DNA of 64,000 bases from NCBI GenBank assembly GCA_017427265.1, contig JAFRTG010000021.1, positions 186,001-250,000 of the forward strand, in the 5' to 3' direction. This DNA comes from Oscillospiraceae bacterium. Its GTDB lineage: Bacteria > Bacillota > Clostridia > Oscillospirales > Ruminococcaceae. Position numbers and translations under genes: made by a program. Under the pieces are notes generated by a model. That model was given only the letters and a program-made list of their open reading frames with translations, did not search any database and was not told where the DNA came from. Each line of letters opens with the position of its first letter. The stretch's first letter is position 1. This document shows positions 1-64,000 of the stretch, piece by piece.

Positions 1-659
1 AGTGCTTCCGCCGCTTCCGCGATATGCCGGAGCGCGGCAGGATTCTCCTGCAGGAGCAGCGGCATGATGCTGTGCCGGATCCGGTTCCGGCTGCTGTCGT
101 CCTCTGCATTCGTGCTGTCCTCGACATAGCCCTGACCGCGTGCCTGCAGAAAGCTGAGAATCTCCGATTTATCCGCAGAAAGCAGCGGGCGGCAGATTCT
201 CCCGTTATGCGGCAGAATTCCGCGCAGACCCTTCATGCCGCTGCCGCGAATCAGATGAAACAGCACGGTCTCGGCATTGTCACCCGCATGGTGTGCCGTT
301 GCGATGACGCCCTCCGGCGCTGCGGAGTTCAGTGCTTCATAGCGCAGTCTGCGCGCTGCTGTTTCCAGCGAGAGCTTTTGTGCTGCCGCATAAGCGGGCA
401 CATCCACACGGATCAGCTGAAACGGAATCCCGTACTGCCTGCAGAATGCCGCGCAGAACGCAGCATCGCGGTCGGCTTCCTCTCCGCGGATGCCGTGGTG
501 CACATGCACCGCCCGCAGATCCAGCTGCAGCTGTTCCTGCAGCTCATGCAGACAGAGCAGCAGCGCTGTGCTGTCCGCGCCGCCTGAGAACGCAACGGTG
601 CAGATGCCGGCAGGCGGACACCCCGCGCCGGAGAGAATCCGGCTTTTCAGCGCATCCAT
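1..659 (-). CDS. tilS: tRNA(Ile)-lysidine synthase TilS, N-terminal part (gene runs off the window)
   Basis: TilS uses ATP to join lysine to C34 of the CAU-anticodon tRNA-Ile, so that it reads AUA instead of AUG. The N-terminal 219 residues are present. They carry the PP-loop ATP-binding motif SGGADS at residues 25-30 and later family blocks such as the HHG.RGEEADRD-like stretch and the ATAHHAGDNAET segment. The C-terminal domains lie beyond position 1. The ATG at 659-657 shares one base with the dnaB stop codon (TAATG), so translation is probably coupled to dnaB. It is the last visible gene of the rnj-gdpP-rplI-dnaB-tilS run. Confidence 0.93.
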   Translation of the reverse strand, partial: MDALKSRILSGAGCPPAGICTVAFSGGADSTALLLCLHELQEQLQLDLRAVHVHHGIRGEEADRDAAFCAAFCRQYGIPFQLIRVDVPAYAAAQKLSLETAARRLRYEALNSAAPEGVIATAHHAGDNAETVLFHLIRGSGMKGLRGILPHNGRICRPLLSADKSEILSFLQARGQGYVEDSTNAEDDSSRNRIRHSIMPLLLQENPAALRHIAEAAEA

Positions 660-2038
660 TATTCCGGCGGAGCTTCTCCGCGTTCCGGCGCGGAAAAGCG
701 GGTAAACTGCGCATCCCAGATCATCTTGATCGTTGCGGTTTCACCGTGACGGTTCTTTGCAACGATACATTCGGTAATGTTCGGCGCAGCGGATTTTTCC
801 CGGTTGTAATAATAATCGTTATACAGAAACATGATGATATCCGCGTCCTGCTCGATCGAGCCGGATTCACGGAGGTCAGACATCATCGGCCGTTTATCGG
901 TTCTGCTCTCAACGCCGCGGTTCAGCTGCGAGAGCAGCAGCACCGGTACATTGAGCTCCTTCGCCATCAGCTTTAAGTTTCGCGTGATATCCGAAATGAC
1001 CAGCACGCGGTTATCGGATTTCAGCGGTGCATCCATCAGCTGCAGGTAGTCGATGACGACCATGCCGAGATTTTTCACACGGCGCAGCTGCGCTTTCATC
1101 TGCGAGACCGTGATGCCGGTTGCTTCCGAAAGAAAAATATTCATGCCGGAGAGCACATCTGCGCTGTTTGCAATGCGTCCCCATTCCTTCGGCTCCAGAC
1201 GGCCTGTCCGCAGCTTGTGCGAATCGACCAGCGCCTCTGTGGAGAGCATACGCGAAACGAGCTGCTCCATGCTCATTTCCAGCGAGTAGATCGCAACGGT
1301 TCTGCCGGAGCGCCGCGTCACATTCGTTGCAAGATTCAGTGCAAACGAGGTCTTGCCCATACCGGGACGCGCCGCGAGAATCACAAGGTCGGAATTGTTC
1401 ATGCCGCCCGTGACGGAGTCCAGCTCCGGGAAGCCGGTTTTCGCACCGACATATTTTTCGCGGTCCGGACCGGAAATATCACCGAGATGCTTATAGGTAT
1501 CCACCATGACATCGCGGATCGGAACAAGTCCGTGCGTGTCTCTGCCCTGCCGGATATCGTAGATCCGCTGCTCGGCGGAATCCAGCAGTGTCTGCGCAGA
1601 TTCCGAACCGGTCGAAATCTCCCGCAGCAGATCGCGTGCGACCGTCGCAAGCGATCGGGCACAGTATTTTTCCGCAAGAATTCTGCAATAGCTGACGATA
1701 TTTTCAGCCGAAGGCACGCTTTCCGCCAGATTGGTCAGATAGCGCTTGCCCTCTGCCGCATTCTCAAAAATCCCGGCGCGCACAGCCTCATTCAGCACGA
1801 CGACAAGGTCCATTTCCCCTGCCTGCGTACCGGTCGTGAACATGGTCAGCATCAGCCGGAACAGCTCCCTGTGCTGCTCCACAAAAAAGGATTCCGGCCG
1901 GATATATTCCAGTGCGACCGGAAGCATTTCGGGCTCCAGCAGAATCGAGCCGAGCACAGACTGTTCTGCTTCGATGCTGTGCGGCAGCGACCGCTCGGAA
2001 AAGCTCTCCTGCAGTTCCCGGAGATCGCCGTCAGGCAT
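659..2038 (-). CDS. dnaB: Replicative DNA helicase DnaB
   Basis: Hexameric 5'-3' helicase of the replication fork, 459 residues, the usual family length. The N-terminal primase-interacting domain begins with the signature [17 protein letters not shown]. The RecA-like domain has Walker [12 protein letters not shown] near residue 225 and Walker [10 protein letters not shown], followed by the family's ..[13 protein letters not shown].. block. I chose the ATG at 2038 because it overlaps the rplI stop by 8 nt and the preceding in-frame codons only extend back through rplI. The order rplI-dnaB is a classical Firmicutes arrangement. No intein or insertion is visible. Confidence 0.96.
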
Positions 2039-2483
2039 CTTCAGCCACCACGGAGACCGTGAACTTGGCAGAAATGCCTGCATAGAGCTTGGCTTCTGCG
2101 CTGTAGTCGCCTGCATTCTTCATTTCACTTGCAATCGTCAGCTTGCGCTTGTCGATGGCAAAGCCGAACTGCTTTTCCAGTTCATCTGCGACATTGCCGG
2201 GCGTCACCGCACCGAACAGTCTGCCGCCCTGACCCGCCTTTGCACGGATCACGAGCTTTTTGCCCTCCAGCTTTGCAGCCTGATCGGTTGCTTCCTGCTT
2301 TGCAACGTCGATCTTGTGCTGTGCAGAGGCCTTCTGCCCCTCCAGCTTATTCAGGTTTTCGTTGGTCGCCTCTGCAGCAAGGCCCTTTCCGATCAGGAAG
2401 TTCCGGGCATAGCCGTCGGAAACATTCTTGATCTCGCCTTTTTTGCCGGTGCCTTTGACATCCTGCAGCAAAATAACCTTCAT
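2031..2483 (-). CDS. rplI: Large ribosomal subunit protein bL9
   Basis: Ribosomal protein bL9 binds 23S rRNA near the L1 stalk and has two globular ends joined by a long helix. The 150-residue product starts [17 protein letters not shown] and contains the L9 signature [14 protein letters not shown]. The central Lys/Glu/Ala-rich stretch fits the connecting helix. The ATG at 2483 follows AAAGGATG with normal spacing; a start six codons upstream has no better ribosome site. The end overlaps dnaB by 8 nt. It lies 79 nt after gdpP on the same strand. Confidence 0.96.
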
Positions 2484-2562
2484 GATAACGCATCCTTTCA
2501 TTCACACTGTCTTTCGGGACAGCAAATATCTGTTTCTGTTTAATCAGCAGTGCAGTGTGTTT

Positions 2563-4575
2563 TTATTCCTCCGCCTGCTGCTCCGCCGATTCAGCCTCGG
2601 CTCTTTCCGCTTCGGCCTTTTCGGCTTCTGCCTTTGCGAGTACGTTGACAAGCATCTCACGCAGCTGCAGCAGTGTGCAGTCCGTGCGCTGGGTTGCCGC
2701 CATGATCTGATGGCCGCCGCCGCCGAGCTGCTCCATGATTACCTGCACATTCACCTTGCCGAGCGAGCGTGCGGAAATGCACATCTGTCCGCCTGACGGA
2801 TACAGCACAAAGGAAGCGTCCACGCCCTCCACGCCGAGCAGCTCATCGGCTGCCTGTGAGGCGATGACACGGATATCCGGCAGCTCCTCCGTCGCCATGG
2901 TAATGGCATATCTGCCTGCCAGTTTCGCCTCAGAGACCAGGCTGGAACGGTGCTGATATGCCTCCAGCGATTCCGCAAACAGCGTCTTGACCGCGATCGG
3001 GTCTGCGCCGCGCTCCCGCAGGAACGCCGCGACCTCAAACGTATGCACGCCTGTCTGCATGACAAAATTCTTGGTATCCAGCATGATGCCGGCCATCAGC
3101 GCCTCCGCGCAGAACTGCGGCATATCGTCGCGCCAGTCAAAATACTGGATCATGCCGGTCACGAGCTCTGCCGCAGAGGACGCATGGGGATCATGCAGCT
3201 TCAGTGTAGTATTTTCAAGATAATTCACCATCTGACGGTGGTGGTCGATGACGACGACATGCTGTGCCATCCGGTAGAGCTCTGCGTCCTCGACAATATC
3301 CTTGCTGAACGTATCCACGATGACCAGCAGGTCATCCGGGCTGATCTGTTCCCGCGCAGTCTCCGGCGGGATCATGCAGTCCGGCATTTCGGTTTCGATC
3401 CGGTCTGTGAGCAGTCTTGCCATTGTGGATTCCGTGCGGATGACAATATTATACGGGATCTCGCACTGCTGCGCGATATAGGCGACACCGACGGCCGCAC
3501 CGACGGCATCGAGGTCGCTCGCCCGGTGTCCCATGATATAGACATGGGAGCAGCGGCGCATCAGCTTCATCAGATCCTTTGCGATTGCGCGGTTCTTGGC
3601 CTTGCTCTTGTGCTCAATGCCCTGCGACACACCGCCGTAGAACGTGAAGCCGCTGTCGGTTTTGACGGCAGCCTGGTCGCCGCCGCGTCCGAGCGCCATA
3701 TCCAGCGACTGCTGCGCGAAATATTCATTCTGTGCCAGTGTCTCGCCGCTCCGGCCGACACCGATCGAAAGCGTCAGGCTGATTCTGCCCTTCACTCTGA
3801 TCTTGCGTGCCTCATCGAGCAGCGGGAAGTGTGCACGCTCCATTTCGAGGCAATGCCGCGCTTCCGTCACGACAAGGAATCTGTCCTCGTCCAGATGGCA
3901 GAATACGCTTTCCGTGCCTTCCAGCAGGCGGTCGAACAGCGTTTCCAGCGAAGCGAGTGCAGCTGCGCGCTCACTCTGTCTGGTACCGCTGAACAGATCC
4001 TCATAGTTGTCAATGACCATCATCAGCACGCAGGGGCGGGTGTCCATATAAAGCCGCCGCAGTGCGACATAATTCGTAATATCTTCAAAGCAGAACATGA
4101 CAAGACGGCCGTTTTTCTGCTCATAATCCGTCCGTGTGACGCGGTACTGCCGCGTATGCAGTGCCATTTCCATGGTTTCACCGTCTCCGACCGCATCCGG
4201 GCGCAGCGGAATCACTGCATGGAGCTTCAGGCCGAAGAGGTCACTGCCGGCGGATGCAATGCCTGCAAAATCCTCATTGTACCAGATGATCTCATGCCGT
4301 TTATCCAGCACGACCATCGGCACCGGCATCAGATCCGGGGCAACCTGCATGGAGCGTGTCAGCAGCGTATTCATTCTTGCGACATACCGGAGCGCATTTC
4401 TCCGGATCCGCAGAATCTCAAAAATCAGCCATGCCACGCCGGCGATAAACATGACCGCCGCAAACCAGAACAGAACGCACTGGTAATGCGTGCGTGCCAT
4501 AATCAGAAAAATCAGTCCCGCTATTGCTGTCAGCGAGCCGGAACAAATCAGCCGCCAGGGCTGCTGCATCTGCAT
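2563..4575 (-). CDS. gdpP: Cyclic-di-AMP phosphodiesterase GdpP (membrane DHH/DHHA1 family)
   Basis: GdpP hydrolyses c-di-AMP and so affects potassium balance and cell-wall stress resistance. The 670-residue product has two N-terminal membrane segments (about 10-55), a PAS-like region (about 80-170), a degenerate GGDEF domain (about 180-300) and a DHH phosphoesterase. The DHH part has MGHRASDLDAVGA at 348-360, DTFS at 421-424 and the DHH triad at 444-446; the DHHA1 part ends with GGGGHQ. The last 25 residues are a low-complexity Ala/Glu tail. I chose the ATG at 4575; a GTG three codons upstream overlaps the ribosome site. The gdpP-rplI-dnaB order is conserved in Firmicutes. Confidence 0.94.
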   Translation of the reverse strand: MQMQQPWRLICSGSLTAIAGLIFLIMARTHYQCVLFWFAAVMFIAGVAWLIFEILRIRRNALRYVARMNTLLTRSMQVAPDLMPVPMVVLDKRHEIIWYNEDFAGIASAGSDLFGLKLHAVIPLRPDAVGDGETMEMALHTRQYRVTRTDYEQKNGRLVMFCFEDITNYVALRRLYMDTRPCVLMMVIDNYEDLFSGTRQSERAAALASLETLFDRLLEGTESVFCHLDEDRFLVVTEARHCLEMERAHFPLLDEARKIRVKGRISLTLSIGVGRSGETLAQNEYFAQQSLDMALGRGGDQAAVKTDSGFTFYGGVSQGIEHKSKAKNRAIAKDLMKLMRRCSHVYIMGHRASDLDAVGAAVGVAYIAQQCEIPYNIVIRTESTMARLLTDRIETEMPDCMIPPETAREQISPDDLLVIVDTFSKDIVEDAELYRMAQHVVVIDHHRQMVNYLENTTLKLHDPHASSAAELVTGMIQYFDWRDDMPQFCAEALMAGIMLDTKNFVMQTGVHTFEVAAFLRERGADPIAVKTLFAESLEAYQHRSSLVSEAKLAGRYAITMATEELPDIRVIASQAADELLGVEGVDASFVLYPSGGQMCISARSLGKVNVQVIMEQLGGGGHQIMAATQRTDCTLLQLREMLVNVLAKAEAEKAEAERAEAESAEQQAEE

Positions 4576-4601
4576 CCGTTTCACCTGCCTTCCGGTATGA
4601 T

Positions 4602-4619
4602 CCGCCCGTCAGCGGGCGG
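4602..4619. other. Perfect GC-rich hairpin between rnj and gdpP
   Basis: CCGCCCG, a 4-nt loop and CGGGCGG form a perfect 7-bp stem in the 57-nt gap between the rnj stop and the gdpP start. There is no T run after it on the transcribed strand, so it looks more like an mRNA-processing or attenuation hairpin than a full terminator. Confidence 0.5.
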
Positions 4620-4632
4620 TATGATGCGCATA

Positions 4633-6564
4633 TCAGACCTCCATGATGATCGGCAGAATCATCGGGGAACGCTTGGTCTTGTGGAAAATATAATCCGAAA
4701 GCACATCGCGCAGCTTGGCCTTCAGCGCATTCCAGTCATGCAGATCTGCGGCGCTGCACTGATCGAGTGCGTCTGTCAGAAGCAGCCGTGCCTCATCCAT
4801 CAGCTCCTCTGATTCGCGCACATACACAAAGCCTCTGGAAATCAGCTCCGGACCGGAAACGATCTCGTTATCCGCCCGGTTGACGCCGATGACAACGATG
4901 ATGAGGCCGTCCTGCGCCAGATGCTTGCGGTCGCGCAGCACAATGGAGCCGACGTCGCCGACGCCGAGGCCGTCCACGAGCACTCTGCCTGCGGGCGCCT
5001 GTCCGGTAATGCGCATATCAATTCCGTTGGATTCGATCACATCACCGATCTGACCGACGATGATATGATCTTTGTCCATGCCGATCTCGCGGGCGAGCTC
5101 CGCATGTTTTTTCAGATGCTTGTATTCGCCGTGCACCGGAATAAAGAACCTCGGCTTGACCAGAGAGAGCATCAGCTTGAGCTCCTCCTGGCAGGCATGA
5201 CCGGAGACATGCACCTCATACATCCGCTCATAGACAACATGTGCGCCGGATTTCATCAGTTCGTTGACCACGCGCGTGACAAACTTCTCGTTGCCGGGAA
5301 TCGGCGTTGCAGAGATGATAATAAAATCCTGCGGCGTGATATTAACTTTTTTGTGGTCGCCCATTGCCATTCTGGTCAGTGCGGACATCGGCTCGCCCTG
5401 ACTGCCCGTCGTGATGAGCACGATCTGATCGGCAGAATACCGGTTCATCAGATCAATGTCAATGATGGTGCCGTCCTTCACTTCCAGATAGCCCAGCTCT
5501 CTTGCAATCGTGATGACATTGACCATGCTGCGTCCGAATACCGCGACCTTTCTGCCGCACTGCTCCGCACAGTTGATAATCTGCTGGACTCTGTGGATAT
5601 TCGAGGAGAAGGTCGCAATGATGATGCGCTTGCCCTCTGCCTCTGCAAACAGCTTGTCGAAGGATGCGCCGACCTTCCGTTCCGTCGGCGTATAGCCCGG
5701 ACGCTCGGCATTCGTGGAATCCGCCATCAGCGCGAGCACGCCGCGGCTGCCGAGCTCACCGAAGCGGCCGAGATCAATGATCCCGCCGTCGATCGGGGAA
5801 AAATCGACCTTGAAGTCGCCCGTATGCACCAGAACGCCCGCCGGCGTATGCACCGCCATGCCGACTGCATCCGGGATGGAGTGATTGACATGAATCAGCT
5901 CCACGGCCATGCAGCCCATGCGGATCGTTTTCCGCGGCTCTACGATGTTCAGCTTGACCTTTCCGTTCAGCTGATGCTCCTTGAGCTTCGCTTCGACCAG
6001 CGCGAGCGTCAGCCGGGTGCCGAACACCGGTGTATCCACCTTTTTCAGCAGATACGCAAGGCCGCCGATATGATCCTCGTGGCCGTGCGTCAGAACAATG
6101 CCGCGCAGCTTATCCGCATTCCGCTCCACATAGGTAAAGTCCGGAATGACCATGTCCACGCCGGGCATTTCCGCATCCGGAAATGCGAGTCCGCAGTCTA
6201 TAATGAACATATCGTTTGCGCACTCGATCACAGTCATATTTTTGCCGATCTCACCGAGACCGCCGAGCGGAATAATGCGGACAGGCGTTTTGGCACGGAG
6301 CACGCGCTCCTTCTGCGGCGCCTTCTGCTGTGCCTTCTGCACATCTGCATGGCGCAGCTGAGCCGGCTGCTGTGCGCCCGCAAGATTCTTCTTCTTCGGG
6401 ACGGCAGCAGTCTCCGCTTTTTTGCGTTCCTGCTTTTCGAGCTTTTCGCTGACGAGTTCAGCAGGCATAATCTTTCTGCCGATTGCTGCCAGCGGGATTC
6501 CGCCGCGCTGTTTGCCGCGGATGAATCCGCCCTTGGAACCGGAACGGCCTGTATTTCTGTTCAA
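4633..6564 (-). CDS. rnj: Ribonuclease J
   Basis: RNase J is a metallo-beta-lactamase/beta-CASP nuclease with 5'-exonuclease and endonuclease activity in mRNA decay and RNA maturation. The 643-residue product has the metal-binding motif LTHGHEDHIGG, the beta-CASP region, the VHGEY motif and a C-terminal domain ending IIMEV. The first 85 or so residues are a Lys/Gln/Ala-rich extension not present in minimal RNase J. I chose a TTG start at 6564 because AGAGAGG lies 8 nt upstream; a GTG at 6594 would add ten residues but has no ribosome site. A sigma-A promoter lies at 6639-6667. Confidence 0.92.
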   Translation of the reverse strand: MNRNTGRSGSKGGFIRGKQRGGIPLAAIGRKIMPAELVSEKLEKQERKKAETAAVPKKKNLAGAQQPAQLRHADVQKAQQKAPQKERVLRAKTPVRIIPLGGLGEIGKNMTVIECANDMFIIDCGLAFPDAEMPGVDMVIPDFTYVERNADKLRGIVLTHGHEDHIGGLAYLLKKVDTPVFGTRLTLALVEAKLKEHQLNGKVKLNIVEPRKTIRMGCMAVELIHVNHSIPDAVGMAVHTPAGVLVHTGDFKVDFSPIDGGIIDLGRFGELGSRGVLALMADSTNAERPGYTPTERKVGASFDKLFAEAEGKRIIIATFSSNIHRVQQIINCAEQCGRKVAVFGRSMVNVITIARELGYLEVKDGTIIDIDLMNRYSADQIVLITTGSQGEPMSALTRMAMGDHKKVNITPQDFIIISATPIPGNEKFVTRVVNELMKSGAHVVYERMYEVHVSGHACQEELKLMLSLVKPRFFIPVHGEYKHLKKHAELAREIGMDKDHIIVGQIGDVIESNGIDMRITGQAPAGRVLVDGLGVGDVGSIVLRDRKHLAQDGLIIVVIGVNRADNEIVSGPELISRGFVYVRESEELMDEARLLLTDALDQCSAADLHDWNALKAKLRDVLSDYIFHKTKRSPMILPIIMEV

Positions 6565-6638
6565 TAGAATTGCCTCTCTTTCTGCAGATTCCACGGGGAA
6601 TCATGCGTTTCTTTTTCGGGATATACCCATACAGATTC

Positions 6639-6667
6639 AGTATACGCGAAACGCTGCAAAAAGTCAA
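6639..6667 (-). promoter_or_regulatory. Sigma-A promoter for rnj operon
   Basis: On the minus strand TTGACT, 17 nt and TATACT are seen about 75 nt upstream of the rnj start. It diverges from the GH53 promoter at 6850-6878. The rest of the 374-nt gap between the two genes shows nothing else recognisable. Confidence 0.75.
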
Positions 6668-6849
6668 GTCAAAAATACAATCCCGCACGGATTTTCGGAA
6701 TCTCCTGCAAAAAAGCGGACGAATTCGCGCGGATTTTGTAGCCTTCTGCCGTTTCCCGTCATATTGCACAAAACAGCCCGAAAAGACATGCAGAATGCTG
6801 TTTCCGTTGCTGCATCGCACAATCAAACATCATTTTTTAATTTATGCCA

Positions 6850-6878
6850 TTGTCTTTTTTATTATAGTATGGTATAAT
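6850..6878 (+). promoter_or_regulatory. Sigma-A promoter for GH53 galactanase
   Basis: TTGTCT, 17 nt and a perfect TATAAT lie about 60 nt upstream of the start codon at 6939. A strong AGGGGG ribosome site sits 8 nt before that start. Confidence 0.75.
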
Positions 6879-6938
6879 GCAGAAAAGAGGCCGCACGGCT
6901 TTTCCGGCCTCGAAGCGAAATATACAGGGGGATACATT

Positions 6939-9038
6939 ATGAAACCGACTGCACTGCTTTCCGTCCTGACGGCAGCTGTTATGCTCGCGGGCAGCTTGCG
7001 CCTGCTGCCTGTACAGACAGTCTGTGCTGCTAAGCCCGTTGTTTTTACGGGCATTTCAGGACTGCCGTTTGAAAACGGCGAACCGTTCAAGGGCGCCGAT
7101 GTTTCTTCTGTCATTGCGCTGGAACAGAGCGGCGTCCGCTTCTATGACAGCAGCGGAAACGAGCAGGATATTTTTGTCACACTGAAGGATGCGGGCGTCA
7201 ACTGCATCCGCGTGCGCATCTGGAACGACCCGACTGCATCGGGCTCCGGCATCACCTACGGCGGCGGCGCCAATGACGCTGCCCATGCCGAAGCAATCGC
7301 TGAGCGCTGTGCAGCAGCAGGTCTCAAGCTGTTTGCCGATTTCCATTATTCGGATTTCTGGGCGGATCCCGGAAAGCAGCGTGCGCCGAAGGCATGGGCA
7401 AATTATTCCGTCAGCCAGAAGGCGGATGCGATCTATCAGTTCACATCCGAAACGCTGCAGAAGCTCAAAAAAACAGGCGTTGACATCGCAATGGTGCAGA
7501 TCGGCAACGAGACGAACAACGGTATGTGCGGCGTGATGCTCGCGGACGGCAACTGGGGCGACGCGGTCTGGAACGATCTTGCACAGCTCTGGAACGCCGG
7601 TTCAAAGGCTGTCCGCGATTTTGACGGGGATGTGCTGGTCGCACTGCATTTCACCAATCCCGAAAAGGCATCCAATATGCAGTATCTTGCGAAAATGCTG
7701 AACCAGACGCATGTCGATTATGATGTCTTTGCGACCTCCTATTATCCATACTGGCACGGCACACTCAGCAACCTGACTTCCGTGCTCGGCAGCATCGCAA
7801 GAACCTACGGCAAAAAAACGCTGGTCGCGGAGACCTCGTGGGCCTATACGTTCCTGAATTATGATTACGGGCCGAATACCATCTCCCAAATGGCGGATCT
7901 CGGCGGTGCGGATTATGATGTCAGCGCAGACGGCCAGACGGAATATCTGACGGATCTGTTCCGCGCTGTTGCAAACGTGCCGGACGGCATGGGCATCGGT
8001 GCATTTTACTGGGAACCGGCATGGCTGCCCGTCAGCAGAGATTATCAGACTGCCGCGAAGCTCTGGAAGGAATACGGCGGCGGCTGGGCATACGAGGCGG
8101 CACAGGAATATGACCCCGACGCGAAGGACGCAGGCGGCTCCGGCTGGGATAATCAGGCACTTTTCAGCGAGGACGGCAAACCGCTCAGCTCGCTCTATGT
8201 ATTCCGCAATATCACCGGCAGCACCGCGCCGGAACAGCCGGAAATCAAAACCGGAAAGAATCTGCTGCAGAATCCCGGCTTTGAGGCCGACGGCGGATGG
8301 TCAGACCGCCCGACAGGCTGGACACTGCACAGCACCGCAGCCGACCATTTCGACGTCCGTGCAGAGGATGTCCGCTCAGGCAGCTATGCGCTGCACTGGT
8401 ACTCGAAAACAGCGTTTTCCGGCAGCTATGCGGAAACGACTGTCCGCGCAGCAGAGTCAGGAACCTATCGCTGCACGCTTGCACTGCAGGCAGATGAGTC
8501 TGCAAGCTATACCGTGACCGCGGAAACATCGGGCGGCAAGCGGGAAACCGTCAGCGGAAAAGGGCAGGGCTGGAGCCAGTGGATGTATCCGGAGCTGAAT
8601 GCCGAGGCGGCAGCCGGTGAAACAATTACGCTGCGGATTACGGTTTCCGGCGGCGACGGCACCTACGGCTCTGTGGATGACTGCAGCATCGCAGCGGTCA
8701 TTCCCGCAGAAACGCAGCCCCTCACGACGACAGTCTCCTCGACAACCGAAACAGAACCGACGACAACCTCAACCACAGCGACTGCGGTTTCCGTCACGGA
8801 GACAAGCACCGCAGAATCCACAGAACCGCCCGCATTCTGCATCGGAGATGCAACACTCGACGGCATCGCAGACGTATCAGACTGTGTTCTGATCCTGCGC
8901 TTTTGTTCCGGTGATACAGAGGCCTCCATCACGGATACCGGCAAACGGAATGCCGACTGCAATCATGACGGCAATCTGAACGACGACGATGCAGCGCTCC
9001 TGCTGCGTGCGATTGCCAAGCTGACCGTGCTGGAATGA
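6939..9038 (+). CDS. Secreted arabinogalactan endo-beta-1,4-galactanase, GH53 with C-terminal dockerin
   Basis: GH53 enzymes cut beta-1,4-galactan side chains of pectin. The 699-residue product has a signal peptide (1 to about 31), a GH53 catalytic domain (about 33-395), a beta-sandwich region beginning NLLQNPGFEADGGW that resembles the galactan-binding CBM61 modules of GH53 enzymes (about 430-585), a Thr/Ser linker, and a dockerin (about 635-699) with two calcium-loop repeats. Predicted acid/base is E191 in the GNE motif and the nucleophile E298 in VAETSW. The dockerin implies display on a cellulosome through a cohesin scaffold, which is not in this window. The start was set at 6939 from the ribosome site and signal peptide; upstream in-frame codons are untranslated leader. 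Confidence 0.93.
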   Translation: MKPTALLSVLTAAVMLAGSLRLLPVQTVCAAKPVVFTGISGLPFENGEPFKGADVSSVIALEQSGVRFYDSSGNEQDIFVTLKDAGVNCIRVRIWNDPTASGSGITYGGGANDAAHAEAIAERCAAAGLKLFADFHYSDFWADPGKQRAPKAWANYSVSQKADAIYQFTSETLQKLKKTGVDIAMVQIGNETNNGMCGVMLADGNWGDAVWNDLAQLWNAGSKAVRDFDGDVLVALHFTNPEKASNMQYLAKMLNQTHVDYDVFATSYYPYWHGTLSNLTSVLGSIARTYGKKTLVAETSWAYTFLNYDYGPNTISQMADLGGADYDVSADGQTEYLTDLFRAVANVPDGMGIGAFYWEPAWLPVSRDYQTAAKLWKEYGGGWAYEAAQEYDPDAKDAGGSGWDNQALFSEDGKPLSSLYVFRNITGSTAPEQPEIKTGKNLLQNPGFEADGGWSDRPTGWTLHSTAADHFDVRAEDVRSGSYALHWYSKTAFSGSYAETTVRAAESGTYRCTLALQADESASYTVTAETSGGKRETVSGKGQGWSQWMYPELNAEAAAGETITLRITVSGGDGTYGSVDDCSIAAVIPAETQPLTTTVSSTTETEPTTTSTTATAVSVTETSTAESTEPPAFCIGDATLDGIADVSDCVLILRFCSGDTEASITDTGKRNADCNHDGNLNDDDAALLLRAIAKLTVLE

Positions 9039-9053
9039 GCCGTGCAGAAGCGT

Positions 9054-9509
9054 TCAGTCCGGCGTGATGTGTTCTGTCTCCGGCGGACGGTGCAGCAGCA
9101 GCGGAAGCAGTGCTGCACGCTCCCGCACCGCAAACAGCCGGTGTGAACGCCCGTGCGGTACCGGCGGACGGGTATTGACCCCGCAGATTCCGCCGAGCAT
9201 TCCGGCCGGAACAGCAGGCAGCAGCAGAACAGGCGCCTGCAGATGCTCCTGCCGGAAGCAGAGGAACAGGAACCACATCGCAGTCAGACAGCACGCGGCA
9301 GCGATGCCGCAGCGTATTCCGCCGTGCCTGCTGCGTTTTCCTGCGCAGCAGCCGGAAACAAAGCAGCCGCAAAGCAGCGGGACTGCCGCAAAAACGGGAT
9401 ACAGCCGCAGCGGAAGCTCCACAGCCGTCAGCAGAGCCGCTGTGCCGAGCATTCCGGCTGCCGAAACAGGAACGCCTGCCAGAATACAGGCGCGCAGAAC
9501 AGTTCGCAT
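9054..9509 (-). CDS. Small membrane protein, TIGR04086-like
   Basis: A 151-residue protein with four hydrophobic segments within residues 1-115, typical of the small TIGR04086/YrzE-type membrane proteins of Firmicutes. That match is from memory of layout, not a clear motif. A Gly-rich AGMLGGICG turn marks the last membrane segment; a basic tail follows. The ATG at 9509 is preceded by GGGAGGG with good spacing. The gene diverges from the Spo0A paralogue, and two 0A-box-like sites lie in the shared gap. Its stop lies 16 nt from that of the convergent GH53 gene. Function is unknown. Confidence 0.7.
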   Translation of the reverse strand: MRTVLRACILAGVPVSAAGMLGTAALLTAVELPLRLYPVFAAVPLLCGCFVSGCCAGKRSRHGGIRCGIAAACCLTAMWFLFLCFRQEHLQAPVLLLPAVPAGMLGGICGVNTRPPVPHGRSHRLFAVRERAALLPLLLHRPPETEHITPD

Positions 9510-9605
9510 TTTAATCCCTCCCCGCAGCATTTTATGCATTTATTTTCCGCTTCATGCAGCTTAAAAACAATCTCAAAACTTCGTAAATACGGCATTACGA
9601 TTCTG

Positions 9606-9622
9606 CTCGACAGAATTCGACA
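9606..9622 (-). promoter_or_regulatory. Two tandem Spo0A-box-like sites
   Basis: On the minus strand TGTCGAA (9622-9616) and TGTCGAG (9612-9606) occur in direct repeat with starts exactly 10 bp apart. The Bacillus 0A box is TGTCGAA, and tandem boxes at 10-bp period are how Spo0A dimers bind. They lie between two divergent genes, about 40 bp upstream of the -35 of the Spo0A paralogue. Confidence 0.6.
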
Positions 9623-9661
9623 ATATTCGTACCATTTTTTCTTTGTTTTCTGCTTGCCGGG

Positions 9662-9690
9662 TTGATTCCGCGTTTTTCGTTTGCTATAAT
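9662..9690 (+). promoter_or_regulatory. Sigma-A promoter for Spo0A paralogue
   Basis: TTGATT, 17 nt and a perfect TATAAT with an upstream TGC. The start codon at 9741 has AAGGAGAT at proper spacing. Confidence 0.8.
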
Positions 9691-9740
9691 GGGCATACCG
9701 AAATATAAAACGCACTACAAAACCAAGGAGATATAAAGAA

Positions 9741-10484
9741 ATGGACAAGCAAAACCGTATTTTAATAGGGGACATAGGGGATCAGTTCGCAGTCAATGCA
9801 GCCTTTGCATTCCGGAAGGCCGGTGACTGGGCTGTCACACGCCGCCAGACGCATGAGGACATGCTGCGCTCACTCCGGTACGAGCATCCGGATGTTCTGA
9901 TCCTGAATCTGACCGTTCCGACCATGCATTTTCCGCATTTTGCCGAAAACGTGCTGCAGCTCTCGGATATCGAGATCGTGGCGCTGTTTCAGAAGAAGGA
10001 TCCGTATATGGAACGGCTGCTTTCTCAGCAGAATGTACACTGCATCAAATTCCCGGCGGACGGTTCCTCACTTGTCAGGGAGACGCACAGGATCTGCGGA
10101 CTTTCTGCCTCACATGCGCAGGATTATCCGACGGAGGATCCGGAGGTCGAGGTGACAAAGCTGCTCAGGAGCTTCGGGATTCCGGCCAATCTCCGCGGTT
10201 TCTATTATCTTCGCACAGCAATTCTCATTGCGGTGCAGAAGCCGAGCTGCAGCGGCATCATGATGAACCAGATCTATCCGGCTGTTGCGCAGGAGCTGCA
10301 CAGTACGCCGGCCCGCGTTGAGCGCGGCATCCGGCATGCGATCCTGCAGGCATGGGAGAATAACAACGGCTGTTTTAATATGTATTTCGGACCGGCGAGC
10401 AACCGCCGCATGACCAATTCCGAGTTCATTGCCTTTACTGTTGACTGGATCCGCACGGAGCGTGCCAGCAAGCTCTGCGGATAA
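9741..10484 (+). CDS. Spo0A-like regulator with a degenerate, non-phosphorylatable receiver domain
   Basis: The 247-residue product aligns by eye along its whole length with the canonical Spo0A encoded at 29334-30089. The C-terminal DNA-binding domain keeps the key pattern: IPANLRGFYYLRTAI, the recognition-helix region STPARVERGIRHAI and TNSEFIAF. The receiver domain has lost its chemistry. The acidic pair is D11-I12 instead of DD, the phosphoacceptor Asp56 is Asn56 (LILNL), the Lys before the conserved Pro is Phe104, and the Thr/Ser switch position is Ala or Leu. It should therefore not be activated by a standard phosphorelay. It probably binds 0A-type sites, perhaps including the tandem boxes upstream of itself. 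A hairpin follows at 10523-10554. Confidence 0.85.
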   Translation: MDKQNRILIGDIGDQFAVNAAFAFRKAGDWAVTRRQTHEDMLRSLRYEHPDVLILNLTVPTMHFPHFAENVLQLSDIEIVALFQKKDPYMERLLSQQNVHCIKFPADGSSLVRETHRICGLSASHAQDYPTEDPEVEVTKLLRSFGIPANLRGFYYLRTAILIAVQKPSCSGIMMNQIYPAVAQELHSTPARVERGIRHAILQAWENNNGCFNMYFGPASNRRMTNSEFIAFTVDWIRTERASKLCG

Positions 10485-10522
10485 AGCGGGCGAGCACTGC
10501 CCGAAGACTCAGACCAATCAAA

Positions 10523-10554
10523 TGCCCCGAAGCAATTTGAAGCGCTTCGGGGCA
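10523..10554 (+). terminator. Terminator-like hairpin after the Spo0A paralogue
   Basis: TGCCCCGAAG and CTTCGGGGCA form a perfect 10-bp stem with a 12-nt loop. Only a weak T tract follows, so efficiency is uncertain. The remaining gap to 10828 is A+T-rich and holds no clear promoter; a GCGGG/CCCGC hairpin at 10802-10816 touches the next ribosome site. Confidence 0.6.
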
Positions 10555-10828
10555 AAATGTTTATACGGGAATCTGTCTGAAACGGCGTATTTGCTGTTTT
10601 CCGCGAAAAAAGTCCGCAGTTCTGCACGGCAGGCACCCTGTTTTTTGTGCTCCGAAAAAATTTTTTTCAAAAACCGTAAGGATTTTTTCTTTCTCAGACG
10701 TATCATAAGTGTAAAGGGTAAGGCGCTGCCCGATATCACACACCGGAAATCAGACTTGAAAAAGAGAAAAACACATTTTCCGAACCGAAAATCTGAGAAA
10801 CGCGGGTACTGCCCGCAGGAGGTATATG

Positions 10829-12439
10829 ATGAAAGAGCACAAAATGATGAAAGCGATGCCGCTGACACTCGCGGCTATGATGATCTTTACAGGCTGCGGC
10901 CGGATGAATTACATGGCGACGGACACGATGATGAACGAAGGAAAGCAGGGAGCGGCCATGGACCGTGCTGCTTGTGAAGACAACTATGAAGCAGCGGCGG
11001 ACTGCGAAGCCGGCTTCAGCATGGATCCTGATTTCAATACGGAGGAATACAGTGCCATCACGGAAAACAGCTTCCGCAGTGCCGTTTCCGATCCGCTCTC
11101 CACGTTTTCGGCAGATGTCGATACCGCTTCCTATTCCAATCTGCGCCGGATGATCCGCGACGGACGGGCGGTTCCGGCTGATGCAGTCCGCATCGAGGAA
11201 ATGATTAACTATTTCCACTACCATTATCCGGAGCCGCAGGCGGGCGAACCGTTCTCCGTGACCACGGAGCTCGCTGACTGCCCGTGGAATCCCGATACCA
11301 AGCTCATGATGATCGGCATGAAGGCCAAGCAGATCGACCTGCAGGACCGCAAACCGATGAACCTCGTGTTCCTGATTGACGTCAGCGGATCAATGTATTC
11401 CGCCGATAAGCTGCCGCTGGTGCAGAAGTCCTTTGCGCTGCTGACAGAGGAGCTGACCGAGAAAGACCGGGTTTCCGTCGTGACCTATGCCGGTTCCGAC
11501 CGCGTGGAGCTTGAGGGCGCTTCCGGCAGCGACAAAATGCAGATCCGCGAAGCCATCGAGGCACTGGAAGCAGGCGGCTCTACGGCCGGTGCCGCGGGTA
11601 TCAATACCGCTTATGAAATTGCAAAGAAGTACTTCATTGAAGGCGGCAACAACCGTATCATTCTTGCAACGGACGGCGATCTGAATGTCGGCGTTTCCAG
11701 CGAGGCCGAGCTGAAAAAGCTCGTGACCAAGCAGCGCAAAAACGGCGTTTCCCTCTCTGTGCTCGGATTCGGCACCGGCAATATCAAGGACAACAAGATG
11801 GAAACGCTCGCAGATAACGGCAACGGAAACTATTCCTACATCGACAGCGAAGCGGAAGCAAAGCGCGTACTCGTCGAGGAGATGGGCGGCACGCTCGAAA
11901 CCGTCGCAAAGGACGTCAAATTCCAGGTCGAGTTCAATCCGGCATACATCAAGGGCTACCGGCTGATCGGTTACGAGAACAGAATGCTGGCTGCAGAGGA
12001 TTTTGCAGACGATTCCAAGGATGCAGGCGAGATCGGAGCGGGTCATACCGTGACCGCACTCTATGAAGTTGCAGATACCGCAAGCGCAATGGAATTTGTT
12101 TCCTCGGAGCTCAAATACAGCGAAAACCAGAATTCCGGAACGGAAAACGGCGAATACTGCACGGTTTCTGTCCGCTATAAGGAACCCGACGGCGACGAGA
12201 GCAAGCTGCTCAGCTATCCGGTTACCGCAGATGCTTATACGCAGAATATGAAGGACGATATGCGCTTTGCATCGGCCGTTGCGGCCTTCGGTCTGATTCT
12301 GCGCGACAGCGCGTACAAGGGCACAGTAAGCAAGGAGATGGTGCTCGGAATGATTACGGAGAATGACACTGCGAACGACCCGTACAAGGCTGAATTCACC
12401 GAGCTGGTCGAAAAGGCTTCGATGGCTCCGGCAGAGTGA
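10829..12439 (+). CDS. Lipoprotein with von Willebrand factor A domain (YfbK-like)
   Basis: The 536-residue product begins with a signal peptide and lipobox ending FTGC, so it should be lipid-anchored outside the membrane. The N-terminal region DTASYSNLRRMIRDGRAVP..RIEEMINYF is the typical leader domain of YfbK-type vWA proteins. The vWA domain follows with the MIDAS metal-site motif DVSGSM, and the conserved C-terminal domain of the family (DUF3520) ends the protein. The role of this family is not established; metal-dependent protein binding is expected. Two ATGs are adjacent; the second (10829) has 6 nt to AGGAGG. A strong terminator follows at 12496-12522. Confidence 0.87.
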   Translation: MKEHKMMKAMPLTLAAMMIFTGCGRMNYMATDTMMNEGKQGAAMDRAACEDNYEAAADCEAGFSMDPDFNTEEYSAITENSFRSAVSDPLSTFSADVDTASYSNLRRMIRDGRAVPADAVRIEEMINYFHYHYPEPQAGEPFSVTTELADCPWNPDTKLMMIGMKAKQIDLQDRKPMNLVFLIDVSGSMYSADKLPLVQKSFALLTEELTEKDRVSVVTYAGSDRVELEGASGSDKMQIREAIEALEAGGSTAGAAGINTAYEIAKKYFIEGGNNRIILATDGDLNVGVSSEAELKKLVTKQRKNGVSLSVLGFGTGNIKDNKMETLADNGNGNYSYIDSEAEAKRVLVEEMGGTLETVAKDVKFQVEFNPAYIKGYRLIGYENRMLAAEDFADDSKDAGEIGAGHTVTALYEVADTASAMEFVSSELKYSENQNSGTENGEYCTVSVRYKEPDGDESKLLSYPVTADAYTQNMKDDMRFASAVAAFGLILRDSAYKGTVSKEMVLGMITENDTANDPYKAEFTELVEKASMAPAE

Positions 12440-12495
12440 ACGCAGGAACAATGGCTGTACGTTGCTGATGACTCATGGTTACAGTTTGCAGAGAA

Positions 12496-12526
12496 AAGGC
12501 GCCGGTTTTGCACCGGCGCCTTATTC
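12496..12526 (+). terminator. Terminator of vWA lipoprotein gene
   Basis: AAGGCGCCGG, 7-nt loop, CCGGCGCCTT, then a T-containing tail. It lies directly before an intergenic repeat copy. Confidence 0.75.
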
Positions 12527-12530
12527 TGTC

Positions 12531-12632
12531 GATAAAGAGGTATCTCCGATGGATTGATCAGGGGGGGCTCACCCGCTTCGCTATGAGTTTGCGGGCAAAG
12601 CCCTCATTATCAATCATCGCGCAGCGATACCT
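12531..12632. repeat. Small intergenic repeat element, copy 1
   Basis: About 102 bp with near-identical ends and a variable middle compared with 15969-16074. Shared blocks are GGTATCTCCGATGGATTGAT at the left, GGGCAAAGCCCTCATTA in the right half and AATCATCGCGCAGCGATACC at the right. The two ends are imperfect inverted repeats of each other. Both copies lie between a terminator and the 3' end of a convergent gene. Confidence 0.75.
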
Positions 12633-12636
12633 TTTT

Positions 12637-13317
12637 TTATAGGACGTAGCGCAGAATTGCAATGGCCTGCAGCAGACTGCCGGCGTTCACAAACAGATGA
12701 AACACACCGTGCATATATCTGCGCTTCTTTCCAATGCCGTAGAACACGGCGCCGACTGTATAGCAGAGTCCGCCGCCGAGCAGCCACAGAAAACCCGGCA
12801 GTGTCAGCGCCCGGAGCGTCAAGCCGAGGATTGCCACAATCGCCCAGCCCATCGCCAGATAAAACACCATGCTGAGCTTTTTATACTTTTTCAGATCAAT
12901 GGCTGTCAGCGTCGCCGCTGCCATCGCGCAGCTCCATTCGATTCCGAATACGATCCATGCAGCGAGGGCAGATTCCTTCCGGATTGCCGTCAGCAGCACC
13001 GGCGTATAGGTTCCTGCAATCATGAAATAGATCGTGCAGTGGTCGATGACCTGCATCACCCGCTTGCCCGTTCCGTCCGGCAGTCCGTGATAGACGCTGG
13101 AGATTACAAACAGACAGCAGGTCAGAAATCCGTAGATGCTTCCGCTGGTGATTGCCCACGGATCCCGGTGTGCTGCGCCGATCAGTACGCTGCCGATCAG
13201 AATCAGCAGGCCGACCGCACCGCCGACGATATGCGTCACGGTATTCATGATTTCCTCGCCGCGGGTATAGTCCGGCAATGCCCGTTCCCGCAGCGGAATC
13301 CGCTTTGTTCCTGTCAT
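12637..13317 (-). CDS. Hemolysin III family integral membrane protein (PAQR/YqfA-like)
   Basis: A 226-residue protein with about seven membrane segments and the family's conserved sites: THIVGG in the first segment, SSVYHG in the third, IDHCTIYFMIAGTYTP in the next and MHGVFHLFVNAGS near the end. The conserved Ser, Asp and His residues form a predicted metal site of the PAQR superfamily. Bacterial members are called hemolysin III, but most have no shown hemolytic role. The ATG at 13317 follows AAAGGAGC. A promoter lies at 13349-13377. The 3' end abuts repeat copy 1. Confidence 0.9.
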   Translation of the reverse strand: MTGTKRIPLRERALPDYTRGEEIMNTVTHIVGGAVGLLILIGSVLIGAAHRDPWAITSGSIYGFLTCCLFVISSVYHGLPDGTGKRVMQVIDHCTIYFMIAGTYTPVLLTAIRKESALAAWIVFGIEWSCAMAAATLTAIDLKKYKKLSMVFYLAMGWAIVAILGLTLRALTLPGFLWLLGGGLCYTVGAVFYGIGKKRRYMHGVFHLFVNAGSLLQAIAILRYVL

Positions 13318-13348
13318 AAGAACCGCTCCTTTTCTGTTTTCTGTCCTT

Positions 13349-13377
13349 ATAATACCCGATTTCTTCATGGAAAGCAA
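13349..13377 (-). promoter_or_regulatory. Sigma-A promoter for hemolysin III-like gene
   Basis: Minus-strand TTGCTT, 17 nt, TATTAT, about 30 nt upstream of the start codon. Confidence 0.65.
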
Positions 13378-13435
13378 CCTACTTTCCGCAGAAGCACTCC
13401 ACGCAGAGGACACAGCGACTTTTTTCAGCTTCTGC

Positions 13436-13482
13436 GCGGATTCTACTTTTGGTGGAGTACGATTCTCTCCGGTAGAATCTGC
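13436..13482. repeat. Inverted repeat upstream of the ECF sigma promoter
   Basis: GCGGATTCTAC and GTAGAATCTGC match in 10 of 11 positions with a 25-nt spacer. It lies about 35 bp upstream of the sigma-gene -35, in the divergent control region with the hemolysin III-like gene, so it could be an operator. Confidence 0.4.
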
Positions 13483-13514
13483 AAATCTACCGTAGCCGTC
13501 TTCACAGCGCTGTC

Positions 13515-13543
13515 TTTACGGGATGCACAATCTGTGCTATAAT
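13515..13543 (+). promoter_or_regulatory. Promoter for ECF sigma/anti-sigma pair
   Basis: TTTACG, 17 nt, TATAAT. About 135 nt of leader follow, including a hairpin GAGAGG-6 nt-CCTCTC at 13634-13651. Confidence 0.65.
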
Positions 13544-13683
13544 AAAACAGAGTTTGTTCTGAAGGAAATCCCTCCGAAAAAATTTTTTTCGCAAACATGT
13601 GACGCGGACGGCCGCGCTGTCGTCAGAATAGGCAGAGAGGAGACAGCCTCTCCGCACAATCTTTCATGACAGGAAGTGATATT

Positions 13684-14250
13684 ATGCAGCCAATGGATGA
13701 CGGGGACATTCTGGAGCTGTATCAGCAGCGCGATCAGCGCGCGATCAGCGAAACGCAGCAGAAATTCGGCGGACTCTGTATGCAGATGGCATGCAGCCTG
13801 ACCGGAAGCCGGCAGGATGCTGAGGAATGCCTCAACGATGCACTGCTCCGTCTCTGGGAGAATATTCCGCCTGCACAGCCGCAGAGTCTCGGCGGCTATC
13901 TGATGACCGTCTGCCGGAATCTTGCACTCGACTGCCGAAAACTCCGGTTCCGCGAAAAACGCGGCAGCGGTCAGAACAGTCTCAATCTGGATGAGCTTGC
14001 GGAATGCATCGCTTCAAAGGAACATCCGGAGGAGACCTTTGACAAGCGCGCGCTCAGCGAGGCGATCGGCCGCTTTCTCGATACACAGCCCGCGGAGGCG
14101 CGCGTCATGTTCGTGATGCGATACTGGTCCTGCCTTTCCGTGCAGGAGGTCGCAAAGGAATGCGGCGCAGGAGAAAGCAAGGTCAAAATGACGCTTCTGC
14201 GCACGCGGAACAAGCTCAGGGAATTTCTGGAACAGGAGGGATACCGATGA
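13684..14250 (+). CDS. ECF-type RNA polymerase sigma factor
   Basis: The 188-residue protein has region 2 (about 15-90, with DAEECLNDALLRLWENIPP and YLMTVCRNLALD) and region 4 (about 125-185, with RYWSCLSVQEVAKECGAGESKVKMTLLRTRNKLREFL, the helix-turn-helix that reads the -35). It should direct polymerase to a stress or surface-signal regulon. The ATG at 13684 is 8 nt after AGGAAG; an ATG six codons earlier lacks a ribosome site. The stop overlaps the next start as ATGA, which ties it to the membrane protein that probably acts as its anti-sigma factor. It resembles the sigma factor at 60335-60892. Confidence 0.9.
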   Translation: MQPMDDGDILELYQQRDQRAISETQQKFGGLCMQMACSLTGSRQDAEECLNDALLRLWENIPPAQPQSLGGYLMTVCRNLALDCRKLRFREKRGSGQNSLNLDELAECIASKEHPEETFDKRALSEAIGRFLDTQPAEARVMFVMRYWSCLSVQEVAKECGAGESKVKMTLLRTRNKLREFLEQEGYR

Positions 14251-15923
14251 ACGAACAGGATATTTTTGATATTATGAGCGGCCTGCCGGAAAAGCATATC
14301 GCGGAAGCCGCAGAATGGAAATACCGGCACAAAACAGATGCGAACGGAACCGGCAATGAGATTGACACGCTCTTTACGCACGCTGCAGAACAGAAAGCAT
14401 CCCGCCCGAAGCCGCCGGAAAAGACAATTTCACGGGTCAGTGCTCCGCCGGAGATGCAGGGCAGCAGCGTAGCCGCGGAAGTACAGCCGAACATCATGCG
14501 GCATTCCGTCATAGGTCTGACTGCAATCGCAGCGGCACTTGTGCTGGCTGTCGGCGGCATTGTGCTGAAGCTGCACAGCGACCGCAGTGCAATCACGGAT
14601 CCCGGCACGGCAGCAAGCACTGAATACACCGTGACAAGCGATCCGGCCGTATCAGATTCTGATTCACTGACACACAATACCACCACCGATACAGGCGAGC
14701 AGGACGAGGCAGACATGACCACAACGACCGTCACATTTGCCGCAGACAGCGAGCCAGTCGTGCATCGTGAGGACGATACTGTTGCACCGGGCGAGCTGAA
14801 CTTCCTCGGCGGACACGGCAAGCTGTATCCGATCGTTCCCGGCAATTCTTACGGCATTGCATGTATCGCAGACGAAGACAACTGGTATATCAACGGCAAC
14901 CGCCGCATCAGCAAGACGACCCGTGATGCGAACGGAAATCCCGTGGAGGAGCTGCTCTGTCAGGTGGCGGGCTGCTCGCATACCAATGAGGAGGACTGCC
15001 TTGTCGCACAGTACGGCAACCGTCTGATCGTCGGTCAGGATGAGGTTTACTACTGGGACACAAATGAGCTTTCTTTTATAAAGGGCGGCATGGGAACGTT
15101 CAAGCGGATCCTCTCCGACGGCTCCATGGAGACTGTCATTCCGGCACCGGTTAAGTTCTCTGGTTCACAAAACGGCATCGTATCCCAGGTATATTTCACT
15201 TCCGTCATGGCGCTCGGCGATACCGGCATTTACTACGTAGAAGCAAACATGTCGGACAGTGAGCATTTCCGGAATATGCGCATCCTTGCAGACAGCAGAA
15301 CCGGCGATATCATGGAGCTCAGTGACGGATTCCACTCAGCGTCCCCCGCACAGTATGATGAAAAGACCGGTCACCTCTTCCTGTTTGAAACCTATGAAAA
15401 CCAGCGGAAGATCAACGGCCGTGTCAATGCAGCAGGCGAGATTATCACTGACAGCGAAACAAGATATAATCCCGGAATCTGCGAGATCGACATCTACACG
15501 GGCGAAGAAATCGCACGGCATGAGGTGCGTTCTGAGAGTTCGTGGTGTGTACACAACGGCGAACTGCATATGATCTCCGCGCCGCAGGAAGCGGCGCGCA
15601 ACAGCACTGTTGACTGGTACAGCATTGATCTTGCGACAGGAGAAAAAAAGCTGATTCTGAAGGACTGCCATTTCAATTCGATCATGTCCTGCGGCGGTCA
15701 TGTTTATGCAGCAAAACATGCAGCTGTCGGCAATGATGCGATTGTCAGAACAGAGCAGCAGGACTGGGAAACCTGTACCAAGATAAGCATTGTCATGGAA
15801 ACTTCCGGCATCATTCATTCGCTCATGCCGGCTGTGAACGATGAACTGCTGGTCATGCTGACGGACACCGGCATTCCGTTTGCCGTCCTGCCCGACGGCA
15901 GCTCCGTCCAGATCACATATTAA
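14247..15923 (+). CDS. Putative membrane anti-sigma factor with extracytoplasmic propeller-like sensor domain
   Basis: The 558-residue product has a cytoplasmic part (about 1-85) beginning MNEQDIFDIMSGLPEKHIAEA, one membrane segment (about 90-113), a Thr/Ser/Asp-rich linker (about 120-175) and a large outer domain. The outer domain has repeated short blades such as WYINGNRR, DEVYYWD, DTGIYYVE and DWYSIDLATGEKKLI, suggestive of a beta-propeller. It also contains a CQVAGCSHTNEEDC cysteine cluster that I recall from propeller-like proteins of gut Firmicutes. Translational overlap with the ECF sigma gene suggests it binds that factor, although no classical zinc anti-sigma motif is seen. What it senses is unknown. 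A 12-bp terminator follows. Confidence 0.7.
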   Translation: MNEQDIFDIMSGLPEKHIAEAAEWKYRHKTDANGTGNEIDTLFTHAAEQKASRPKPPEKTISRVSAPPEMQGSSVAAEVQPNIMRHSVIGLTAIAAALVLAVGGIVLKLHSDRSAITDPGTAASTEYTVTSDPAVSDSDSLTHNTTTDTGEQDEADMTTTTVTFAADSEPVVHREDDTVAPGELNFLGGHGKLYPIVPGNSYGIACIADEDNWYINGNRRISKTTRDANGNPVEELLCQVAGCSHTNEEDCLVAQYGNRLIVGQDEVYYWDTNELSFIKGGMGTFKRILSDGSMETVIPAPVKFSGSQNGIVSQVYFTSVMALGDTGIYYVEANMSDSEHFRNMRILADSRTGDIMELSDGFHSASPAQYDEKTGHLFLFETYENQRKINGRVNAAGEIITDSETRYNPGICEIDIYTGEEIARHEVRSESSWCVHNGELHMISAPQEAARNSTVDWYSIDLATGEKKLILKDCHFNSIMSCGGHVYAAKHAAVGNDAIVRTEQQDWETCTKISIVMETSGIIHSLMPAVNDELLVMLTDTGIPFAVLPDGSSVQITY

Positions 15924-15931
15924 AGTAAAAA

Positions 15932-15966
15932 GAGGCGCTGATTGGTGAAATCAGCGCCTCAGTCTT
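15932..15966 (+). terminator. Terminator of sigma/anti-sigma operon
   Basis: GAGGCGCTGATT and AATCAGCGCCTC form a perfect 12-bp stem with a 5-nt loop, followed by a short T-rich tail. Repeat copy 2 begins three bases later. Confidence 0.8.
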
Positions 15967-15968
15967 TC

Positions 15969-16074
15969 GATAAAGCGGTATCTCCGATGGATTGATAATG
16001 GGGTCTGGGGATACGTCCCCAGCGGGAGTCAGAGGGCAAAGCCCTCATTAGAAATCATCGCGCAGCGATACCTT
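15969..16074. repeat. Small intergenic repeat element, copy 2
   Basis: About 106 bp. Ends match copy 1 at 12531-12632 almost base for base, while the middle differs and here holds a CTGGGG/CCCCAG hairpin and a GAGGGC/GCCCTC hairpin. It ends 3 bp before the nadA stop codon. Confidence 0.75.
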
Positions 16075-16076
16075 AA

Positions 16077-16994
16077 TTACCCGCCGTAAGCGAGCATTTC
16101 GTCGATGCATCTGCGTGCCTGCGCGATGGTTTCGGCGTCCATTTCGATTTCCCTGCCGCTGGTGCCGCAGACGCAGTCATAGACGTCGCCGAGTGTGGTC
16201 AGGCGCATATTGTGACAGACGCATTCCTTCGAGAGCGGATAGAATTTCTTGCCGGGGCAGCTGAACTGCAGATGCTGCACAATGCTGCTTTCCGTGCCGA
16301 TGATGAACTCCTTGGCATCGCTCTTTTCCGCGTAGCTCATGATGCCGGTTGTGCTGCCTGCATAATCGGCAAGCGCAGTGACCTCAGGTCTGCACTCAGG
16401 ATGCACCAGCAGCAGGGCATCCGGATGCGCTGCCTTTGCGGCCTGTGCTTCCGCCGCAGTGATGCGCGCATGGGTGGGACATCCGCCGTTCAGCAGCTCG
16501 ATCTGCTTTTCCGGAACCTGCTTTCTGACCCAGTCGCCGAGGTTGCAGTCTGGAATAAACAGGATCTTGTCATAGGGCAGTGCGCGGATGATTTTTACGG
16601 CAGAGGAGGATGTGACGGCGACATCGCAGACGGTTTTCAGTTCTGCGGTCGTATTGATATAGGCAACGACCTTGTAACCGGGGTTCTTTTCGCGGTATCT
16701 GAGGATCATATCCCGATCCATCTGCTCTGCCATCGGACACCCTGCACCGTCATGTGCAAGCAGAACACGCTTCTGCGGCGAGAGCATCTTGACGGTTTCC
16801 GCCATGAACTGCACGCCGCACATGATGACGGTCTCCGCATCGGATTTTGCAGCCTGCTGCGTCAGCCCGAACGAATCGCCGATGAAGTCCGCAACCTCCC
16901 AGATATCATGCGTCTGATAGGCATGAACGAGAATGCAGATGTTCTTTTCTTTTTTCAGCCGGATTATTTCCTGCTGCATTTCATATGTTGTCAT
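16077..16994 (-). CDS. nadA: Quinolinate synthase NadA
   Basis: NadA condenses iminoaspartate with dihydroxyacetone phosphate to quinolinate in de novo NAD synthesis, using a [4Fe-4S] cluster. The 305-residue protein has the family blocks ILVHAYQ, VADFIGDS, CGVQFMAE and GAGCPMA (C86, the first cluster ligand), then HPEC and CVCGTSG near the C terminus, which supply the other cluster cysteines. The ATG at 16994 is preceded by AAAAGGAGG. nadB and nadC are not next to it. A promoter lies at 17045-17073, and the 3' end touches repeat copy 2. Confidence 0.95.
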   Translation of the reverse strand: MTTYEMQQEIIRLKKEKNICILVHAYQTHDIWEVADFIGDSFGLTQQAAKSDAETVIMCGVQFMAETVKMLSPQKRVLLAHDGAGCPMAEQMDRDMILRYREKNPGYKVVAYINTTAELKTVCDVAVTSSSAVKIIRALPYDKILFIPDCNLGDWVRKQVPEKQIELLNGGCPTHARITAAEAQAAKAAHPDALLLVHPECRPEVTALADYAGSTTGIMSYAEKSDAKEFIIGTESSIVQHLQFSCPGKKFYPLSKECVCHNMRLTTLGDVYDCVCGTSGREIEMDAETIAQARRCIDEMLAYGG

Positions 16995-17044
16995 AGCGGC
17001 AACCTCCTTTTCGGATCGCGTGGGTATCCGGATTGTTCAGAACT

Positions 17045-17073
17045 ATTATACCACAAACCTGCCTGAATTGCAA
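17045..17073 (-). promoter_or_regulatory. Sigma-A promoter for nadA
   Basis: Minus-strand TTGCAA, 17 nt, TATAAT, about 50 nt upstream of nadA. The next 190 bp up to 17263 are A+T-rich and show no feature. Confidence 0.75.
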
Positions 17074-17263
17074 GCCGGCAGCGCAGCGTGCAGGTTCCTG
17101 CCGGAGCCTTCGCAATGAAATTGCCCGGATCAGAGGATTTTGCACGAAAATTTAACAAGCAGTAATAAAAATCAGTGTACTGCAAATAGATATTACAGGT
17201 CGTAATAATGTGTTTGCCGTGTACCATATGTTTTTTCTTATGCCCTCCATCAAAAAAACCTAT

Positions 17264-17292
17264 TTGCATTTTTTATAAAAATGTGCTATCAT
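17264..17292 (+). promoter_or_regulatory. Promoter for CBM22-dockerin-CE4 gene
   Basis: TTGCAT, 17 nt, TATCAT, with predicted RNA start near 17300. That leaves a leader of about 430 nt before the start codon. Confidence 0.65.
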
Positions 17293-17299
17293 GTATACA

Positions 17300-17731
17300 A
17301 GAGATTCAACACACCGTTGAAGTCTGCCTGTGCAACCGCGGCTGAACCGGAGCACACTGCGCAGCCACCCCCTTCAGGCTGTACAGCTGAATCTATCACT
17401 GCAAGCGGATACAGGCCATAAAAATTGAACTGATGATTTCTGTTCCGGCACAGTCCGGAGCATCTGATGCGGCAGAACCGACGGTTTGCCGCTCCCGGTC
17501 GGAAATCAGCTGACCGGGGAGCCAATATATGTTCCCCCTAAGTGGCAGCGTCGGGACGAGATCTGATCCCGGCTCGGCGCTCCACTCTCTTTTTTCGTCC
17601 GGTGCAGGGCGGCAGAAATCCAGTCAGTTCGGTTCCCTTCAGGAGCCGCAGAAGAGAGAAAGAGCCTGCATTTTGCAGGCGCAAATCAAACCATAGGGTC
17701 AAATTATTGATTTCAAAAAGGGGTATTTGCT
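17300..17731 (+). ncRNA. Long structured 5' leader of unknown class
   Basis: No credible reading frame fills these 432 nt, yet many complementary segments are visible. GATTCA near 17303 can pair with TGAATC near 17389; inside it TGAAG pairs with CTTCA and TGTGC with GCACA, giving a nested first domain. In a second domain TGATTTC (near 17434) pairs with GAAATCA (near 17501) around CCGAC/GTCGG. GGGGA/TCCCC and GTCGGGA/TCCCGGC hairpins follow, the last before CTCTCTTTTTT (17585-17595), and a GCCTGC/GCAGGC hairpin comes late. I compared it by memory with cobalamin, SAM, c-di-GMP, c-di-AMP, glycine, T-box and other classes and found no match. It could be a cis-regulatory leader or a processed RNA. 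Confidence 0.4.
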
Positions 17732-19243
17732 ATGATGAACATGAAAAGACTGATCGCGCAGGCGGTCAGTGCATCCGTTCTGGCGATGTCACTGACGGCA
17801 ACAGCGATTCCCGTACATGCACAGACGCTGCTGAATGCAACATTCGAGGAGGGTCTCGACGGCTTCGGCCCGAGACTGAATGAATCCGTGACGCAGTCCA
17901 GCACTGTAGCCTATGAAGGCTCCTACAGTATTCTGGTCAGCGACAGAACCGAATCCTGGAACGGCGCTTCCTTCTCGCTCGGCCGCGACTGGACTTCCGG
18001 TGAGTCCTATTCGTTCTCCTGTGCAGTTTATCAGAAGAGCGGCGCGCCGATCACAATGCAGCTTTCTCTGCAGTATGATGACGATACAACCACAAACTAT
18101 GTCCAGATCGTTTCCGAGACTGTTCCGGACGGTGAATGGACGATCCTTTCCAACACCAATTATCAGATTCCCGAAGGCGCAACCAACCGTTCGATCTATA
18201 TTGAGACGACCGGTGAAGAAAAATGCGATTTCTATGTTGATTCCGTGTTCTCCGGCTCCGCAGGCGACAAGCCCGGCCCGGTAGAGCCGCCCGCCCCCAC
18301 ATATCGCAAGGGCGACGTCAATCATGACGACAAGATCGACTCCAAGGATCTGAGCGCAGTTGTGAACTTCCTGCTCTGCAAGGATGAGGGCAGCTCAGTC
18401 AACCTGGATTCGGCCGATATGAATAAAGACGATAAGGTGGATGCTGTGGATCTTACAATGCTTCGTCAGCTGTTCATTTATCCGAACCTGACTTCAACTA
18501 CCACAACAACAACCACAACGACGACGACTACCACGACAACCAAGCCGCAGCAGAGCCAGAGAATCCCCGGCAAGTTTACGAATGTTGCGGATATTTCCTG
18601 GATCAAGGCGCAGAAGGTCGTTGCACTGAGCTTTGATGACGGCCCGTTCTCCGGTCAGGACGGTCAGAATGCAGCAAGCATTCAGAATACGCTGACAGAA
18701 AACGGCTTCCATGCAACCTTCTTCTACTGGGGGCAGCATATCCAGAATAACCCGAATGAGATCAAGGAAGCAGAAAAGCGCGGCTTTGAGGTTGCAAACC
18801 ACACATGGTCACATCCGCAGAACTGGGGTTCGATGGATGCAAGCTCTGTCCGCCGTGAGTACGAGCAGTGCAAACAGGAACTTGATAAGCTCGTCGGTGA
18901 GGATCGTGTTTATCTGCTCCGTAACCCGTTTTTGGCATGGAGCAACAATATCAGCTCCGGTCTGAGTGAGGTACCGATGCCGAACTGCGGTATTGACTCC
19001 AAGGACTGGGACCGCAACTCCACGCAGGGTATTGTTCAGACAGTTCAGCAGGCAGCACAGTCCAACAGACTGGACGGCCAGGTCGTTCTGATGCACGAGA
19101 ACTACAGCACCACTGCACAGGCAGTTGAGCAGCTTTGCCCGTGGCTCAAGCAGAACGGCTACGCAGTCGTCACTGTCTCTGAGATGTTCAAGTTCCACAA
19201 CAAGGAACTGCAGGGCGGCCGCAAGTACGACAGCTGCTGGTAA
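17732..19243 (+). CDS. Secreted CBM22-dockerin-CE4 polysaccharide deacetylase (probable acetyl-xylan esterase)
   Basis: The 503-residue product has a signal peptide (1 to about 30), a beta-sandwich like the xylan-binding CBM22 (about 33-175; FEEGLDGFGPRLN at its start), a dockerin (about 190-252) with loops KGDVNHDDKIDSKDL and DMNKDDKVDAVDL, a run of 15 Thr (256-270), and a CE4/NodB domain (about 285-490). CE4 motifs are SFDDGP, the metal-site NHTWSHP and RNPF. CE4 enzymes of this layout remove acetyl groups from xylan; a chitin or peptidoglycan substrate is less likely next to a CBM22. The dockerin sits between the two other domains rather than at the C terminus. ATG 17732 follows AAAGGGG. 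A strong terminator follows at 19316. Confidence 0.9.
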   Translation: MMNMKRLIAQAVSASVLAMSLTATAIPVHAQTLLNATFEEGLDGFGPRLNESVTQSSTVAYEGSYSILVSDRTESWNGASFSLGRDWTSGESYSFSCAVYQKSGAPITMQLSLQYDDDTTTNYVQIVSETVPDGEWTILSNTNYQIPEGATNRSIYIETTGEEKCDFYVDSVFSGSAGDKPGPVEPPAPTYRKGDVNHDDKIDSKDLSAVVNFLLCKDEGSSVNLDSADMNKDDKVDAVDLTMLRQLFIYPNLTSTTTTTTTTTTTTTTTKPQQSQRIPGKFTNVADISWIKAQKVVALSFDDGPFSGQDGQNAASIQNTLTENGFHATFFYWGQHIQNNPNEIKEAEKRGFEVANHTWSHPQNWGSMDASSVRREYEQCKQELDKLVGEDRVYLLRNPFLAWSNNISSGLSEVPMPNCGIDSKDWDRNSTQGIVQTVQQAAQSNRLDGQVVLMHENYSTTAQAVEQLCPWLKQNGYAVVTVSEMFKFHNKELQGGRKYDSCW

Positions 19244-19315
19244 TCCGAACCTGACTTTATGACTCTTTCATTCATTTCTTTCTGAGTCTGACAGAAGCAA
19301 AATTTGTTTCGCAGA

Positions 19316-19346
19316 AAAGCACCTGTTCGCCGCAGGTGCTTTTTTG
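19316..19346 (+). terminator. Terminator of CE4 gene
   Basis: AAAGCACCTG, 7-nt loop, CAGGTGCTTTTTT: a classical intrinsic terminator. The rest of the gap to 19590 holds only the next promoter. Confidence 0.9.
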
Positions 19347-19433
19347 TATTTTTGCAGCATTTTTCCGAAGAAAACCCTTTACTATATACAAAATCATCCG
19401 CAGAAGCCCCCTGATATTCTGCAATGAATGCCG

Positions 19434-19463
19434 TTGACTTTTCTTCTGCGTATATGCTATAAT
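19434..19463 (+). promoter_or_regulatory. Sigma-A promoter for zinc-ribbon protein/dacA/ispH run
   Basis: TTGACT, 18 nt, TATAAT preceded by TGC (extended -10). The leader to 19591 is about 120 nt. Confidence 0.8.
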
Positions 19464-19590
19464 ATAAAGTATCGAAATATACATGCTGCCCGTAAAACGG
19501 CGGCTGCGATTTTTGTGCGGCAGTCTGCCTTTGCCGGCTCTGTCTGCGCAGAATATAATTGATTTTTTCTATACGGGAAGGACGTTCCAT

Positions 19591-20823
19591 ATGGCAAAGA
19601 ACCAGCAAGCCGTGTGCAGCTGCGGCGCTGCCTATGACAGCAGCGGCGTATGTACGCGGTGCGGTAAAAAGCGCCCGCGTTCGGGTGCATACCGCGTCCT
19701 GCACACGGTTCTGTGTGTGCTCGGCGCATTGATTTTGTTTTTCAGCATCGGCAATTCAGCAGCGCTGCGGCATTTCGTCTCGACGGATGCGCTGCCGGAA
19801 AGTCTGCGTGCTGCCAGAATCTCCGATGCGGCTGTCCCGTTTACCGGGAAGAATGTGACGGAGTATATCATGAGCAACTATGTCGCGGACAGCAATGTCC
19901 TGCAGGAGGACGTTGCTGCGGCGGCAGACGGACTTGGGATTCCGGCCTTCCTCGGTGACAAGACTGCAGCACATTTTGCGCTGCTGCGCGGCGAAACGGA
20001 TACGCCCATGCAGATCAGCGCCGATGAGATCAAGGCGGAGCTCGACCGCATCAGCGATTCGCTGGCGGCGACCGGCGGCATCATCGTTGATGACCGCGAC
20101 CGTGAGCAGATCGACGCATCGCTCGGCGGCACACTCCGGACGATTAACTCGCTGAGTACGGCCTTCGGCAGCAATCCTGCCGGAAGAGCTGTGCAGCGCT
20201 TCAGTGTCTCCATGTGGGCATATGCCGTGGAGCTGATTCTGCTCGGACTGCTGTTATGGCGCTGGATCCGGATCCGCAAGAACAGCGGTACCGATGCTGC
20301 AGGCGCACTCAAGGGGATGGGACTGACCTGCCTGATTCCTTCCTTGATTGGGTTTCTGCCGGTTGTATTCGGCGGCGTGCGGACATGGTTTACCCGCGAC
20401 GGCATTGTCGGGCTGTTCGGCGTGACAAAGGTGCTGCGCGCTCCCTACTGGGTCATTACGATCACAGGCATTTCCTTCGGACTGATGCTGATTGAATTTG
20501 CAGCATACGGCCGTACCCGTGCAATGTATAAAGCACTGAATCCGGATAATCAGGCAGGGGAAAATGCAAAGATCGCACCGGCTTTTGAGATGCCGGCTGT
20601 TCCGGAGGCTGATGAGGATTTGCCGGAAGCTCCGGCTGAACCGGTGCAGTCTGCGGAGGAAGCACCCGCGAAATTCTGCATTCACTGCGGCAAAACCCTC
20701 AAAGGCAGCGCCAAATTCTGCAGCTACTGCGGCACCAGCCAGACGGTTCAGACCGACACCGACTGGACGGCCGATCTGCCGGATTTCCCCGTGGAAGAAA
20801 CTGGCAGCACAGAGGAGCAGTAA
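19591..20823 (+). CDS. Zinc-ribbon membrane protein of unknown function
   Basis: A 410-residue protein with a short N-terminal zinc ribbon (CSCGAAYDSSGVCTRCG), a membrane segment at about 38-55, a long outer region (about 60-205) without recognised domain, then three more membrane segments (about 210-310). The cytoplasmic tail is acidic and ends with a second zinc ribbon (FCIHCGKTLKGSAKFCSYCG). Zinc ribbons at both ends of a membrane protein are common in Clostridia proteins of unknown role. ATG 19591 follows GGGAAGG by 8 nt. It is followed 45 nt later by a D-Ala-D-Ala carboxypeptidase, which hints at an envelope role but does not prove it. Confidence 0.75.
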   Translation: MAKNQQAVCSCGAAYDSSGVCTRCGKKRPRSGAYRVLHTVLCVLGALILFFSIGNSAALRHFVSTDALPESLRAARISDAAVPFTGKNVTEYIMSNYVADSNVLQEDVAAAADGLGIPAFLGDKTAAHFALLRGETDTPMQISADEIKAELDRISDSLAATGGIIVDDRDREQIDASLGGTLRTINSLSTAFGSNPAGRAVQRFSVSMWAYAVELILLGLLLWRWIRIRKNSGTDAAGALKGMGLTCLIPSLIGFLPVVFGGVRTWFTRDGIVGLFGVTKVLRAPYWVITITGISFGLMLIEFAAYGRTRAMYKALNPDNQAGENAKIAPAFEMPAVPEADEDLPEAPAEPVQSAEEAPAKFCIHCGKTLKGSAKFCSYCGTSQTVQTDTDWTADLPDFPVEETGSTEEQ

Positions 20824-20868
20824 GTCTGCAATATCAAACGCATATACCGAGAAAAGAGAGAACAAAAG

Positions 20869-21999
20869 ATGGCAGAACAATCCAAGAAAAAAAGCGGCGG
20901 CAAGGGGCTGGCCGTCTTTCTGGGGCTGATGCTCCTTGCACTGATCGGCATGGGGCTCTCGGCTGCGTGGAAATCGTTAAACTCGTACCGTGATCCGCAG
21001 TCGGATTCTGCGGAGGAATCCGCTGTGACGGTATTAACAGCTGCGGCAACGACCCCGGCGACAACGACTGTCACGACAACAACGGAGCGGTTTCCGTCCG
21101 CGCCGAAAAAGACGACTGAAACCGTCACACTGACCGATACCGATCTGATCTATGCGCGCAATGCCGTGCTGCTTCAGGCTGCGCCTGACGGCAATCAGAT
21201 TCTGGCAGAGCGTGATGCGGATGCAGAGATCTATCCTGCATCCATGACGAAGATCATGACGCTTGTGACCTATCTGGAGCTCTGCGGCGAGACCGCGGAG
21301 AGCGATCTCCTGATTATGGACGAGGACGTCATTGCGGCACAGCGGGCGCAGTTGGCCTATGTGGCCGGATTTGAGCCGGGCGAGGCCTGCAGCGTCATGG
21401 ATCTGCTCTATGCGATGATGCTGCCCTCCGGCGCGGATGCAGCCGTAATGCTGGCGACACACGCAGCAGGCAGCGAGGCGGCCTTTGCGGAACAGATGAA
21501 CGCACTTGCAGCGGAAATGGGGCTGCAGCATACGCATTTTGTCAACTGCACAGGGCTGCATGAGGACGAACATGTCAGTACAGTCAATGAGATTGCGCAG
21601 ATTCTGCTCTATGCGCTGAAGCATCCGCTTGCAGCAAAGATTATGTCTGCGTACCGCCATACAACAGCTGCTTCCCCGCAGCACGAGGAAGGCATAGAGC
21701 TTGTCTCGACAACGCTCTCGCGCATGGTCGGCAACGAGCTGGAAGGACTGGAAAAGCCGCTGCATATCATCGGCGGAAAAACCGGCTTTACAAATCCTGC
21801 GGGTCAGTGCCTCGCCACATGGGCGGAAAACGCTGACGGCGAAGTGTTCGTCACGGTCATTGCCGGCAGCACCATGCTGGAACCGCTGGACGCGATCGGC
21901 GACACGCTGACGCTGTATCAGCTGACCTGCAAGACGCCGGACGAGATCGAACGCCTGACGGTGGATGAAGCCGATCTGCCGGACTATGAGCATTACTGA
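20869..21999 (+). CDS. D-alanyl-D-alanine carboxypeptidase (PBP5-type, membrane-anchored)
   Basis: This 376-residue enzyme trims the terminal D-Ala from peptidoglycan stem peptides. It has an N-terminal membrane anchor (about 12-32), a Thr-rich linker and an S11-type catalytic domain. Motifs are SMTK with nucleophile S125 and K128, SGAD in place of the usual SGN, and GGKTGFT. The Asn-to-Ala change in the second motif also occurs, as far as I recall, in other Clostridia carboxypeptidases, so activity is still likely. The C-terminal amphipathic anchor of Gram-negative PBP5 is absent, consistent with N-terminal anchoring. The gene ends 16 nt before ispH. Confidence 0.9.
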   Translation: MAEQSKKKSGGKGLAVFLGLMLLALIGMGLSAAWKSLNSYRDPQSDSAEESAVTVLTAAATTPATTTVTTTTERFPSAPKKTTETVTLTDTDLIYARNAVLLQAAPDGNQILAERDADAEIYPASMTKIMTLVTYLELCGETAESDLLIMDEDVIAAQRAQLAYVAGFEPGEACSVMDLLYAMMLPSGADAAVMLATHAAGSEAAFAEQMNALAAEMGLQHTHFVNCTGLHEDEHVSTVNEIAQILLYALKHPLAAKIMSAYRHTTAASPQHEEGIELVSTTLSRMVGNELEGLEKPLHIIGGKTGFTNPAGQCLATWAENADGEVFVTVIAGSTMLEPLDAIGDTLTLYQLTCKTPDEIERLTVDEADLPDYEHY

Positions 22000-22015
22000 G
22001 AAGGGAGGCCGCGGC

Positions 22016-24085
22016 ATGAAATATGAGATCAGCACAGCGAAATCCGCGGGCTTCTGCTTCGGCGTGGACCGCGCCGTCAAGCTGGTCTATCAGGCGCTTG
22101 ATGAGGGAAAACGGGTCGCAACGCTCGGCCCGATCGTGCACAATGCGTCCGTCGTCGGCGACCTGAACGAAAAGGGTGCGCGGATTGTCAGCGGGCCGGA
22201 GGAGCTGCTTCCCGGTGAAACGCTCATCATCCGGGCGCACGGCGTTCCGCGTGCTGTGTATCAGCAGCTGGAGACGCAGGGCAATCCCATGATCGACGCA
22301 ACCTGTCCCTTTGTTGCGCGGATTCATAAAATTGTTGCCGAGCAGACCGCTGCCGGCAGACATGTTTTTATCGCCGGTGACCCCAAGCATCCGGAGGTGC
22401 AGGGAATCGTCGGACATTGTGAGGGAAATTGTACAGTTTTTTGCGATGCGGGCGAGCTGAAGTGCTTGATTGATAGAAGTTTGCCTGAAAGGCTTGCAAT
22501 CGTAGCGCAAACGACGTATAATAAATTACTATGGGGGGAGTGTATAGCACTTTTGCCTTCTGATCACCCCGATTTGCAGGTGTTTGACACCATCTGCAGT
22601 GCAACCGCAGCCCGCCAGTCGGATGCAGATCTGCTCTCACGCGCTTCTGATCTGATGGTGATTGCAGGCGGCCGGCACAGCTCCAATACCGTCAAGCTCT
22701 ATGACGTCTGCAGCAGAAACTGTCCGTCATGGCTGATCGAAACGGCAGAGGAGCTCAGCGCGCACGCAGATGAGATCCGGCAGAAGGCTGCGGAAATCGC
22801 AGCTGCATCCGGAAAGGATTACATCCTGAAAATCGGAATCACGGCAGGCGCAAGTACACCCGCTCACATTATTAAGGAGGTTCAAACCAATATGTCTGGA
22901 ATTTTTGACACCGATACCACGATCCCGGAAAACGAGGACTTCGCAGCAGCGTTCGAGGAGGAGCTCGATAAGACCTTCACGAAAAAAATCAGAAAGGGCG
23001 ACCGGGTTGTCGGCATTGTCGCTTCCATCAGCGGCAACAATGAAGTCATGGTTGATGTAGGTGCCAAGCAGACCGGCTATATTACCCTTTCCGAACTGAC
23101 CAGTGATACCTCTAAAAAGCCCTCTGACCTTGTTAAGGTCGGCGATGAGCTCGAGCTTGTTGTCATTCAGGTGAATGATGCAGAAGGTACTGTTCAGCTC
23201 TCGAAGCGCAGAGTCGATGAAATGATCGGCTTCGAGAACATCCTCAAGGCTCATGAGGCCGGCGAGGTGCTTGAGGGTACTGTTCTCAGCGTAGTCAAGG
23301 GCGGTCTGGTTGCTGACAGCAACGGCGTACATGTCTTCATTCCGGCTTCGCAGTCCGGTCTCGGCAGAGGCGCAGATCTCAACGTGCTCCTCAAGCAGCC
23401 GATCCGTTTCGTCATCATTGACGTCAACGAGCAGCGCCGCAGAGCGGTCGGCTCGATCCGTCAGGTACAGAAGGCTGAGCGCGACGCAGCCAAGGCAAAG
23501 TTCTGGGAGACCGCAAAGGTCGGTGACGTTTACACCGGCGAGGTCAAGTCCCTGACCAGCTACGGCGCATTCGTCGATCTCGGCGGCATTGACGGAATGG
23601 TTCACGTTTCTGAGCTGTCCTGGGCACGCATCCACCAGCCGAGCGATGTTGTTGAAGTCGGCGATACCCTTGAGGTTTATATTAAGGCACTCAATCCGGA
23701 AACCGGCAGAATTTCCCTCGGTCACAGAAGACCGGAGGACAATCCGTGGGTGAAGTTCACCAATGAGTATGCAGTCGGTGATATCGTGGATGCCACGATC
23801 GTTTCTGTGACGTCCTTCGGCGCATTTGCCCGCATCACGGACGGCATCGACGGCCTGATCCACATCTCCCAGCTCTCCAGCGAGCGCGTTTCCAATGTCA
23901 AGGACGTTGTCAACGTCGGTGATACCGTTACGGTCAAGATCACTGCAATCGACAGCGAGAAGAAGCGCATCAGCCTTTCGATGCGTGCAGTCAATGAGGA
24001 GGACGCTGCCGAGGAAGCTGCAGAGGCTGACGAGGTCGTTTACTCTGACGAAGCTGAGGCTCCGGCTGAGGAAGCTGCAGAGTAA
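22016..24085 (+). CDS. ispH: 4-hydroxy-3-methylbut-2-enyl diphosphate reductase fused to ribosomal S1 domains (IspH-RpsA)
   Basis: The 689-residue fusion combines the last enzyme of the MEP isoprenoid pathway with an S1-type RNA-binding protein. IspH occupies about 1-285 and keeps the three [4Fe-4S] cysteines in FCFGV, ATCPF and TICSAT. From about residue 320 there are four S1 domains, the last two being the most canonical (TSYGAFVDLGGIDGMVHVSELSW and TSFGAFARITDGIDGLIHISQLS). The C-terminal tail is acidic. Such fusions are known in Clostridia. ATG 22016 follows AAGGGAGG. Unusually, a promoter-like element (22494-22522) and a strong ribosome site with ATG (22874-22894) lie inside the frame, so a separate S1-only protein may also be made. 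Confidence 0.94.
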   Translation: MKYEISTAKSAGFCFGVDRAVKLVYQALDEGKRVATLGPIVHNASVVGDLNEKGARIVSGPEELLPGETLIIRAHGVPRAVYQQLETQGNPMIDATCPFVARIHKIVAEQTAAGRHVFIAGDPKHPEVQGIVGHCEGNCTVFCDAGELKCLIDRSLPERLAIVAQTTYNKLLWGECIALLPSDHPDLQVFDTICSATAARQSDADLLSRASDLMVIAGGRHSSNTVKLYDVCSRNCPSWLIETAEELSAHADEIRQKAAEIAAASGKDYILKIGITAGASTPAHIIKEVQTNMSGIFDTDTTIPENEDFAAAFEEELDKTFTKKIRKGDRVVGIVASISGNNEVMVDVGAKQTGYITLSELTSDTSKKPSDLVKVGDELELVVIQVNDAEGTVQLSKRRVDEMIGFENILKAHEAGEVLEGTVLSVVKGGLVADSNGVHVFIPASQSGLGRGADLNVLLKQPIRFVIIDVNEQRRRAVGSIRQVQKAERDAAKAKFWETAKVGDVYTGEVKSLTSYGAFVDLGGIDGMVHVSELSWARIHQPSDVVEVGDTLEVYIKALNPETGRISLGHRRPEDNPWVKFTNEYAVGDIVDATIVSVTSFGAFARITDGIDGLIHISQLSSERVSNVKDVVNVGDTVTVKITAIDSEKKRISLSMRAVNEEDAAEEAAEADEVVYSDEAEAPAEEAAE
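22494..22522 (+). promoter_or_regulatory. Candidate internal promoter within ispH
   Basis: TTGCAA, 17 nt, TATAAT, inside the IspH coding region and in a locally A+T-richer stretch with atypical codons. It points toward the internal start at 22892. Coding constraint makes a chance match possible. Confidence 0.4.
22874..22894 (+). promoter_or_regulatory. rpsA: Internal ribosome site and start at the IspH/S1 junction
   Basis: AAGGAGG at 22874-22880 lies 11 nt before an in-frame ATG at 22892. Translation from there gives a 397-residue protein starting MSGIFDTDTTIPENEDF that contains all four S1 domains and no IspH, much like stand-alone RpsA-type proteins. Confidence 0.55.
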
Positions 24086-24126
24086 TTCCTGCAAAAATGA
24101 ACGGTCTGAGCCCGGCTCAGATTTTG

Positions 24127-24166
24127 AAAGGAGGACGGAGGAGATTCGTCCTCCTTTCCTTTTTTG
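24127..24166 (+). terminator. Terminator of ispH-rpsA
   Basis: AAAGGAGGACG, 9-nt loop, CGTCCTCCTTT then CCTTTTTT: strong intrinsic terminator. Confidence 0.9.
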
Positions 24167-24200
24167 GCTGAAATCCGGTTTTCCCGGCTGTTTTTCAGCC

Positions 24201-24230
24201 TTGACAGTACCGTGTACCGTATGGTATGAT
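24201..24230 (+). promoter_or_regulatory. Sigma-A promoter for paralogue pair and vWA gene
   Basis: Perfect TTGACA, 18 nt, TATGAT, about 35 nt before the GTG start. Confidence 0.8.
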
Positions 24231-24267
24231 AATTACACGCAAAAAAAGCAGAAAGGGGAATACAGCC

Positions 24268-24951
24268 GTGAAAAACAGCACCAAGATCCTGCTCGCTGCA
24301 ATGGGCGTTGTGGAAGCATTGCTTGCTGTGGTTCTGTTCAATGTTGTGAATGCAAGTGTGCCGCTGAAGCTGCTGATCGTGGCTGCGGTGGTTGCAATCT
24401 CGCTGATTGCGGATGCAGCGATCCTGCACAGCGGAAGCGCTTCGGTCGTCAGCGACGCCAAGAAGCTCAAGGATGCCGATGACTATATCAAGGCGTTTTA
24501 TGCATGGCTCAATGAAGATACACCCTTTGCCGACCATATTAAAAGGGCAATCAGCCAGCTGGAATCGCTCAAGCGCAAGCAGAAAGCACTGCGTGCCGTG
24601 CTCGATGATTCCAAGGACAGCCCGTTCCTGACGACCGCAAATGAGGTCGATCAGTATATTCTCGCAAACAGCAAGCGGATTCTCAACCGCGTCATGATCT
24701 ATGACCGCGGCGAACCGCATAAGTATAATATGCATGTTGCGTATCTGCAGGAGATTCTCGGTGAGAATGCACATGTGCTCTCGGATTTCGAGAACCTGAT
24801 TCTTGAGGTTTCGCAAATCGGTGACGATGCGACGGCGGCAACGCCCTGCCTCAATGAACTGACCAATGCACTCCGCAGCGTGCGGAGCGGCCCGGAATCC
24901 TACGGCCAGGAATCGCAGCAGGATCCGCCGCAGCAGATGATGATGCAGTAA
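24268..24951 (+). CDS. Membrane protein of unknown function, paralogue 1
   Basis: A 227-residue protein with two close N-terminal membrane segments (about 5-28 and 30-52), then a helical cytoplasmic domain with the block LESLKRKQKALRAVL, a NEVDQYILANSKRILNRVMIYD stretch and a Gln/Met tail ending MMMQ. I do not recognise a named family; the layout (two membrane segments and a helical domain) recalls the XpaC group, but I see no shared motif. The start is GTG at 24268, 9 nt after AAAGGGG. The next gene is a diverged paralogue, and a solute-binding/vWA fusion follows, so the three probably form one envelope complex or operon. Confidence 0.7.
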   Translation: MKNSTKILLAAMGVVEALLAVVLFNVVNASVPLKLLIVAAVVAISLIADAAILHSGSASVVSDAKKLKDADDYIKAFYAWLNEDTPFADHIKRAISQLESLKRKQKALRAVLDDSKDSPFLTTANEVDQYILANSKRILNRVMIYDRGEPHKYNMHVAYLQEILGENAHVLSDFENLILEVSQIGDDATAATPCLNELTNALRSVRSGPESYGQESQQDPPQQMMMQ

Positions 24952-24988
24952 TCAGGCATGACACTGCCCGGTGAAAGGAGGTACGGTC

Positions 24989-25816
24989 ATGCTCAATAAG
25001 ATTTGTCCGGAATGCGGGATCACGCTCCGGAAATGCAGCGATCCCGATACCTTCGTTTGCCCGAAGTGCCTGCGCAGCTTCAAAGACTGCTCGCGGTCAC
25101 AGGAATCGAATACTGCCGAACAGCCCTTCCCGGAAGAAGTGTTCAAGGGAAAGGAATCGCTCCCGGATCTGAGCGACGGTACCATAGCGGTCATCTTTAT
25201 TATGATTCTGGTGGCCTGCGTGTCGTTCGTGCTCAGAATGATACCGGTTACGATTGTAGCCGCACTCATGATCGTCATTACCGTGAAGGTGGTGGAGCGC
25301 ACAGACCGGAAGCCGGAGCAGGCGCCTGCTGCCGAAGAAAAGCAGAAGCAGACTGCCGAGCCGGAAACGACGGCGGATTTTATCCGCGCATTCCAGACCA
25401 TCGGCCGCCAGAACTTTGATCTCCTGCCCCAGACCGAGCATGTCGTGACACAGCTGCAGCAGCTGGAACGCAAGCGCCGCGGACTTTCCGCGATGCTCGG
25501 AACGGATCACCCGTTCCTGCAGATGGCTGCGGATGCAGAACGCTATGTTCTCAGCAACTGCAGACAGATTTACCGCAGATTTTATTACTGCGATCTCAGC
25601 GATCCTTCGTTGCTGCGGCAGCATATGCTGTTTGCTTCCGAACGCCTGCGCGAGAATGAGCGCGTTCTGGCTGATTACGAAAATCTTGTGATCGAGGTCA
25701 CACAGATGGATGACAGTACCCCGGTGCCGGTACCCTGCATGGATACCGTGACGGATACGCTGCGGCGCATCCGCACCGGTGATGAGGACAATACGCATCA
25801 CATGATGATGCAGTGA
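24989..25816 (+). CDS. Zinc-ribbon membrane protein of unknown function, paralogue 2
   Basis: A 275-residue protein with an N-terminal zinc ribbon (CPECGITLRKC..CPKC), two membrane segments (about 60-100), an acidic linker and a C-terminal domain that matches the preceding protein: LQQLERKRRGLSAML, DAERYVLSNCRQIYRRFYYCD, the ENERVLADYENLVIEVTQMDD block and the terminal MMMQ. The pair therefore arose by tandem duplication, with the ribbon gained or lost. ATG 24989 follows AAAGGAGG. It is separated by 37 nt from the gene before it and 28 nt from the next. Confidence 0.75.
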   Translation: MLNKICPECGITLRKCSDPDTFVCPKCLRSFKDCSRSQESNTAEQPFPEEVFKGKESLPDLSDGTIAVIFIMILVACVSFVLRMIPVTIVAALMIVITVKVVERTDRKPEQAPAAEEKQKQTAEPETTADFIRAFQTIGRQNFDLLPQTEHVVTQLQQLERKRRGLSAMLGTDHPFLQMAADAERYVLSNCRQIYRRFYYCDLSDPSLLRQHMLFASERLRENERVLADYENLVIEVTQMDDSTPVPVPCMDTVTDTLRRIRTGDEDNTHHMMMQ

Positions 25817-25844
25817 GCTTTTTATATTCAGATCGGAGGTTGAA

Positions 25845-27551
25845 ATGAGCAAAGCCAACAAGAAGAATGCAGGATTCCTTGCCGTGCTCGCAGTGCTGAT
25901 GGTCGCCGGTATCGGCGGCGGTATTTTCATCAGCAAGAATCTCGGCAAATCCAACCACGAGATTTCCCGCGAGAATGCACTCGCACAGCTTGACAAAAAG
26001 CTGAAGAAGATCGACTGCAAGGAGGTTTCTCCGCGCAAGGCGACGGTTGAAATTTCCGGCAGCAATCTGGCCGAAGAGCTGCCCGACATCGAAAAGTATC
26101 CGCTTTCCGTCAGAGGAAACGGCAACATCAACATCGAGATTTTCTCCTCGACGGAAAAGGCATCCAAAGGCACGGACGGCTGGCTCAATGAGGTCGCAGA
26201 AAAGTTCAACAGCTCGCACTATATGGTTGACGATCAGTGGGGAACTGTTTCGGTTCGTCCGATTGCGTCCGGTGCGGCGATTGACTATATCATCTCCGGA
26301 AAGCATGTGCCGGAGGCGTATTCACCTTCCAATGAGCTCTGGGGCGAGATGGTCGCTGCAGAGAATGTCCAGATTGAGATGGTGGAAAAGCGTCTGGCCG
26401 GCAATACGGCAGGTATCCTCATTGACAAGGATACCTACAATAAGCTGAATGCGAGCTATGGCAAGGTCGATATCAGCACGATTGTGGAAGCCACAGTCAA
26501 AAGCGAGATCGCAATGGGCTATACCAACCCGTATGCATCCTCGACCGGTCTGAACTTCCTCGTCTCCGCACTGGAGGAATTCGATTCCACGGATATCCTC
26601 AGCCAGAGTGCGACCGAGCAGTTCCGCAAGTTCCAGCAGAATGTTCCGTTTGTTGCGTATACCACGCTGCAGATGCGCGAAGCTGCGTCCAACGGTGTGC
26701 TGCAGGCCTTCCTGATGGAGTATCAGGGCTACTACAATGCAACCGAGCTGCGCAGTTATCAGTACATTCCGTTCGGTGTGCGGCATGACAGCCCGCTTTA
26801 TGTTGTCGGCGATCAGGTCACGGCGGCGCAGAAAACGCTTGCAAAGGCCTTTGCAGATTACTGCAATCAGCCGGATAACCAGAAGCTCGCAAAGAACTAC
26901 GGCTTCAACTATGAGGAGGATTACAAGTCCGCCGAATGGGATCTGCAGGGCAGAACGCTTGAAAGCGCACAGAAGCTCTGGAAAACTGAGAAGGATGCAG
27001 GCAACCCTGTCATGGCCGTGTTCGTCGCAGATGTTTCCGGCAGTATGAGCGGCGCACCGCTGCAGAATCTGCAGTCCTCGCTCATCAACGCTTCCAAGTA
27101 TATCAACGATTCCAACTATATCGGTCTGGTCAGCTACAGCACGGATGTGGCGGTCAATCTGCCGATTGATAAGTTCGACCTCAATCACCGCAGCTACTTC
27201 ACCGGTGCGGTCGAGGATCTTTCGCCGGGCGGAAGCACGGCAACCTATGACGCGGTGCTTGTCGCGCTTGACCTGCTGCGGAATGCGCAGGCCAAGGTCG
27301 AGGCCGAGACCGGCCAGACCGTCAAGCCGCTGCTCTTCGTTCTGAGCGACGGCGCAACGAATGTCGGCTGCTCGCTGAAGGATATCAGCCATATTGTTGA
27401 GGGCATGGAGGTTCCGTGCTATACAATCGGCTATAACGCAAATCTGGAGGCGCTGCAGGAGCTTTCCGCAATCAATGAGGCCGCGAGCATCAACGCAGAC
27501 AGCGATGATGTTATCTACAACCTCAAGAGCCTCTTCAATGCGCAGATGTAA
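25845..27551 (+). CDS. Membrane-anchored extracellular solute-binding protein fused to a vWA domain
   Basis: The 568-residue product has one N-terminal membrane anchor (about 10-30), a periplasmic-binding-protein-like region (about 85-350; INIEIFSSTEKASKGTDGWL at its start, and a GYTNPYASSTGLNFL hinge-like block), and a C-terminal von Willebrand A domain (about 385-568) with MIDAS motif DVSGSMSG and the later GGSTATYDA and SDGATNVG sites. Both domains should face outward. Solute-binding domains fused to vWA are known in Firmicutes, but the ligand is not. The protein lacks transport partners here, so a sensing or assembly role with the two preceding membrane proteins is more likely than uptake. 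Confidence 0.82.
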   Translation: MSKANKKNAGFLAVLAVLMVAGIGGGIFISKNLGKSNHEISRENALAQLDKKLKKIDCKEVSPRKATVEISGSNLAEELPDIEKYPLSVRGNGNINIEIFSSTEKASKGTDGWLNEVAEKFNSSHYMVDDQWGTVSVRPIASGAAIDYIISGKHVPEAYSPSNELWGEMVAAENVQIEMVEKRLAGNTAGILIDKDTYNKLNASYGKVDISTIVEATVKSEIAMGYTNPYASSTGLNFLVSALEEFDSTDILSQSATEQFRKFQQNVPFVAYTTLQMREAASNGVLQAFLMEYQGYYNATELRSYQYIPFGVRHDSPLYVVGDQVTAAQKTLAKAFADYCNQPDNQKLAKNYGFNYEEDYKSAEWDLQGRTLESAQKLWKTEKDAGNPVMAVFVADVSGSMSGAPLQNLQSSLINASKYINDSNYIGLVSYSTDVAVNLPIDKFDLNHRSYFTGAVEDLSPGGSTATYDAVLVALDLLRNAQAKVEAETGQTVKPLLFVLSDGATNVGCSLKDISHIVEGMEVPCYTIGYNANLEALQELSAINEAASINADSDDVIYNLKSLFNAQM

Positions 27552-27587
27552 GGAAGCGCTTGTCTCCGACAGATGATAAGATAAATG

Positions 27588-27650
27588 AAGGCTCCGCCCA
27601 ACCCTGCCGAATTGCCAGCAGCTTTTCAGCAGAGTTTGTGGCGGAGCCTT
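27588..27650 (+). terminator. Terminator-like inverted repeat between convergent genes
   Basis: AAGGCTCCGCC and GGCGGAGCCTT form an 11-bp perfect stem around a 41-nt loop. It lies between the vWA gene and the broken dpaA gene and could serve both strands. Confidence 0.5.
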
Positions 27651-28293
27651 ATGATTGTGCACTGTGCAGTGAAACCTTATGTGAAGCGTGTTTCCCCTTA
27701 TCGCCGCCGCTCCGCGCAAGGTCGGAACACCGTCTTGCGGCAATGGTGACATCTGCACTGAGCCCCTGCAGACGCTGCTGCAGCGCACGGCTGACACGCC
27801 CTGCGCCGAGAATGAGGCAGGGGAGCCGGTGCAGCACGACGGGCATCTCCTGCATGGCAATCTGGACAGCCCCCTCAGCAGTCGGGACGGCATTGCGCAG
27901 TGCAAAGGTTTCCTGTGCGGCATAGTCTGCAGCGCGGAGACCTGCAGCTGCGATGGCCTTGCGTTCACTTTCGCGGAAGCGTCCGCCGAGCACCAGCCCG
28001 CCGGGACGGACGAGCGGCAGCAGAGCGGAAAGCGGGATCGCGCTGCTGCCGAAGGGCGTATGCAGAAACAGGCCGTCCTGCGTGACCGGCATCGGCAGGA
28101 GCAGCGCATCCAGCTGCTGCGGCAGAGACTGGATATGTTCAACGGAACGGATGTGTTCAGGGAGCTCACCGAAGCGGTCGAAGCCGGTCATGCAGACGCT
28201 GTGATGCGCAGCGAGCTGTACGGCGGCGGTGATTTGCCGAAGGTCGCCGCCCGCAGCGAGGAGCCTTTTGGGACTGACGGAAAGAGGATGCAT
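27649..28293 (-). pseudogene. Truncated dipicolinate synthase subunit A (SpoVFA/DpaA) remnant
   Basis: Dipicolinate synthase makes the spore-core chelator dipicolinic acid. The frame begins normally (LLAAGGDLRQITAAVQLA) after GGAGTG and keeps the blocks LLLPMPVTQDG, NAVPTAEGAVQIAMQEMPV and LILGAGRVSRAL..ADVTIAARR. It then stops at residue 214, while the family has about 290 residues, so the rest of the NAD-binding domain is missing. Just after AARRCSDLAR another frame reads AAAIRGNTLHIRF, which could be a short continuation after a frameshift, but no good match follows. No spoVFB is nearby. A tandem repeat array lies upstream. I infer an inactivated gene; a naturally short variant is less likely. 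Confidence 0.7.
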
Positions 28294-28366
28294 ATGGGAT
28301 CACTCCTTATGTGGAAATTCCGGTATCCGGATTGCTCTATCATATGCGAATCCTGCCGAAACGTGC

Positions 28367-28680
28367 GGCGGGCAGTGCCCGCCTCCAATTCCCTCCGGGC
28401 GACGGCAGCGAAACTCCCCCCAATAAGGCAAACACACGCCGCTGTTCGCGGCTTTTTTTCACTCACTTCACCCAATGTATGGGCTCCCCTGAAAGGGCGG
28501 GCAGTGCCCGCTTCCAATTCCCTTCGGAGGACGGCAGCGGAGCTCCCCCAGTTTTATCACCTTCACGCCGCTGCCCGCGGCTTTTTTTCACTCACTTCCC
28601 CCCAATGTATCGGCTCCCCTGAAAGGGCGGGCAGTGCCCGCCTCCAATTCCCTCCGGAGGGCAGCAGCGGAGGGAATTGC
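28367..28680. repeat. Tandem 130-bp GC-rich repeat, two copies and a partial third
   Basis: Units start at 28367, 28496 and 28626, each with the palindrome GCGGGCAGTGCCCGC followed by AATTCCCTYCGG, then GCGGCTTTTTTTCACTCACTT and CCAATGTATSGGCTCCCCTG. The third unit breaks off after about 55 bp. A related copy lies at 36189-36384. Open frames across it are byproducts of base composition. It fills the 479-bp gap between the dpaA remnant and the flavin reductase gene, together with the terminator at 28702-28738. Confidence 0.85.
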
Positions 28681-28701
28681 CCGCGGGGGCTCCCCGCCCG
28701 C

Positions 28702-28738
28702 CAAAAAGCCCGGAGACAGATGAACTGACTCCGGGCTT
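28702..28738 (-). terminator. Terminator of flavin reductase-like gene
   Basis: On the minus strand AAGCCCGGAG, 13-nt loop, CTCCGGGCTTTTTGG. Confidence 0.85.
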
Positions 28739-28772
28739 GTCTGTTATATAGTTTTCTGTGCGCCGTAATGCA

Positions 28773-29282
28773 TTACTCCGCCTTCTGATAGCAGGCAACG
28801 ATCTCGCCGATATAGAGCCGGTGCGTGTCGTTGTCAGCATAGAACGCCGCAGCGGCATCCGCAGGCAGGTCAGCAATATTCATGTCAGCGGCATAGCGCT
28901 TTTTGCAGACGAGCACAAGCTCCGCTTCGTCGAATGTAATGCCGCCGTCGGTTTCAACGGGATGCAGCCCGGCCTCTGCCGCTTTATCGCAGTCTCTGCC
29001 GGAGTGCGAGCCGCAGAACGAGAGCGCCTTGCGGCAGTCGCTGCCGAGGAACGAAAGCGTAAACATGTCCTGCTGTTCCATGAACCCGAATGTATGGCGG
29101 GAGTGCCGCACATAGCAGGTCACAGAGGGCTTGTTCCAGAGCACGCCGAGCGCGCCCCACGAGCATGTCATGCAGTTCCAGCCGGATTCTGCGGAACCGG
29201 CGGTCAGCAGGAACCACTGCTTGCCGATTGCCTCAAAGGGATTGCCGGAAATCTGCTCCGGATTGATTTTCTGAAGTGCCAT
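28773..29282 (-). CDS. Flavin reductase-like FMN-binding split-barrel protein
   Basis: The 169-residue product has the fold signature of flavin reductase-like domains: WFLLTAGSAESGWNCMTCSWGALGVLW near the start (FMN-binding turn), then SVTCYVRHSRHTFGFMEQ and FTLSFLGSDCRKALSFCGSHSGRD. Family members reduce flavins or act as flavoproteins of unknown partner. It has a good ribosome site (GGAGG, 7 nt to ATG). It lies 51 nt downstream of spo0A on the same strand and ends before a strong terminator, so it is probably cotranscribed with spo0A. No functional link to sporulation is known to me. Confidence 0.88.
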   Translation of the reverse strand: MALQKINPEQISGNPFEAIGKQWFLLTAGSAESGWNCMTCSWGALGVLWNKPSVTCYVRHSRHTFGFMEQQDMFTLSFLGSDCRKALSFCGSHSGRDCDKAAEAGLHPVETDGGITFDEAELVLVCKKRYAADMNIADLPADAAAAFYADNDTHRLYIGEIVACYQKAE

Positions 29283-29333
29283 TTTGATACCTCCGTTGTT
29301 TTATGCACGCAGTTCTGCGTGTGTTTTACTGTT

Positions 29334-30089
29334 TCAGTGCTGATGCTGCAAACGCAGCTTGTCTGTGATAAGCGCGATGAATTCCGAATTGGTCGGCTTG
29401 CCCTTGCAGGTGTTGACCGTATAGCCGAAGAACGCATTCAGCGTGTCCAGATTGCCGCGGTCCCACGCAATCTCGATTGCATGGCGGATCGCGCGCTCGA
29501 CTCTGGAGGGCGTTGTCCCGAACTGTGAAGCAACACGCGGATAAAGCTGCTTTGTGACGCTGTCGAGCAGCTCCGGCTCATGATAGGCGCTGACGATTGC
29601 GCAGCGCAGATAATGATAGCCCTTGATATGTGCGGGGACGCCCAGCTGATGAATGATGTCCGTGATCGTGATGGCAAGATCCTGTCCGGCACGGTTTGCG
29701 AGTGCGCCGAGCGGCTGCTTGCTTGTCAGCAAAGCGATGCGTTCGCCGAGGACGTTGAGGTCAAACGGCTTCAGCATGAAATATGCGGCGCCGTTCTGCA
29801 TGACCTGCTGCTCGACAAAGCTGTTGTCATAGGATGATGTAACGATAAACGCCGGGCGCTTTCCGCCGGACGCATTGGCCTTTTTCATCAGCTCGATGGC
29901 ATCCATATGCGGCAGAACGGCGTCCACCACAACCACATCCGGCGTATCATTCCGAATGGACTCCAGAACGGTATTGCCGTTCTTTGGTCTTGTATAAGCG
30001 TACATACCCTGTGCACGCAGGACACTGGCACAGGATACGCCGTACTCTGCCGTGTCATCACCGATCAGAACCTTGACTTGCTTTTGCAT
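29334..30089 (-). CDS. spo0A: Sporulation master regulator Spo0A
   Basis: The 251-residue protein is a canonical Spo0A. Its receiver domain has D11-D12, phosphoacceptor D56 in VVVDAVLP, T84/S85 and K107 before P108. The C-terminal domain has [14 protein letters not shown], the recognition region [18 protein letters not shown] and [17 protein letters not shown], almost identical in these blocks to Bacillus Spo0A. It activates or represses genes with 0A boxes after phosphorylation. ATG 30089 follows AAAGGAGG. A promoter lies at 30119-30147 and an 0A-like TGTCGAG at 30178-30184. spoIVB, its usual neighbour, lies 1.5 kb away in divergent orientation, with two unknown genes in between. Confidence 0.97.
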
Positions 30090-30118
30090 GGTTCTACCTC
30101 CTTTTGCGTTATGTTTCC

Positions 30119-30147
30119 ATTTTATCACGAAGGAATACAAAATGCAA
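30119..30147 (-). promoter_or_regulatory. Promoter for spo0A
   Basis: Minus-strand TTGCAT, 17 nt, TAAAAT, 30 nt before the start codon. Confidence 0.65.
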
Positions 30148-30177
30148 GAGCGAAGAATCACGAAGAAGGCCTGATTC

Positions 30178-30184
30178 TGTCGAG
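30178..30184 (+). promoter_or_regulatory. Single 0A-box-like site upstream of spo0A
   Basis: TGTCGAG (one mismatch to TGTCGAA) lies about 30 bp upstream of the spo0A -35. Autoregulation is plausible, but a single 7-mer is weak evidence. Confidence 0.35.
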
Positions 30185-30269
30185 CATGAGCGATTTTTGC
30201 AGAGTGCCGCAAATATCGCGTATCTGCTTTGTTTTATGATTTTTTGCCGTTCGGAAACTGTCGGATTTT

Positions 30270-30752
30270 TCAGGACTCTGCCGAAGAATCTCCGGTGTTG
30301 TCGTCTTTTGCGGGATGTGCGTGTGCCGTCAGTGCGAGCAGCAGAAGCAGCGCTGCCGGGATTGCTGTTCCGAGCATGGCGCCGCGCCAGACTGCAGCTG
30401 CCGTCCTGCCGAAGCTCTGCGCCGTCTGACCGCTCCAGCCGTACAGCGCGGCCTTTTGCACGGTAATGAGCAGCAGCACCGGTACCGGCAGCCAGCCGAG
30501 CAGCCCAAGCAGAGCCGCAATGCGGTTTCTGCGGCAGAAGTAGAAGATGACGGCAGCCGTCATGCAGCAGGCGCAGAGATAATAGCACGCGCCGTAAAAC
30601 GCAAATGCCTGCCCGTAATGGTCGGCGTGCAGCATCCAGCCGTATGCCGCCGCGCCGCCCGTCAGCCAGACGAACAGCAGCAGCGTCAGCACCAGCAGGA
30701 TATTGCCGATTCGCCGCAGCGCACTTTTCCGAACCGTCTGTCTCATCGGCAT
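30270..30752 (-). CDS. Membrane protein of unknown function
   Basis: A 160-residue, very hydrophobic protein with four predicted membrane segments (about 15-38, 48-70, 78-98, 122-142) and a short acidic tail. I recognise no family motif. Its ATG lies 2 nt after the stop of the gene upstream, so the two are cotranscribed. It is placed between the 30755-31435 gene and spo0A, within the interval that normally separates or joins spoIVB and spo0A. Confidence 0.65.
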   Translation of the reverse strand: MPMRQTVRKSALRRIGNILLVLTLLLFVWLTGGAAAYGWMLHADHYGQAFAFYGACYYLCACCMTAAVIFYFCRRNRIAALLGLLGWLPVPVLLLITVQKAALYGWSGQTAQSFGRTAAAVWRGAMLGTAIPAALLLLLALTAHAHPAKDDNTGDSSAES

Positions 30753-30754
30753 CT

Positions 30755-31435
30755 TCAGAGATCCGTCAGAAAGACAACCGGAATCTGTTTGCGTTCCAGC
30801 TTATAGCGCTGGATTTTTGTCAGCGGCACCTGATAATGCCGTGTCGATTTCCGGAACGCACCGGATACGATCCGCCCGTGCAGCGCATGGAGAAAGGCCA
30901 TCTCCTCGGTGCCGAGCGCACGGCTGTCGTTTTCGAGATAATGATAGCCGCCCGCAAGATAGAAAATCTCAAGCGCGATGGAAAGATCACATGCAGGCTC
31001 CGAGAGGATCCTGCGCGGCAGCTGCAGACCGTTCTGCCACTGATGCGAACGCAGCAGCTGATCGAGTCTTGCAAGCGAGCAGCCGCTCTGCGGCGGAAAG
31101 CAGTCATGAGCAAGATAATAGTTCAGCGATTCGGTGAGCGACTGCGCATCGCCCTCCTCCCCGCGTGAGAGCATCTCCGAAACGACATCGCAAAGCAGCT
31201 CATCGGAAACGTAGGCACACATTCCGTGCTGCAGCGCGTCAGCAGGGAGCGTTTCGCTGTTATCTCCGTCCGCTGCAGGGTAATCTGCCGGATAGCAGGG
31301 CGTTTCGGCGGTATATGCGGCATCTCCGGCGGTATACATGCACCATTCGCCGGATACCGTCTCTCCGCTGCGGAGTACGGCATCACGCAGATTTGTCAGC
31401 AGTGCGCCGACGGTTGTCATTCTGTATTTTTCCAT
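30755..31435 (-). CDS. Protein of unknown function
   Basis: A 226-residue soluble protein without signal peptide or membrane segment. It is rich in Tyr, Ala and Leu. The middle has SDELLCDVVSEMLSRGEEGD and a YYLAHDCFPPQSG block, and the basic C terminus reads YQVPLTKIQRYKLERK. I do not recognise the family. ATG 31435 is preceded by GGAGGAAGG. It diverges from spoIVB and is followed 2 nt later by a membrane protein gene, so the pair may act together. Confidence 0.65.
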   Translation of the reverse strand: MEKYRMTTVGALLTNLRDAVLRSGETVSGEWCMYTAGDAAYTAETPCYPADYPAADGDNSETLPADALQHGMCAYVSDELLCDVVSEMLSRGEEGDAQSLTESLNYYLAHDCFPPQSGCSLARLDQLLRSHQWQNGLQLPRRILSEPACDLSIALEIFYLAGGYHYLENDSRALGTEEMAFLHALHGRIVSGAFRKSTRHYQVPLTKIQRYKLERKQIPVVFLTDL

Positions 31436-31586
31436 ATCCTTCCTCCGTTGCCTCTTTCTGCCGGTACACATTCCGGAAAAGAATCTGCCTGCAATTTTGC
31501 TGCTTGAACGGCAGAAAACTGCGCATAATGATTCTGTGCGGGAATCAGCAAAAGAATTCGGAACCGCAGAGAGAGGAAGATCGCAG

Positions 31587-32837
31587 ATGAAATTTCCGCA
31601 GAAATGGATTTCTAAAATTGCAGCCTGTACGGCCGCATTGCTGCTTGGAACCGCCGCAGCTGTGCAGCATTATATGCTCAGTCTGCCGGATCATTTTTAT
31701 ACGGATGCAAACAGACCGCCGGCTGCCGCGACGCTTCTGCCGGTGACGTTTGTGCGCAGTACCCCGGCGCTGCCGCAGGGCGGCGAAGCGGAGCTGCGTC
31801 TGTTCGGCCTGATTCCGGTCAAAAAGGTCTCCCTGACGACGGTCAGCGCCGCCGAGGTTTATCTGGGCGGCGAACCGTTCGGCATCAAAATGCTGATGGC
31901 GGGTGTCATGGTCATCTCACTGAACGGCGTGCCGGGTCTTGCAGGAGATGTCTGCCCGGCAAAGGAAGCGGGCATCCGCACCGGAGATATTATTCAGGCG
32001 GTGAACGGACAGCGCATCGGGAGCAATGCCGATTTACAGGCCGCAGTGGAATCGTCCGGCGGCAGCACGGTTGCGGTCAGCTATCAGCGCGGCGACAGTC
32101 TTGAAACAGCCGCAGTATCGCCGGTTTTCTCGCCGGTGACAAAGCGCTGGCAGACGGGCATGTGGGTGCGGGACAGCACAGCAGGAATCGGCACCGTCAC
32201 ATATTATATGCGCAATTCGGCCGGACAGGTCAGCTTTGCGGGACTCGGACATGCGGTCTGCGATGCAGACACGGGCGAACCGATTCCGCTTGCTTCCGGC
32301 GATGTGATTGCAGTTTCGGTCAATGACATCATCAGCGGCCGTGCCGGAGAACCCGGCGAGCTGCGCGGCCGGTTCGAGCCCGGCAGAAGCATCGGCAGAC
32401 TGCTTGCGAATACGCCCAGCGGCATATTCGGCACACTGGATGCGCTGCCCGCGGAGGCGAAGCGCATTCCGCTCGGATTCCGGCAGGATATCACCCGCGG
32501 CGAAGCGCTGATTTACACCACAATCGACGGCACGGCGCCGCAGGCGTTCACCGCGGAGATCGAGGAGATCCGCGGCAATGACGCCTCTCTGCGCGATCTG
32601 GTCATCCGCGTGACGGATCCCGCGCTGCTGGAAGCCGCCGGCGGCATTGTGCAGGGCATGAGCGGCAGCCCGATCGTGCAGAACGGCCGGATGATCGGCG
32701 CGGTTACGCATGTGTTCGTCCGTGACCCGACACGGGGCTACGGCATCTTCGCAGAGCACATGTACGCGCAGACAGCCGCGCTTGCGGACGCCGTGCCGGA
32801 GGAGCATCTTGCAGCAGCCTTCCGGCCGGCATCATAA
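31587..32837 (+). CDS. spoIVB: SpoIVB-type serine peptidase (S55) with PDZ domain
   Basis: SpoIVB is secreted from the forespore and cleaves SpoIVFA to release activation of sigma-K. The 416-residue product has one N-terminal membrane segment (about 8-32), a PDZ domain (about 100-180; VCPAKEAGIRTGDIIQAVNG) and the S55 peptidase domain with the His site GLGHAV and the Ser site GMSGSPIVQNG. All sites look intact. ATG 31587 follows GAGAGGAAGA. In Bacillus spoIVB lies directly before spo0A; here it diverges from a two-gene unit next to spo0A. A bidirectional terminator follows. Confidence 0.92.
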   Translation: MKFPQKWISKIAACTAALLLGTAAAVQHYMLSLPDHFYTDANRPPAAATLLPVTFVRSTPALPQGGEAELRLFGLIPVKKVSLTTVSAAEVYLGGEPFGIKMLMAGVMVISLNGVPGLAGDVCPAKEAGIRTGDIIQAVNGQRIGSNADLQAAVESSGGSTVAVSYQRGDSLETAAVSPVFSPVTKRWQTGMWVRDSTAGIGTVTYYMRNSAGQVSFAGLGHAVCDADTGEPIPLASGDVIAVSVNDIISGRAGEPGELRGRFEPGRSIGRLLANTPSGIFGTLDALPAEAKRIPLGFRQDITRGEALIYTTIDGTAPQAFTAEIEEIRGNDASLRDLVIRVTDPALLEAAGGIVQGMSGSPIVQNGRMIGAVTHVFVRDPTRGYGIFAEHMYAQTAALADAVPEEHLAAAFRPAS

Positions 32838-32841
32838 AAAT

Positions 32842-32874
32842 AGGGGCGTTTCCTGCGAAACGCCCCTTTCTTTC
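32842..32874. terminator. Bidirectional terminator between spoIVB and HPr gene
   Basis: AGGGGCGTTTC, 4-nt loop, GAAACGCCCCTTTCTTT on the plus strand; on the minus strand the stem is followed by ATTTTTA. Confidence 0.9.
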
Positions 32875-32949
32875 AGTCATAAGCAGCATGTCAGGCGCGC
32901 TGCCGTAGCAGTACCCCGGACAGGGCTGCTTTATATATATCAGATGTGC

Positions 32950-33222
32950 TTATCGGCTCTCATCGCTGAAGCCGCTGTCAACGAGTTCAACCAGCGACGC
33001 AACGGCCTGCTCCTCATCGGTGCCGTCCGCGATGATGCGGATTGCGGTACCGCCGACGATACCCAGCGAAAGGATACCGAGCAGAGACTTTGCATTGACC
33101 CGGCGCTCTTCCTTCTCAATCCAGATTGCCGAGCGGAACTCATTGGCCTTCTGAATGAAGAATGTAGCAGGACGGGCGTGCAGACCTACCTGATTCTGAA
33201 CCATGACATCTTTGATACACAT
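32950..33222 (-). CDS. ptsH: HPr-family phosphocarrier protein
   Basis: The 90-residue protein has the active-site block GLHARPA with His15 and the regulatory block AKSLLGILSLG with Ser46, both at the classical positions. HPr passes phosphate from enzyme I to PTS permeases; in Firmicutes HPr-Ser46-P with CcpA controls carbon catabolite repression. Since His15 is kept, it is not a Crh-type protein. No PTS enzyme gene is nearby. ATG 33222 follows AAAGGAGA. A perfect-spacing promoter at 33471-33499 gives a leader of about 245 nt, long for such a small gene. Confidence 0.92.
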   Translation of the reverse strand: MCIKDVMVQNQVGLHARPATFFIQKANEFRSAIWIEKEERRVNAKSLLGILSLGIVGGTAIRIIADGTDEEQAVASLVELVDSGFSDESR

Positions 33223-33470
33223 AAACTTTCTCTCCTTTATGATTTTCATAAACCCTATTGCGGACAATCGGATGTGTGTTCCGCCCGGTACAGACACCTG
33301 CTGACCGGAACCAAGCTGCGCTTGCGCCTGTGTGATACGGTATGATGAACGCAGTGCCTGACCTGCTGTTCATTACATTCTGTAAACCCCTTCCAAAATA
33401 TACACACCGTATAACATGAAAGTTTGTTTCAAATCCCTGCAGCTGTCGATTCTCACGGAACCACGCTCTC

Positions 33471-33499
33471 ATTATACTGATTTTTTCCCTGTTCGTCAA
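33471..33499 (-). promoter_or_regulatory. Sigma-A promoter for HPr gene
   Basis: Minus-strand TTGACG, 17 nt, TATAAT. The 245-nt leader down to 33223 has no recognised riboswitch. Confidence 0.8.
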
Positions 33500-33640
33500 T
33501 GTCTTTTCTACACAAAAACGGTACTCAGAACCAAATTTCTCCCCTATGCTACATTCGGCTGAATCGTGCACACCTCGGTTTGGGCATTTTCACGAAAACA
33601 AATTGTTGAAACAAGGTTGAAAACCTTTAGCGCCCTGCCC

Positions 33641-33669
33641 AGTTTTCAACAAAACATTTTGTTGAAACT
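33641..33669. repeat. A+T-rich palindrome after trmD
   Basis: AGTTTTCAACAAAA, CA, TTTTGTTGAAACT: a 13-bp stem with one bulged base. Two more GTTGAAA motifs lie at 33604-33623. It lies between the trmD stop and the HPr promoter and may be a terminator or an operator. Confidence 0.5.
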
Positions 33670-33684
33670 GACAAGAGCAGGCCT

Positions 33685-34380
33685 TCATTTTAGCTTGATC
33701 CATTTTTCCCAGAGGTCCGGACGCCGTTCGCGGGTGATCGCTTCACTTTGTTCTGCACGCCATGCGGCAATATTTTTGTGATGACCGCTCAAAAGAACCG
33801 GCGGCACAGATTCGCCCTCCCAGGTCTCCGGACGGGTATACTGCGGGTATTCCAGCAGGCCGTTGAAATGGCTTTCTTCCTCATAGGCATCGGGCGCGGG
33901 AAGCACATCAGGGCACATTCTGGCGACCGCATCGGTCAGAATCAGTGCCGGAAGCTCGCCGCCGGTCACAACATAATCCCCGACGGATATTTCTTCATCG
34001 GTGATTCTGTCGAGCACGCGCTGGTCAATGCCCTCGTAGTGGCCGCAGAGCAAAAACAGCCGCGGCATCTGAGCAAGCTCTCTGACACGCTGCTGCGTCA
34101 GGGTTTTCCCCTTCGGGGAGAGATATATGGTATGCATCGGCAGTTCGGACTGTTCGCGCACGGCCTTCCAGCAGTCATAGACGGGCTGTGCCTGCATGAC
34201 CATGCCCATGCCGCCGCCGAACGGCGAATCATCGACGCGGTTGTGCTTGTCCAGCGTATAGTCCCGGATCTGGTGGCAGCGGACGGTGATCGCGCCCTTT
34301 GCGCGCGCTCTGCCGATGATGCTTGCAGAGAGCACCGCCTCGCACATTTCGGGAAACAGGGTAGCAATTTCGATCAGCAT
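33685..34380 (-). CDS. trmD: tRNA (guanine-N1)-methyltransferase TrmD
   Basis: TrmD methylates G37 of tRNAs, which prevents +1 frameshifting. The 231-residue product has the SPOUT signatures DDSPFGGGMGMVMQ, LSPKGKTLTQ, LLCGHYEGIDQRV and ISVGDYVVTGGELPA that form the trefoil-knot SAM site. The ATG shares one base with the rimM stop (TGATG). In most Firmicutes rimM-trmD are followed or preceded by rpsP and rplS; neither is here, and deoB precedes instead. Confidence 0.96.
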   Translation of the reverse strand: MLIEIATLFPEMCEAVLSASIIGRARAKGAITVRCHQIRDYTLDKHNRVDDSPFGGGMGMVMQAQPVYDCWKAVREQSELPMHTIYLSPKGKTLTQQRVRELAQMPRLFLLCGHYEGIDQRVLDRITDEEISVGDYVVTGGELPALILTDAVARMCPDVLPAPDAYEEESHFNGLLEYPQYTRPETWEGESVPPVLLSGHHKNIAAWRAEQSEAITRERRPDLWEKWIKLK

Positions 34381-34886
34381 CAGTCAAACAGTCCTTCCAG
34401 CGGCCGGATCTCAATGCGGTTCTGCTCAAAATCGACGTTCAGAACCACCTGCGGAATCACAGGGACCAGCAGCGTCCGGCCGTCGGGCGCCGCCACCTCA
34501 TAGACGTCATTCGCACCGGTTTGCAGCACATCCTTCAGCGTGCCGTATTCAGCGCCGCTGTCAGCATCCACGACCTGCATCCCGATCAGATCCTGAATGA
34601 AATAGGTGTCGTCATCCAGCTCGACGTCCTCACGGTTCATATAGAGCACGGTGTTCCGGAGCGCATTTGCGGCTTCGGGCGTATCGACACCCTTCAGCTT
34701 CATCAGCACCATGTTCTTCTGTACGGATGCGCGTTCGATCTCGGTCGGGATGTGTTCCTTTCCGCGGTAGAGCAGGTCGAATTCACAGAGGAAGTCGGCG
34801 CTGTCGCACCACGGCTGCACCTTCACAACGCCGCCGAGCCCGTGTACATTGACAATTTTGCCGATTTCAAGAAATTTTTTCTTCAT
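34380..34886 (-). CDS. rimM: Ribosome maturation factor RimM
   Basis: RimM helps to mature the 3' domain of 16S rRNA in the 30S subunit. The 168-residue protein has the N-terminal barrel start LEIGKIVNVHGLGGVVKV and the C-terminal PRC-barrel with IGMQVVDADSGAEYGTLKDVL and VPVIPQVVLNVD. ATG 34886 follows AGAGG. It is translationally coupled to trmD and lies 40 nt after deoB, so the three probably share the deoB promoter. Confidence 0.94.
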   Translation of the reverse strand: MKKKFLEIGKIVNVHGLGGVVKVQPWCDSADFLCEFDLLYRGKEHIPTEIERASVQKNMVLMKLKGVDTPEAANALRNTVLYMNREDVELDDDTYFIQDLIGMQVVDADSGAEYGTLKDVLQTGANDVYEVAAPDGRTLLVPVIPQVVLNVDFEQNRIEIRPLEGLFD

Positions 34887-34926
34887 ATGGAACCTCTTTC
34901 CGGGTATGATAATCTGAGCGGATGCA

Positions 34927-36093
34927 TCATAGGATCTGCTGCAAAAAGCTCTCTCCCGCCAGCGAAGTGGCATCGACGCCGAGCGCTTCGCAGACGGTCT
35001 GTCCGATGTCGGAGAATCCGCGCCGCGTGCCGAGGTTCACCGGTCTGACCGATCTGCCCCACACAATCAGCGGAATGTATTCGCGTGTATGATCCGTGCC
35101 GTGCGCAGCGGGATCGCAGCCGTGGTCTGCCGTCAGAATCAGCAGATCGTCGTCCCGCAGCTGCGGCAGCAGTGCACCGAGCTGCGCATCAAAGGTATTG
35201 AGCGCCTGCGTATAGCCGGGGATATTGCGGCGGTGGCCGTAGGCGCTGTCAAATTCAACCAGATTGACAAAGCAGAGGCCTTCAAAATCGCGCGCAGCGA
35301 TCTGAATGGTCTTGCCCATGCCGTCGTCATTGGAAACGGTACGGTTGCCCTCGGTGATGCCCTGTCCGTTGAAGATATCGCGGATTTTGCCGACCGAGAT
35401 CACCTGCTTGCCCGCCTGTTCGATGAGATCGAGCGCAGTCGGGGCAAACGGCGAGACCGAATAGTCATGCCGGTTTGCGGTGCGCGTAAAGTCGGGATAG
35501 GTACCGACAAATGGTCTTGCGATGATGCGTCCGACGGCGAATTCGCCCTGCATGATTTCGCGTGCCTGCTCGCAGATTTGATAGAGCTCCGGCACGGGAA
35601 TGACGTCCTCATGCGCAGCAATCTGGAGTACGCTGTCAGCGGATGTATAGACGATGAGCGCACCGGTTTCGAGATGCTGTCTGCCGTAATCGCGGATGAC
35701 CTCGGTGCCGGAATAAGGCAGGTTGCAGAGAATCTCGCGGCCGGTTGCTTTTTTCAGGCGGTCGAGTACTTCCTGCGGGAAGCCGTCCGGGTAGGTTTTC
35801 ATGGGGGTATCGGAGATGAGGCCGGCAATCTCCCAGTGGCCGGTTGTGGTGTCCTTTCCGGCGGAGCGCTCAGCGCATTTGCCGTATGCGGCAGCGGGCT
35901 GACCGACGGGCGTACCGCAGCCGATGCCGTCGATGTTGAACAGTCCCATTGCGGTGAGGTTCGGGATATTGAGATTACCGGTTTCGGCGCAGGAGCGAAG
36001 GGTATGGGTACCCTCGTCCCCGAATTTTGCGGCATCGGGGAGCGCGCCGCAGCCGCAGCTGTCCAGCACAATGACGAATACACGTTTGGCCAT
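34927..36093 (-). CDS. deoB: Phosphopentomutase DeoB
   Basis: DeoB interconverts ribose/deoxyribose 1- and 5-phosphates in nucleoside salvage. The 388-residue protein belongs to the alkaline phosphatase superfamily: the N-terminal metal site is VLDSCGCGALPDA, GKDTTTGHWE carries the phosphorylated Thr, and the C-terminal metal site is LTADHGCDP..GTDHTRE. ATG 36093 follows AAAAGGAGG. No other nucleoside catabolic gene lies next to it, and rimM-trmD follow. Its promoter is at 36158-36186. Confidence 0.95.
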   Translation of the reverse strand: MAKRVFVIVLDSCGCGALPDAAKFGDEGTHTLRSCAETGNLNIPNLTAMGLFNIDGIGCGTPVGQPAAAYGKCAERSAGKDTTTGHWEIAGLISDTPMKTYPDGFPQEVLDRLKKATGREILCNLPYSGTEVIRDYGRQHLETGALIVYTSADSVLQIAAHEDVIPVPELYQICEQAREIMQGEFAVGRIIARPFVGTYPDFTRTANRHDYSVSPFAPTALDLIEQAGKQVISVGKIRDIFNGQGITEGNRTVSNDDGMGKTIQIAARDFEGLCFVNLVEFDSAYGHRRNIPGYTQALNTFDAQLGALLPQLRDDDLLILTADHGCDPAAHGTDHTREYIPLIVWGRSVRPVNLGTRRGFSDIGQTVCEALGVDATSLAGESFLQQIL

Positions 36094-36157
36094 AGAAAAT
36101 CCTCCTTTTTTCAGGCCGCGCAGGGATATGCGCAGCGCAGATATTATGCTGTTTTTC

Positions 36158-36186
36158 ATTATAGCACACCCCCCTCAAAAAGTCAA
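36158..36186 (-). promoter_or_regulatory. Sigma-A promoter for deoB-rimM-trmD
   Basis: Minus-strand TTGACT, 17 nt, TATAAT with TGC before it. Confidence 0.85.
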
Positions 36187-36188
36187 CG

Positions 36189-36384
36189 GCGGCGGGCGGC
36201 AGTGCCCGTATCCGATTCCCTTCGGGCGGGCAGTGCCCGCATCCATTTCCCTTCGGGCGGGCGGCAGCGGAGCTTCCCCAATATTATCACCTTCACGGCG
36301 CTGATCGCGCCTTCTGTTCACTCATTTCTCCCAATGTATCGGCTCCCCTGAAAGGGGAGCTGTCTGCGCAGCAGACTGAGGGGG
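36189..36384. repeat. Second locus of the 130-bp GC-rich repeat
   Basis: One near-complete unit preceded by two shortened starts: GGCAGTGCCCG and GGGCAGTGCCCGC palindromes with CCCTTCGGGCGG, then ATTATCACCTTCACG, TTCACTCATTT and CCAATGTATCGGCTCCCCTG shared with 28496-28626. It ends with a GCTCCCCT/AGGGGAGC hairpin and a TGTCTGCGCAGCAGACTGA palindrome. It fills most of the 378-bp gap between deoB and the YdcZ-like gene. Confidence 0.8.
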
Positions 36385-36471
36385 CGTTTCCTCAAAAATA
36401 ATAGGTTTTGGTCGGGCTTTTTTCAAAAAGCTCCGGCGAAGCAGCATTCCCGCTGTCCTGCCGGAGCACGT

Positions 36472-36909
36472 TCATATACAGTAAAATACAACGCCGCCGA
36501 GTGCAGCAGCCAGCGCAAGCAGTTTACGCCACGAAAAAGGTTCCTGCTCTGAGCCGAACCATCCGCCGAGCGCGATGCAGTATGCAGCAATCAGCTGCGA
36601 GACCACGATCACAAGCTCCGCCTTTGCCGTTCCGAGCCTTGCAATGCCGAACACGACCGTTCCGGTAATCAGTGCGCCGAACAGTCCGCCGAGCAGCAGA
36701 TACCGCGGCTGCACCTGCCAGAGCATCTGAAAATCCTCTTTGTTCCCGCCGGTCACGCGGATGACAAAGCAGACGAGTGCGGCGGTCAGCGAGACAAACA
36801 CGCCGGTCGTCCAGAGCCCCGCGGTTTTGGAGACCGCCGTATTGCAGACGCCCTGCACACTCATGAGCACGCCGGAAAGCACCGCCGCAAAAATCCCGAA
36901 CAAAATCAT
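36472..36909 (-). CDS. DMT-superfamily membrane protein (YdcZ/DUF606-like)
   Basis: A 145-residue protein with five hydrophobic helices and the family pattern: FAAVLSGVLMSVQGVCNTAVSK at the start, LGGLFGALITGTVVFGIARLG in the middle and ALGGWFGSEQ near the end. Members are half-size drug/metabolite-transporter proteins that dimerise; the substrate is unknown. The start codon at 36909 lies inside a 15-bp perfect inverted repeat whose loop holds the ribosome site AAAGGAC, which suggests translational control. It is the last gene of the minus-strand run that begins at 42408. Confidence 0.85.
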   Translation of the reverse strand: MILFGIFAAVLSGVLMSVQGVCNTAVSKTAGLWTTGVFVSLTAALVCFVIRVTGGNKEDFQMLWQVQPRYLLLGGLFGALITGTVVFGIARLGTAKAELVIVVSQLIAAYCIALGGWFGSEQEPFSWRKLLALAAALGGVVFYCI

Positions 36910-36948
36910 AGCATCCCGTCCTTTCTGCGGATAGGATGCTATGATTTT
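36902..36948 (-). promoter_or_regulatory. 15-bp perfect inverted repeat covering a start codon
   Basis: AAAATCATAGCATCC (36902-36916) and its exact complement GGATGCTATGATTTT (36934-36948) enclose 17 nt. In the mRNA the distal arm contains the ATG of the YdcZ-like gene and the loop contains AAAGGAC. Confidence 0.75.
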
Positions 36949-36954
36949 CTGTGA

Positions 36955-37392
36955 TTATGCAGTTGTATCGTCAGCAGGCTCAGATTCCCAGAATGCATAG
37001 CCGTAGGATTCGAGCTGTTCCGGCGGCGCCTCGCCTCTTGTATCGACGCAGCGCAGATAGACCGCCTGTTCCATGATGCCGGCCGTGCAGTATTCAATCA
37101 GATAATCCGTTTCCGGCAGACCATCGGCCGCGAAGATCCGTCGATTTTCATCATTCTTCACATAGCCGAGGCATTGGCCGAAATGCGTGCGCTTCTTCTC
37201 AATTCCGAATAAAATATAAGTCCGTCCGTCCCATTCAATCGAACAGAAATCGTCCTCCGGGTCATCCGGATTGACAAAGCTCCCGGTTTCAAACACGACC
37301 GGATTATCCGGCAGTGCAAAGCGGTCTTTGCCGCAGCCCGTCAGGCATACCGCCAAAAGCAGCATTGCAGCTGCCGCAGCCATTTTCTTCAT
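36955..37392 (-). CDS. Small lipoprotein of unknown function
   Basis: A 145-residue protein with a signal peptide and lipobox LTGC. The mature part has short beta-rich segments (FCSIEWDGRTYILFG, ECYCTAG-like region, AVYLRCVDTRG) and no recognised domain. ATG 37392 follows GGAAGGAAG. It lies 40 nt after the DUF2809 gene and 45 nt before the YdcZ-like gene on the same strand. Confidence 0.7.
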   Translation of the reverse strand: MKKMAAAAAMLLLAVCLTGCGKDRFALPDNPVVFETGSFVNPDDPEDDFCSIEWDGRTYILFGIEKKRTHFGQCLGYVKNDENRRIFAADGLPETDYLIEYCTAGIMEQAVYLRCVDTRGEAPPEQLESYGYAFWESEPADDTTA

Positions 37393-37432
37393 GCCATTCT
37401 TCCTTCCGCGATTTTTTGCATCGCTGCCATTG

Positions 37433-37825
37433 TCATTTTCTGCGTCTTGTGATATAATAGAGAAGCAGCTCGCAGATGATACAGGGTACAATCCCGGCGG
37501 CATAGCAGAGCAGATCCTTCACGGAAAAGCCCGTGCCGATCAGAATGCGCAGCAGCCGGTTCGTGATATGCAGCTTATCGCAGAAGCCCCACAGCTGCAG
37601 AAACTCGACCGCAAACGAAAACAGCAGAATTCCGAGCGGCAGAAGCAGACCGTGCGAAGGCTTCTCCGGCAGAACAGCGCGCCAGAGCGCATAGAGCAGC
37701 ATCACGACGAGCACATCGCCGAGGCTGTCGCGCACAAAGCCGTGCGCAAACAGCCCGATCAGCAGCTCGATGCCGAACAGCACCGCTGCCGCAGCCGTCA
37801 TGCCAATGCGAACGCGCTGCTTCAA
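37433..37825 (-). CDS. DUF2809-like membrane protein
   Basis: A 130-residue protein with four membrane segments. The blocks RDSLGDVLVVMLLYALWRA and FAVEFLQLWG..LHITNRLLRILIGTGFSVKDLLCYAAG match the DUF2809/VanZ-like pattern I remember. Function is unknown. Its ATG overlaps the stop of the upstream gene (ATGA), so the two are coupled. Confidence 0.8.
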   Translation of the reverse strand: MKQRVRIGMTAAAAVLFGIELLIGLFAHGFVRDSLGDVLVVMLLYALWRAVLPEKPSHGLLLPLGILLFSFAVEFLQLWGFCDKLHITNRLLRILIGTGFSVKDLLCYAAGIVPCIICELLLYYITRRRK

Positions 37826-38190
37826 GCCGGCGTACCAACGTAAACGGTGACCGTGTTTTCCGGCAAAATCTCATCCGGACAGTCAGCAACCGTTACATCG
37901 TAGACCCCGCAGGCGTCCCCAAGATACAATGCGCTCCAGCCGTCTGCAATCTCAGGCAGCGTACCCGCACCTTCCCGTGCGGTGACCGATGTGATATAGA
38001 TGCGCGGGACGTTCTCATAGTGACACAGATCGTCAACGGTGAGGACGGTGCCCGGCGCAGCATAAACGCTTTCCGCCGGCACGATCTCTCCGCTGATGGG
38101 ATTGACATAACGATTGAATGCGGTCAGTGCAGAAGCGTCAAACAGTATAACGCCTGCTGCGGTAAGTGCGATTGTGTGAATCAGTTTCAT
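37822..38190 (-). CDS. Secreted or membrane-anchored protein of unknown function
   Basis: A 122-residue protein with one N-terminal hydrophobic segment (about 4-24) and a short outer domain with YVNPISGEIVPAESV and PRIYITSVTARE. I know no family. It is coupled to both neighbours by ATGA overlaps. Confidence 0.65.
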   Translation of the reverse strand: MKLIHTIALTAAGVILFDASALTAFNRYVNPISGEIVPAESVYAAPGTVLTVDDLCHYENVPRIYITSVTAREGAGTLPEIADGWSALYLGDACGVYDVTVADCPDEILPENTVTVYVGTPA

Positions 38191-38600
38191 GATGATTTCC
38201 TTTCATTTTTCAGTTTGGTTCTGAGGGAAGCGGCTGCCGCTGCGGAGAGCAGAATCAGCAGCGATACGGGAATGTATACAAAAAACAGACCTGCGATATC
38301 TCCGATTGAGGGGCCGCCGAATTCGCGGACATATGCGGGATTGATTGCCGCAAACACCGTTCCGTAAACATTCAGACGGAACATTCCGAACAGCACCGGC
38401 AGAAACAGAACGGCTGCTGTTACGCTGCGCCGCTTCCGCGATGTTCCGCACGCTGTCTGAAGCAGCAGGATGCAGCCGGTCAGGCTGAGTATCGCTGCTG
38501 CCGCCGACAGACCGATCTGCCCGCCGAAGGCCACAGTGCTGAACAGCCCTGCACAGACGGCGCTGCACGCGCCGCGCAGGATATCTTCTGCCCGTTTCAT
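38187..38600 (-). CDS. Membrane protein of unknown function
   Basis: A 137-residue protein with four membrane segments. Its arrangement (an N-terminal amphipathic start, AVCAGLFSTVAFGGQIGLSAAAA, then a basic turn and FLPVLFGMFRLNVYGTV, and IPVSLLILLSAAAAASL) parallels residues 28-150 of the 441-residue protein encoded just upstream. The two are likely paralogous, the longer one carrying an extra C-terminal part. Function unknown. Confidence 0.65.
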   Translation of the reverse strand: MKRAEDILRGACSAVCAGLFSTVAFGGQIGLSAAAAILSLTGCILLLQTACGTSRKRRSVTAAVLFLPVLFGMFRLNVYGTVFAAINPAYVREFGGPSIGDIAGLFFVYIPVSLLILLSAAAAASLRTKLKNERKSS

Positions 38601-38623
38601 GATGTGCTGCCTCCGTTTCTGTA

Positions 38624-39949
38624 TCAGACTGCTTCTGCATCATCCGGCACGGTGCTTTCGGGGTTCCGTACCGGCAGGCCGTCCGCCGCTTTGTCAATAT
38701 CATTACCGTGCTGTACCCAGATAATCAGCAGATTGGTTTCCTTGTTGATGAGCACATGCGGATAAATCACGGCATGAGATAAATCCTCATGCAGAACGCC
38801 GTTTTCCGTCAGAACCCGGTAGATCCGGTTCGGGAATTTCTGCGTGATCTCCTGGAAGCAGTATACATCTTCGCCGTTTGCATCCGCATAATCCTCCCGC
38901 AGCTCTTCCAGTCTTTCCTCTGAGCATTTCAGATTCAGCTCTCCGGTGTAACCTTTCTCCGCAAGCAGTGCTTCATACTGACGGATGGTTTCATCATCGG
39001 TATGCATGAACAGAAACGCCTGTCTGTGCGGTTCTCCGTCCATGGGATGTGCGGTCGGTTTGGTGCTGAAGAAATAATCATCATGCGCGGCCGGCAGCGA
39101 TGCAGGAAGCAGTGTCCGGTCGCTGTCCATAGCGACTGTTCCCGTCAGATAGGAAAAACGCTTGAGCGGATACAGCAGCGAGTTCTGTCCGATCTTCAGC
39201 TGTGTCACCACGGTGCAGACTGTCAGAAATCCGAACATGCCGGCCATGGCTGCCCGCAGGAGATGTGCCGTCACAGCCGCAATGCATTTTTTGCTCCGGT
39301 TGAGCAGCGGAAGCAGCACGCCGCAGATGATGAACAGCGGCAGAAACAGATAAATGACGAAGTTTTCCACACTTGCCGCAGCAATTCCCGTCAGAATACA
39401 CCCGAACAGACCTGCGGCGGCGTTTGCGGCAGTTTTCTTGCTTTCCGCATGCGATTCCTCCGGTGTCATCCGGTGCCCGGCCGCTTCCTGCTTCCGGGCG
39501 TATTTTCCGGATAACCGGAACGCAAGCAGCATGGTGATGAAGGCCGCCGGAATATAAAGAATGACGAGCATACCGGCATCGACAAGCAGATCCGGACCGC
39601 CGCCCTTCGGACTGAACAGGCGGTATGCAGTGAGGTCAACAAATACGCTCAGCACCAGCATCGGCAGGAACATCCATCCTGCGGCACTGCGGCGGCGCCT
39701 CTGGGATGACACATATTCTGTCCGCAGCATCGCGCAGCAAAGAATCAGTGCCGCGGATACGGCGGCAACGACAATGCCGAGATTCCGGAAGGGAACCGAC
39801 ACGGTGGTTGAGAACGCTGCACAGGCAGCGCAGAGTGTGCCGCGGAAAAAATCCTTCAGACGGCTCTGCCCGCTTTCGGATTCATACGCTGCTTCCGGCA
39901 TTCCGCCGGCCCAGCCTTCCGGATTGACTGTGCTTCTGACTGTGTTCAT
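38624..39949 (-). CDS. Multi-spanning membrane protein with outer C-terminal domain, unknown function
   Basis: A 441-residue protein. Residues 35-150 hold four membrane segments like those of the next gene; residues 175-250 hold three more. The C-terminal half (about 265-440) is soluble, with LLAEKGYTGELNLKCSEERLEELRED and YPHVLINKETNLLIIWVQHGND. I recognise no named domain. It lies 31 nt after the radical SAM gene and 23 nt before its shorter paralogue. Confidence 0.65.
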   Translation of the reverse strand: MNTVRSTVNPEGWAGGMPEAAYESESGQSRLKDFFRGTLCAACAAFSTTVSVPFRNLGIVVAAVSAALILCCAMLRTEYVSSQRRRRSAAGWMFLPMLVLSVFVDLTAYRLFSPKGGGPDLLVDAGMLVILYIPAAFITMLLAFRLSGKYARKQEAAGHRMTPEESHAESKKTAANAAAGLFGCILTGIAAASVENFVIYLFLPLFIICGVLLPLLNRSKKCIAAVTAHLLRAAMAGMFGFLTVCTVVTQLKIGQNSLLYPLKRFSYLTGTVAMDSDRTLLPASLPAAHDDYFFSTKPTAHPMDGEPHRQAFLFMHTDDETIRQYEALLAEKGYTGELNLKCSEERLEELREDYADANGEDVYCFQEITQKFPNRIYRVLTENGVLHEDLSHAVIYPHVLINKETNLLIIWVQHGNDIDKAADGLPVRNPESTVPDDAEAV

Positions 39950-39980
39950 AATCGTTGTATCCTTTTCATTCTGAATTGTT

Positions 39981-41321
39981 TCACATATATCTTGCGACTG
40001 CTGCCGCGAGTCTGCCCATGCGGCGGTATGTCACGCATTTGCAGAGGGAATCCGTGCATCTGCCGTATTTCCGGTAAACCAGATTGAACAGCAGATACGG
40101 AATCCGCTGCGCCTTGCAGCGCGGCAGCCGCCGGAAGATGTTTTTCAGGCTGTAGACCTTTTTGTAGACGCCCAGATAGCCCTGATAAAGCTCCTTTGCC
40201 GTCATGCCGAGCGGCCGGAACACCACATGCGCGGTGTTGTAAAGCGAGAGGTCATGCGAGGTGATGCGCCCGTCCGCCTGCATCCGGTCATAGAGCGCGG
40301 TGCCGGGATAGGGCGTCAGGATGTGCGAGGTCACGGTCTCAATGCGGTTTCTGACGATCCATTCGACTGTTGTGTCAAAGGTCTCCGGCGTATCGCCGTC
40401 GAGCCCGAATACAAAGCTGCCGTTAATCATGATGCCGCGGGCATGGATTGCTTCGATCGCCTGCTCATATTCCTTTGTGCTGTTCTGTACCTTATGGACA
40501 TTCTGCACCGATGCCGGATTGATGCTCTCAAACCCGATGAACAGGCTCCGGCAGCCGCTTTCCCGCATCATGTCGAGCAGTTCGGGATCCTTTGCGGCAT
40601 TGATGGAAACGGCCGCCTGCCATTTCAGCTTCATCGGCATGATGGCCCGGAGCAGCTCCTTGGTGCGCTGCGGGTTGCCGGCGAAATTGTCGTCGATGAA
40701 CATGATGTGCTTTGTGCCCGCCGCACGGATTTCGCGCAGGATATCGGGAATCGGCCGGTTGACGAACTGATGCGATTTTGCGCTGTTATAGCAGAAATCG
40801 CAGCGGAACGGACAGCCGCGGCTGGTATGGATAACGCTGGTGTAGAGGTACTTGCTCCGGTCGATCATATCGTATGCCGGCGAAACGATGTCCTCGCCGC
40901 ACAGCTTTCCGCTGCAGCGGTAGATTTTTTTGAGGCAGCCGTTCTGCGCATCCCGCACGATATCCGGCCATGTTCCCTCTGCTGCGCCGATGCAGAGCAC
41001 ATCGAACGCATCCGCAGGAATCGTTTCATGAGCGGTCGTCACATGAATGCCGCCGGCGACAACAACTGCGCCGTGCTGCCGGAAGCGCTTTGCAATCTGC
41101 ATGGCACGCGGCAGCGTATCGACCGTGACCGAAATACCGACGAGATCCGGTTTGTCATCGTAGCAGACCTGCTCGATATTTTCATTTTCGAGCACTACGC
41201 GGTGTTCGCCGCGCACGATGTTGGCAACGGTCAGCAAGCCGAGCGGCGGCGCCATATGCAGCTTGAGATCCGTGTCCATCGGACGCTTGATCATTTTCGG
41301 CTGAACGAGCTTGATATACAT
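39981..41321 (-). CDS. B12-binding-domain radical SAM enzyme of unknown substrate
   Basis: The 446-residue protein has an N-terminal cobalamin-binding-like Rossmann region (1 to about 140; KLHMAPPLGLLTVANIV, DLVGISVTVDTLP, VVAGGIHVT) and a radical SAM domain with the [4Fe-4S] motif CPFRCDFC. The blocks HIMFIDDNFAGN, GCRSLFIGFES and SFVFGLDGDTPETFD match the BchE/P-methylase-like class. The C terminus has a basic, Cys-containing tail (CTDSLCKC). Such enzymes methylate or rearrange unreactive carbons in lipids, natural products or peptides; the substrate cannot be told. Neighbours are membrane proteins, so a membrane-related substrate is possible. Confidence 0.87.
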   Translation of the reverse strand: MYIKLVQPKMIKRPMDTDLKLHMAPPLGLLTVANIVRGEHRVVLENENIEQVCYDDKPDLVGISVTVDTLPRAMQIAKRFRQHGAVVVAGGIHVTTAHETIPADAFDVLCIGAAEGTWPDIVRDAQNGCLKKIYRCSGKLCGEDIVSPAYDMIDRSKYLYTSVIHTSRGCPFRCDFCYNSAKSHQFVNRPIPDILREIRAAGTKHIMFIDDNFAGNPQRTKELLRAIMPMKLKWQAAVSINAAKDPELLDMMRESGCRSLFIGFESINPASVQNVHKVQNSTKEYEQAIEAIHARGIMINGSFVFGLDGDTPETFDTTVEWIVRNRIETVTSHILTPYPGTALYDRMQADGRITSHDLSLYNTAHVVFRPLGMTAKELYQGYLGVYKKVYSLKNIFRRLPRCKAQRIPYLLFNLVYRKYGRCTDSLCKCVTYRRMGRLAAAVARYM

Positions 41322-41350
41322 AGGACGCCTCCTTTCTGCGGATTCCGCTT

Positions 41351-41695
41351 TCAGAACAGGAGCATCGGAATCACGAACCGAAGAAGATGGAACGCATACA
41401 TCAGGATGCCGACTGTGATGAGCACCTTGTCACCGGAGGTCAGCCCCTTCTTCCTGTTCTGCATTTTCGTCCGGCTGTTGACAGCTGTCTGGAGCTGATT
41501 GAGCTGCCGGTTCATCTGAACGGCCTGCGTTTGCAGCATATTGAGATACTGCTTTGTCTGATCTATCTCGCCGTAGAGCATCTGCAGGCGGCAGTAGGTC
41601 TCGTCTGCCTGCACACAGAGCGGATCCGGCGGCATATACTGCGGCATATAAACGGGCGCCTGCTGCATGAGCATCTGATCGTTCTGCATATACAT
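41351..41695 (-). CDS. Small tail-anchored coiled-coil protein
   Basis: A 114-residue protein with a Met/Gln/Pro-rich N terminus (MYMQNDQMLMQQAPVYM), a coiled-coil stretch (about 35-80; QMLYGEIDQTKQYLNMLQTQ) and one C-terminal membrane segment (about 92-113). ATG 41695 is 8 nt after AGGAGG; a GTG three codons earlier overlaps that site. Function unknown. It lies 29 nt before the radical SAM gene. Confidence 0.65.
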   Translation of the reverse strand: MYMQNDQMLMQQAPVYMPQYMPPDPLCVQADETYCRLQMLYGEIDQTKQYLNMLQTQAVQMNRQLNQLQTAVNSRTKMQNRKKGLTSGDKVLITVGILMYAFHLLRFVIPMLLF

Positions 41696-41728
41696 GGTTC
41701 GCACCTCCTGATTGAAATGAGCTTTCGT

Positions 41729-41938
41729 TTATTCTTCGCGGACGTATTCCAGCACATCGCCGGGCTGACAGTCCAGCTCCCGGCAGATCGCCTCCAGCGT
41801 GGAAAAGCGTACCGCCTTGGCTTTGTTGTTCTTGAGGATGGAGAGATTGGCGGGCGTGATCTCGACGCGCTCAGCCAGCTCGCCGGCGGAGATTTTCCGC
41901 TTTGCCATCATGACATCCAGATTGACGATAATCGGCAT
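41729..41938 (-). CDS. XRE/Cro-family helix-turn-helix regulator (YozG-like)
   Basis: A 69-residue protein made of little more than one helix-turn-helix: MAKRKISAGELAERVEIT is followed by PANLSILKNNKAKAVRFSTL and EAICRELDCQPGDVLEY. Small regulators of this type are commonly paired with DUF2975 membrane proteins, as here, and probably sense through them. It could control the operon in which it lies. Confidence 0.88.
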   Translation of the reverse strand: MPIIVNLDVMMAKRKISAGELAERVEITPANLSILKNNKAKAVRFSTLEAICRELDCQPGDVLEYVREE

Positions 41939-41952
41939 AGTCTCCGCTCCTT

Positions 41953-42408
41953 TCAGATCGTGTAATCGTTTTCTTCGCGCATTTCAACGGCAGCCTCAAG
42001 CATGTTTTTCATCACGCGCAGGATGAGCCCGGCAAATGCAGCGATGAACGCGACAAAGAACGCGAGGAACCGCCAGTACATCAGCACCAGCCAGAGCAGC
42101 GCAACGCCGAAGCAGCACCACGAGATCAGCCGGAAGCAGGCGGCGTTTTCCTTGACGAACACGCGCTGCTTTGCAAAATTTTCGAGCACCCTGAACAGCT
42201 GCCACAGTGCAAAGATGCCGCAGATGTCGCTGAGGTAGAGAATCACGGTCAGCACGGTGCGGATCTTCACCGCATTGTCGGATACTGCATCGTACCATTC
42301 TGCGATCACCGGGATGCAGAACAGCGCCGCAACAGAGAGTATAAGCGATGCAATCGTCAGTACGCGGGAGAAGAAGAGAGATTTGGCTGCAGTCCATTTC
42401 TTGTCCAT
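41953..42408 (-). CDS. DUF2975 membrane protein
   Basis: A 151-residue protein with four membrane segments (about 15-35, 45-70, 95-115, 115-140) and the family patterns LYLSDICGIFALWQLFRVLENFAKQRVFVKENAACFR and RVMKNMLEAAVEMREENDYTI. DUF2975 proteins are nearly always followed by a small XRE regulator. ATG 42408 follows AAAGGAG. It is the first gene after the promoter at 42440-42468. Confidence 0.88.
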   Translation of the reverse strand: MDKKWTAAKSLFFSRVLTIASLILSVAALFCIPVIAEWYDAVSDNAVKIRTVLTVILYLSDICGIFALWQLFRVLENFAKQRVFVKENAACFRLISWCCFGVALLWLVLMYWRFLAFFVAFIAAFAGLILRVMKNMLEAAVEMREENDYTI

Positions 42409-42439
42409 ATGGAACACTCCTTTGTGATTTGTTGATCTT

Positions 42440-42468
42440 AGTATAGCACATAAATTTCTGTTTGTCAA
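42440..42468 (-). promoter_or_regulatory. Sigma-A promoter for the DUF2975-led operon
   Basis: Minus-strand perfect TTGACA, 17 nt, TATACT with TGC before it. This may drive all ten genes down to 36472. Confidence 0.85.
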
Positions 42469-42530
42469 TAGTTTTTTATCGTTTTTCGATATATTTTTCT
42501 CGAAAATCAGAATTTCGCTGAGAGGGAGAT

Positions 42531-42941
42531 ATGCGATTTCAAATGAAAAGCAAGCTGATACTGAAAAAATGGCAGAAGATCGTTCTGCTCTGTATTTTGC
42601 CGGTGGCCGCGGCCGGACTGCTCCTGCTGCTGAAGCAGCTCTACGCGGCATACATCATGCCGTATGTGCCGCCCTGCGTGCTGCGGACTTTGACCGGCCT
42701 GCAATGCCCGTCCTGCGGGATGACACACAGCGTCTTTGCATTGACACGGCTGGATCTCGCCGAATCGGTGCGGCAGAATCTCATGATCCCGCTTGCGGTG
42801 CTGGGCGTGCTGCTCCGCTATGCAGAGCTCTGGACGGAGGTGCTCGGCAAGCCGAAACGGCTGATTCCGCGCGGCAGGCTGTTCTGGCCGGGGGTGCTGG
42901 CATTCTGGCTGGGCTATGCTGTCCTGCGGAATCTGCTCTGA
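42531..42941 (+). CDS. DUF2752 membrane protein
   Basis: A 136-residue protein with three membrane segments and the hallmark CPSCGMTHSVFALTRLDLAESVRQNL, in which CPxCGxTR/H is the conserved core of DUF2752. Function is unknown. ATG 42531 follows GAGAGGGAG. The gene diverges from the DUF2975 operon and is followed 33 nt later by an unknown membrane-anchored protein. Confidence 0.87.
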   Translation: MRFQMKSKLILKKWQKIVLLCILPVAAAGLLLLLKQLYAAYIMPYVPPCVLRTLTGLQCPSCGMTHSVFALTRLDLAESVRQNLMIPLAVLGVLLRYAELWTEVLGKPKRLIPRGRLFWPGVLAFWLGYAVLRNLL

Positions 42942-42974
42942 CCGCATCCATACCACTTATAAGGAGAAACCACC

Positions 42975-43823
42975 ATGAAAGCATTCTGGAACAAATACAA
43001 AAAGCTGCTGATCGGGCTTGCGGCAGCGCTGATTCTGGCGGGCGGCTGGCTGCTGCTCTGGCACAGGGTCGGTACGCAGGTCGAGCACGCCGCCTATCGC
43101 TCAGCCTTTGAAAGCCTCGTCTATGACGGCGCATACTATAAAGAGTGTACGCTCGAAACCGTGCAGGACTACGTCCCGGAGGCGAAAGCAGTCGGCGAAG
43201 CGCTCTGCGGCACCGCACTCGGCTCGCTGCAGTTCCCGTCGGAGAGCGGGACGGTTACCTGCCCGCTCTATGCGTGCAAGGCGCTGGAGGACGCCGGCAA
43301 GGAGAAGGCAATCGTGCTGCTGAAAAAAGAGGAGGAATACCTCGCCTATGAGCTTTCCGGCTTTCAGTATCTCGACGGCGAACCGTCGGTCTGGGCGGTC
43401 TGCGCCTCCTACGGCATCGGCAAAGCGGCGGATATCGAATCGCTGACGCTCGCAGATGCCGACGGCAATGTGCAGGAAACAATCACAGATGCGGATGCTG
43501 TTTCCGATTTCTATGACAAATTCATCAAGCTGGGCGAATGCCTGACGGACGAAGAACTTTCACAGGCGTATCTGGATGCCTATACCGCAGAATTCGGCGA
43601 TGACGGCAAAATGCAGATTCAGAACGGCAAGCTCGAAGCGACCGATCAGGAGGCCTTTGACGCCGCCGCCGCATATTGGCACCGCGATGTGCTTTCCGTG
43701 ACAATCCGTCTGCGGAACGGCCTGATGATGCGGGACTGTCTGTACGCCCCGACACCGGGGATTTTTGCCGTATACGGCAACTATAAATTAACAGAACCTT
43801 TCTTTGAACTGAAAAAAACATGA
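42975..43823 (+). CDS. Membrane-anchored protein of unknown function
   Basis: A 282-residue protein with a basic N terminus, one membrane segment (about 11-30) and an outer domain. The outer part has CTLETVQDYVPEAKAVGEALCG, EEEYLAYELSGFQYLDGEP and VLSVTIRLRNGLMMRDCLYAPTPGIFAVYGNYKLT blocks, with several cysteines, but no recognised family. ATG 42975 follows AAGGAGAAA. It is probably cotranscribed with DUF2752. Confidence 0.68.
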   Translation: MKAFWNKYKKLLIGLAAALILAGGWLLLWHRVGTQVEHAAYRSAFESLVYDGAYYKECTLETVQDYVPEAKAVGEALCGTALGSLQFPSESGTVTCPLYACKALEDAGKEKAIVLLKKEEEYLAYELSGFQYLDGEPSVWAVCASYGIGKAADIESLTLADADGNVQETITDADAVSDFYDKFIKLGECLTDEELSQAYLDAYTAEFGDDGKMQIQNGKLEATDQEAFDAAAAYWHRDVLSVTIRLRNGLMMRDCLYAPTPGIFAVYGNYKLTEPFFELKKT

Positions 43824-43859
43824 AAGAATTATAAACACGAAAAATCCGTGCGGATTCTC

Positions 43860-43888
43860 TTGACATTGCACGAAAAATTGAGTATAAT
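43860..43888 (+). promoter_or_regulatory. Sigma-A promoter for TM2-domain gene
   Basis: Perfect TTGACA, 17 nt, perfect TATAAT: the strongest promoter match in the window. Confidence 0.9.
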
Positions 43889-43942
43889 ACAATCAGCGAA
43901 ATATGCATGGACGATTTCGTTCCCAAAGGAGGTTACAAAACT

Positions 43943-44647
43943 ATGTTTTGCAGAAATTGTGCAGAAGTCATGCTTGATACAGATATTACATGTCCGAATT
44001 GCGGCTTTGCAGCCGGAACCGGCGTCAAATTTTGCGCACAGTGCGGCTCTGAAACGCCGGCCGGCGCCGTGATCTGCGAAATCTGCGGAAACCCGGTCAG
44101 CTCCATTCCGATGGGCGGCCAGCAGGCGGCGCAGCAGCCGTTCCAGCAGGTGCAGCAGGCATTTCAGCAGGCGGCACAGCCGTTCCAGCAGGCATTCCGG
44201 CAGGCACAGCCGAATTTCCAGCAGCCGCAGCAGCCGTTCCAGCAGGCATCGCAGAGCTTCCAGCAGCCGTTTCAGCAGGCATCGCAGAGCTTCCAGCAGC
44301 CCGGTGCGCAGCAGTTCCGGTCTGCCGATCCGAATCAGGCGTTCGGCCAGCCGGGCAGCTATGCCCAGCCGAATACTTTCCAGCAGAATTCTGCCGGTCA
44401 GTACTATCAGAATGTGACCTACAAGTCCAAGGTCGGTGCAGGCTTGCTCGGCATCTTCCTGGGCTGCTTCGGCGCGCATAACTTCTATCTCGGCTATACA
44501 TCCAAAGCAGTCGTGCAGCTGCTTCTGACACTGCTCAGCTGCGGTACGCTTGCAATCATTTCGGAAATCTGGGGCCTCGTTGAGGGCATCATGATCCTGA
44601 CCGGCTCGATCAATCAGGACGGCAAGGGTCTCCCGCTGAAGGATTGA
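43943..44647 (+). CDS. Double zinc-ribbon, Gln-rich, TM2-domain membrane protein
   Basis: A 234-residue protein with two zinc ribbons (CRNCAEVMLDTDITCPNC and CAQCGSETPAGAVICEIC), a Gln/Phe/Pro linker (about 55-150) with repeats of PFQQA and SFQQ, and a C-terminal TM2 domain (about 165-225) with the LLGIFLGCFGAHNFYLGYTSKAVVQLLL pattern. TM2 proteins are small membrane proteins of unknown role. The linker repeats may vary in number by slippage. ATG 43943 follows AAAGGAGG. Confidence 0.85.
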   Translation: MFCRNCAEVMLDTDITCPNCGFAAGTGVKFCAQCGSETPAGAVICEICGNPVSSIPMGGQQAAQQPFQQVQQAFQQAAQPFQQAFRQAQPNFQQPQQPFQQASQSFQQPFQQASQSFQQPGAQQFRSADPNQAFGQPGSYAQPNTFQQNSAGQYYQNVTYKSKVGAGLLGIFLGCFGAHNFYLGYTSKAVVQLLLTLLSCGTLAIISEIWGLVEGIMILTGSINQDGKGLPLKD

Positions 44648-44802
44648 TTCTTCAGTAACTGTCACAAAAAGTGTGGAGAAATTCCACAGACATTCTCATC
44701 TTTCGTCACAGTTCCGACATATTATAGAGAAAAAATTCAGGTTCATTTAAGTTGCTTCCGGTATACTGTATTTAATTAAGGGGGAAGCCGCAGCGATGCG
44801 GT

Positions 44803-44844
44803 CAGTATCCGATACTGCCTTAAATCGTATCAGTAAGGGAGGCA
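44803..44844 (+). promoter_or_regulatory. Palindromic leader near the VTC ribosome site
   Basis: CAGTATCCGATACTG (44803-44817) is a 7+7 palindrome. Its right half can also pair with GTATC (44827-44831), and TGCCT (44816-44820) can pair with AGGCA (44840-44844), which overlaps the ribosome site GGGAGG. A -10-like TATACT lies at 44762-44767 without a clear -35. Confidence 0.35.
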
Positions 44845-44849
44845 TTGAT

Positions 44850-45608
44850 ATGGCAATCAGTACATTTCAGCGCCGGGAAGTCAAGTTTCTGCTTTCTATG
44901 GAGCAGTATGAAAAGCTGCTGCCCGTCGTGCACGAGCATATGAATCCTGACAAATTCTGTGTTGACGGAAAAGAGTACGGTATCTACAATCTCTATTACG
45001 ATACCCCGGATAATCTGCTGATCCGCAGATCAATCGAGAAACCTTATTATAAAGAAAAGCTCCGGCTGCGGAGCTACTATTCACCGGCTGCACCGGATGC
45101 ATCGGTCTTTCTGGAGGTCAAAAAGAAGATCGGCGGCATTGTGACCAAACGCAGAGTTTCAATGTCCCTGATTGACGCAGAGACCTATATTCAGACTCGT
45201 GTGAAGCCGCATTACGAACGCTTCATTGACCGTCAGGTCATCAAGGAGCTGGACGTCTTCCTGAATTTCTATGAATCCATTCAGCCGCGGCAGTATATCA
45301 GCTACCAGCGTGCTGCGTTTTTCGGTAAGGATGATCCCGAATTCCGTCTGACCTTCGACCGCCAGATCACCGCAAGAAGGTATGATCTTTCGCTCTCAAA
45401 GGCCAGCTACGGTGAGCAGATAATTCTGCCGGATCAGCGGCTGATGGAGATTAAGGTTCCCGGGTCGCTGCCGCTGTGGATGAGCCAGGCTCTCTCTGAG
45501 CTTGAGATCCGCAGAGTCAGCTTTTCCAAGTACGGGAACGCTTATAAGAACTTTATCCGCGAATCCATCGCAGAATCACAGAATGAAAGGAAGATTATCT
45601 ATGCATAA
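44850..45608 (+). CDS. VTC-domain polyphosphate polymerase-like protein
   Basis: The 252-residue protein is a soluble VTC-type tunnel enzyme: basic and acidic strand residues alternate as in triphosphate tunnel enzymes (RREVKFLL, EKLRLRSYY, VFLEVKKKIGGIVTKRRV, RLTFDRQITAR, LMEIKVPG). The yeast Vtc4 domain makes polyphosphate from ATP. Bacterial members next to DUF4956 membrane proteins are presumed to do the same, but this is inference. ATG 44850 follows AAGGGAGG. The stop overlaps the next start by 8 nt. Confidence 0.88.
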   Translation: MAISTFQRREVKFLLSMEQYEKLLPVVHEHMNPDKFCVDGKEYGIYNLYYDTPDNLLIRRSIEKPYYKEKLRLRSYYSPAAPDASVFLEVKKKIGGIVTKRRVSMSLIDAETYIQTRVKPHYERFIDRQVIKELDVFLNFYESIQPRQYISYQRAAFFGKDDPEFRLTFDRQITARRYDLSLSKASYGEQIILPDQRLMEIKVPGSLPLWMSQALSELEIRRVSFSKYGNAYKNFIRESIAESQNERKIIYA

Positions 45609-46377
45609 CCCCATTGCAGCAATGGCTGCAGCATTTGAAACTACCGACCTGTTCGCAAGACTCTTCAACGATCAGTCCCAGTACAATCTCGATTTCCCGG
45701 GTGTCGGGCAGGTGCTCGCGTGCATCCTGACCGCATTGGTGCTCGGAATCCTGATCGGACTGGTATACATGTTCACGCACCGCAAGACCGGTTATACGCA
45801 AAGCTATGTCATCGCAATGCCGATGCTCTCCGGTCTGGTGGCAACCATCATCGTCATGATGTGCCTGCTGGCCAACAGCACAACCGGCGTCACGGCTGCA
45901 ATTTCCCTGACGGGCGCATTCTCACTGGTGCGGTTCCGTTCCGCGCCCGGCGATCCGCGGGATATCGCATATGTCTTTTTCGCAATGGTAATGGGCACGG
46001 TCTGCGGCATCGGATTTATCGGCTATGCCTGCCTGATTTTCGTGATTATGGCTGCAGCACTGATTCTCTTCAATCTGCTGAATTTTGCAGCACCGAAAAC
46101 CCAGGATATGACGCTGAAGGTCACAATCCCGGAAGACCTCAACTACAACGGACTCTTTGACAAGGTGTTTGAAAAATATACCACCAATCATCTGCTCCGC
46201 CGCGTTAAGACCACTGATTTCGGTACGCTGTTTGATCTGATCTATTCTGTGCGTGTCAGAAACGACGCCGATCAGAAGAAGTTCATCGATGATATCCGTG
46301 CGCTGAACGGCAACCTCAACGTCACGCTGGTGCTCTATAAATACGATGACCAGATCTATGATACCAAACAAAAATAA
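45601..46377 (+). CDS. DUF4956 membrane protein
   Basis: A 258-residue protein with a short outer N terminus, four membrane segments (about 38-170) and a cytoplasmic C-terminal domain (about 170-258). The blocks TGVTAAISLTGAFSLVRFRSAPGDPRDIAYVFFAM and IDDIRALNGNLNVTLVLY are family hallmarks. It is regularly coded next to VTC enzymes and may be the channel or anchor for polyphosphate. The start overlaps the VTC gene by 8 nt. A terminator at 46388-46421 follows. Confidence 0.9.
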   Translation: MHNPIAAMAAAFETTDLFARLFNDQSQYNLDFPGVGQVLACILTALVLGILIGLVYMFTHRKTGYTQSYVIAMPMLSGLVATIIVMMCLLANSTTGVTAAISLTGAFSLVRFRSAPGDPRDIAYVFFAMVMGTVCGIGFIGYACLIFVIMAAALILFNLLNFAAPKTQDMTLKVTIPEDLNYNGLFDKVFEKYTTNHLLRRVKTTDFGTLFDLIYSVRVRNDADQKKFIDDIRALNGNLNVTLVLYKYDDQIYDTKQK

Positions 46378-46387
46378 GCAATTTCCG

Positions 46388-46421
46388 AAAAAGACTGAGG
46401 TACATACTCCTCGGTCTTTTT
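46388..46421 (+). terminator. Terminator after DUF4956 gene
   Basis: AAAAGACTGAGG, 8-nt loop, CCTCGGTCTTTTTC. It may reduce transcription of the next gene. Confidence 0.85.
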
Positions 46422-46456
46422 CTGCATATGAACGAAAACAGGGAGGATTTTGATCC

Positions 46457-47884
46457 ATGAAACAGAATAAACCTAAGCGTTATGCTGCACTGCTTGCAGC
46501 ATTCCTGATGCTTTGCCCGCTGACAGCCTGCGGCAGCACGGAATCACCGGCAGCTGACCCGCAGGAAAGTATCTCTGAAAGCTCCGCCGACGCGGAGGAC
46601 AGCATCGAAACGGAACCGGAGGAAGACGAAAGCAAGTCCGCGGAAACAGAGGCTAAAACCGAAAAGAATACCAAGGAAACCGACAAAGCCAAAACGACCG
46701 AAAAGGCCAAGGAGGGCAAAACAGAAAAAACAACAGCCGCTGCCGACAGCAAGAACAATAAAACCGGAAGCACCGCTGCAGCACCTGCCAAAACCGATGC
46801 GCCCAAGAACGGCGGAAAAACCGGCCAGACAACTACGGCTCCTGCGAAAACAACAACCGCGCCCGCAACAACTGTGACAGACGATGACGAGGATCCGGAG
46901 GACGAGGTCAAGCCAACCAAATATATCTATCTGGAAGATACGAGTGCAAAATATTCCGGTGACGGCATCACCGTCAGCGGCAGCACGATCACGATCGGCA
47001 AGGGCGGCACCTACGAGATCTCCGGCACGCTCTCGAACGGTCAGATCTATATTGAAACCGACAAGAAAAAGGTTAAGCTGCACCTGAACAATGCCAGCAT
47101 TACGAACAAGGCGGGTTCAGCGATCAACTGTCAGGCGGCGAAAAAGCTGACGATCTACTCCATGCCGGGTACCGTCAATTATCTTGAGGACGGCGGCACA
47201 CACGATCTGGACAAGGGCACGGTCTTTTCTGAGGACACGGTCTCTGTCAAGGGCGACGGCGAGCTGAACATCAAGGCGAACTACGCGCACGGCATCCAGA
47301 GCGATGACGATATCGTCATCAACAGCGGCACGGTCAATATTTCCGCTGCAAAATCCTGCCTGCACTCAAATGACGGCATTGAGATCAACGGCGGCGTGCT
47401 TTATTGCGACGGCGGCACAAACGGCATCAAAACGGACGGCTACATCAACATCATGGGCGGCTCGTCGGTGTTTATCGGCGGTACCCGTGAGGAAAAGGGC
47501 GCAATCTACTGCGACGGCTCGCTGACAGTCACGGGCGGCAGCTTCTGGGCAATCGGCAACACCTGCACGATGCCGGATGCTTCGACGACGACTGCAAATG
47601 TCATCGGCATGATGTTCCCGAACTCGCAGCCTGCGGAAACGCTGGTGAATGTGTCGATCGGCGGCAGTACGCTGTTCACGATGACGTCTCCGCGCAACTT
47701 TAAGTATGTTGTGTATGCCGGACCGGATCTGCTGACAAACGGCGAATATGCGGTCAGCTACGGCGGCACGGCAGAGGGCGGCTCGTTTGATAAGTATATT
47801 TATCGCGGCGGCAGCTATTCCGGCGGAAAAGACGGCGGCAGCTTTACCGCTGACAATACCGTCAAAATCTACACGGTACAGTAA
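46457..47884 (+). CDS. Lipoprotein with carbohydrate-binding-like beta-helix domain (DUF4353-like)
   Basis: The 475-residue product has a signal peptide and lipobox LTAC, a long charged Glu/Lys/Thr linker (about 30-155), and a right-handed beta-helix-like domain (about 155-475) built of Gly/Asn-rich rungs such as GITVSGSTITIGKGGTYEISG, DDIVINSGTVNISAAKSCLHSNDGIEINGG and GGTNGIKTDGYINI. This pattern is that of the DUF4353 proteins that often follow VTC/CotH genes. The domain should sit outside the cell. It probably works with the VTC-DUF4956 pair, but a terminator lies between them. Confidence 0.82.
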   Translation: MKQNKPKRYAALLAAFLMLCPLTACGSTESPAADPQESISESSADAEDSIETEPEEDESKSAETEAKTEKNTKETDKAKTTEKAKEGKTEKTTAAADSKNNKTGSTAAAPAKTDAPKNGGKTGQTTTAPAKTTTAPATTVTDDDEDPEDEVKPTKYIYLEDTSAKYSGDGITVSGSTITIGKGGTYEISGTLSNGQIYIETDKKKVKLHLNNASITNKAGSAINCQAAKKLTIYSMPGTVNYLEDGGTHDLDKGTVFSEDTVSVKGDGELNIKANYAHGIQSDDDIVINSGTVNISAAKSCLHSNDGIEINGGVLYCDGGTNGIKTDGYINIMGGSSVFIGGTREEKGAIYCDGSLTVTGGSFWAIGNTCTMPDASTTTANVIGMMFPNSQPAETLVNVSIGGSTLFTMTSPRNFKYVVYAGPDLLTNGEYAVSYGGTAEGGSFDKYIYRGGSYSGGKDGGSFTADNTVKIYTVQ

Positions 47885-47896
47885 AAATTGAATATA

Positions 47897-47934
47897 GAAA
47901 AAGGCGCTGACTGAAAAAAGTCGGCGCCTTTTTG
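47897..47934 (+). terminator. Terminator of beta-helix lipoprotein gene
   Basis: AAAAGGCGCTGACT, 6-nt loop, AGTCGGCGCCTTTTT. Confidence 0.9.
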
Positions 47935-48024
47935 CGTGCGGGAGCTCCCCGCTGCCGGCAGCTGTTTTATCAAATTGCTGAGTTTTGACGGCAGTTTTGG
48001 CGTTGTATTTGTCAGCCCAAAGTC

Positions 48025-48053
48025 TTGCATTTCCGACAAATTTATGCTATGAT
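48025..48053 (+). promoter_or_regulatory. Sigma-A promoter for lipoprotein gene
   Basis: TTGCAT, 17 nt, TATGAT preceded by TGC. Confidence 0.75.
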
Positions 48054-48117
48054 ATAGTTGCGGCAGAATCGGATATCCGGTTTTGCCGCAGTTACCCGGA
48101 AAAGGAGATAGAAAAAT

Positions 48118-48867
48118 ATGAACAAAAGAAAAAATCTTGCAGTATTTTGCGCAGGAATCTGCCTGTCTGCCCTGCTGACAGGCTGCACCGGTACCCGGAC
48201 GGATTCTGCGCCGACGCAGTCTGCGGCAGAGACCGAGGATGTGCAGGCGACGGAAGCGCCGCAGACGGAAGCACCCGCTGCGGAAACGATCCCGGAGCAG
48301 ACCGAACCCGAAGCACCTGTGACCGAAGCACCCGTCCAGGAAACTGTTCCTGCGACGACCGCTCTGCCCAGAGAGGACGGCGATACCAAGATCCTCTGGA
48401 GCGAGCGCGGTCTTGATGCACGGCAGGTCAATGACGAAAACGGCTACGGCACAGAGCTGAAATTCGGGGAAACCTATCTGGAATGGAAGCTCGACGGCTT
48501 CAACGGTCAGCTGGACGACAGCGCGGCAAACGTCATTGCGATGGACGCGGATTTCAGCTATAACGGTACGCTCGCCGTCAACGGCATTGTGACTGTTTTG
48601 CCTGCAAGTGATCCCGATAACCCGAATATGCTGTATCTGCGCGTCGATAACCAGGGCGATTTCCCGTATTTCTTGCAGGATTACCGCGAGCGCGGAAAGT
48701 ATATCATTGAAAATTCCCGCGACGTATTCCCGATGCTCGGTCTGGAGGATCCGCCGGTCGAAACGCAGTACGAGGTCGCGGTTTCGGTATCCGTATCCAA
48801 GCTGCATATCCATATGCGCGACGGCGGATATGACACGATCCGTGTAACCGCTGCGTCGAAACGTTAA
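48118..48867 (+). CDS. Lipoprotein of unknown function
   Basis: A 249-residue protein with signal peptide and lipobox LTGC, a Thr/Glu/Ala/Pro linker (about 25-85), and a C-terminal beta-rich domain (about 90-249) with YLEWKLDGFNGQLDDSAANV and YEVAVSVSVSKLHIHMRDGGYDTIRV. No family is recognised. ATG 48118 follows AAAAGGAGA. The GH5 gene downstream has its own promoter, so the two need not be coexpressed. Confidence 0.72.
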   Translation: MNKRKNLAVFCAGICLSALLTGCTGTRTDSAPTQSAAETEDVQATEAPQTEAPAAETIPEQTEPEAPVTEAPVQETVPATTALPREDGDTKILWSERGLDARQVNDENGYGTELKFGETYLEWKLDGFNGQLDDSAANVIAMDADFSYNGTLAVNGIVTVLPASDPDNPNMLYLRVDNQGDFPYFLQDYRERGKYIIENSRDVFPMLGLEDPPVETQYEVAVSVSVSKLHIHMRDGGYDTIRVTAASKR

Positions 48868-48878
48868 CAAAATATCTA

Positions 48879-48907
48879 TTGAAGTTCTGTGCCGGTTGTG
48901 GTATACT
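48879..48907 (+). promoter_or_regulatory. Sigma-A promoter for GH5 gene
   Basis: TTGAAG, 17 nt, TATACT. Confidence 0.7.
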
Positions 48908-48964
48908 GATAGACGGTGCATCAGAGACATGCACCGGATCATGTATATGACGGGGGTATTCTGA

Positions 48965-50245
48965 ATGAATTTGTGCAGACGGGCGGCCGCAGTTCTGACG
49001 GCTGCTGCGCTGCTGTTCTGCGCCGGATGCGATGCAGCCGGATCGCGGCCGGCAGAATCGTCTGTTCCGGAGCAGACGGTTCCGGAAACATCCGCCGCAG
49101 AGGTTTCTGTACCGGAAAATGTGCTCGGCGCGCCGAGCGATCTGGTTCCGGAAATCACGGTGGACAAATATGCAGTACCGGAGAATGAGGGCATGGATTT
49201 TATCAGGGAACTGAAGGTCGGCTGGAATCTCGGCAATACATTCGATGCGTCGGATGTCAGGAGTATTTCTTCCGGCAGTGAGATGGACTATGAAAAAGCG
49301 TGGTGCGGTCAGATCACAACGAAACAGAATATTGCTGCGATCAAAGCCGCCGGCTTTCAGACTGTCCGGATCCCGGTTTCGTGGCATAACCATGTAGATG
49401 CGGAATTCCGCATTGCAGCGGACTGGATGGCGCGTGTGAAGGAGGTCGCGGACTGGTGCCGCGAATTTGACTTATACGTCATTATCAACACGCATCATGA
49501 CAATGCAGAAGATTTTTACTATCCGGATTCCGCACATGCGGAAAGCTCAAAAAAATATCTGACGGCGGTCTGGACACAGATCGCTGAGACCTTCCGGGAT
49601 TATGATACACATCTGATTCTGGAATCGCTGAATGAGCCGCGGCTCGTCGGGACAAGCTATGAGTGGTCGCTGGATGCGGACAACGAACAGTGCAAAGACG
49701 CTGTCAGCTGCATCAATACGCTGAATCAGCTGTTTGTGGATACGGTGCGTGCTTCGGGCGGCAACAACGCGGAGCGCTGGCTGCTCTGTCCGGGCTATGC
49801 GGCCTCTGCGGACGGCGTATCGCATCCGGACTTTCGTGTGCCGGATGATCCGGCCGGCAGGGTGATCGTTTCCGTTCATGCCTATACGCCCTATAATTTT
49901 GCACTGAACAAGGCCGGGACAAAGGAATGGTCTCCGGACGATCCGGCCGATACCGGCGAGATTCTGGATCTGATGGATATGCTCTACGGCACATTTGTGC
50001 TGCAGGGGATCCCGGTGCTGATCGGAGAATTCGGTGCGCTGAACAAGGATAATCTGGAAGCGCGCGTTGCATTTTCCGCTTTTTATACCAGAGCTGCGCG
50101 GTCGCGCGGCATTTCCTGCCTGTGGTGGGATAACAACGCATTTGCAGGCTCCGGAGAGAACTTCGGATTGCTGTACCGGCGCGGATCGACATTTCCGTAT
50201 CCGGAAATCGTACAGGGACTGATGAAGGGAAGCAGTCCCGAATAA
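48965..50245 (+). CDS. Lipid-anchored GH5 endo-beta-glucanase (GH5_4-like)
   Basis: The 426-residue product has a signal peptide and lipobox FCAGC (Cys22), a Pro/Glu/Ser spacer (about 25-75) and a GH5 catalytic domain (about 78-420). Family sites are VGWNLGNTFD at the start, VRIPVSWHNH, LESLNEPR with acid/base E224, and LIGEFGA with nucleophile E355. GH5_4 members act on cellulose, xyloglucan or mixed glucans. Unlike the other hydrolases here it has no dockerin, so it is held on the cell surface by lipid rather than on the cellulosome. It may process oligosaccharides released by the complex. Confidence 0.91.
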   Translation: MNLCRRAAAVLTAAALLFCAGCDAAGSRPAESSVPEQTVPETSAAEVSVPENVLGAPSDLVPEITVDKYAVPENEGMDFIRELKVGWNLGNTFDASDVRSISSGSEMDYEKAWCGQITTKQNIAAIKAAGFQTVRIPVSWHNHVDAEFRIAADWMARVKEVADWCREFDLYVIINTHHDNAEDFYYPDSAHAESSKKYLTAVWTQIAETFRDYDTHLILESLNEPRLVGTSYEWSLDADNEQCKDAVSCINTLNQLFVDTVRASGGNNAERWLLCPGYAASADGVSHPDFRVPDDPAGRVIVSVHAYTPYNFALNKAGTKEWSPDDPADTGEILDLMDMLYGTFVLQGIPVLIGEFGALNKDNLEARVAFSAFYTRAARSRGISCLWWDNNAFAGSGENFGLLYRRGSTFPYPEIVQGLMKGSSPE

Positions 50246-50284
50246 TCCGGCCGGATTTTCATCAAACAGAATCGGGGGGTTGTA

Positions 50285-51202
50285 ATGAAAGAATATATTT
50301 TACCGGCTTTGCTGTGCATCGGCGCGTGTTTTCTGATCGGCTGTGCAGAGTCATCCGAACCTGAAAACACCGCACAGACTGAAACGACAGCTGCGGCTGT
50401 CACGACCGTCACCACGACGGTGACAACGACAACGGAAACGACGACGGTCACAACGACAACCAAACCCGACTACGTGCTTGCGGAGAATATTGTGCCGGAG
50501 ATTGATCCTGCGACGCTCCGCACGACAAAATGCAAGGTAAAGCTGACAAATCAGGGCGAGGACAACCAGCCGTATACGAAAAATTACCGGATCCTCGATC
50601 ATGAAACAGGGCAGGAGCTGCGGCTGATTTCCGAGGACGACAAACCGAAGAGCAGCGCGGCGGAGGGTGTGATGGGTCCCGGCGGCTGGACGGAAATCAA
50701 TGCCGACTGGGAAAAGCGCTACGGCTCGCTGCAGGACGGCCTGTATCTGCTTGAGATTGAGCTTGAGCAGGTGGCGGATGCCGACAGCGCAGAGGATTCC
50801 GATGCGGAGCCGGTGATGCTCCGGAAGGTCGTGCGTGCGGATCTGGAGATTGATTCTGCGGGATTTGAACCGCGGCTTTCCATTGATCCCGCGACGGTCA
50901 CGCCGCAGGGCTGTACGCTGACGGTGAAGAACTCGCCGGATACCGGCCGCTCTTATTCGATGGTGTACCGGCTGTATGACGAATCTGTGACGCCGCGCAG
51001 AGAGCTGCTGCGGGAGCTCGACGAAGATGCCAGAATCGCCGGAAACTATCATATGGATCCCGGCGGAACGCTGACGCTGACCTATAACTGGCGGGAGACC
51101 TACGGCTCGCTGCTGGAGGGCACCTATGTCATTGAGATTGACCTGCTGCCTGAGGACGGTACGCCTGCCAAGGCCTACTGCGCAACCTTTGTGATTGAAT
51201 AA
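50285..51202 (+). CDS. Lipoprotein with two bacterial Ig-like domains
   Basis: A 305-residue protein with signal peptide and lipobox LIGC, a Thr-rich linker (about 35-62) and two similar beta domains (about 75-190 and 200-305). Each has a NYRILDHETGQELR / VYRLYDESVTPRRELL strand and ends W..RYGSLQDGLYLLEIEL / W.ETYGSLLEGTYVIEIDL, the pattern of the small Ig-like domains found in Clostridia lipoproteins. Function is unknown. The ribosome site is GGGGGG before ATG 50285. A terminator follows. Confidence 0.8.
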   Translation: MKEYILPALLCIGACFLIGCAESSEPENTAQTETTAAAVTTVTTTVTTTTETTTVTTTTKPDYVLAENIVPEIDPATLRTTKCKVKLTNQGEDNQPYTKNYRILDHETGQELRLISEDDKPKSSAAEGVMGPGGWTEINADWEKRYGSLQDGLYLLEIELEQVADADSAEDSDAEPVMLRKVVRADLEIDSAGFEPRLSIDPATVTPQGCTLTVKNSPDTGRSYSMVYRLYDESVTPRRELLRELDEDARIAGNYHMDPGGTLTLTYNWRETYGSLLEGTYVIEIDLLPEDGTPAKAYCATFVIE

Positions 51203-51217
51203 ACTGATTTTATAAGC

Positions 51218-51255
51218 GAAGGCGCCGATGCTGAAACCGGCGCCTTCGACTTTTA
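51218..51255 (+). terminator. Terminator between Ig-like lipoprotein and pectate lyase genes
   Basis: GAAGGCGCCG, 10-nt loop, CGGCGCCTTC, then GACTTTTAT; it lies between convergent genes. Confidence 0.8.
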
Positions 51256-51316
51256 TCTTAAAAATGCATTTCCCCTCTTTTGATGAAAAGCGGGATTCCA
51301 AAGGGATTATATCCCT

Positions 51317-53257
51317 TCAGAACACGATCAGCTTTGCAATGAACTTCAGGATTGCCGTGATATCGTCTGTGGAAAGACCGGGGCTGCCGTCGCAGTCGGC
51401 ATTTGCAAGGCCGCGCTCGTTCGGCATGACACTGCTGTCGCCCGTGATGAACTTTGCGAGCATAACCGCATCCGAAACATCGGTAACGCCGTCGCAGTTG
51501 ATGTCTCCGCGGACGCCCTGAGCAGGTGCAGAGGTCGTCAGGACAGTTGTTTCCGCTGCGGTCGTGACGGTTGTTGTGACGGTTGTTTGTACCGGTGTTG
51601 TTTCGGTAACGGCAGGCGGATTATCCGGCTGTACATAAGCACCGCTGCCGATTGAAACAATCTGCGAACGGTAGCTGACGAGTGCGGCCTTCAGCGCTGT
51701 GTTGACGGCATAGCTTGCATCGTCCGTCTCATTCTGAAAGGCAAATCGGAAATCGCCGCCCTGTAATCTGCCCGCGCCTGCTGTCACGACGGCGGGAACA
51801 TCCTCCGGCGCGTCCGCGTGATATGCATACATATCCGAAGCGGTGTCAAAATTATTGTATGCCGTGCCGCCGGAAAGCGTTTTCACCGATGCCGGAACCT
51901 TGTCCGCTGCATTCGTGACCTCGTAGGCGTCAAAGCTGGAAGGATCACTCTGATATGTGATATAGCTCTGCGCATTGACCGTGACATTATGATATGCCTT
52001 GATGATGCCGCCGGCCTCACCGGAGAAGGTGCCGTCGCCCCTGGCGTCCGTGCCCTGCTTGCTGCTCAGCATCGGCTTGGGGCAGTTCCGGAAGTAGTTC
52101 TGTTCCACGAATGCCGAAGCGCCCATTGTTACGCCGACGCCGTATTTTGCATTGCCGTCAAAATAATTATTATAGATGTGTACGGTGCAGGTGCGGATGC
52201 GCGGGTGCCGGGAATCGGAATGGTCGTACCAGTTGTGGTGATAGGTGATCCGGTTATCCGTTGATTCACTTTTCATGCCCTGCAGATTGCACTTGCCGTT
52301 GTCCCAGAAGTGGTTATAGGAATGTGTGATGCAGGTCGAGGTTTTGGTATCGAGCGCGCCGTCGCCCTTGACCTGATCGGCGTCGGAGCCTGCATCGCCG
52401 TAGAAGAAATCGCAGTTGTGCACCCAGATGTGATCGTTGTTCTGCTGCAGACCGATGTCATCACCTTCGCTGCTGTCGCAGTTCATGAAGCCGATGTTGC
52501 GCACCTCGGCATTGGAGCAGTTCGCAATGCGCAGCCCGAAGCCGTTGAAAACCGTGTCCTTTCCGATGCCCTCAATCGTCACGCCGCAGGAGAGCCGCTT
52601 GGCTGCGCCGCTGCCCTTGAGCAGCAGATCGCCGCTTTGAAGTACGGCAGGGTCGGTGAGATTGCCGATGCAGCGGATATCGAGCGGGCGGCTGTCATAG
52701 CCCTTCTGATAGGCGGTCAGAATATTCTGGATGCCTTCTGCGGTTGTTTTTTTGCCCTTGCTGTCAACCGTGACGTCGAGCGAGACCGTGTCCTTGGTCT
52801 GCTCGGTGATATAGAGCACGACGGCATTGCTTTTGAGCGTGCCGTCATCGTTATATGCACCGGACGACGAGCCGCCGGCAAATCCGAAGCCGGAGCGGTC
52901 ATGCGCTGTGACGGTGACAGTCTGCTCGGCGGCGCTTCCGGCGGCTTCTGCACCGTTCAGCAGCGGCACCACTCTGACCGTATGGCTGCCGGCCTTCAGG
53001 CCGGGGGCGTCTGCGCGGAAGTATCCGCTGTACTGCCGGATCAGCATACTGTCGAGCAGATTGCCGTCTGCATAAACATGATAGCCCTCTGCGCCTGCAA
53101 ACGGCGCCCATTCGCAGTACGCGGTTTCTGCGGCACCTGCGGCCAGTGTCAGTCTGACCGTATCTCCTGCGGCTTTTGCAGCAGGAAGCAGGTGCACGCT
53201 TTGTATGCCCGCTGACAGGCAGAGCAGTGCTGCAAGCATCTTTCTCGCTGATTTCAT
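51317..53257 (-). CDS. Secreted pectate lyase, PL1 family, with C-terminal dockerin
   Basis: The 646-residue product has a signal peptide (1 to about 30), an N-terminal FN3-like domain (about 35-118; AGAAETAYCEWAPFAGAEGYHVYADG), a PL1 parallel beta-helix (about 130-545), a Thr-rich linker and a dockerin (about 600-646) with GDINCDGVTDVSDAVML and ADCDGSPGLSTDD. PL1 hallmarks are the calcium-site region SDADQVKGDGALD, ITYHHNWYDHSDSRHPRIR with the catalytic Arg region, and VHIYNNYFDG. It cleaves polygalacturonate by beta-elimination and should attach to the cellulosome. It lies near the galactanase in function: both attack pectin. ATG 53257 follows GGAGGAAA. Confidence 0.93.
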   Translation of the reverse strand: MKSARKMLAALLCLSAGIQSVHLLPAAKAAGDTVRLTLAAGAAETAYCEWAPFAGAEGYHVYADGNLLDSMLIRQYSGYFRADAPGLKAGSHTVRVVPLLNGAEAAGSAAEQTVTVTAHDRSGFGFAGGSSSGAYNDDGTLKSNAVVLYITEQTKDTVSLDVTVDSKGKKTTAEGIQNILTAYQKGYDSRPLDIRCIGNLTDPAVLQSGDLLLKGSGAAKRLSCGVTIEGIGKDTVFNGFGLRIANCSNAEVRNIGFMNCDSSEGDDIGLQQNNDHIWVHNCDFFYGDAGSDADQVKGDGALDTKTSTCITHSYNHFWDNGKCNLQGMKSESTDNRITYHHNWYDHSDSRHPRIRTCTVHIYNNYFDGNAKYGVGVTMGASAFVEQNYFRNCPKPMLSSKQGTDARGDGTFSGEAGGIIKAYHNVTVNAQSYITYQSDPSSFDAYEVTNAADKVPASVKTLSGGTAYNNFDTASDMYAYHADAPEDVPAVVTAGAGRLQGGDFRFAFQNETDDASYAVNTALKAALVSYRSQIVSIGSGAYVQPDNPPAVTETTPVQTTVTTTVTTAAETTVLTTSAPAQGVRGDINCDGVTDVSDAVMLAKFITGDSSVMPNERGLANADCDGSPGLSTDDITAILKFIAKLIVF

Positions 53258-53290
53258 GGTAACATTTCCTCCAAAAATAAGTATGGAATA

Positions 53291-53352
53291 CGCCGGAGCC
53301 TGTTTCTCTGCGGCTCCGCCTTCATTATAGCCGGAATTCTGCGCCGGCGCAA
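53291..53352 (-). promoter_or_regulatory. Promoter and leader hairpin of pectate lyase gene
   Basis: Minus-strand TTGCGC, 17 nt, TATAAT (53352-53324), followed by a GGAGCC/GGCTCC hairpin in the leader (53291-53320). Confidence 0.6.
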
Positions 53353-53489
53353 TGAACAATCCTACCGAAACACTGCACAATCATCCTCTGATTGCCGATT
53401 CCCGCGCCGGATTATTTAATATTTTATCGCCTGAACGGAGTGGGAGTTTGTGCGAGATGACGAAGTTTGTGAAAACTGTGCGGGAACGC

Positions 53490-53518
53490 TTGACAACAGC
53501 CCGGAAAAGTGGTATCTT
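53490..53518 (+). promoter_or_regulatory. Sigma-A promoter of the heat-shock operon
   Basis: TTGACA, 17 nt, TATCTT, directly upstream of the CIRCE element. Confidence 0.8.
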
Positions 53519-53522
53519 ATAT

Positions 53523-53549
53523 TTAGCACTCAGAGAGACAGAGTGCTAG
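53523..53549 (+). promoter_or_regulatory. CIRCE operator (HrcA binding site)
   Basis: TTAGCACTC, 9 nt, GAGTGCTAG: one mismatch to the consensus TTAGCACTC-N9-GAGTGCTAA. HrcA bound here represses hrcA-grpE-dnaK until heat shock. Confidence 0.97.
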
Positions 53550-53640
53550 CACATGGAAATGCAGTCTGCAACCGGTAACCGGCCGCGGGGCTGCCTTCCG
53601 TGAAAAAGCCGGTATGACCGGCGGAAAGGAGTGTCAGCCG

Positions 53641-54681
53641 ATGGATGACCGGAAACTCCGGATTCTTGCCGCCGTGGTGGACGAATATGTGACGACCGGC
53701 GAACCGGTCGGTTCCAAAACCATTGCTGCACTGCCTGATATCAACGTATCTTCCGCCACGATCCGCAATGATATGGCGGTGCTGGAACAGCTCGGTCTGC
53801 TGGAGCAGCCGCATACCTCTGCCGGCAGAGTCCCGACATTCCAGGGCTACAAGGTCTATATTGAAAAGTGTATGCACGGCGCGCAGCTCCCCGCTGAGGA
53901 AAAGCAGCGCCTTGACAGCATGTTTGCGGATGAGCAGCTCCTCACCGAGGACGGCCTGATCCAGTCCGCAACCAGCGCCCTTGCAGAGATTACGAAATGT
54001 GCCGCCGTCGCAGTCAATGCGATGCCGCAGTTCTCCGTGATCTCAAAGGTCGAGGTCATCCCGACCGGCAAGCGGCTTTACGTAATCCTGCTGATTACCT
54101 CGGCCGGCAACATCAAGAACAAGGCGTGCCGGCTGGAATTTGACCTCAATGAGGAGCAGCTGGATTTCTTCACCGCGTTCCTGACAGAGCATCTGCACGG
54201 CGTTTCGCTCAGCGATCTTTCGCCGGAGATGTTCGATCAGCTGGTCACCGCGATGGGCGCCTATATGGCGACGCTCAGCCCGCTGGTGCAGGGGCTCTAT
54301 GAGCTCAGCCGCGACATGATGCGGCAGGAGCTGACCGTCAACGGCACGCGCAACCTGCTGACCTGCGAGGAACTGAAAACGCAGGATATCGTGGAGTTCA
54401 TGGAGAATCAGGATGTCATCATGCCGATTCTCAACGACACGTTCAGCGGCATTCATGTGATGTTCAGTGAGGACGCCAAACGGGATCATCCGCAGGAGAC
54501 ATTTGTCATCGGCAATTCGAGCATGATCGTCGGAGAGTACAGCAAGGACGGCAAGGCTGCCGGCCGGCTCGGCATCATCGGTCCGATGCGGCTGAATTAC
54601 GCAAAGGTGATTCCGTATCTGGAATATTTTACAGAAAAAATCAGCAATCTGATTTCCGAAAAGGAGGAGGACGATACATGA
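53641..54681 (+). CDS. hrcA: Heat-inducible transcription repressor HrcA
   Basis: HrcA binds CIRCE and needs GroEL for activity, so it senses free chaperone. The 346-residue protein has the N-terminal winged helix with LRILAAVVDEYVTTGEPVGSKTI and SSATIRNDMAVLEQLGLLEQPHTSAGRVPTFQGYK, then the dimerisation and GAF-like parts ending RLGIIGPMRLNYAKVIPYLEYF. ATG 53641 follows AAAGGAG. The stop overlaps grpE as ATGA. Its own CIRCE lies about 90 nt upstream. Confidence 0.97.
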   Translation: MDDRKLRILAAVVDEYVTTGEPVGSKTIAALPDINVSSATIRNDMAVLEQLGLLEQPHTSAGRVPTFQGYKVYIEKCMHGAQLPAEEKQRLDSMFADEQLLTEDGLIQSATSALAEITKCAAVAVNAMPQFSVISKVEVIPTGKRLYVILLITSAGNIKNKACRLEFDLNEEQLDFFTAFLTEHLHGVSLSDLSPEMFDQLVTAMGAYMATLSPLVQGLYELSRDMMRQELTVNGTRNLLTCEELKTQDIVEFMENQDVIMPILNDTFSGIHVMFSEDAKRDHPQETFVIGNSSMIVGEYSKDGKAAGRLGIIGPMRLNYAKVIPYLEYFTEKISNLISEKEEDDT

Positions 54682-55277
54682 CAGACGAGATTCGTGATGC
54701 GGACGGCTGCGAGGACTTTGAGTCTTTGGAGGAAAGCGGACTGCATGAGGCAGAGGAGGAAACAGCGGAGGCTGCGGAAACGGAGGTTCTGACCGACGAG
54801 GAGGCAGCAAAGCTCTCCGGTGCGGCAGAGGAAGCCGCGGAGGAGATCGACGCTGCCGAGAAGGCTCTGCTGGAAGCAAATGACAAGTACATGCGGCTGT
54901 TTGCGGAGTTTGACAACTTCCGGAAGCGAACCGCAAAGGAAAAATCCGAGACCTATCAGGACGCTGTCGCAAAGACCGTTCTGGAGCTGCTGCCCGCGGT
55001 GGACAGCTTCGAGCGTGCAATGGAAGCGCCGTGCACCGATGAGGCCTACCGCAGCGGCATGGAGAAGATCTATCAGCAGATGACCTCGATCCTCGGCAAA
55101 CTCGGCGTGGAGGAAATTCCTTCGCTGAATGAGCCGTTTGACCCGAAGGTGCACAACGCGATCCGGCAGGTCGAGGACGAGAACTTCGGTGAGAGCACCG
55201 TCTGCGAGGTCTACCAGAAGGGCTACCGCCTCGGAGACAGAATTATCAGATGCGCGATGGTATCCGTTGCGAACTAG
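54678..55277 (+). CDS. grpE: Nucleotide exchange factor GrpE
   Basis: GrpE releases ADP from DnaK. The 199-residue protein has a Glu/Ala-rich disordered N terminus, a coiled-coil (about 55-110; EANDKYMRLFAEFDNFRKRTAKE) and the C-terminal beta domain with EPFDPKVHNAI and VCEVYQKGYRLGDRIIRCAMV. The start overlaps the hrcA stop (ATGA). Confidence 0.97.
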   Translation: MTDEIRDADGCEDFESLEESGLHEAEEETAEAAETEVLTDEEAAKLSGAAEEAAEEIDAAEKALLEANDKYMRLFAEFDNFRKRTAKEKSETYQDAVAKTVLELLPAVDSFERAMEAPCTDEAYRSGMEKIYQQMTSILGKLGVEEIPSLNEPFDPKVHNAIRQVEDENFGESTVCEVYQKGYRLGDRIIRCAMVSVAN

Positions 55278-55298
55278 GAGAAACGCCGCAGCAGGTTT

Positions 55299-55318
55299 CC
55301 GTTTTTCCGGAAACGGCA
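55299..55318 (+). other. Hairpin between grpE and dnaK
   Basis: GTTTCCG, 6 nt, CGGAAAC with a T-rich loop in the 127-nt grpE-dnaK gap. No separate promoter or second CIRCE is seen; the hairpin may be a processing or partial-termination site. Confidence 0.4.
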
Positions 55319-55404
55319 TAAGTCTGATTGAAACATGCAAACATCCGGCCGCAGAAAACTGTTAAGCTGCAAGCCGTAAACTATCATTACTGGAGGTAAC
55401 GATT

Positions 55405-57249
55405 ATGAGCAAGATCATCGGTATTGACCTGGGTACAACCAATTCCTGCGTCGCTGTCATGGAAGGCGGCAACGCAGTTGTCATCCCGAACGCAGAGGGC
55501 GCAAGAACCACGCCGTCTGTTGTCGCAGTTTCCAAGACCGGCGAGCGTCTGGTCGGCCAGATCGCAAAGCGTCAGGCCATCACGAACCCGGATAACACCG
55601 TCATTTCCATCAAGAGAAAGATGGGTTCCAACGAGAAGGTCACCGTGGACGGCAAGGCCTATACCCCGCAGGAGATCTCTGCGATGATTCTGCAGAAACT
55701 GAAGGCAGATGCAGAGGCATATCTCGGCGAGCCGGTCACCGAAGCGGTCATCACCGTTCCGGCATACTTCACCGACTCTCAGCGTCAGGCAACCAAGGAC
55801 GCAGGCCAGATCGCAGGCCTGACCGTCAAGCGTATCATCAATGAGCCGACCGCTGCTGCGCTGTCCTACGGCATCGACAAGGAAGAGGAGCAGAAGATCA
55901 TGGTCTTTGACCTCGGCGGCGGTACCTTCGATGTCTCGATCATCGACATGGGCGACGGCGTTACCGAAGTTCTGGCAACAGCCGGCAACAACCGTCTGGG
56001 CGGCGATGACTTCGATCAGCGCATCATCAACTGGATGGTCGATGAGTTCAAGAAGGCAGAGGGCATTGACCTCAGCACCGACAAGACCGCTATGCAGCGT
56101 CTGAAGGAAGCAGCTGAAAAGGCAAAGATCGAGCTTTCTTCCATGACCACAACCAATATCAACCAGCCGTTCATCAGCGTGGATGCAACCGGTCCGAAGC
56201 ACCTCGACCTCACGCTGACACAGGCAAAGTTCAACGAAATGACTGCAGACCTCGTCAAGGCGACGATGGGTCCGGTCGATCAGGCACTCCGCGATTCCGG
56301 CCTGAGCGCTTCCGATCTCGACAAGGTGCTGCTCGTCGGCGGTTCTTCCAGAATCCCGGCCGTGCAGGAGGCTGTCAAGGCACGAATCGGCAAGGAGCCG
56401 TTCAAGGGCATCAACCCGGATGAGTGCGTCGCACTCGGCGCCGCATATCAGGGCGGTATCCTCGGCGGCGACGTCAAGGAAGGCCTGCTGCTGCTCGACG
56501 TTACCCCGCTGTCCCTCGGTCTGGAGACCATGGGCGGCATCTGCACCAAGCTGATCGAGCGCAACACCACGATTCCGACCAAGAAGTCTCAGGTCTTCTC
56601 GACCGCTGCGGATAACCAGCCGGCAGTTGACATCGTTGTCCTGCAGGGTGAGCGTGAATTCGCACGCGACAACAAGAAGCTCGGCGAATTCCGTCTCGAC
56701 GGCATCGCACCGGCACCGCGCGGTGTCCCGCAGATCGAGGTCACATTCGATATCGACGCAAACGGTATCGTCCATGTTTCCGCAAAGGATCTCGGCACCG
56801 GCAAGGAGCAGAACATCACGATCACGTCCTCGACCAACATGAGCAAGGACGACATCGACCGCGCAGTCCGCGAGGCAGAGCAGTTTGCTGAGGAGGACAA
56901 GAAGCGCAAGGAATCCGTCGATGCAAAGAACAACGGCGAATCCCTCGTGTTCCAGTGCGAAAAGGCACTCAAGGAGTTCGGCGACAAGGTCACTGCTGAG
57001 GACAAGGCACCGATCGAGACCGCGCTGAACGACCTGAAGGAAGCCCTCAAGAACGACAACACCGAGGACATCAAGGCCAAGACCGAGGCGCTGCAGAACG
57101 CATTCTATGCACTGAGCGCAAAGGTCTATCAGCAGGCCAACCCGAACGGCGGCGCTCCGGACTTCAGCAACATGAACATGGGCGGCGAGGCTCCGAACAA
57201 CGGCGGCAGCGATGACGGCGTTGTGGATGCGGACTTCACCGAAGCATAA
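55405..57249 (+). CDS. dnaK: Chaperone protein DnaK (Hsp70)
   Basis: The 614-residue protein has the nucleotide-binding domain (1 to about 360) with [51 protein letters not shown]-type motif and [13 protein letters not shown], and the substrate-binding domain with [14 protein letters not shown]. The C-terminal lid ends in a Gly/Asn-rich tail and VDADFTEA. The short Gram-positive form lacks the loop of about 24 residues found in E. coli DnaK. GGAGG lies 7 nt before ATG 55405. Confidence 0.98.
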
Positions 57250-57330
57250 TCAGAAAAAGCATATGCGTCAGGGGTGGAAGAACCTTCCGCCCCTCTCGCC
57301 GTACATAATCATCCGGCACAGGAGCGGCCG

Positions 57331-57459
57331 ATGAAAGGATTACAGCCTATGAACGACAAGCGGGATTATTTCATCATGACGGCCGCAACCATTCTGCTGC
57401 TCGGCCTGCTGCTGCTGTTTTACTGTCTGGCGGCATGCCCCGGTGTTTGCTGCTTGTAA
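57331..57459 (+). CDS. Small single-span membrane peptide between dnaK and dnaJ
   Basis: A 42-residue frame starting MKGLQPMNDKRDYFIMTAAT with one hydrophobic segment (about 16-36) and a Cys-rich end (CLAACPGVCCL). AGGAG lies 6 nt before ATG 57331; a second ATG at 57349 also has a usable AAAGGA. A membrane peptide in this position is not part of the usual heat-shock operon. It may be a real small protein or chance; the good ribosome site and hydrophobic segment favour the former. Confidence 0.5.
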   Translation: MKGLQPMNDKRDYFIMTAATILLLGLLLLFYCLAACPGVCCL

Positions 57460-57460
57460 G

Positions 57461-57482
57461 CGGGCAGCGCCCGCCTGCATTG
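57461..57482. repeat. Short palindrome related to the 130-bp repeat
   Basis: GCGGGCAGCGCCCGCCTGCATT resembles the GCGGGCAGTGCCCGCCTCCAATT start of the units at 28367 and 36223. It directly follows the small peptide gene and could act as a hairpin. Confidence 0.4.
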
Positions 57483-57534
57483 ATCTAAAGTTCTCCGGCA
57501 GATAATCTGTATCTGAAAACGAAAAATGCGCCGC

Positions 57535-57563
57535 TTGCTTTTTGCACGGCAATATGCTATAAT
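57535..57563 (+). promoter_or_regulatory. Sigma-A promoter for dnaJ
   Basis: TTGCTT, 17 nt, TATAAT preceded by TGC. No CIRCE lies here, so dnaJ may be partly independent of HrcA. Confidence 0.8.
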
Positions 57564-57637
57564 AGGATGGAATTTCCGGTGCGGATTATGAATCCGCGCT
57601 GCATTTTAAGAATCCAACACACGAAAGGGTGTAGAAT

Positions 57638-58789
57638 ATGGCTGACAAAAGAGATTACTATGAGGTACTGGGCGTCAGCAGATCCGCAACGGATGATGAC
57701 CTGAAAAAGGCCTACCGCCAGCTGGCACGGCAGTATCATCCCGATCTGCATCCGGACGATCCGACCGCAGAGGAAAAGTTCAAAGAGATCACCGAGGCCT
57801 ACGAGGTGCTTTCCAACAGTGAAAAGCGCCAGATCTACGATCAGTACGGCCACGACGGTCTGGAAAACGGCGGTATGGGCTCCGGTATGGGCGGATTCTC
57901 TGATGTCAGTGATATTCTGGAGAGTCTGTTCGGCGGCATGGGCGGCATGTTCGGCGGCGGACGGATGGCGAGTGCCAATGCCAGTGCACCGCGGCAGGGC
58001 AAGGATATTCAGACCAGCACGACCATTGAATTTATGGATGCCTGCAACGGAAAATCCCAGAATGTGCAGATTCAGCGCATGGAGACCTGTCCGGACTGCC
58101 ACGGCTCCGGCAGCGCAGGCGACGGCGGCTCCGAGATCTGCCCGGATTGCCAGGGACGCGGAACCGTCAAAGCGACACAGCGCACGCCGTTCGGCATTAT
58201 TTCTTCCTCGAAGCCGTGTCCGCACTGCGGCGGCAAGGGCAAAATTATCAAGAGTCCGTGCCAGAAGTGCCGCGGCGCTGGCAGAGTCCGTGTGTCCAAG
58301 AACATCAGTGTGGATATTCCGGCCGGTATTGATGACGGCCAGATGATCCGTGTTTCCGGCATGGGCGATTCCGGCGTCAACGGCGGTCCGAGCGGCAATC
58401 TGCTTGTCGCCGTGAACGTCAAGGCGCATCCGGTCTTCCAGCGCGAGGATTACGATATTCACTGCGATATCCCGATCACCTATGCACAGGCCGTGCTCGG
58501 TGACGAGATTGTCGTGCCGACCATCGACGGCAATGTCAAGTACCGCATCAGCGAGGGTACCCAGACCGGTACGGTGTTCCGTCTGCGCGGCAAGGGCGTC
58601 AAAAAGCTGCAGCGCGCCGACCGCGGCGACCAGTATGTCAAGGTCTATGTCGAGGTGCCGAAGGGGCTGAACAAAAAGCAGAAGGATATGCTGCAGCAGT
58701 TCGAGGCCTCTCTGGAAACCAAGAACTATGCCAAGCGTGACAGCTTCTTCAAAAAGCTGAAGGATCTGATCGGCAAGGATAATAAATAA
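57638..58789 (+). CDS. dnaJ: Chaperone protein DnaJ (Hsp40)
   Basis: DnaJ delivers substrates to DnaK and stimulates its ATPase. The 383-residue protein has the J domain with the HPD motif ([10 protein letters not shown]), a Gly/Phe/Met-rich region (about 75-110), the zinc centre with four CxxCxGxG repeats ([32 protein letters not shown]) and the C-terminal substrate-binding domain. It has its own promoter. Two hairpins follow. Confidence 0.98.
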
Positions 58790-58800
58790 GTTTTCATCAA

Positions 58801-58897
58801 AACCGCCTGATTGTTTCCGTGAAGCAGTCAGGCGGTTCAGCTTGATTGACAGACTGAACCGCCGCCTGTATCATAAAACAGGCGGCGGTTCTTTATT
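58801..58897. terminator. Two terminator hairpins between dnaJ and the anti-sigma gene
   Basis: First AACCGCCTGA/TCAGGCGGTT (58801-58837), then GAACCGCCGCCTGT, 8 nt, ACAGGCGGCGGTTC, TTTATTT (58856-58898). The two hairpins share the AACCGCC core and lie between convergent genes. Confidence 0.85.
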
Positions 58898-58901
58898 TGG
58901 T

Positions 58902-60338
58902 TTAGTTCGGCATCGGATGCTGCGGAATCGGTTCGCCCTGCTGAAGTGACTGTGATACGCGCATTTCTCCTGTCAGGACATTGTATTCAATCACTACGCC
59001 GTCATAGAATGTCTCTCCTGTTTTGGAACTCTGAGTGTAGGGATTTTCACGGTTGCCCCGGACGGTCACTGTGTTGTAAGTAATGCTTGTTGACGGTAAA
59101 CCTGCTCCAGAGGAAAGTGCTTTGTTGTAAACGAGTATTTTGTTGTAAGCACTGTTAACGTTGTATGCTCTGTTAGGATTGAAAGGATCGTCTTGATAAT
59201 CAGAACAGTTGGAGTTGGCGTACATATAATATGTGACCTCCGGATTGGAATACGGCCTGATGTCCGTATCACGCTCATCAGGCTGAGCTATACCGAGATG
59301 GTTCTGAACATGGATGATATTTCTCGTCATCGTTCTGAATCCGATGATACCGGATACATCTTTGTCAGTGGGCAGACGGACATCCGAAGAGTTATGTACA
59401 TACAGATCAATATCTGTGTTCAGGTCGCTCTCCTCAAAATAGGTGTGGCCGGCAGCGCCCTTGATTGTATACGCCGCGTCGCCTGCAGGGATATCTGCAT
59501 CCGTCGAAGGGTCAACCAGAGTGCCGTATGTGACCAGGATCTCACTCAGGTACTGAATTTCATTTTCCCCCTGCCAATTCAAAGTGGTCATCTCTGCATC
59601 CGTGAGCCACGCTGCATCATCGCTGAAATATGCAACCGGGCGGAGAATAATATGATAGTTCGGGCCGGGGTACAAGGAGTTGTCAACATCCCGGCTTGCC
59701 GTTGTGGTGCAGACGGTAGTTGTTGCGGACTGCGTTGTAGTGCAGGGCTGTGCAGCAGTTGTTCCGGTTGTTGTTGTCTGACGCGGTGCCGCAGTGGTGC
59801 GCTGTGCCGTTGCGGCTGTTGTTTGCTGTGCAGTTGTCCGGCTGTTCTGTACCGCTGCTGCCGCAGTCGTTCCGGTCTGCTGCGCGGTGCTGCCCTGCTG
59901 CTTCCCGGTTGTGACGGCCTTTGCAGTTGTAACAGCCTTTTCGGTTGTGCGCACGGTCAGAATTTCTTCCGCCTCAGAAGTGACCGTTGTCTGTACCGGT
60001 TCCGTTTCTGTCTCCGGCGCTTCTTCCCGCACATCGGTAACCACCGATTCTGCAACGAAGATGTCGTCATCGCTGCCTCCGTGCAGATGCATGATTCCGA
60101 CTACGCCTGCAATACAGGCCGCGGCGCTTGCAACCACTGCGAGATACCGCAGCTTGCCGCTGAACGGCTTTTCTGTTTTGTGCTGCCGGATGGCTGCATC
60201 TGTGCTGTGTATTGCTTCGGATGATCCGGCCTGAATCAGAGCAGTTTTATCTGCTGTGTTCGCCGGCAGTTCCATCGCCTCTGTCCGGAAGCGCTCCGGC
60301 AGACGGCCGATTGCATCAAAGAGATCCCGCTCTGTCAT
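58902..60338 (-). CDS. Putative membrane anti-sigma factor with extracytoplasmic domain, second copy
   Basis: The 478-residue product has a cytoplasmic part (about 1-62) beginning MTERDLFDAIGRLPERFR, one membrane segment (about 65-86), a very long Thr/Gln/Ala linker (about 100-220) and an outer domain (about 225-478) with YHIILRPVAYFSDDAAWL and IIEYNVLTGEMRVSQSL blocks. The opening resembles that of the 14247-15923 protein (DLFDAIGRLPERFRTEA against DIFDIMSGLPEKHIAEA), which supports a shared sigma-binding role, but the outer domains differ. The start overlaps the sigma stop (ATGA). The ligand is unknown; an RsgI-like polysaccharide sensor is one possibility. Confidence 0.7.
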   Translation of the reverse strand: MTERDLFDAIGRLPERFRTEAMELPANTADKTALIQAGSSEAIHSTDAAIRQHKTEKPFSGKLRYLAVVASAAACIAGVVGIMHLHGGSDDDIFVAESVVTDVREEAPETETEPVQTTVTSEAEEILTVRTTEKAVTTAKAVTTGKQQGSTAQQTGTTAAAAVQNSRTTAQQTTAATAQRTTAAPRQTTTTGTTAAQPCTTTQSATTTVCTTTASRDVDNSLYPGPNYHIILRPVAYFSDDAAWLTDAEMTTLNWQGENEIQYLSEILVTYGTLVDPSTDADIPAGDAAYTIKGAAGHTYFEESDLNTDIDLYVHNSSDVRLPTDKDVSGIIGFRTMTRNIIHVQNHLGIAQPDERDTDIRPYSNPEVTYYMYANSNCSDYQDDPFNPNRAYNVNSAYNKILVYNKALSSGAGLPSTSITYNTVTVRGNRENPYTQSSKTGETFYDGVVIEYNVLTGEMRVSQSLQQGEPIPQHPMPN

Positions 60339-60892
60339 AGAAACCCCTCCTCTGTGAGATATTCATTCAGTTTTTTTCGCAGCCGCATCAAAGTCGCCTT
60401 GACTTTGCTGAGACTGATCTGCCGCCGGTCTGCGATATCCTGCAGCGGCAGCGCGTAATAATACCGCAGGACGAAAATGCTGCGCTGCTCCTGCGGCAGT
60501 GCGTCGAGAAAGCGCACGAGGGCGTCGTCCAGCAGCTTGGCATCGACGGTCTGCTCCACCGAGCCCGGTGCAGCGACGCATTCGGCAAGCTCTTCCAGTA
60601 CGGCGTTCTGTGCGGAGCCTCCGCGCCGCTGTGCCGTGTACTGATCGAGCCGGTTTGTCGCCAGATTCCGTGTCATCACTGCAAGAAAGGAGAGGAGCTT
60701 TTTCGGCCGCTCCTTCGGCAGAATGCTCCACGCCCGCATGAGCACATCGTTGAAGATTTCCTCCGCGTCCTCGCGGCTGCCGAGCAGCCCGAATGCAATA
60801 TTCCGGCAGATTCTGCCGTATTTGTTCTGTGTTTCTGCAACGGCGCGTTCATCCTGCCGGATGAAAAGCGTCAGCAGTTCAGTGTCCGTCAT
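60335..60892 (-). CDS. ECF-type RNA polymerase sigma factor, second copy
   Basis: The 185-residue protein has region 2 (SREDAEEIFNDVLMRAWSILP, FLAVMTRNLATNRLDQY) and region 4 (RYYYALPLQDIADRRQISLSKVKATLMRLRKKLNEYL). It is similar to the sigma factor at 13684-14250 in length, in the QxxDxxAxxETQxxxG start and in its pairing with a membrane protein, which points to a lineage-specific family. ATG 60892 follows AAAGGCGGTG. A promoter lies at 60965-60993. Confidence 0.9.
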   Translation of the reverse strand: MTDTELLTLFIRQDERAVAETQNKYGRICRNIAFGLLGSREDAEEIFNDVLMRAWSILPKERPKKLLSFLAVMTRNLATNRLDQYTAQRRGGSAQNAVLEELAECVAAPGSVEQTVDAKLLDDALVRFLDALPQEQRSIFVLRYYYALPLQDIADRRQISLSKVKATLMRLRKKLNEYLTEEGFL

Positions 60893-60964
60893 ACTTGTCA
60901 CCGCCTTTTTCCTGATTTGAGATCTCGCATATAAGTATGTAAAAATGCTTCTCCGGTTACATGT

Positions 60965-60993
60965 ATGATACAAAAAATATTGCAGATTGTCAA
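60965..60993 (-). promoter_or_regulatory. Promoter for second ECF sigma/anti-sigma pair
   Basis: Minus-strand perfect TTGACA, 17 nt, TATCAT. Confidence 0.8.
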
Positions 60994-61068
60994 GCCGGGC
61001 ATTCGGACATCCGGCAATCAGATGGTATTAAGATTCAGAAAGAGTTGCACAGTTTTTGCTGATACCCA

Positions 61069-61097
61069 TTGAAAAAAATCCTGCGATATGTTATAAT
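61069..61097 (+). promoter_or_regulatory. Sigma-A promoter for moxR operon
   Basis: TTGAAA, 17 nt, TATAAT, about 43 nt before the moxR start. Confidence 0.8.
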
Positions 61098-61139
61098 AAA
61101 ATCGGATTATTATATTCCTGAAAAAGTGAGGATTTCTGT

Positions 61140-62081
61140 ATGCATAATGATATTCAGGCTTTGGTTGAGAGCATCGGCAGAGTCATTGTCGGAAAGGAAA
61201 GTGTCATCCGCTGCGTCATTTCCGGCCTGCTCTGCAACGGTCACATTCTGATTGAGGACGTTCCGGGTGTCGGAAAAACGCAGCTTGCCGCAGCGCTTTC
61301 CCGTTCAATCGGCGGTTCCTTCAACCGTATTCAGCTGACACCGGACGTTATGCCGTCCGATATTACGGGTTATTCGATGGTCAACCAGACGACATTTGAC
61401 CTTGAATACCGCGCAGGCGCTGCGATGTGCAACTTCCTGCTCGCCGACGAGATTAACCGTGCCTCCCCGAAGGTGCAGTCCGCACTGCTGGAGGTCATGG
61501 AGGAGCATCAGATCTCCATTGACGGCGTGACGCATAAGCTGCCGCAGCCGTTCATGGTTCTGGCGACACAGAACCCCGTGGAAACCTACGGTACCTATCA
61601 TCTGCCGGAGGCGCAGATGGACCGCTTCTTCATGCGTGTGAGCATGGGCTATCCTTCCGAGGAGGAGGAGATGCAGATTCTCTCCCGCACGGAGCACAGC
61701 AATCCGCTGGAGAATATCGAAAAGGCCGTGCTGCACCCGGAGGATATTATCCGTTTGCAGGGACAGGTCGAGGCGGTTTATGTCAGTGATGCGGTCAAGC
61801 ACTATATTTTACAGATTGTTGCCGCAACGCGCAGGCACGATGCACTGACGCTCGGTGCATCGCCCCGCGGCTCCATTGCGCTCTATAAGGCTGCAAAGGC
61901 CAATGCATTCCTTGGCGGCAGAGAATTCGTGCTGCCGGACGATGTCAAGATTATGGCAGAGAGCGTGCTTGCACACCGTATGATTCTCTCGCCGAAGGGC
62001 AAATCCCGTTACGGCGATGCGCGCAGCATCATTGCCGAGGTGCTCTCCGGGGTGCCTGTGCCGATGAATTCTGAGCAATGA
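61140..62081 (+). CDS. MoxR-family AAA+ ATPase
   Basis: The 313-residue protein has Walker A EDVPGVGKTQLA, Walker B FLLADEINRASPKVQSALLEVMEE, sensor 1 LATQNPVETYGTYHLPEAQ and the Arg finger region MDRFFMR. MoxR ATPases act as chaperones that mature metalloproteins or envelope complexes together with DUF58 and vWA or transglutaminase proteins, as in this operon. The start at 61140 follows GTGAGG. Its stop overlaps the DUF58 start (ATGA). Confidence 0.95.
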   Translation: MHNDIQALVESIGRVIVGKESVIRCVISGLLCNGHILIEDVPGVGKTQLAAALSRSIGGSFNRIQLTPDVMPSDITGYSMVNQTTFDLEYRAGAAMCNFLLADEINRASPKVQSALLEVMEEHQISIDGVTHKLPQPFMVLATQNPVETYGTYHLPEAQMDRFFMRVSMGYPSEEEEMQILSRTEHSNPLENIEKAVLHPEDIIRLQGQVEAVYVSDAVKHYILQIVAATRRHDALTLGASPRGSIALYKAAKANAFLGGREFVLPDDVKIMAESVLAHRMILSPKGKSRYGDARSIIAEVLSGVPVPMNSEQ

Positions 62082-63373
62082 CGGTCGGATATTTCTGCGC
62101 AATCGGCATTGCGCTGGTTTTCATGCTGTACATGGACGGCCAGATCGGCGTCATGATGCTGAGCTTTCTGCTGCTGATGCCGGCGGTCTCCTGTGCAATC
62201 ACATGGTTTGTGAAGCGTTCGCTGCATATTTCGCTGGAGGTGCAGGATTCCTCTGCGAAGCAGCAGAAGATTACAGCTGTCATCCGTTTGCAGAAGAATA
62301 CGGTGCTGCCGCTGCCCTTTCTGCGGCTGCATTTCATGGCGGATGCACATTTTGAGCCGCTGAATCCGCTTGCAGAATCACTTCCGCCGAAGCCGGACCG
62401 GGAAAAGCTCGGTGCGCTGCGTTACCGCTTTGCATCCCGGAAGTGGGAAAAGCGCAAACGGTCGCAGCTGGTGCCGGATGTGCTGCCGCTCTGTCTTTCG
62501 ATGGGTACAGCCCGTTCGGCGGAATACCGCATTGCCCTGACGCCGCGTTTCTGCGGCAGCGGAACGGTGCAGCTGCAGGAGCTTGTGCTCTCTGATTTTC
62601 TGGCGATGTTCCGCTTCCGGCTGAAGCAGGAATGCAGTGCTTCGTTGCTTGTCACGCCGGAGATTCCGGAGCTGAAAGCGAACAGCACGCTGTTCCGTTC
62701 GGTCTCGACGGCGGTTTCCGCCGCGGATGAGGAGACCGAATCCACACCGAACCATTCGGCGTCCGCCATGCCGGGCTACGATCACAGAGACTATATTCCG
62801 GGCGATTCGCTCAAGCGCATCAACTGGAAGCTGTCCTCGAAGCGCCGGCATCTGATGGTGCGGCAGGATGAGCCGATCGCACTGGCGCGGCTTTCGGTTG
62901 TGCTGGATTTCCGCCGTGATGCGCGGAAGCTCCCGATGCGGACGCGGCTTGCACTGGAGGAGCAGCTGATTGAGACGGCGCTGGGCTTTCTGATGCTCTG
63001 TGCGCGGTACGGCTATCCCTGCCGGCTGTGCTACAACGATTCGCAGGGAGAGTGGAAGAGCCTTGCAATCGACGACGGCGAGCGTCTTGCGGTTGAATCC
63101 GTGACGCTGCTGCGCGGCGGCTTCCGTCCGGCGGAGCAGCTCGAAGGCGTGCCGCGGCTTTCGCCGGAGGTGCTGCAGGAGAGCGGCAGCGTTCTGCTTT
63201 ATTTTACAACATTTGCCGATCCGGACACGGCTGCGGAGCTGGAGCAGTATGCTTCGCCGCTTTATCTGCTGGTGCCGGAGAATGAAGCCCCGGCAGCATC
63301 GGTGCCGAAGAACGGCTCGCTCTGGCTGGTGACGGCCGACCGCCGTCTGGAGCCGACCGGGGAAGAGGGCTGA
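62078..63373 (+). CDS. DUF58-domain membrane protein
   Basis: A 431-residue protein with two N-terminal membrane segments (about 3-45), a beta-rich region (about 55-210) and the DUF58 domain with the hallmark YDHRDYIPGDSLKRINWKLSSKRRHLMVRQDE (about 228-262). DUF58 proteins pair with MoxR ATPases; a role in envelope assembly is inferred. The start overlaps moxR. Confidence 0.93.
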   Translation: MTVGYFCAIGIALVFMLYMDGQIGVMMLSFLLLMPAVSCAITWFVKRSLHISLEVQDSSAKQQKITAVIRLQKNTVLPLPFLRLHFMADAHFEPLNPLAESLPPKPDREKLGALRYRFASRKWEKRKRSQLVPDVLPLCLSMGTARSAEYRIALTPRFCGSGTVQLQELVLSDFLAMFRFRLKQECSASLLVTPEIPELKANSTLFRSVSTAVSAADEETESTPNHSASAMPGYDHRDYIPGDSLKRINWKLSSKRRHLMVRQDEPIALARLSVVLDFRRDARKLPMRTRLALEEQLIETALGFLMLCARYGYPCRLCYNDSQGEWKSLAIDDGERLAVESVTLLRGGFRPAEQLEGVPRLSPEVLQESGSVLLYFTTFADPDTAAELEQYASPLYLLVPENEAPAASVPKNGSLWLVTADRRLEPTGEEG

Positions 63374-63376
63374 TCC

Positions 63377-64000
63377 GTGACGGGTACAGCTTCCTCTGAA
63401 AAGAACTTCCGTCAGGAAGATGGTGAGAATATGAAAGACAATTCTGTGCTTGCACAGATTCCCGTGCTGCGGTGGCTGCTGCAGCCTGCCAGAATCCCGC
63501 TGCTGTTCGGTGTGACGATTGTCTCCGGCATTTTTTATCATTATGCGCCGGAGTTCACGGTTTTCTGGATCGTGCTGTCGCTGCTGCTGCAGGCACCGCT
63601 GTTCCGGCTGTTCGACTTCACAAAGAAGCATTCGCTGATCGGCGGTGTGATCTTCTGCACGGCCGGCGCGCTGTACCTGATTGCCGCGCTCACAATGATA
63701 AAGCTCGGCTACAATACGCCGCTGCTTGCACCGACGGAGCATAAGCTGCAGCTGAATTTTATGGTCTGGTTCCTGACGCCGCAGTCCGTTCTGACGGTCC
63801 GGTATCTGGGCTATACGATTGCGCTGTTTCTGCTGTTCACATTCTTTATTGCGACCGTTGCGTATTACTTTACGATGGTGCGCTATCGGGTGCTGATGTC
63901 CTTTGTGGTCATGATTTTCCCGTTTGCGATCTACGCAAAGGAAAACGAAACGATGCCGGTGCCGTCGATCATCATTCTGCTGGTATGCTATTTTGCGGTT
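63377..64000 (+). CDS. Membrane protein, probable start of a transglutaminase-like protein (runs off the window)
   Basis: The frame is open from GTG 63377 to the window end (208 codons). It has a short polar N terminus and at least six membrane segments, which is how the DUF3488/transglutaminase proteins that follow MoxR and DUF58 begin; the catalytic part would lie beyond 64000. AGAGG lies about 8 nt before the GTG. An ATG at 63431 is the other possible start, with a weaker GGTGAG at short spacing. The call rests on the gene order rather than on a visible catalytic motif. Confidence 0.7.
   Translation, partial: MTGTASSEKNFRQEDGENMKDNSVLAQIPVLRWLLQPARIPLLFGVTIVSGIFYHYAPEFTVFWIVLSLLLQAPLFRLFDFTKKHSLIGGVIFCTAGALYLIAALTMIKLGYNTPLLAPTEHKLQLNFMVWFLTPQSVLTVRYLGYTIALFLLFTFFIATVAYYFTMVRYRVLMSFVVMIFPFAIYAKENETMPVPSIIILLVCYFAV

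Follow-up and report, generated by a model that had tools for sequence, protein, structure and literature searches.

Spo0A is commonly regarded as the one unambiguous master regulator, for which the Spo0A_C domain serves as a mark. ChxR, HP1043 and NblR are atypical or pseudo-receiver response regulators, the outputs of which are of the OmpR or NarL type. To our knowledge, sporulation control has been little studied in rumen and gut bacteria. The relevant passages of PMC6136694 use Spo0A_C to find Spo0A; those of PMC3485338 give TGTCGAA as the core 0A box and describe loss of the receiver's inhibition as bypassing phosphorylation; and those of PMC10294663 report phages that carry a Spo0A reduced to the DNA-binding domain, which is proposed to bypass host signals and to act on sporulation. 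Among the open PubMed Central papers listed, none was recognized on a conserved Spo0A paralog with a dead receiver.

The protein encoded at 9741–10484 (plus strand, 247 aa) of the window, i.e., the whole stretch of 64,000 nucleotides from an Oscillospiraceae bacterium that was analyzed here, appears to be such a paralog. It consists of a degenerate receiver (residues about 1–118), a variable linker (about 119–136) and a Spo0A_C DNA-binding domain (138–237). The Pfam Spo0A_C profile (PF08769) matches it with 95 bits against a cut-off of 25, in agreement with the initial annotation, in which the Spo0A DNA-binding domain was said to be kept. The N-terminal half reaches a Pfam receiver score of 14.6 bits, under the cut-off of 30.2, and TIGR02875 yields 94.1 bits against a cut-off of 200, with the DNA-binding half only. 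The canonical Spo0A that had been proposed for 29334–30089 is confirmed and lies on the minus strand (251 aa; TIGR02875, 259.6 bits over the cut-off of 200), with GDD, D56, T84, K107 and FGYT complete. Aligned with it, the paralog has GDI for GDD (the Ile occupies the place of the second acidic residue), Asn at the position of Asp56, Leu at that of Thr84, and Phe at that of Lys107, with the next Pro retained; this alignment bears out the three changes named in the initial annotation, namely Asn56, the missing acidic residue and Phe at the switch Lys. The paralog thus lacks the full set of residues of a phosphorylatable receiver (acid pair, D56, T84, K107), and its receiver is predicted from these residues to have lost the phosphorylation switch.

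The paralog has in common with canonical Spo0A (TIGR02875; B. subtilis, C. difficile) the two-domain layout, Spo0A_C, the recognition-helix motif and 0A-type boxes, but it lacks the phosphorylation switch and the FGYT segment and falls under the equivalog cut-off. As in ChxR, HP1043 and NblR, the phosphoacceptor pocket is lost and a receiver region is retained next to a DNA-binding output; in contrast to them, the output is Spo0A_C and a phosphorylatable canonical Spo0A is present alongside. The pattern expected of a pseudo-receiver, with phosphorylation residues lost across orthologs and the receiver still constrained, is what is found here. With the truncated phage Spo0A, as described in the passages of PMC10294663, the paralog shares a Spo0A DNA-binding domain free of phosphate control; the phage form, however, has no receiver, whereas the paralog has a receiver-length region, conserved and altered, together with a conserved chromosomal neighborhood and a tandem operator of its own. 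The paralog is matched by 13 phage records, all with less than 40% identity; on the grounds of this low identity and of the chromosomal neighborhood, a phage origin of the gene was rejected.

A search of 30 genomes of the genus, including that of the window, detects at least one Spo0A_C match in 28 and a canonical-grade match (E 1.5e-43 or better) in 27. The resulting 28 canonical sequences (one genome gives two, one of them cut, and the sequence of another genome is cut at the start) all retain Asp56 and Lys107, and each, the two cut ones included, is at least 89% identical to that of the window in each domain. Most of the other Spo0A_C matches were retrieved and grouped by sequence; one of the weakest, under the Pfam cut-off, was left out, and a further one was included subsequently. 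According to this grouping of our own, orthologs of the paralog are present in 20 of the 30 genomes (alignment A1, 20 sequences, with the protein of the window included). In the other 10 genomes, some of them incomplete, no such ortholog is found, so the paralog may be dispensable. A canonical Spo0A accompanies the ortholog in 19 of the 20 genomes, the exception (G025) being 75% complete. The genus includes Oscillospiraceae bacterium RGIG7982, which comes from water-buffalo rumen. An A1 profile search of 197 genomes, which represent 125 genera of the family and include three genomes of this genus, gives no score above 188 bits outside the genus, compared with 390 bits for the paralog of the window and 180 bits for its canonical Spo0A; matches are listed down to about 121 bits, and weak orthologs outside the genus may lie below this limit. 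A scan of genome contigs contains at least one close ortholog (L083) among the matches listed, which is the same DNA as L052 of genome G016.

The other 19 orthologs are 36–77% identical to the paralog of the window. Position 56 is Asn in 16 of the 20 sequences, Asp in three and Ile in one, so the orthologs for which the initial annotation had called do exist beyond the strain, mostly in the Asn56 form. The equivalents of Thr84 and Lys107 are lost in all 20 and the second acidic Asp in 19, with one retaining it. W30, R34, H49 and D51 are invariant in all 20 receivers and P105 is nearly so; the DNA-binding domain invariably has V193, E194, I197 and R198 of the VERxIR motif, and PF08769 matches every member. 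A profile comparison relates the A1 DNA-binding domain to the solved Spo0A domains 1lq1 and 1fc3 (about 3e-30) and the ortholog profile to the receiver 1nxo (1.8e-7); the Pfam receiver profile matches 9 of the 20 members at E 0.1. Nei-Gojobori estimates of dN/dS over 10 ortholog pairs are 0.01–0.24 for the receiver and 0–0.18 for the DNA-binding domain, and 0.17–0.89 for the linker in the nine computable pairs; dS exceeds 1 in some pairs, so that the ratios of the wider pairs are rough. The altered receiver is under purifying selection, that is, it is being kept. No stop codon occurs within the matches of the orthologs in the 30 genomes searched.

A further difference concerns the FGYT segment, which presumably lies within the part of Spo0A_C that contacts sigma-A (residues 227–240 in B. 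subtilis). FGYT is absent from all 20 orthologs. It is present in 27 of the 28 canonical Spo0A sequences of the genus, the 28th being cut by the contig end, and in 71 of 80 receiver-bearing Spo0A_C proteins from named loci (L083 excluded). This complete loss adds a point to the idea, put forward in the initial annotation, that the protein is a competitor of canonical Spo0A.

Analysis of the genomic context reveals a divergent gene for a TIGR04086-family membrane protein at 9054–9509 (minus strand; 41.9 bits over the cut-off of 30). Its likely start, judged by eye, is the ATG at 9509 behind GGAGGG; a longer ORF begins at 9539. A TIGR04086-like gene stands divergently beside the ortholog in 16 of the 20 loci and is adjacent on the same strand in L053; at L056, L060 and L071, no such neighbor was found. 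The orthology of these four loci is less sure, given the divergence and the missing neighbor gene of L056, L060 and L071 and the reoriented neighbor of L053. Other neighbors of the paralog are PAQR and ECF sigma genes and, by eye, RNase J- and GH53-like ORFs. The GH53-like (endo-galactanase) ORF at 6570–9038 (plus strand) has, by eye, a dockerin-like C-terminus, which suggests a possible fiber degrader of the cellulosome type. A CATAnnnT-like element, which we take to be reminiscent of sporulation sigma −10 motifs, is seen by eye before the divergent TIGR04086 gene (9510–9605, minus strand, in the window) and in many orthologous loci. A hairpin at 10523–10554 was considered as the terminator of the paralog gene and rejected, its terminator-like score being on the minus strand only.

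Two TGTCGAR sites 10 bp apart had been noticed upstream of the paralog gene, and they are indeed found, on the minus strand of 9606–9622. These putative 0A-like boxes, TGTCGAG (box 1, 9606–9612) and TGTCGAA (box 2, 9616–9622), have starts 10 bp apart and read CTCGACA-GAA-TTCGACA on the plus strand. The tandem is centered at about −84 relative to the predicted transcription start site, the predicted sigma-A promoter being located at 9662–9690 (plus strand; TTGATT-N17-TATAAT, with TG before the −10 hexamer and 10 of 12 consensus bases). In the genome of 3,822,299 bases, the exact pattern YTCGACANNNYTCGACA (YTCGACA-N3-YTCGACA) has a single site, this one, and none when read backwards. Looser patterns reach chance level: YTCGNCANNNTTCGACA has one site in this genome and one for the backwards control, and the single match obtained in the 64-kb window with two mismatches allowed equals the chance mean (0.99). 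The case for a tandem above chance therefore rests on the exact genome-wide match and on conservation in relatives; by this uniqueness and by the conservation upstream of orthologs, the possibility of chance boxes was rejected. Within the 250 bp upstream of each ortholog, the best tandem has 0–2 mismatches in 17 of the 20 regions, which is the case for 0.15% of 2000 dinucleotide shuffles and for 1 of 24 regions upstream of canonical spo0A. Weaker best tandems are those of L043 (three mismatches) and of L053 and L071 (four and six, no convincing tandem). All the best tandems at orthologs share one reading direction. At loci L040, L052, L030 and L043, the place of a perfect tandem is taken by a pair of good single boxes, spaced by about 30 bp.

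Promoters were inspected in 19 of the 20 ortholog loci (L071 left out). Hexamers with at most two mismatches from TTGACA and TATAAT, 17–18 bp apart, are present in 18 of these, that of L053 being weaker, and the end of the boxes precedes the −35 hexamer by 20, 30, 39–41, 49–51 or 59 bp in 18 of the 19; the weak tandem of L053 ends 9 bp before it. The distance between boxes and promoter varies, and the helical face is constant. For nine hand-picked subgroup representatives, including L053, a Rayleigh test that was chosen after the spacing had been seen gives p of about 9e-4 at a period of 10, 0.006 at 10.5 and 0.07 at 11; no signal appears at periods of 7, 8 and 13 in the same nine. Over the 30 genomes, YTCGNCANNNTTCGACA has 22 sites, compared with 8 for the backwards control: nine upstream of A1 genes, three upstream of Spo0A_C-like genes of about 110 aa, one upstream of an ORF with weak similarity to a receiver (15.1 bits, below the cut-off) and nine elsewhere. 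With 12 of the 22 near-perfect tandems beside Spo0A_C genes, the pattern is concentrated at Spo0A-family genes, the nine sites elsewhere being at the level of the control. The gene spoIIGA is a classical Spo0A target. In 14 of 24 loci (a raw count that includes the genome of the window), TTCGACA with at most one mismatch lies 58–61 bp before the YLDVLL codons of spoIIGA; from this fixed place, the sequence is very probably the Spo0A box of the genus. Single boxes prevail upstream of spoIIGA, where 2 of 24 regions contain a tandem of at most three mismatches.

The initial annotation held that the sporulation genes of this organism look decayed, and this view finds no support: SpoIVA, SpoIIR, SpoIIGA and SpoIVB, the four families searched, are all present in the genome of the window. 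SpoIVB is encoded in the window itself, at 31338–32837 (plus strand; TIGR02860, 329.6 bits over the cut-off of 305.25), with the match spanning residues 112–478 of the ORF and positions 27–398 of the 402 of the profile. Across the 30 genomes, SpoIVA is found in 26, SpoIIR in 24 and SpoIIGA over the cut-off in 24; genomes G018 and G022 jointly lack Spo0A_C, SpoIVA and SpoIIR.

Taken together, these observations suggest that the genus keeps a phosphate-blind Spo0A twin under a putative Spo0A-type operator of its own. The twin would be a duplicated Spo0A, the receiver of which has turned into a phosphorylation-independent pseudo-receiver; it would bind 0A boxes through the kept recognition helix, would not be switchable by phosphate and would lack the segment thought to touch sigma-A in canonical Spo0A. 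We therefore propose that its main role at 0A boxes is that of an antagonist or occupancy-setter, which would compete for shared sites with Spo0A~P and would feed back on its own gene and on the divergent TIGR04086 gene through the tandem operator. That the protein binds 0A boxes independently of phosphorylation, opposes Spo0A~P and is controlled via its own operator is the most likely reading and, with binding, antagonism and direction of control all deduced from sequence, about an even bet. In the simplest working model, to which we give the same even odds, the protein would act as an antagonist, occupying 0A boxes whatever the state of phosphorylation and setting its own dose. Asp56 kept in three orthologs counts against the antagonist reading, as do the two orthologs without a convincing tandem (L053, L071) and the three mismatches of L043. 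Sporulation in the genus may be steered by two rival proteins instead of one; if the twin opposes Spo0A, these rumen and gut bacteria would carry a built-in brake on spore formation.

Instead of opposing canonical Spo0A, the pseudo-receiver might dimerize with it, or with itself and be always on, and widen or tune the regulon. Purifying selection on a receiver with invariant residues of its own, a tandem operator that would fit a constitutive dimer and the co-occurrence with canonical Spo0A in all but one of the 20 genomes with an ortholog are compatible with such a partner; however, the loss of FGYT in 20 of 20 speaks against direct activation, and no co-change is visible in the 28 highly similar canonical sequences, which leaves this as a possible but unlikely arrangement. 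The same constraint on the receiver, with invariant W30, R34, H49 and D51 and near-invariant P105, could alternatively reflect binding of a small molecule or a protein that gates DNA binding. The only tested neighbor that recurs in most loci, however, is the TIGR04086 membrane protein, and there is no obvious ligand; such a non-phosphate sensor appears distinctly unlikely. As for the operator, phased boxes upstream of a sigma-A-type promoter would suit activation as well as repression, and their position would fit a scheme in which Spo0A~P activates first and feedback comes after. Boxes that serve canonical Spo0A~P only, with the paralog as an ordinary Spo0A-activated gene that has its targets elsewhere, would explain this phasing and an identity in sequence and orientation with the box before spoIIGA, but not the mostly single box of spoIIGA or the concentration of near-perfect tandems at Spo0A-family genes; we regard this as very improbable. 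Finally, the lost switch residues and a divergence greater than that of canonical Spo0A (36–77% identity) might be expected of a pseudogene-like relic on its way out. This reading is refuted in the main by the low dN/dS of both domains in the 10 pairs and by the conserved residues, promoter and operator, along with the matches free of stop codons, and hardly any credence is left for it.

The genus contains further Spo0A_C forms, among them receiver-less proteins and proteins of about 110 aa. The genome of the window encodes a third Spo0A_C protein, without a receiver match (L003, G000:C4:4563-4850), and receiver-less forms occur in part of the genus (L003, L047, L048, L050, L055, L057, L061, L065, L066); their layout resembles that of the truncated phage Spo0A, and seven phage records match a receiver-less Spo0A_C protein. 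Among the other extra proteins, L031, L032, L034 and L049 span the full length and retain more of the canonical residues, and L035, L073 and L074 have other odd receivers. In a quick tree of DNA-binding domains, which contains several long rows, the orthologs group with the receiver-less paralogs, away from canonical Spo0A, on weak branches, and the ortholog group requires three changes. The proteins of about 110 aa (L172:1590-1919, L176:1593-1922, L183:1136-1444) have weak Pfam Spo0A_C matches of 37.1, 25.4 and 23.5 bits, respectively, the last one under the cut-off of 25; an exact TTCGACA-N3-TTCGACA tandem lies just upstream of each of these small genes, in the orientation opposite to that of the paralog. 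Behind another exact tandem 0A box, L170:1601-1924 is a 108-aa ORF that matches a receiver weakly (15.1 bits, below the cut-off) and may encode a Spo0A receiver that stands alone. The antagonist model can be extended to the whole genus as a circuit of two Spo0A proteins. A phosphate-blind and sigma-A-blind Spo0A would then set the sporulation threshold by occupying 0A boxes and would write its own dose via a dedicated tandem operator; it would be one of a larger group of lineage-specific Spo0A offshoots (receiver-less, about 110 aa), part of which would be linked to it through the same tandem operator. This extension is tentative and, as a whole, rather doubtful.

Additional Spo0A_C proteins are a recurrent feature of the wider family, and counting Spo0A_C genes can misjudge the wiring of sporulation. 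At least 55 of 119 genomes of the family have more than one Spo0A_C match, as counted by eye among the matches listed. Twenty additional or unusual Spo0A_C proteins of other genera in the GTDB family (L214–L233), picked by open frame among the matches listed, all lack FGYT by eye; non-canonical Spo0A proteins may commonly be marked by the loss of this segment. All 20 score higher in BLAST with canonical Spo0A than with the paralog; position 56 of the 19 that bear a receiver is Asp in 10, Asn in five and another residue in four, and an upstream tandem with at most two mismatches is found only in L217. Asp is absent from position 56 in 13 of the 80 named Spo0A_C sequences. In Spo0A of other genera, it is replaced by Ser, Gly, Glu, Asn or Pro (L115, L091, L106, L119, L145), with L115 and L091 coming from Ruminococcus flavefaciens. 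Two adjacent Spo0A-like genes are present in L138:486-2138 and L139:4850-6524, from a Lachnospiraceae MAG and a Clostridium-labelled MAG, respectively; the first gene of the pair has Asn56 and no Lys107, the second Asp56 and no Lys107.
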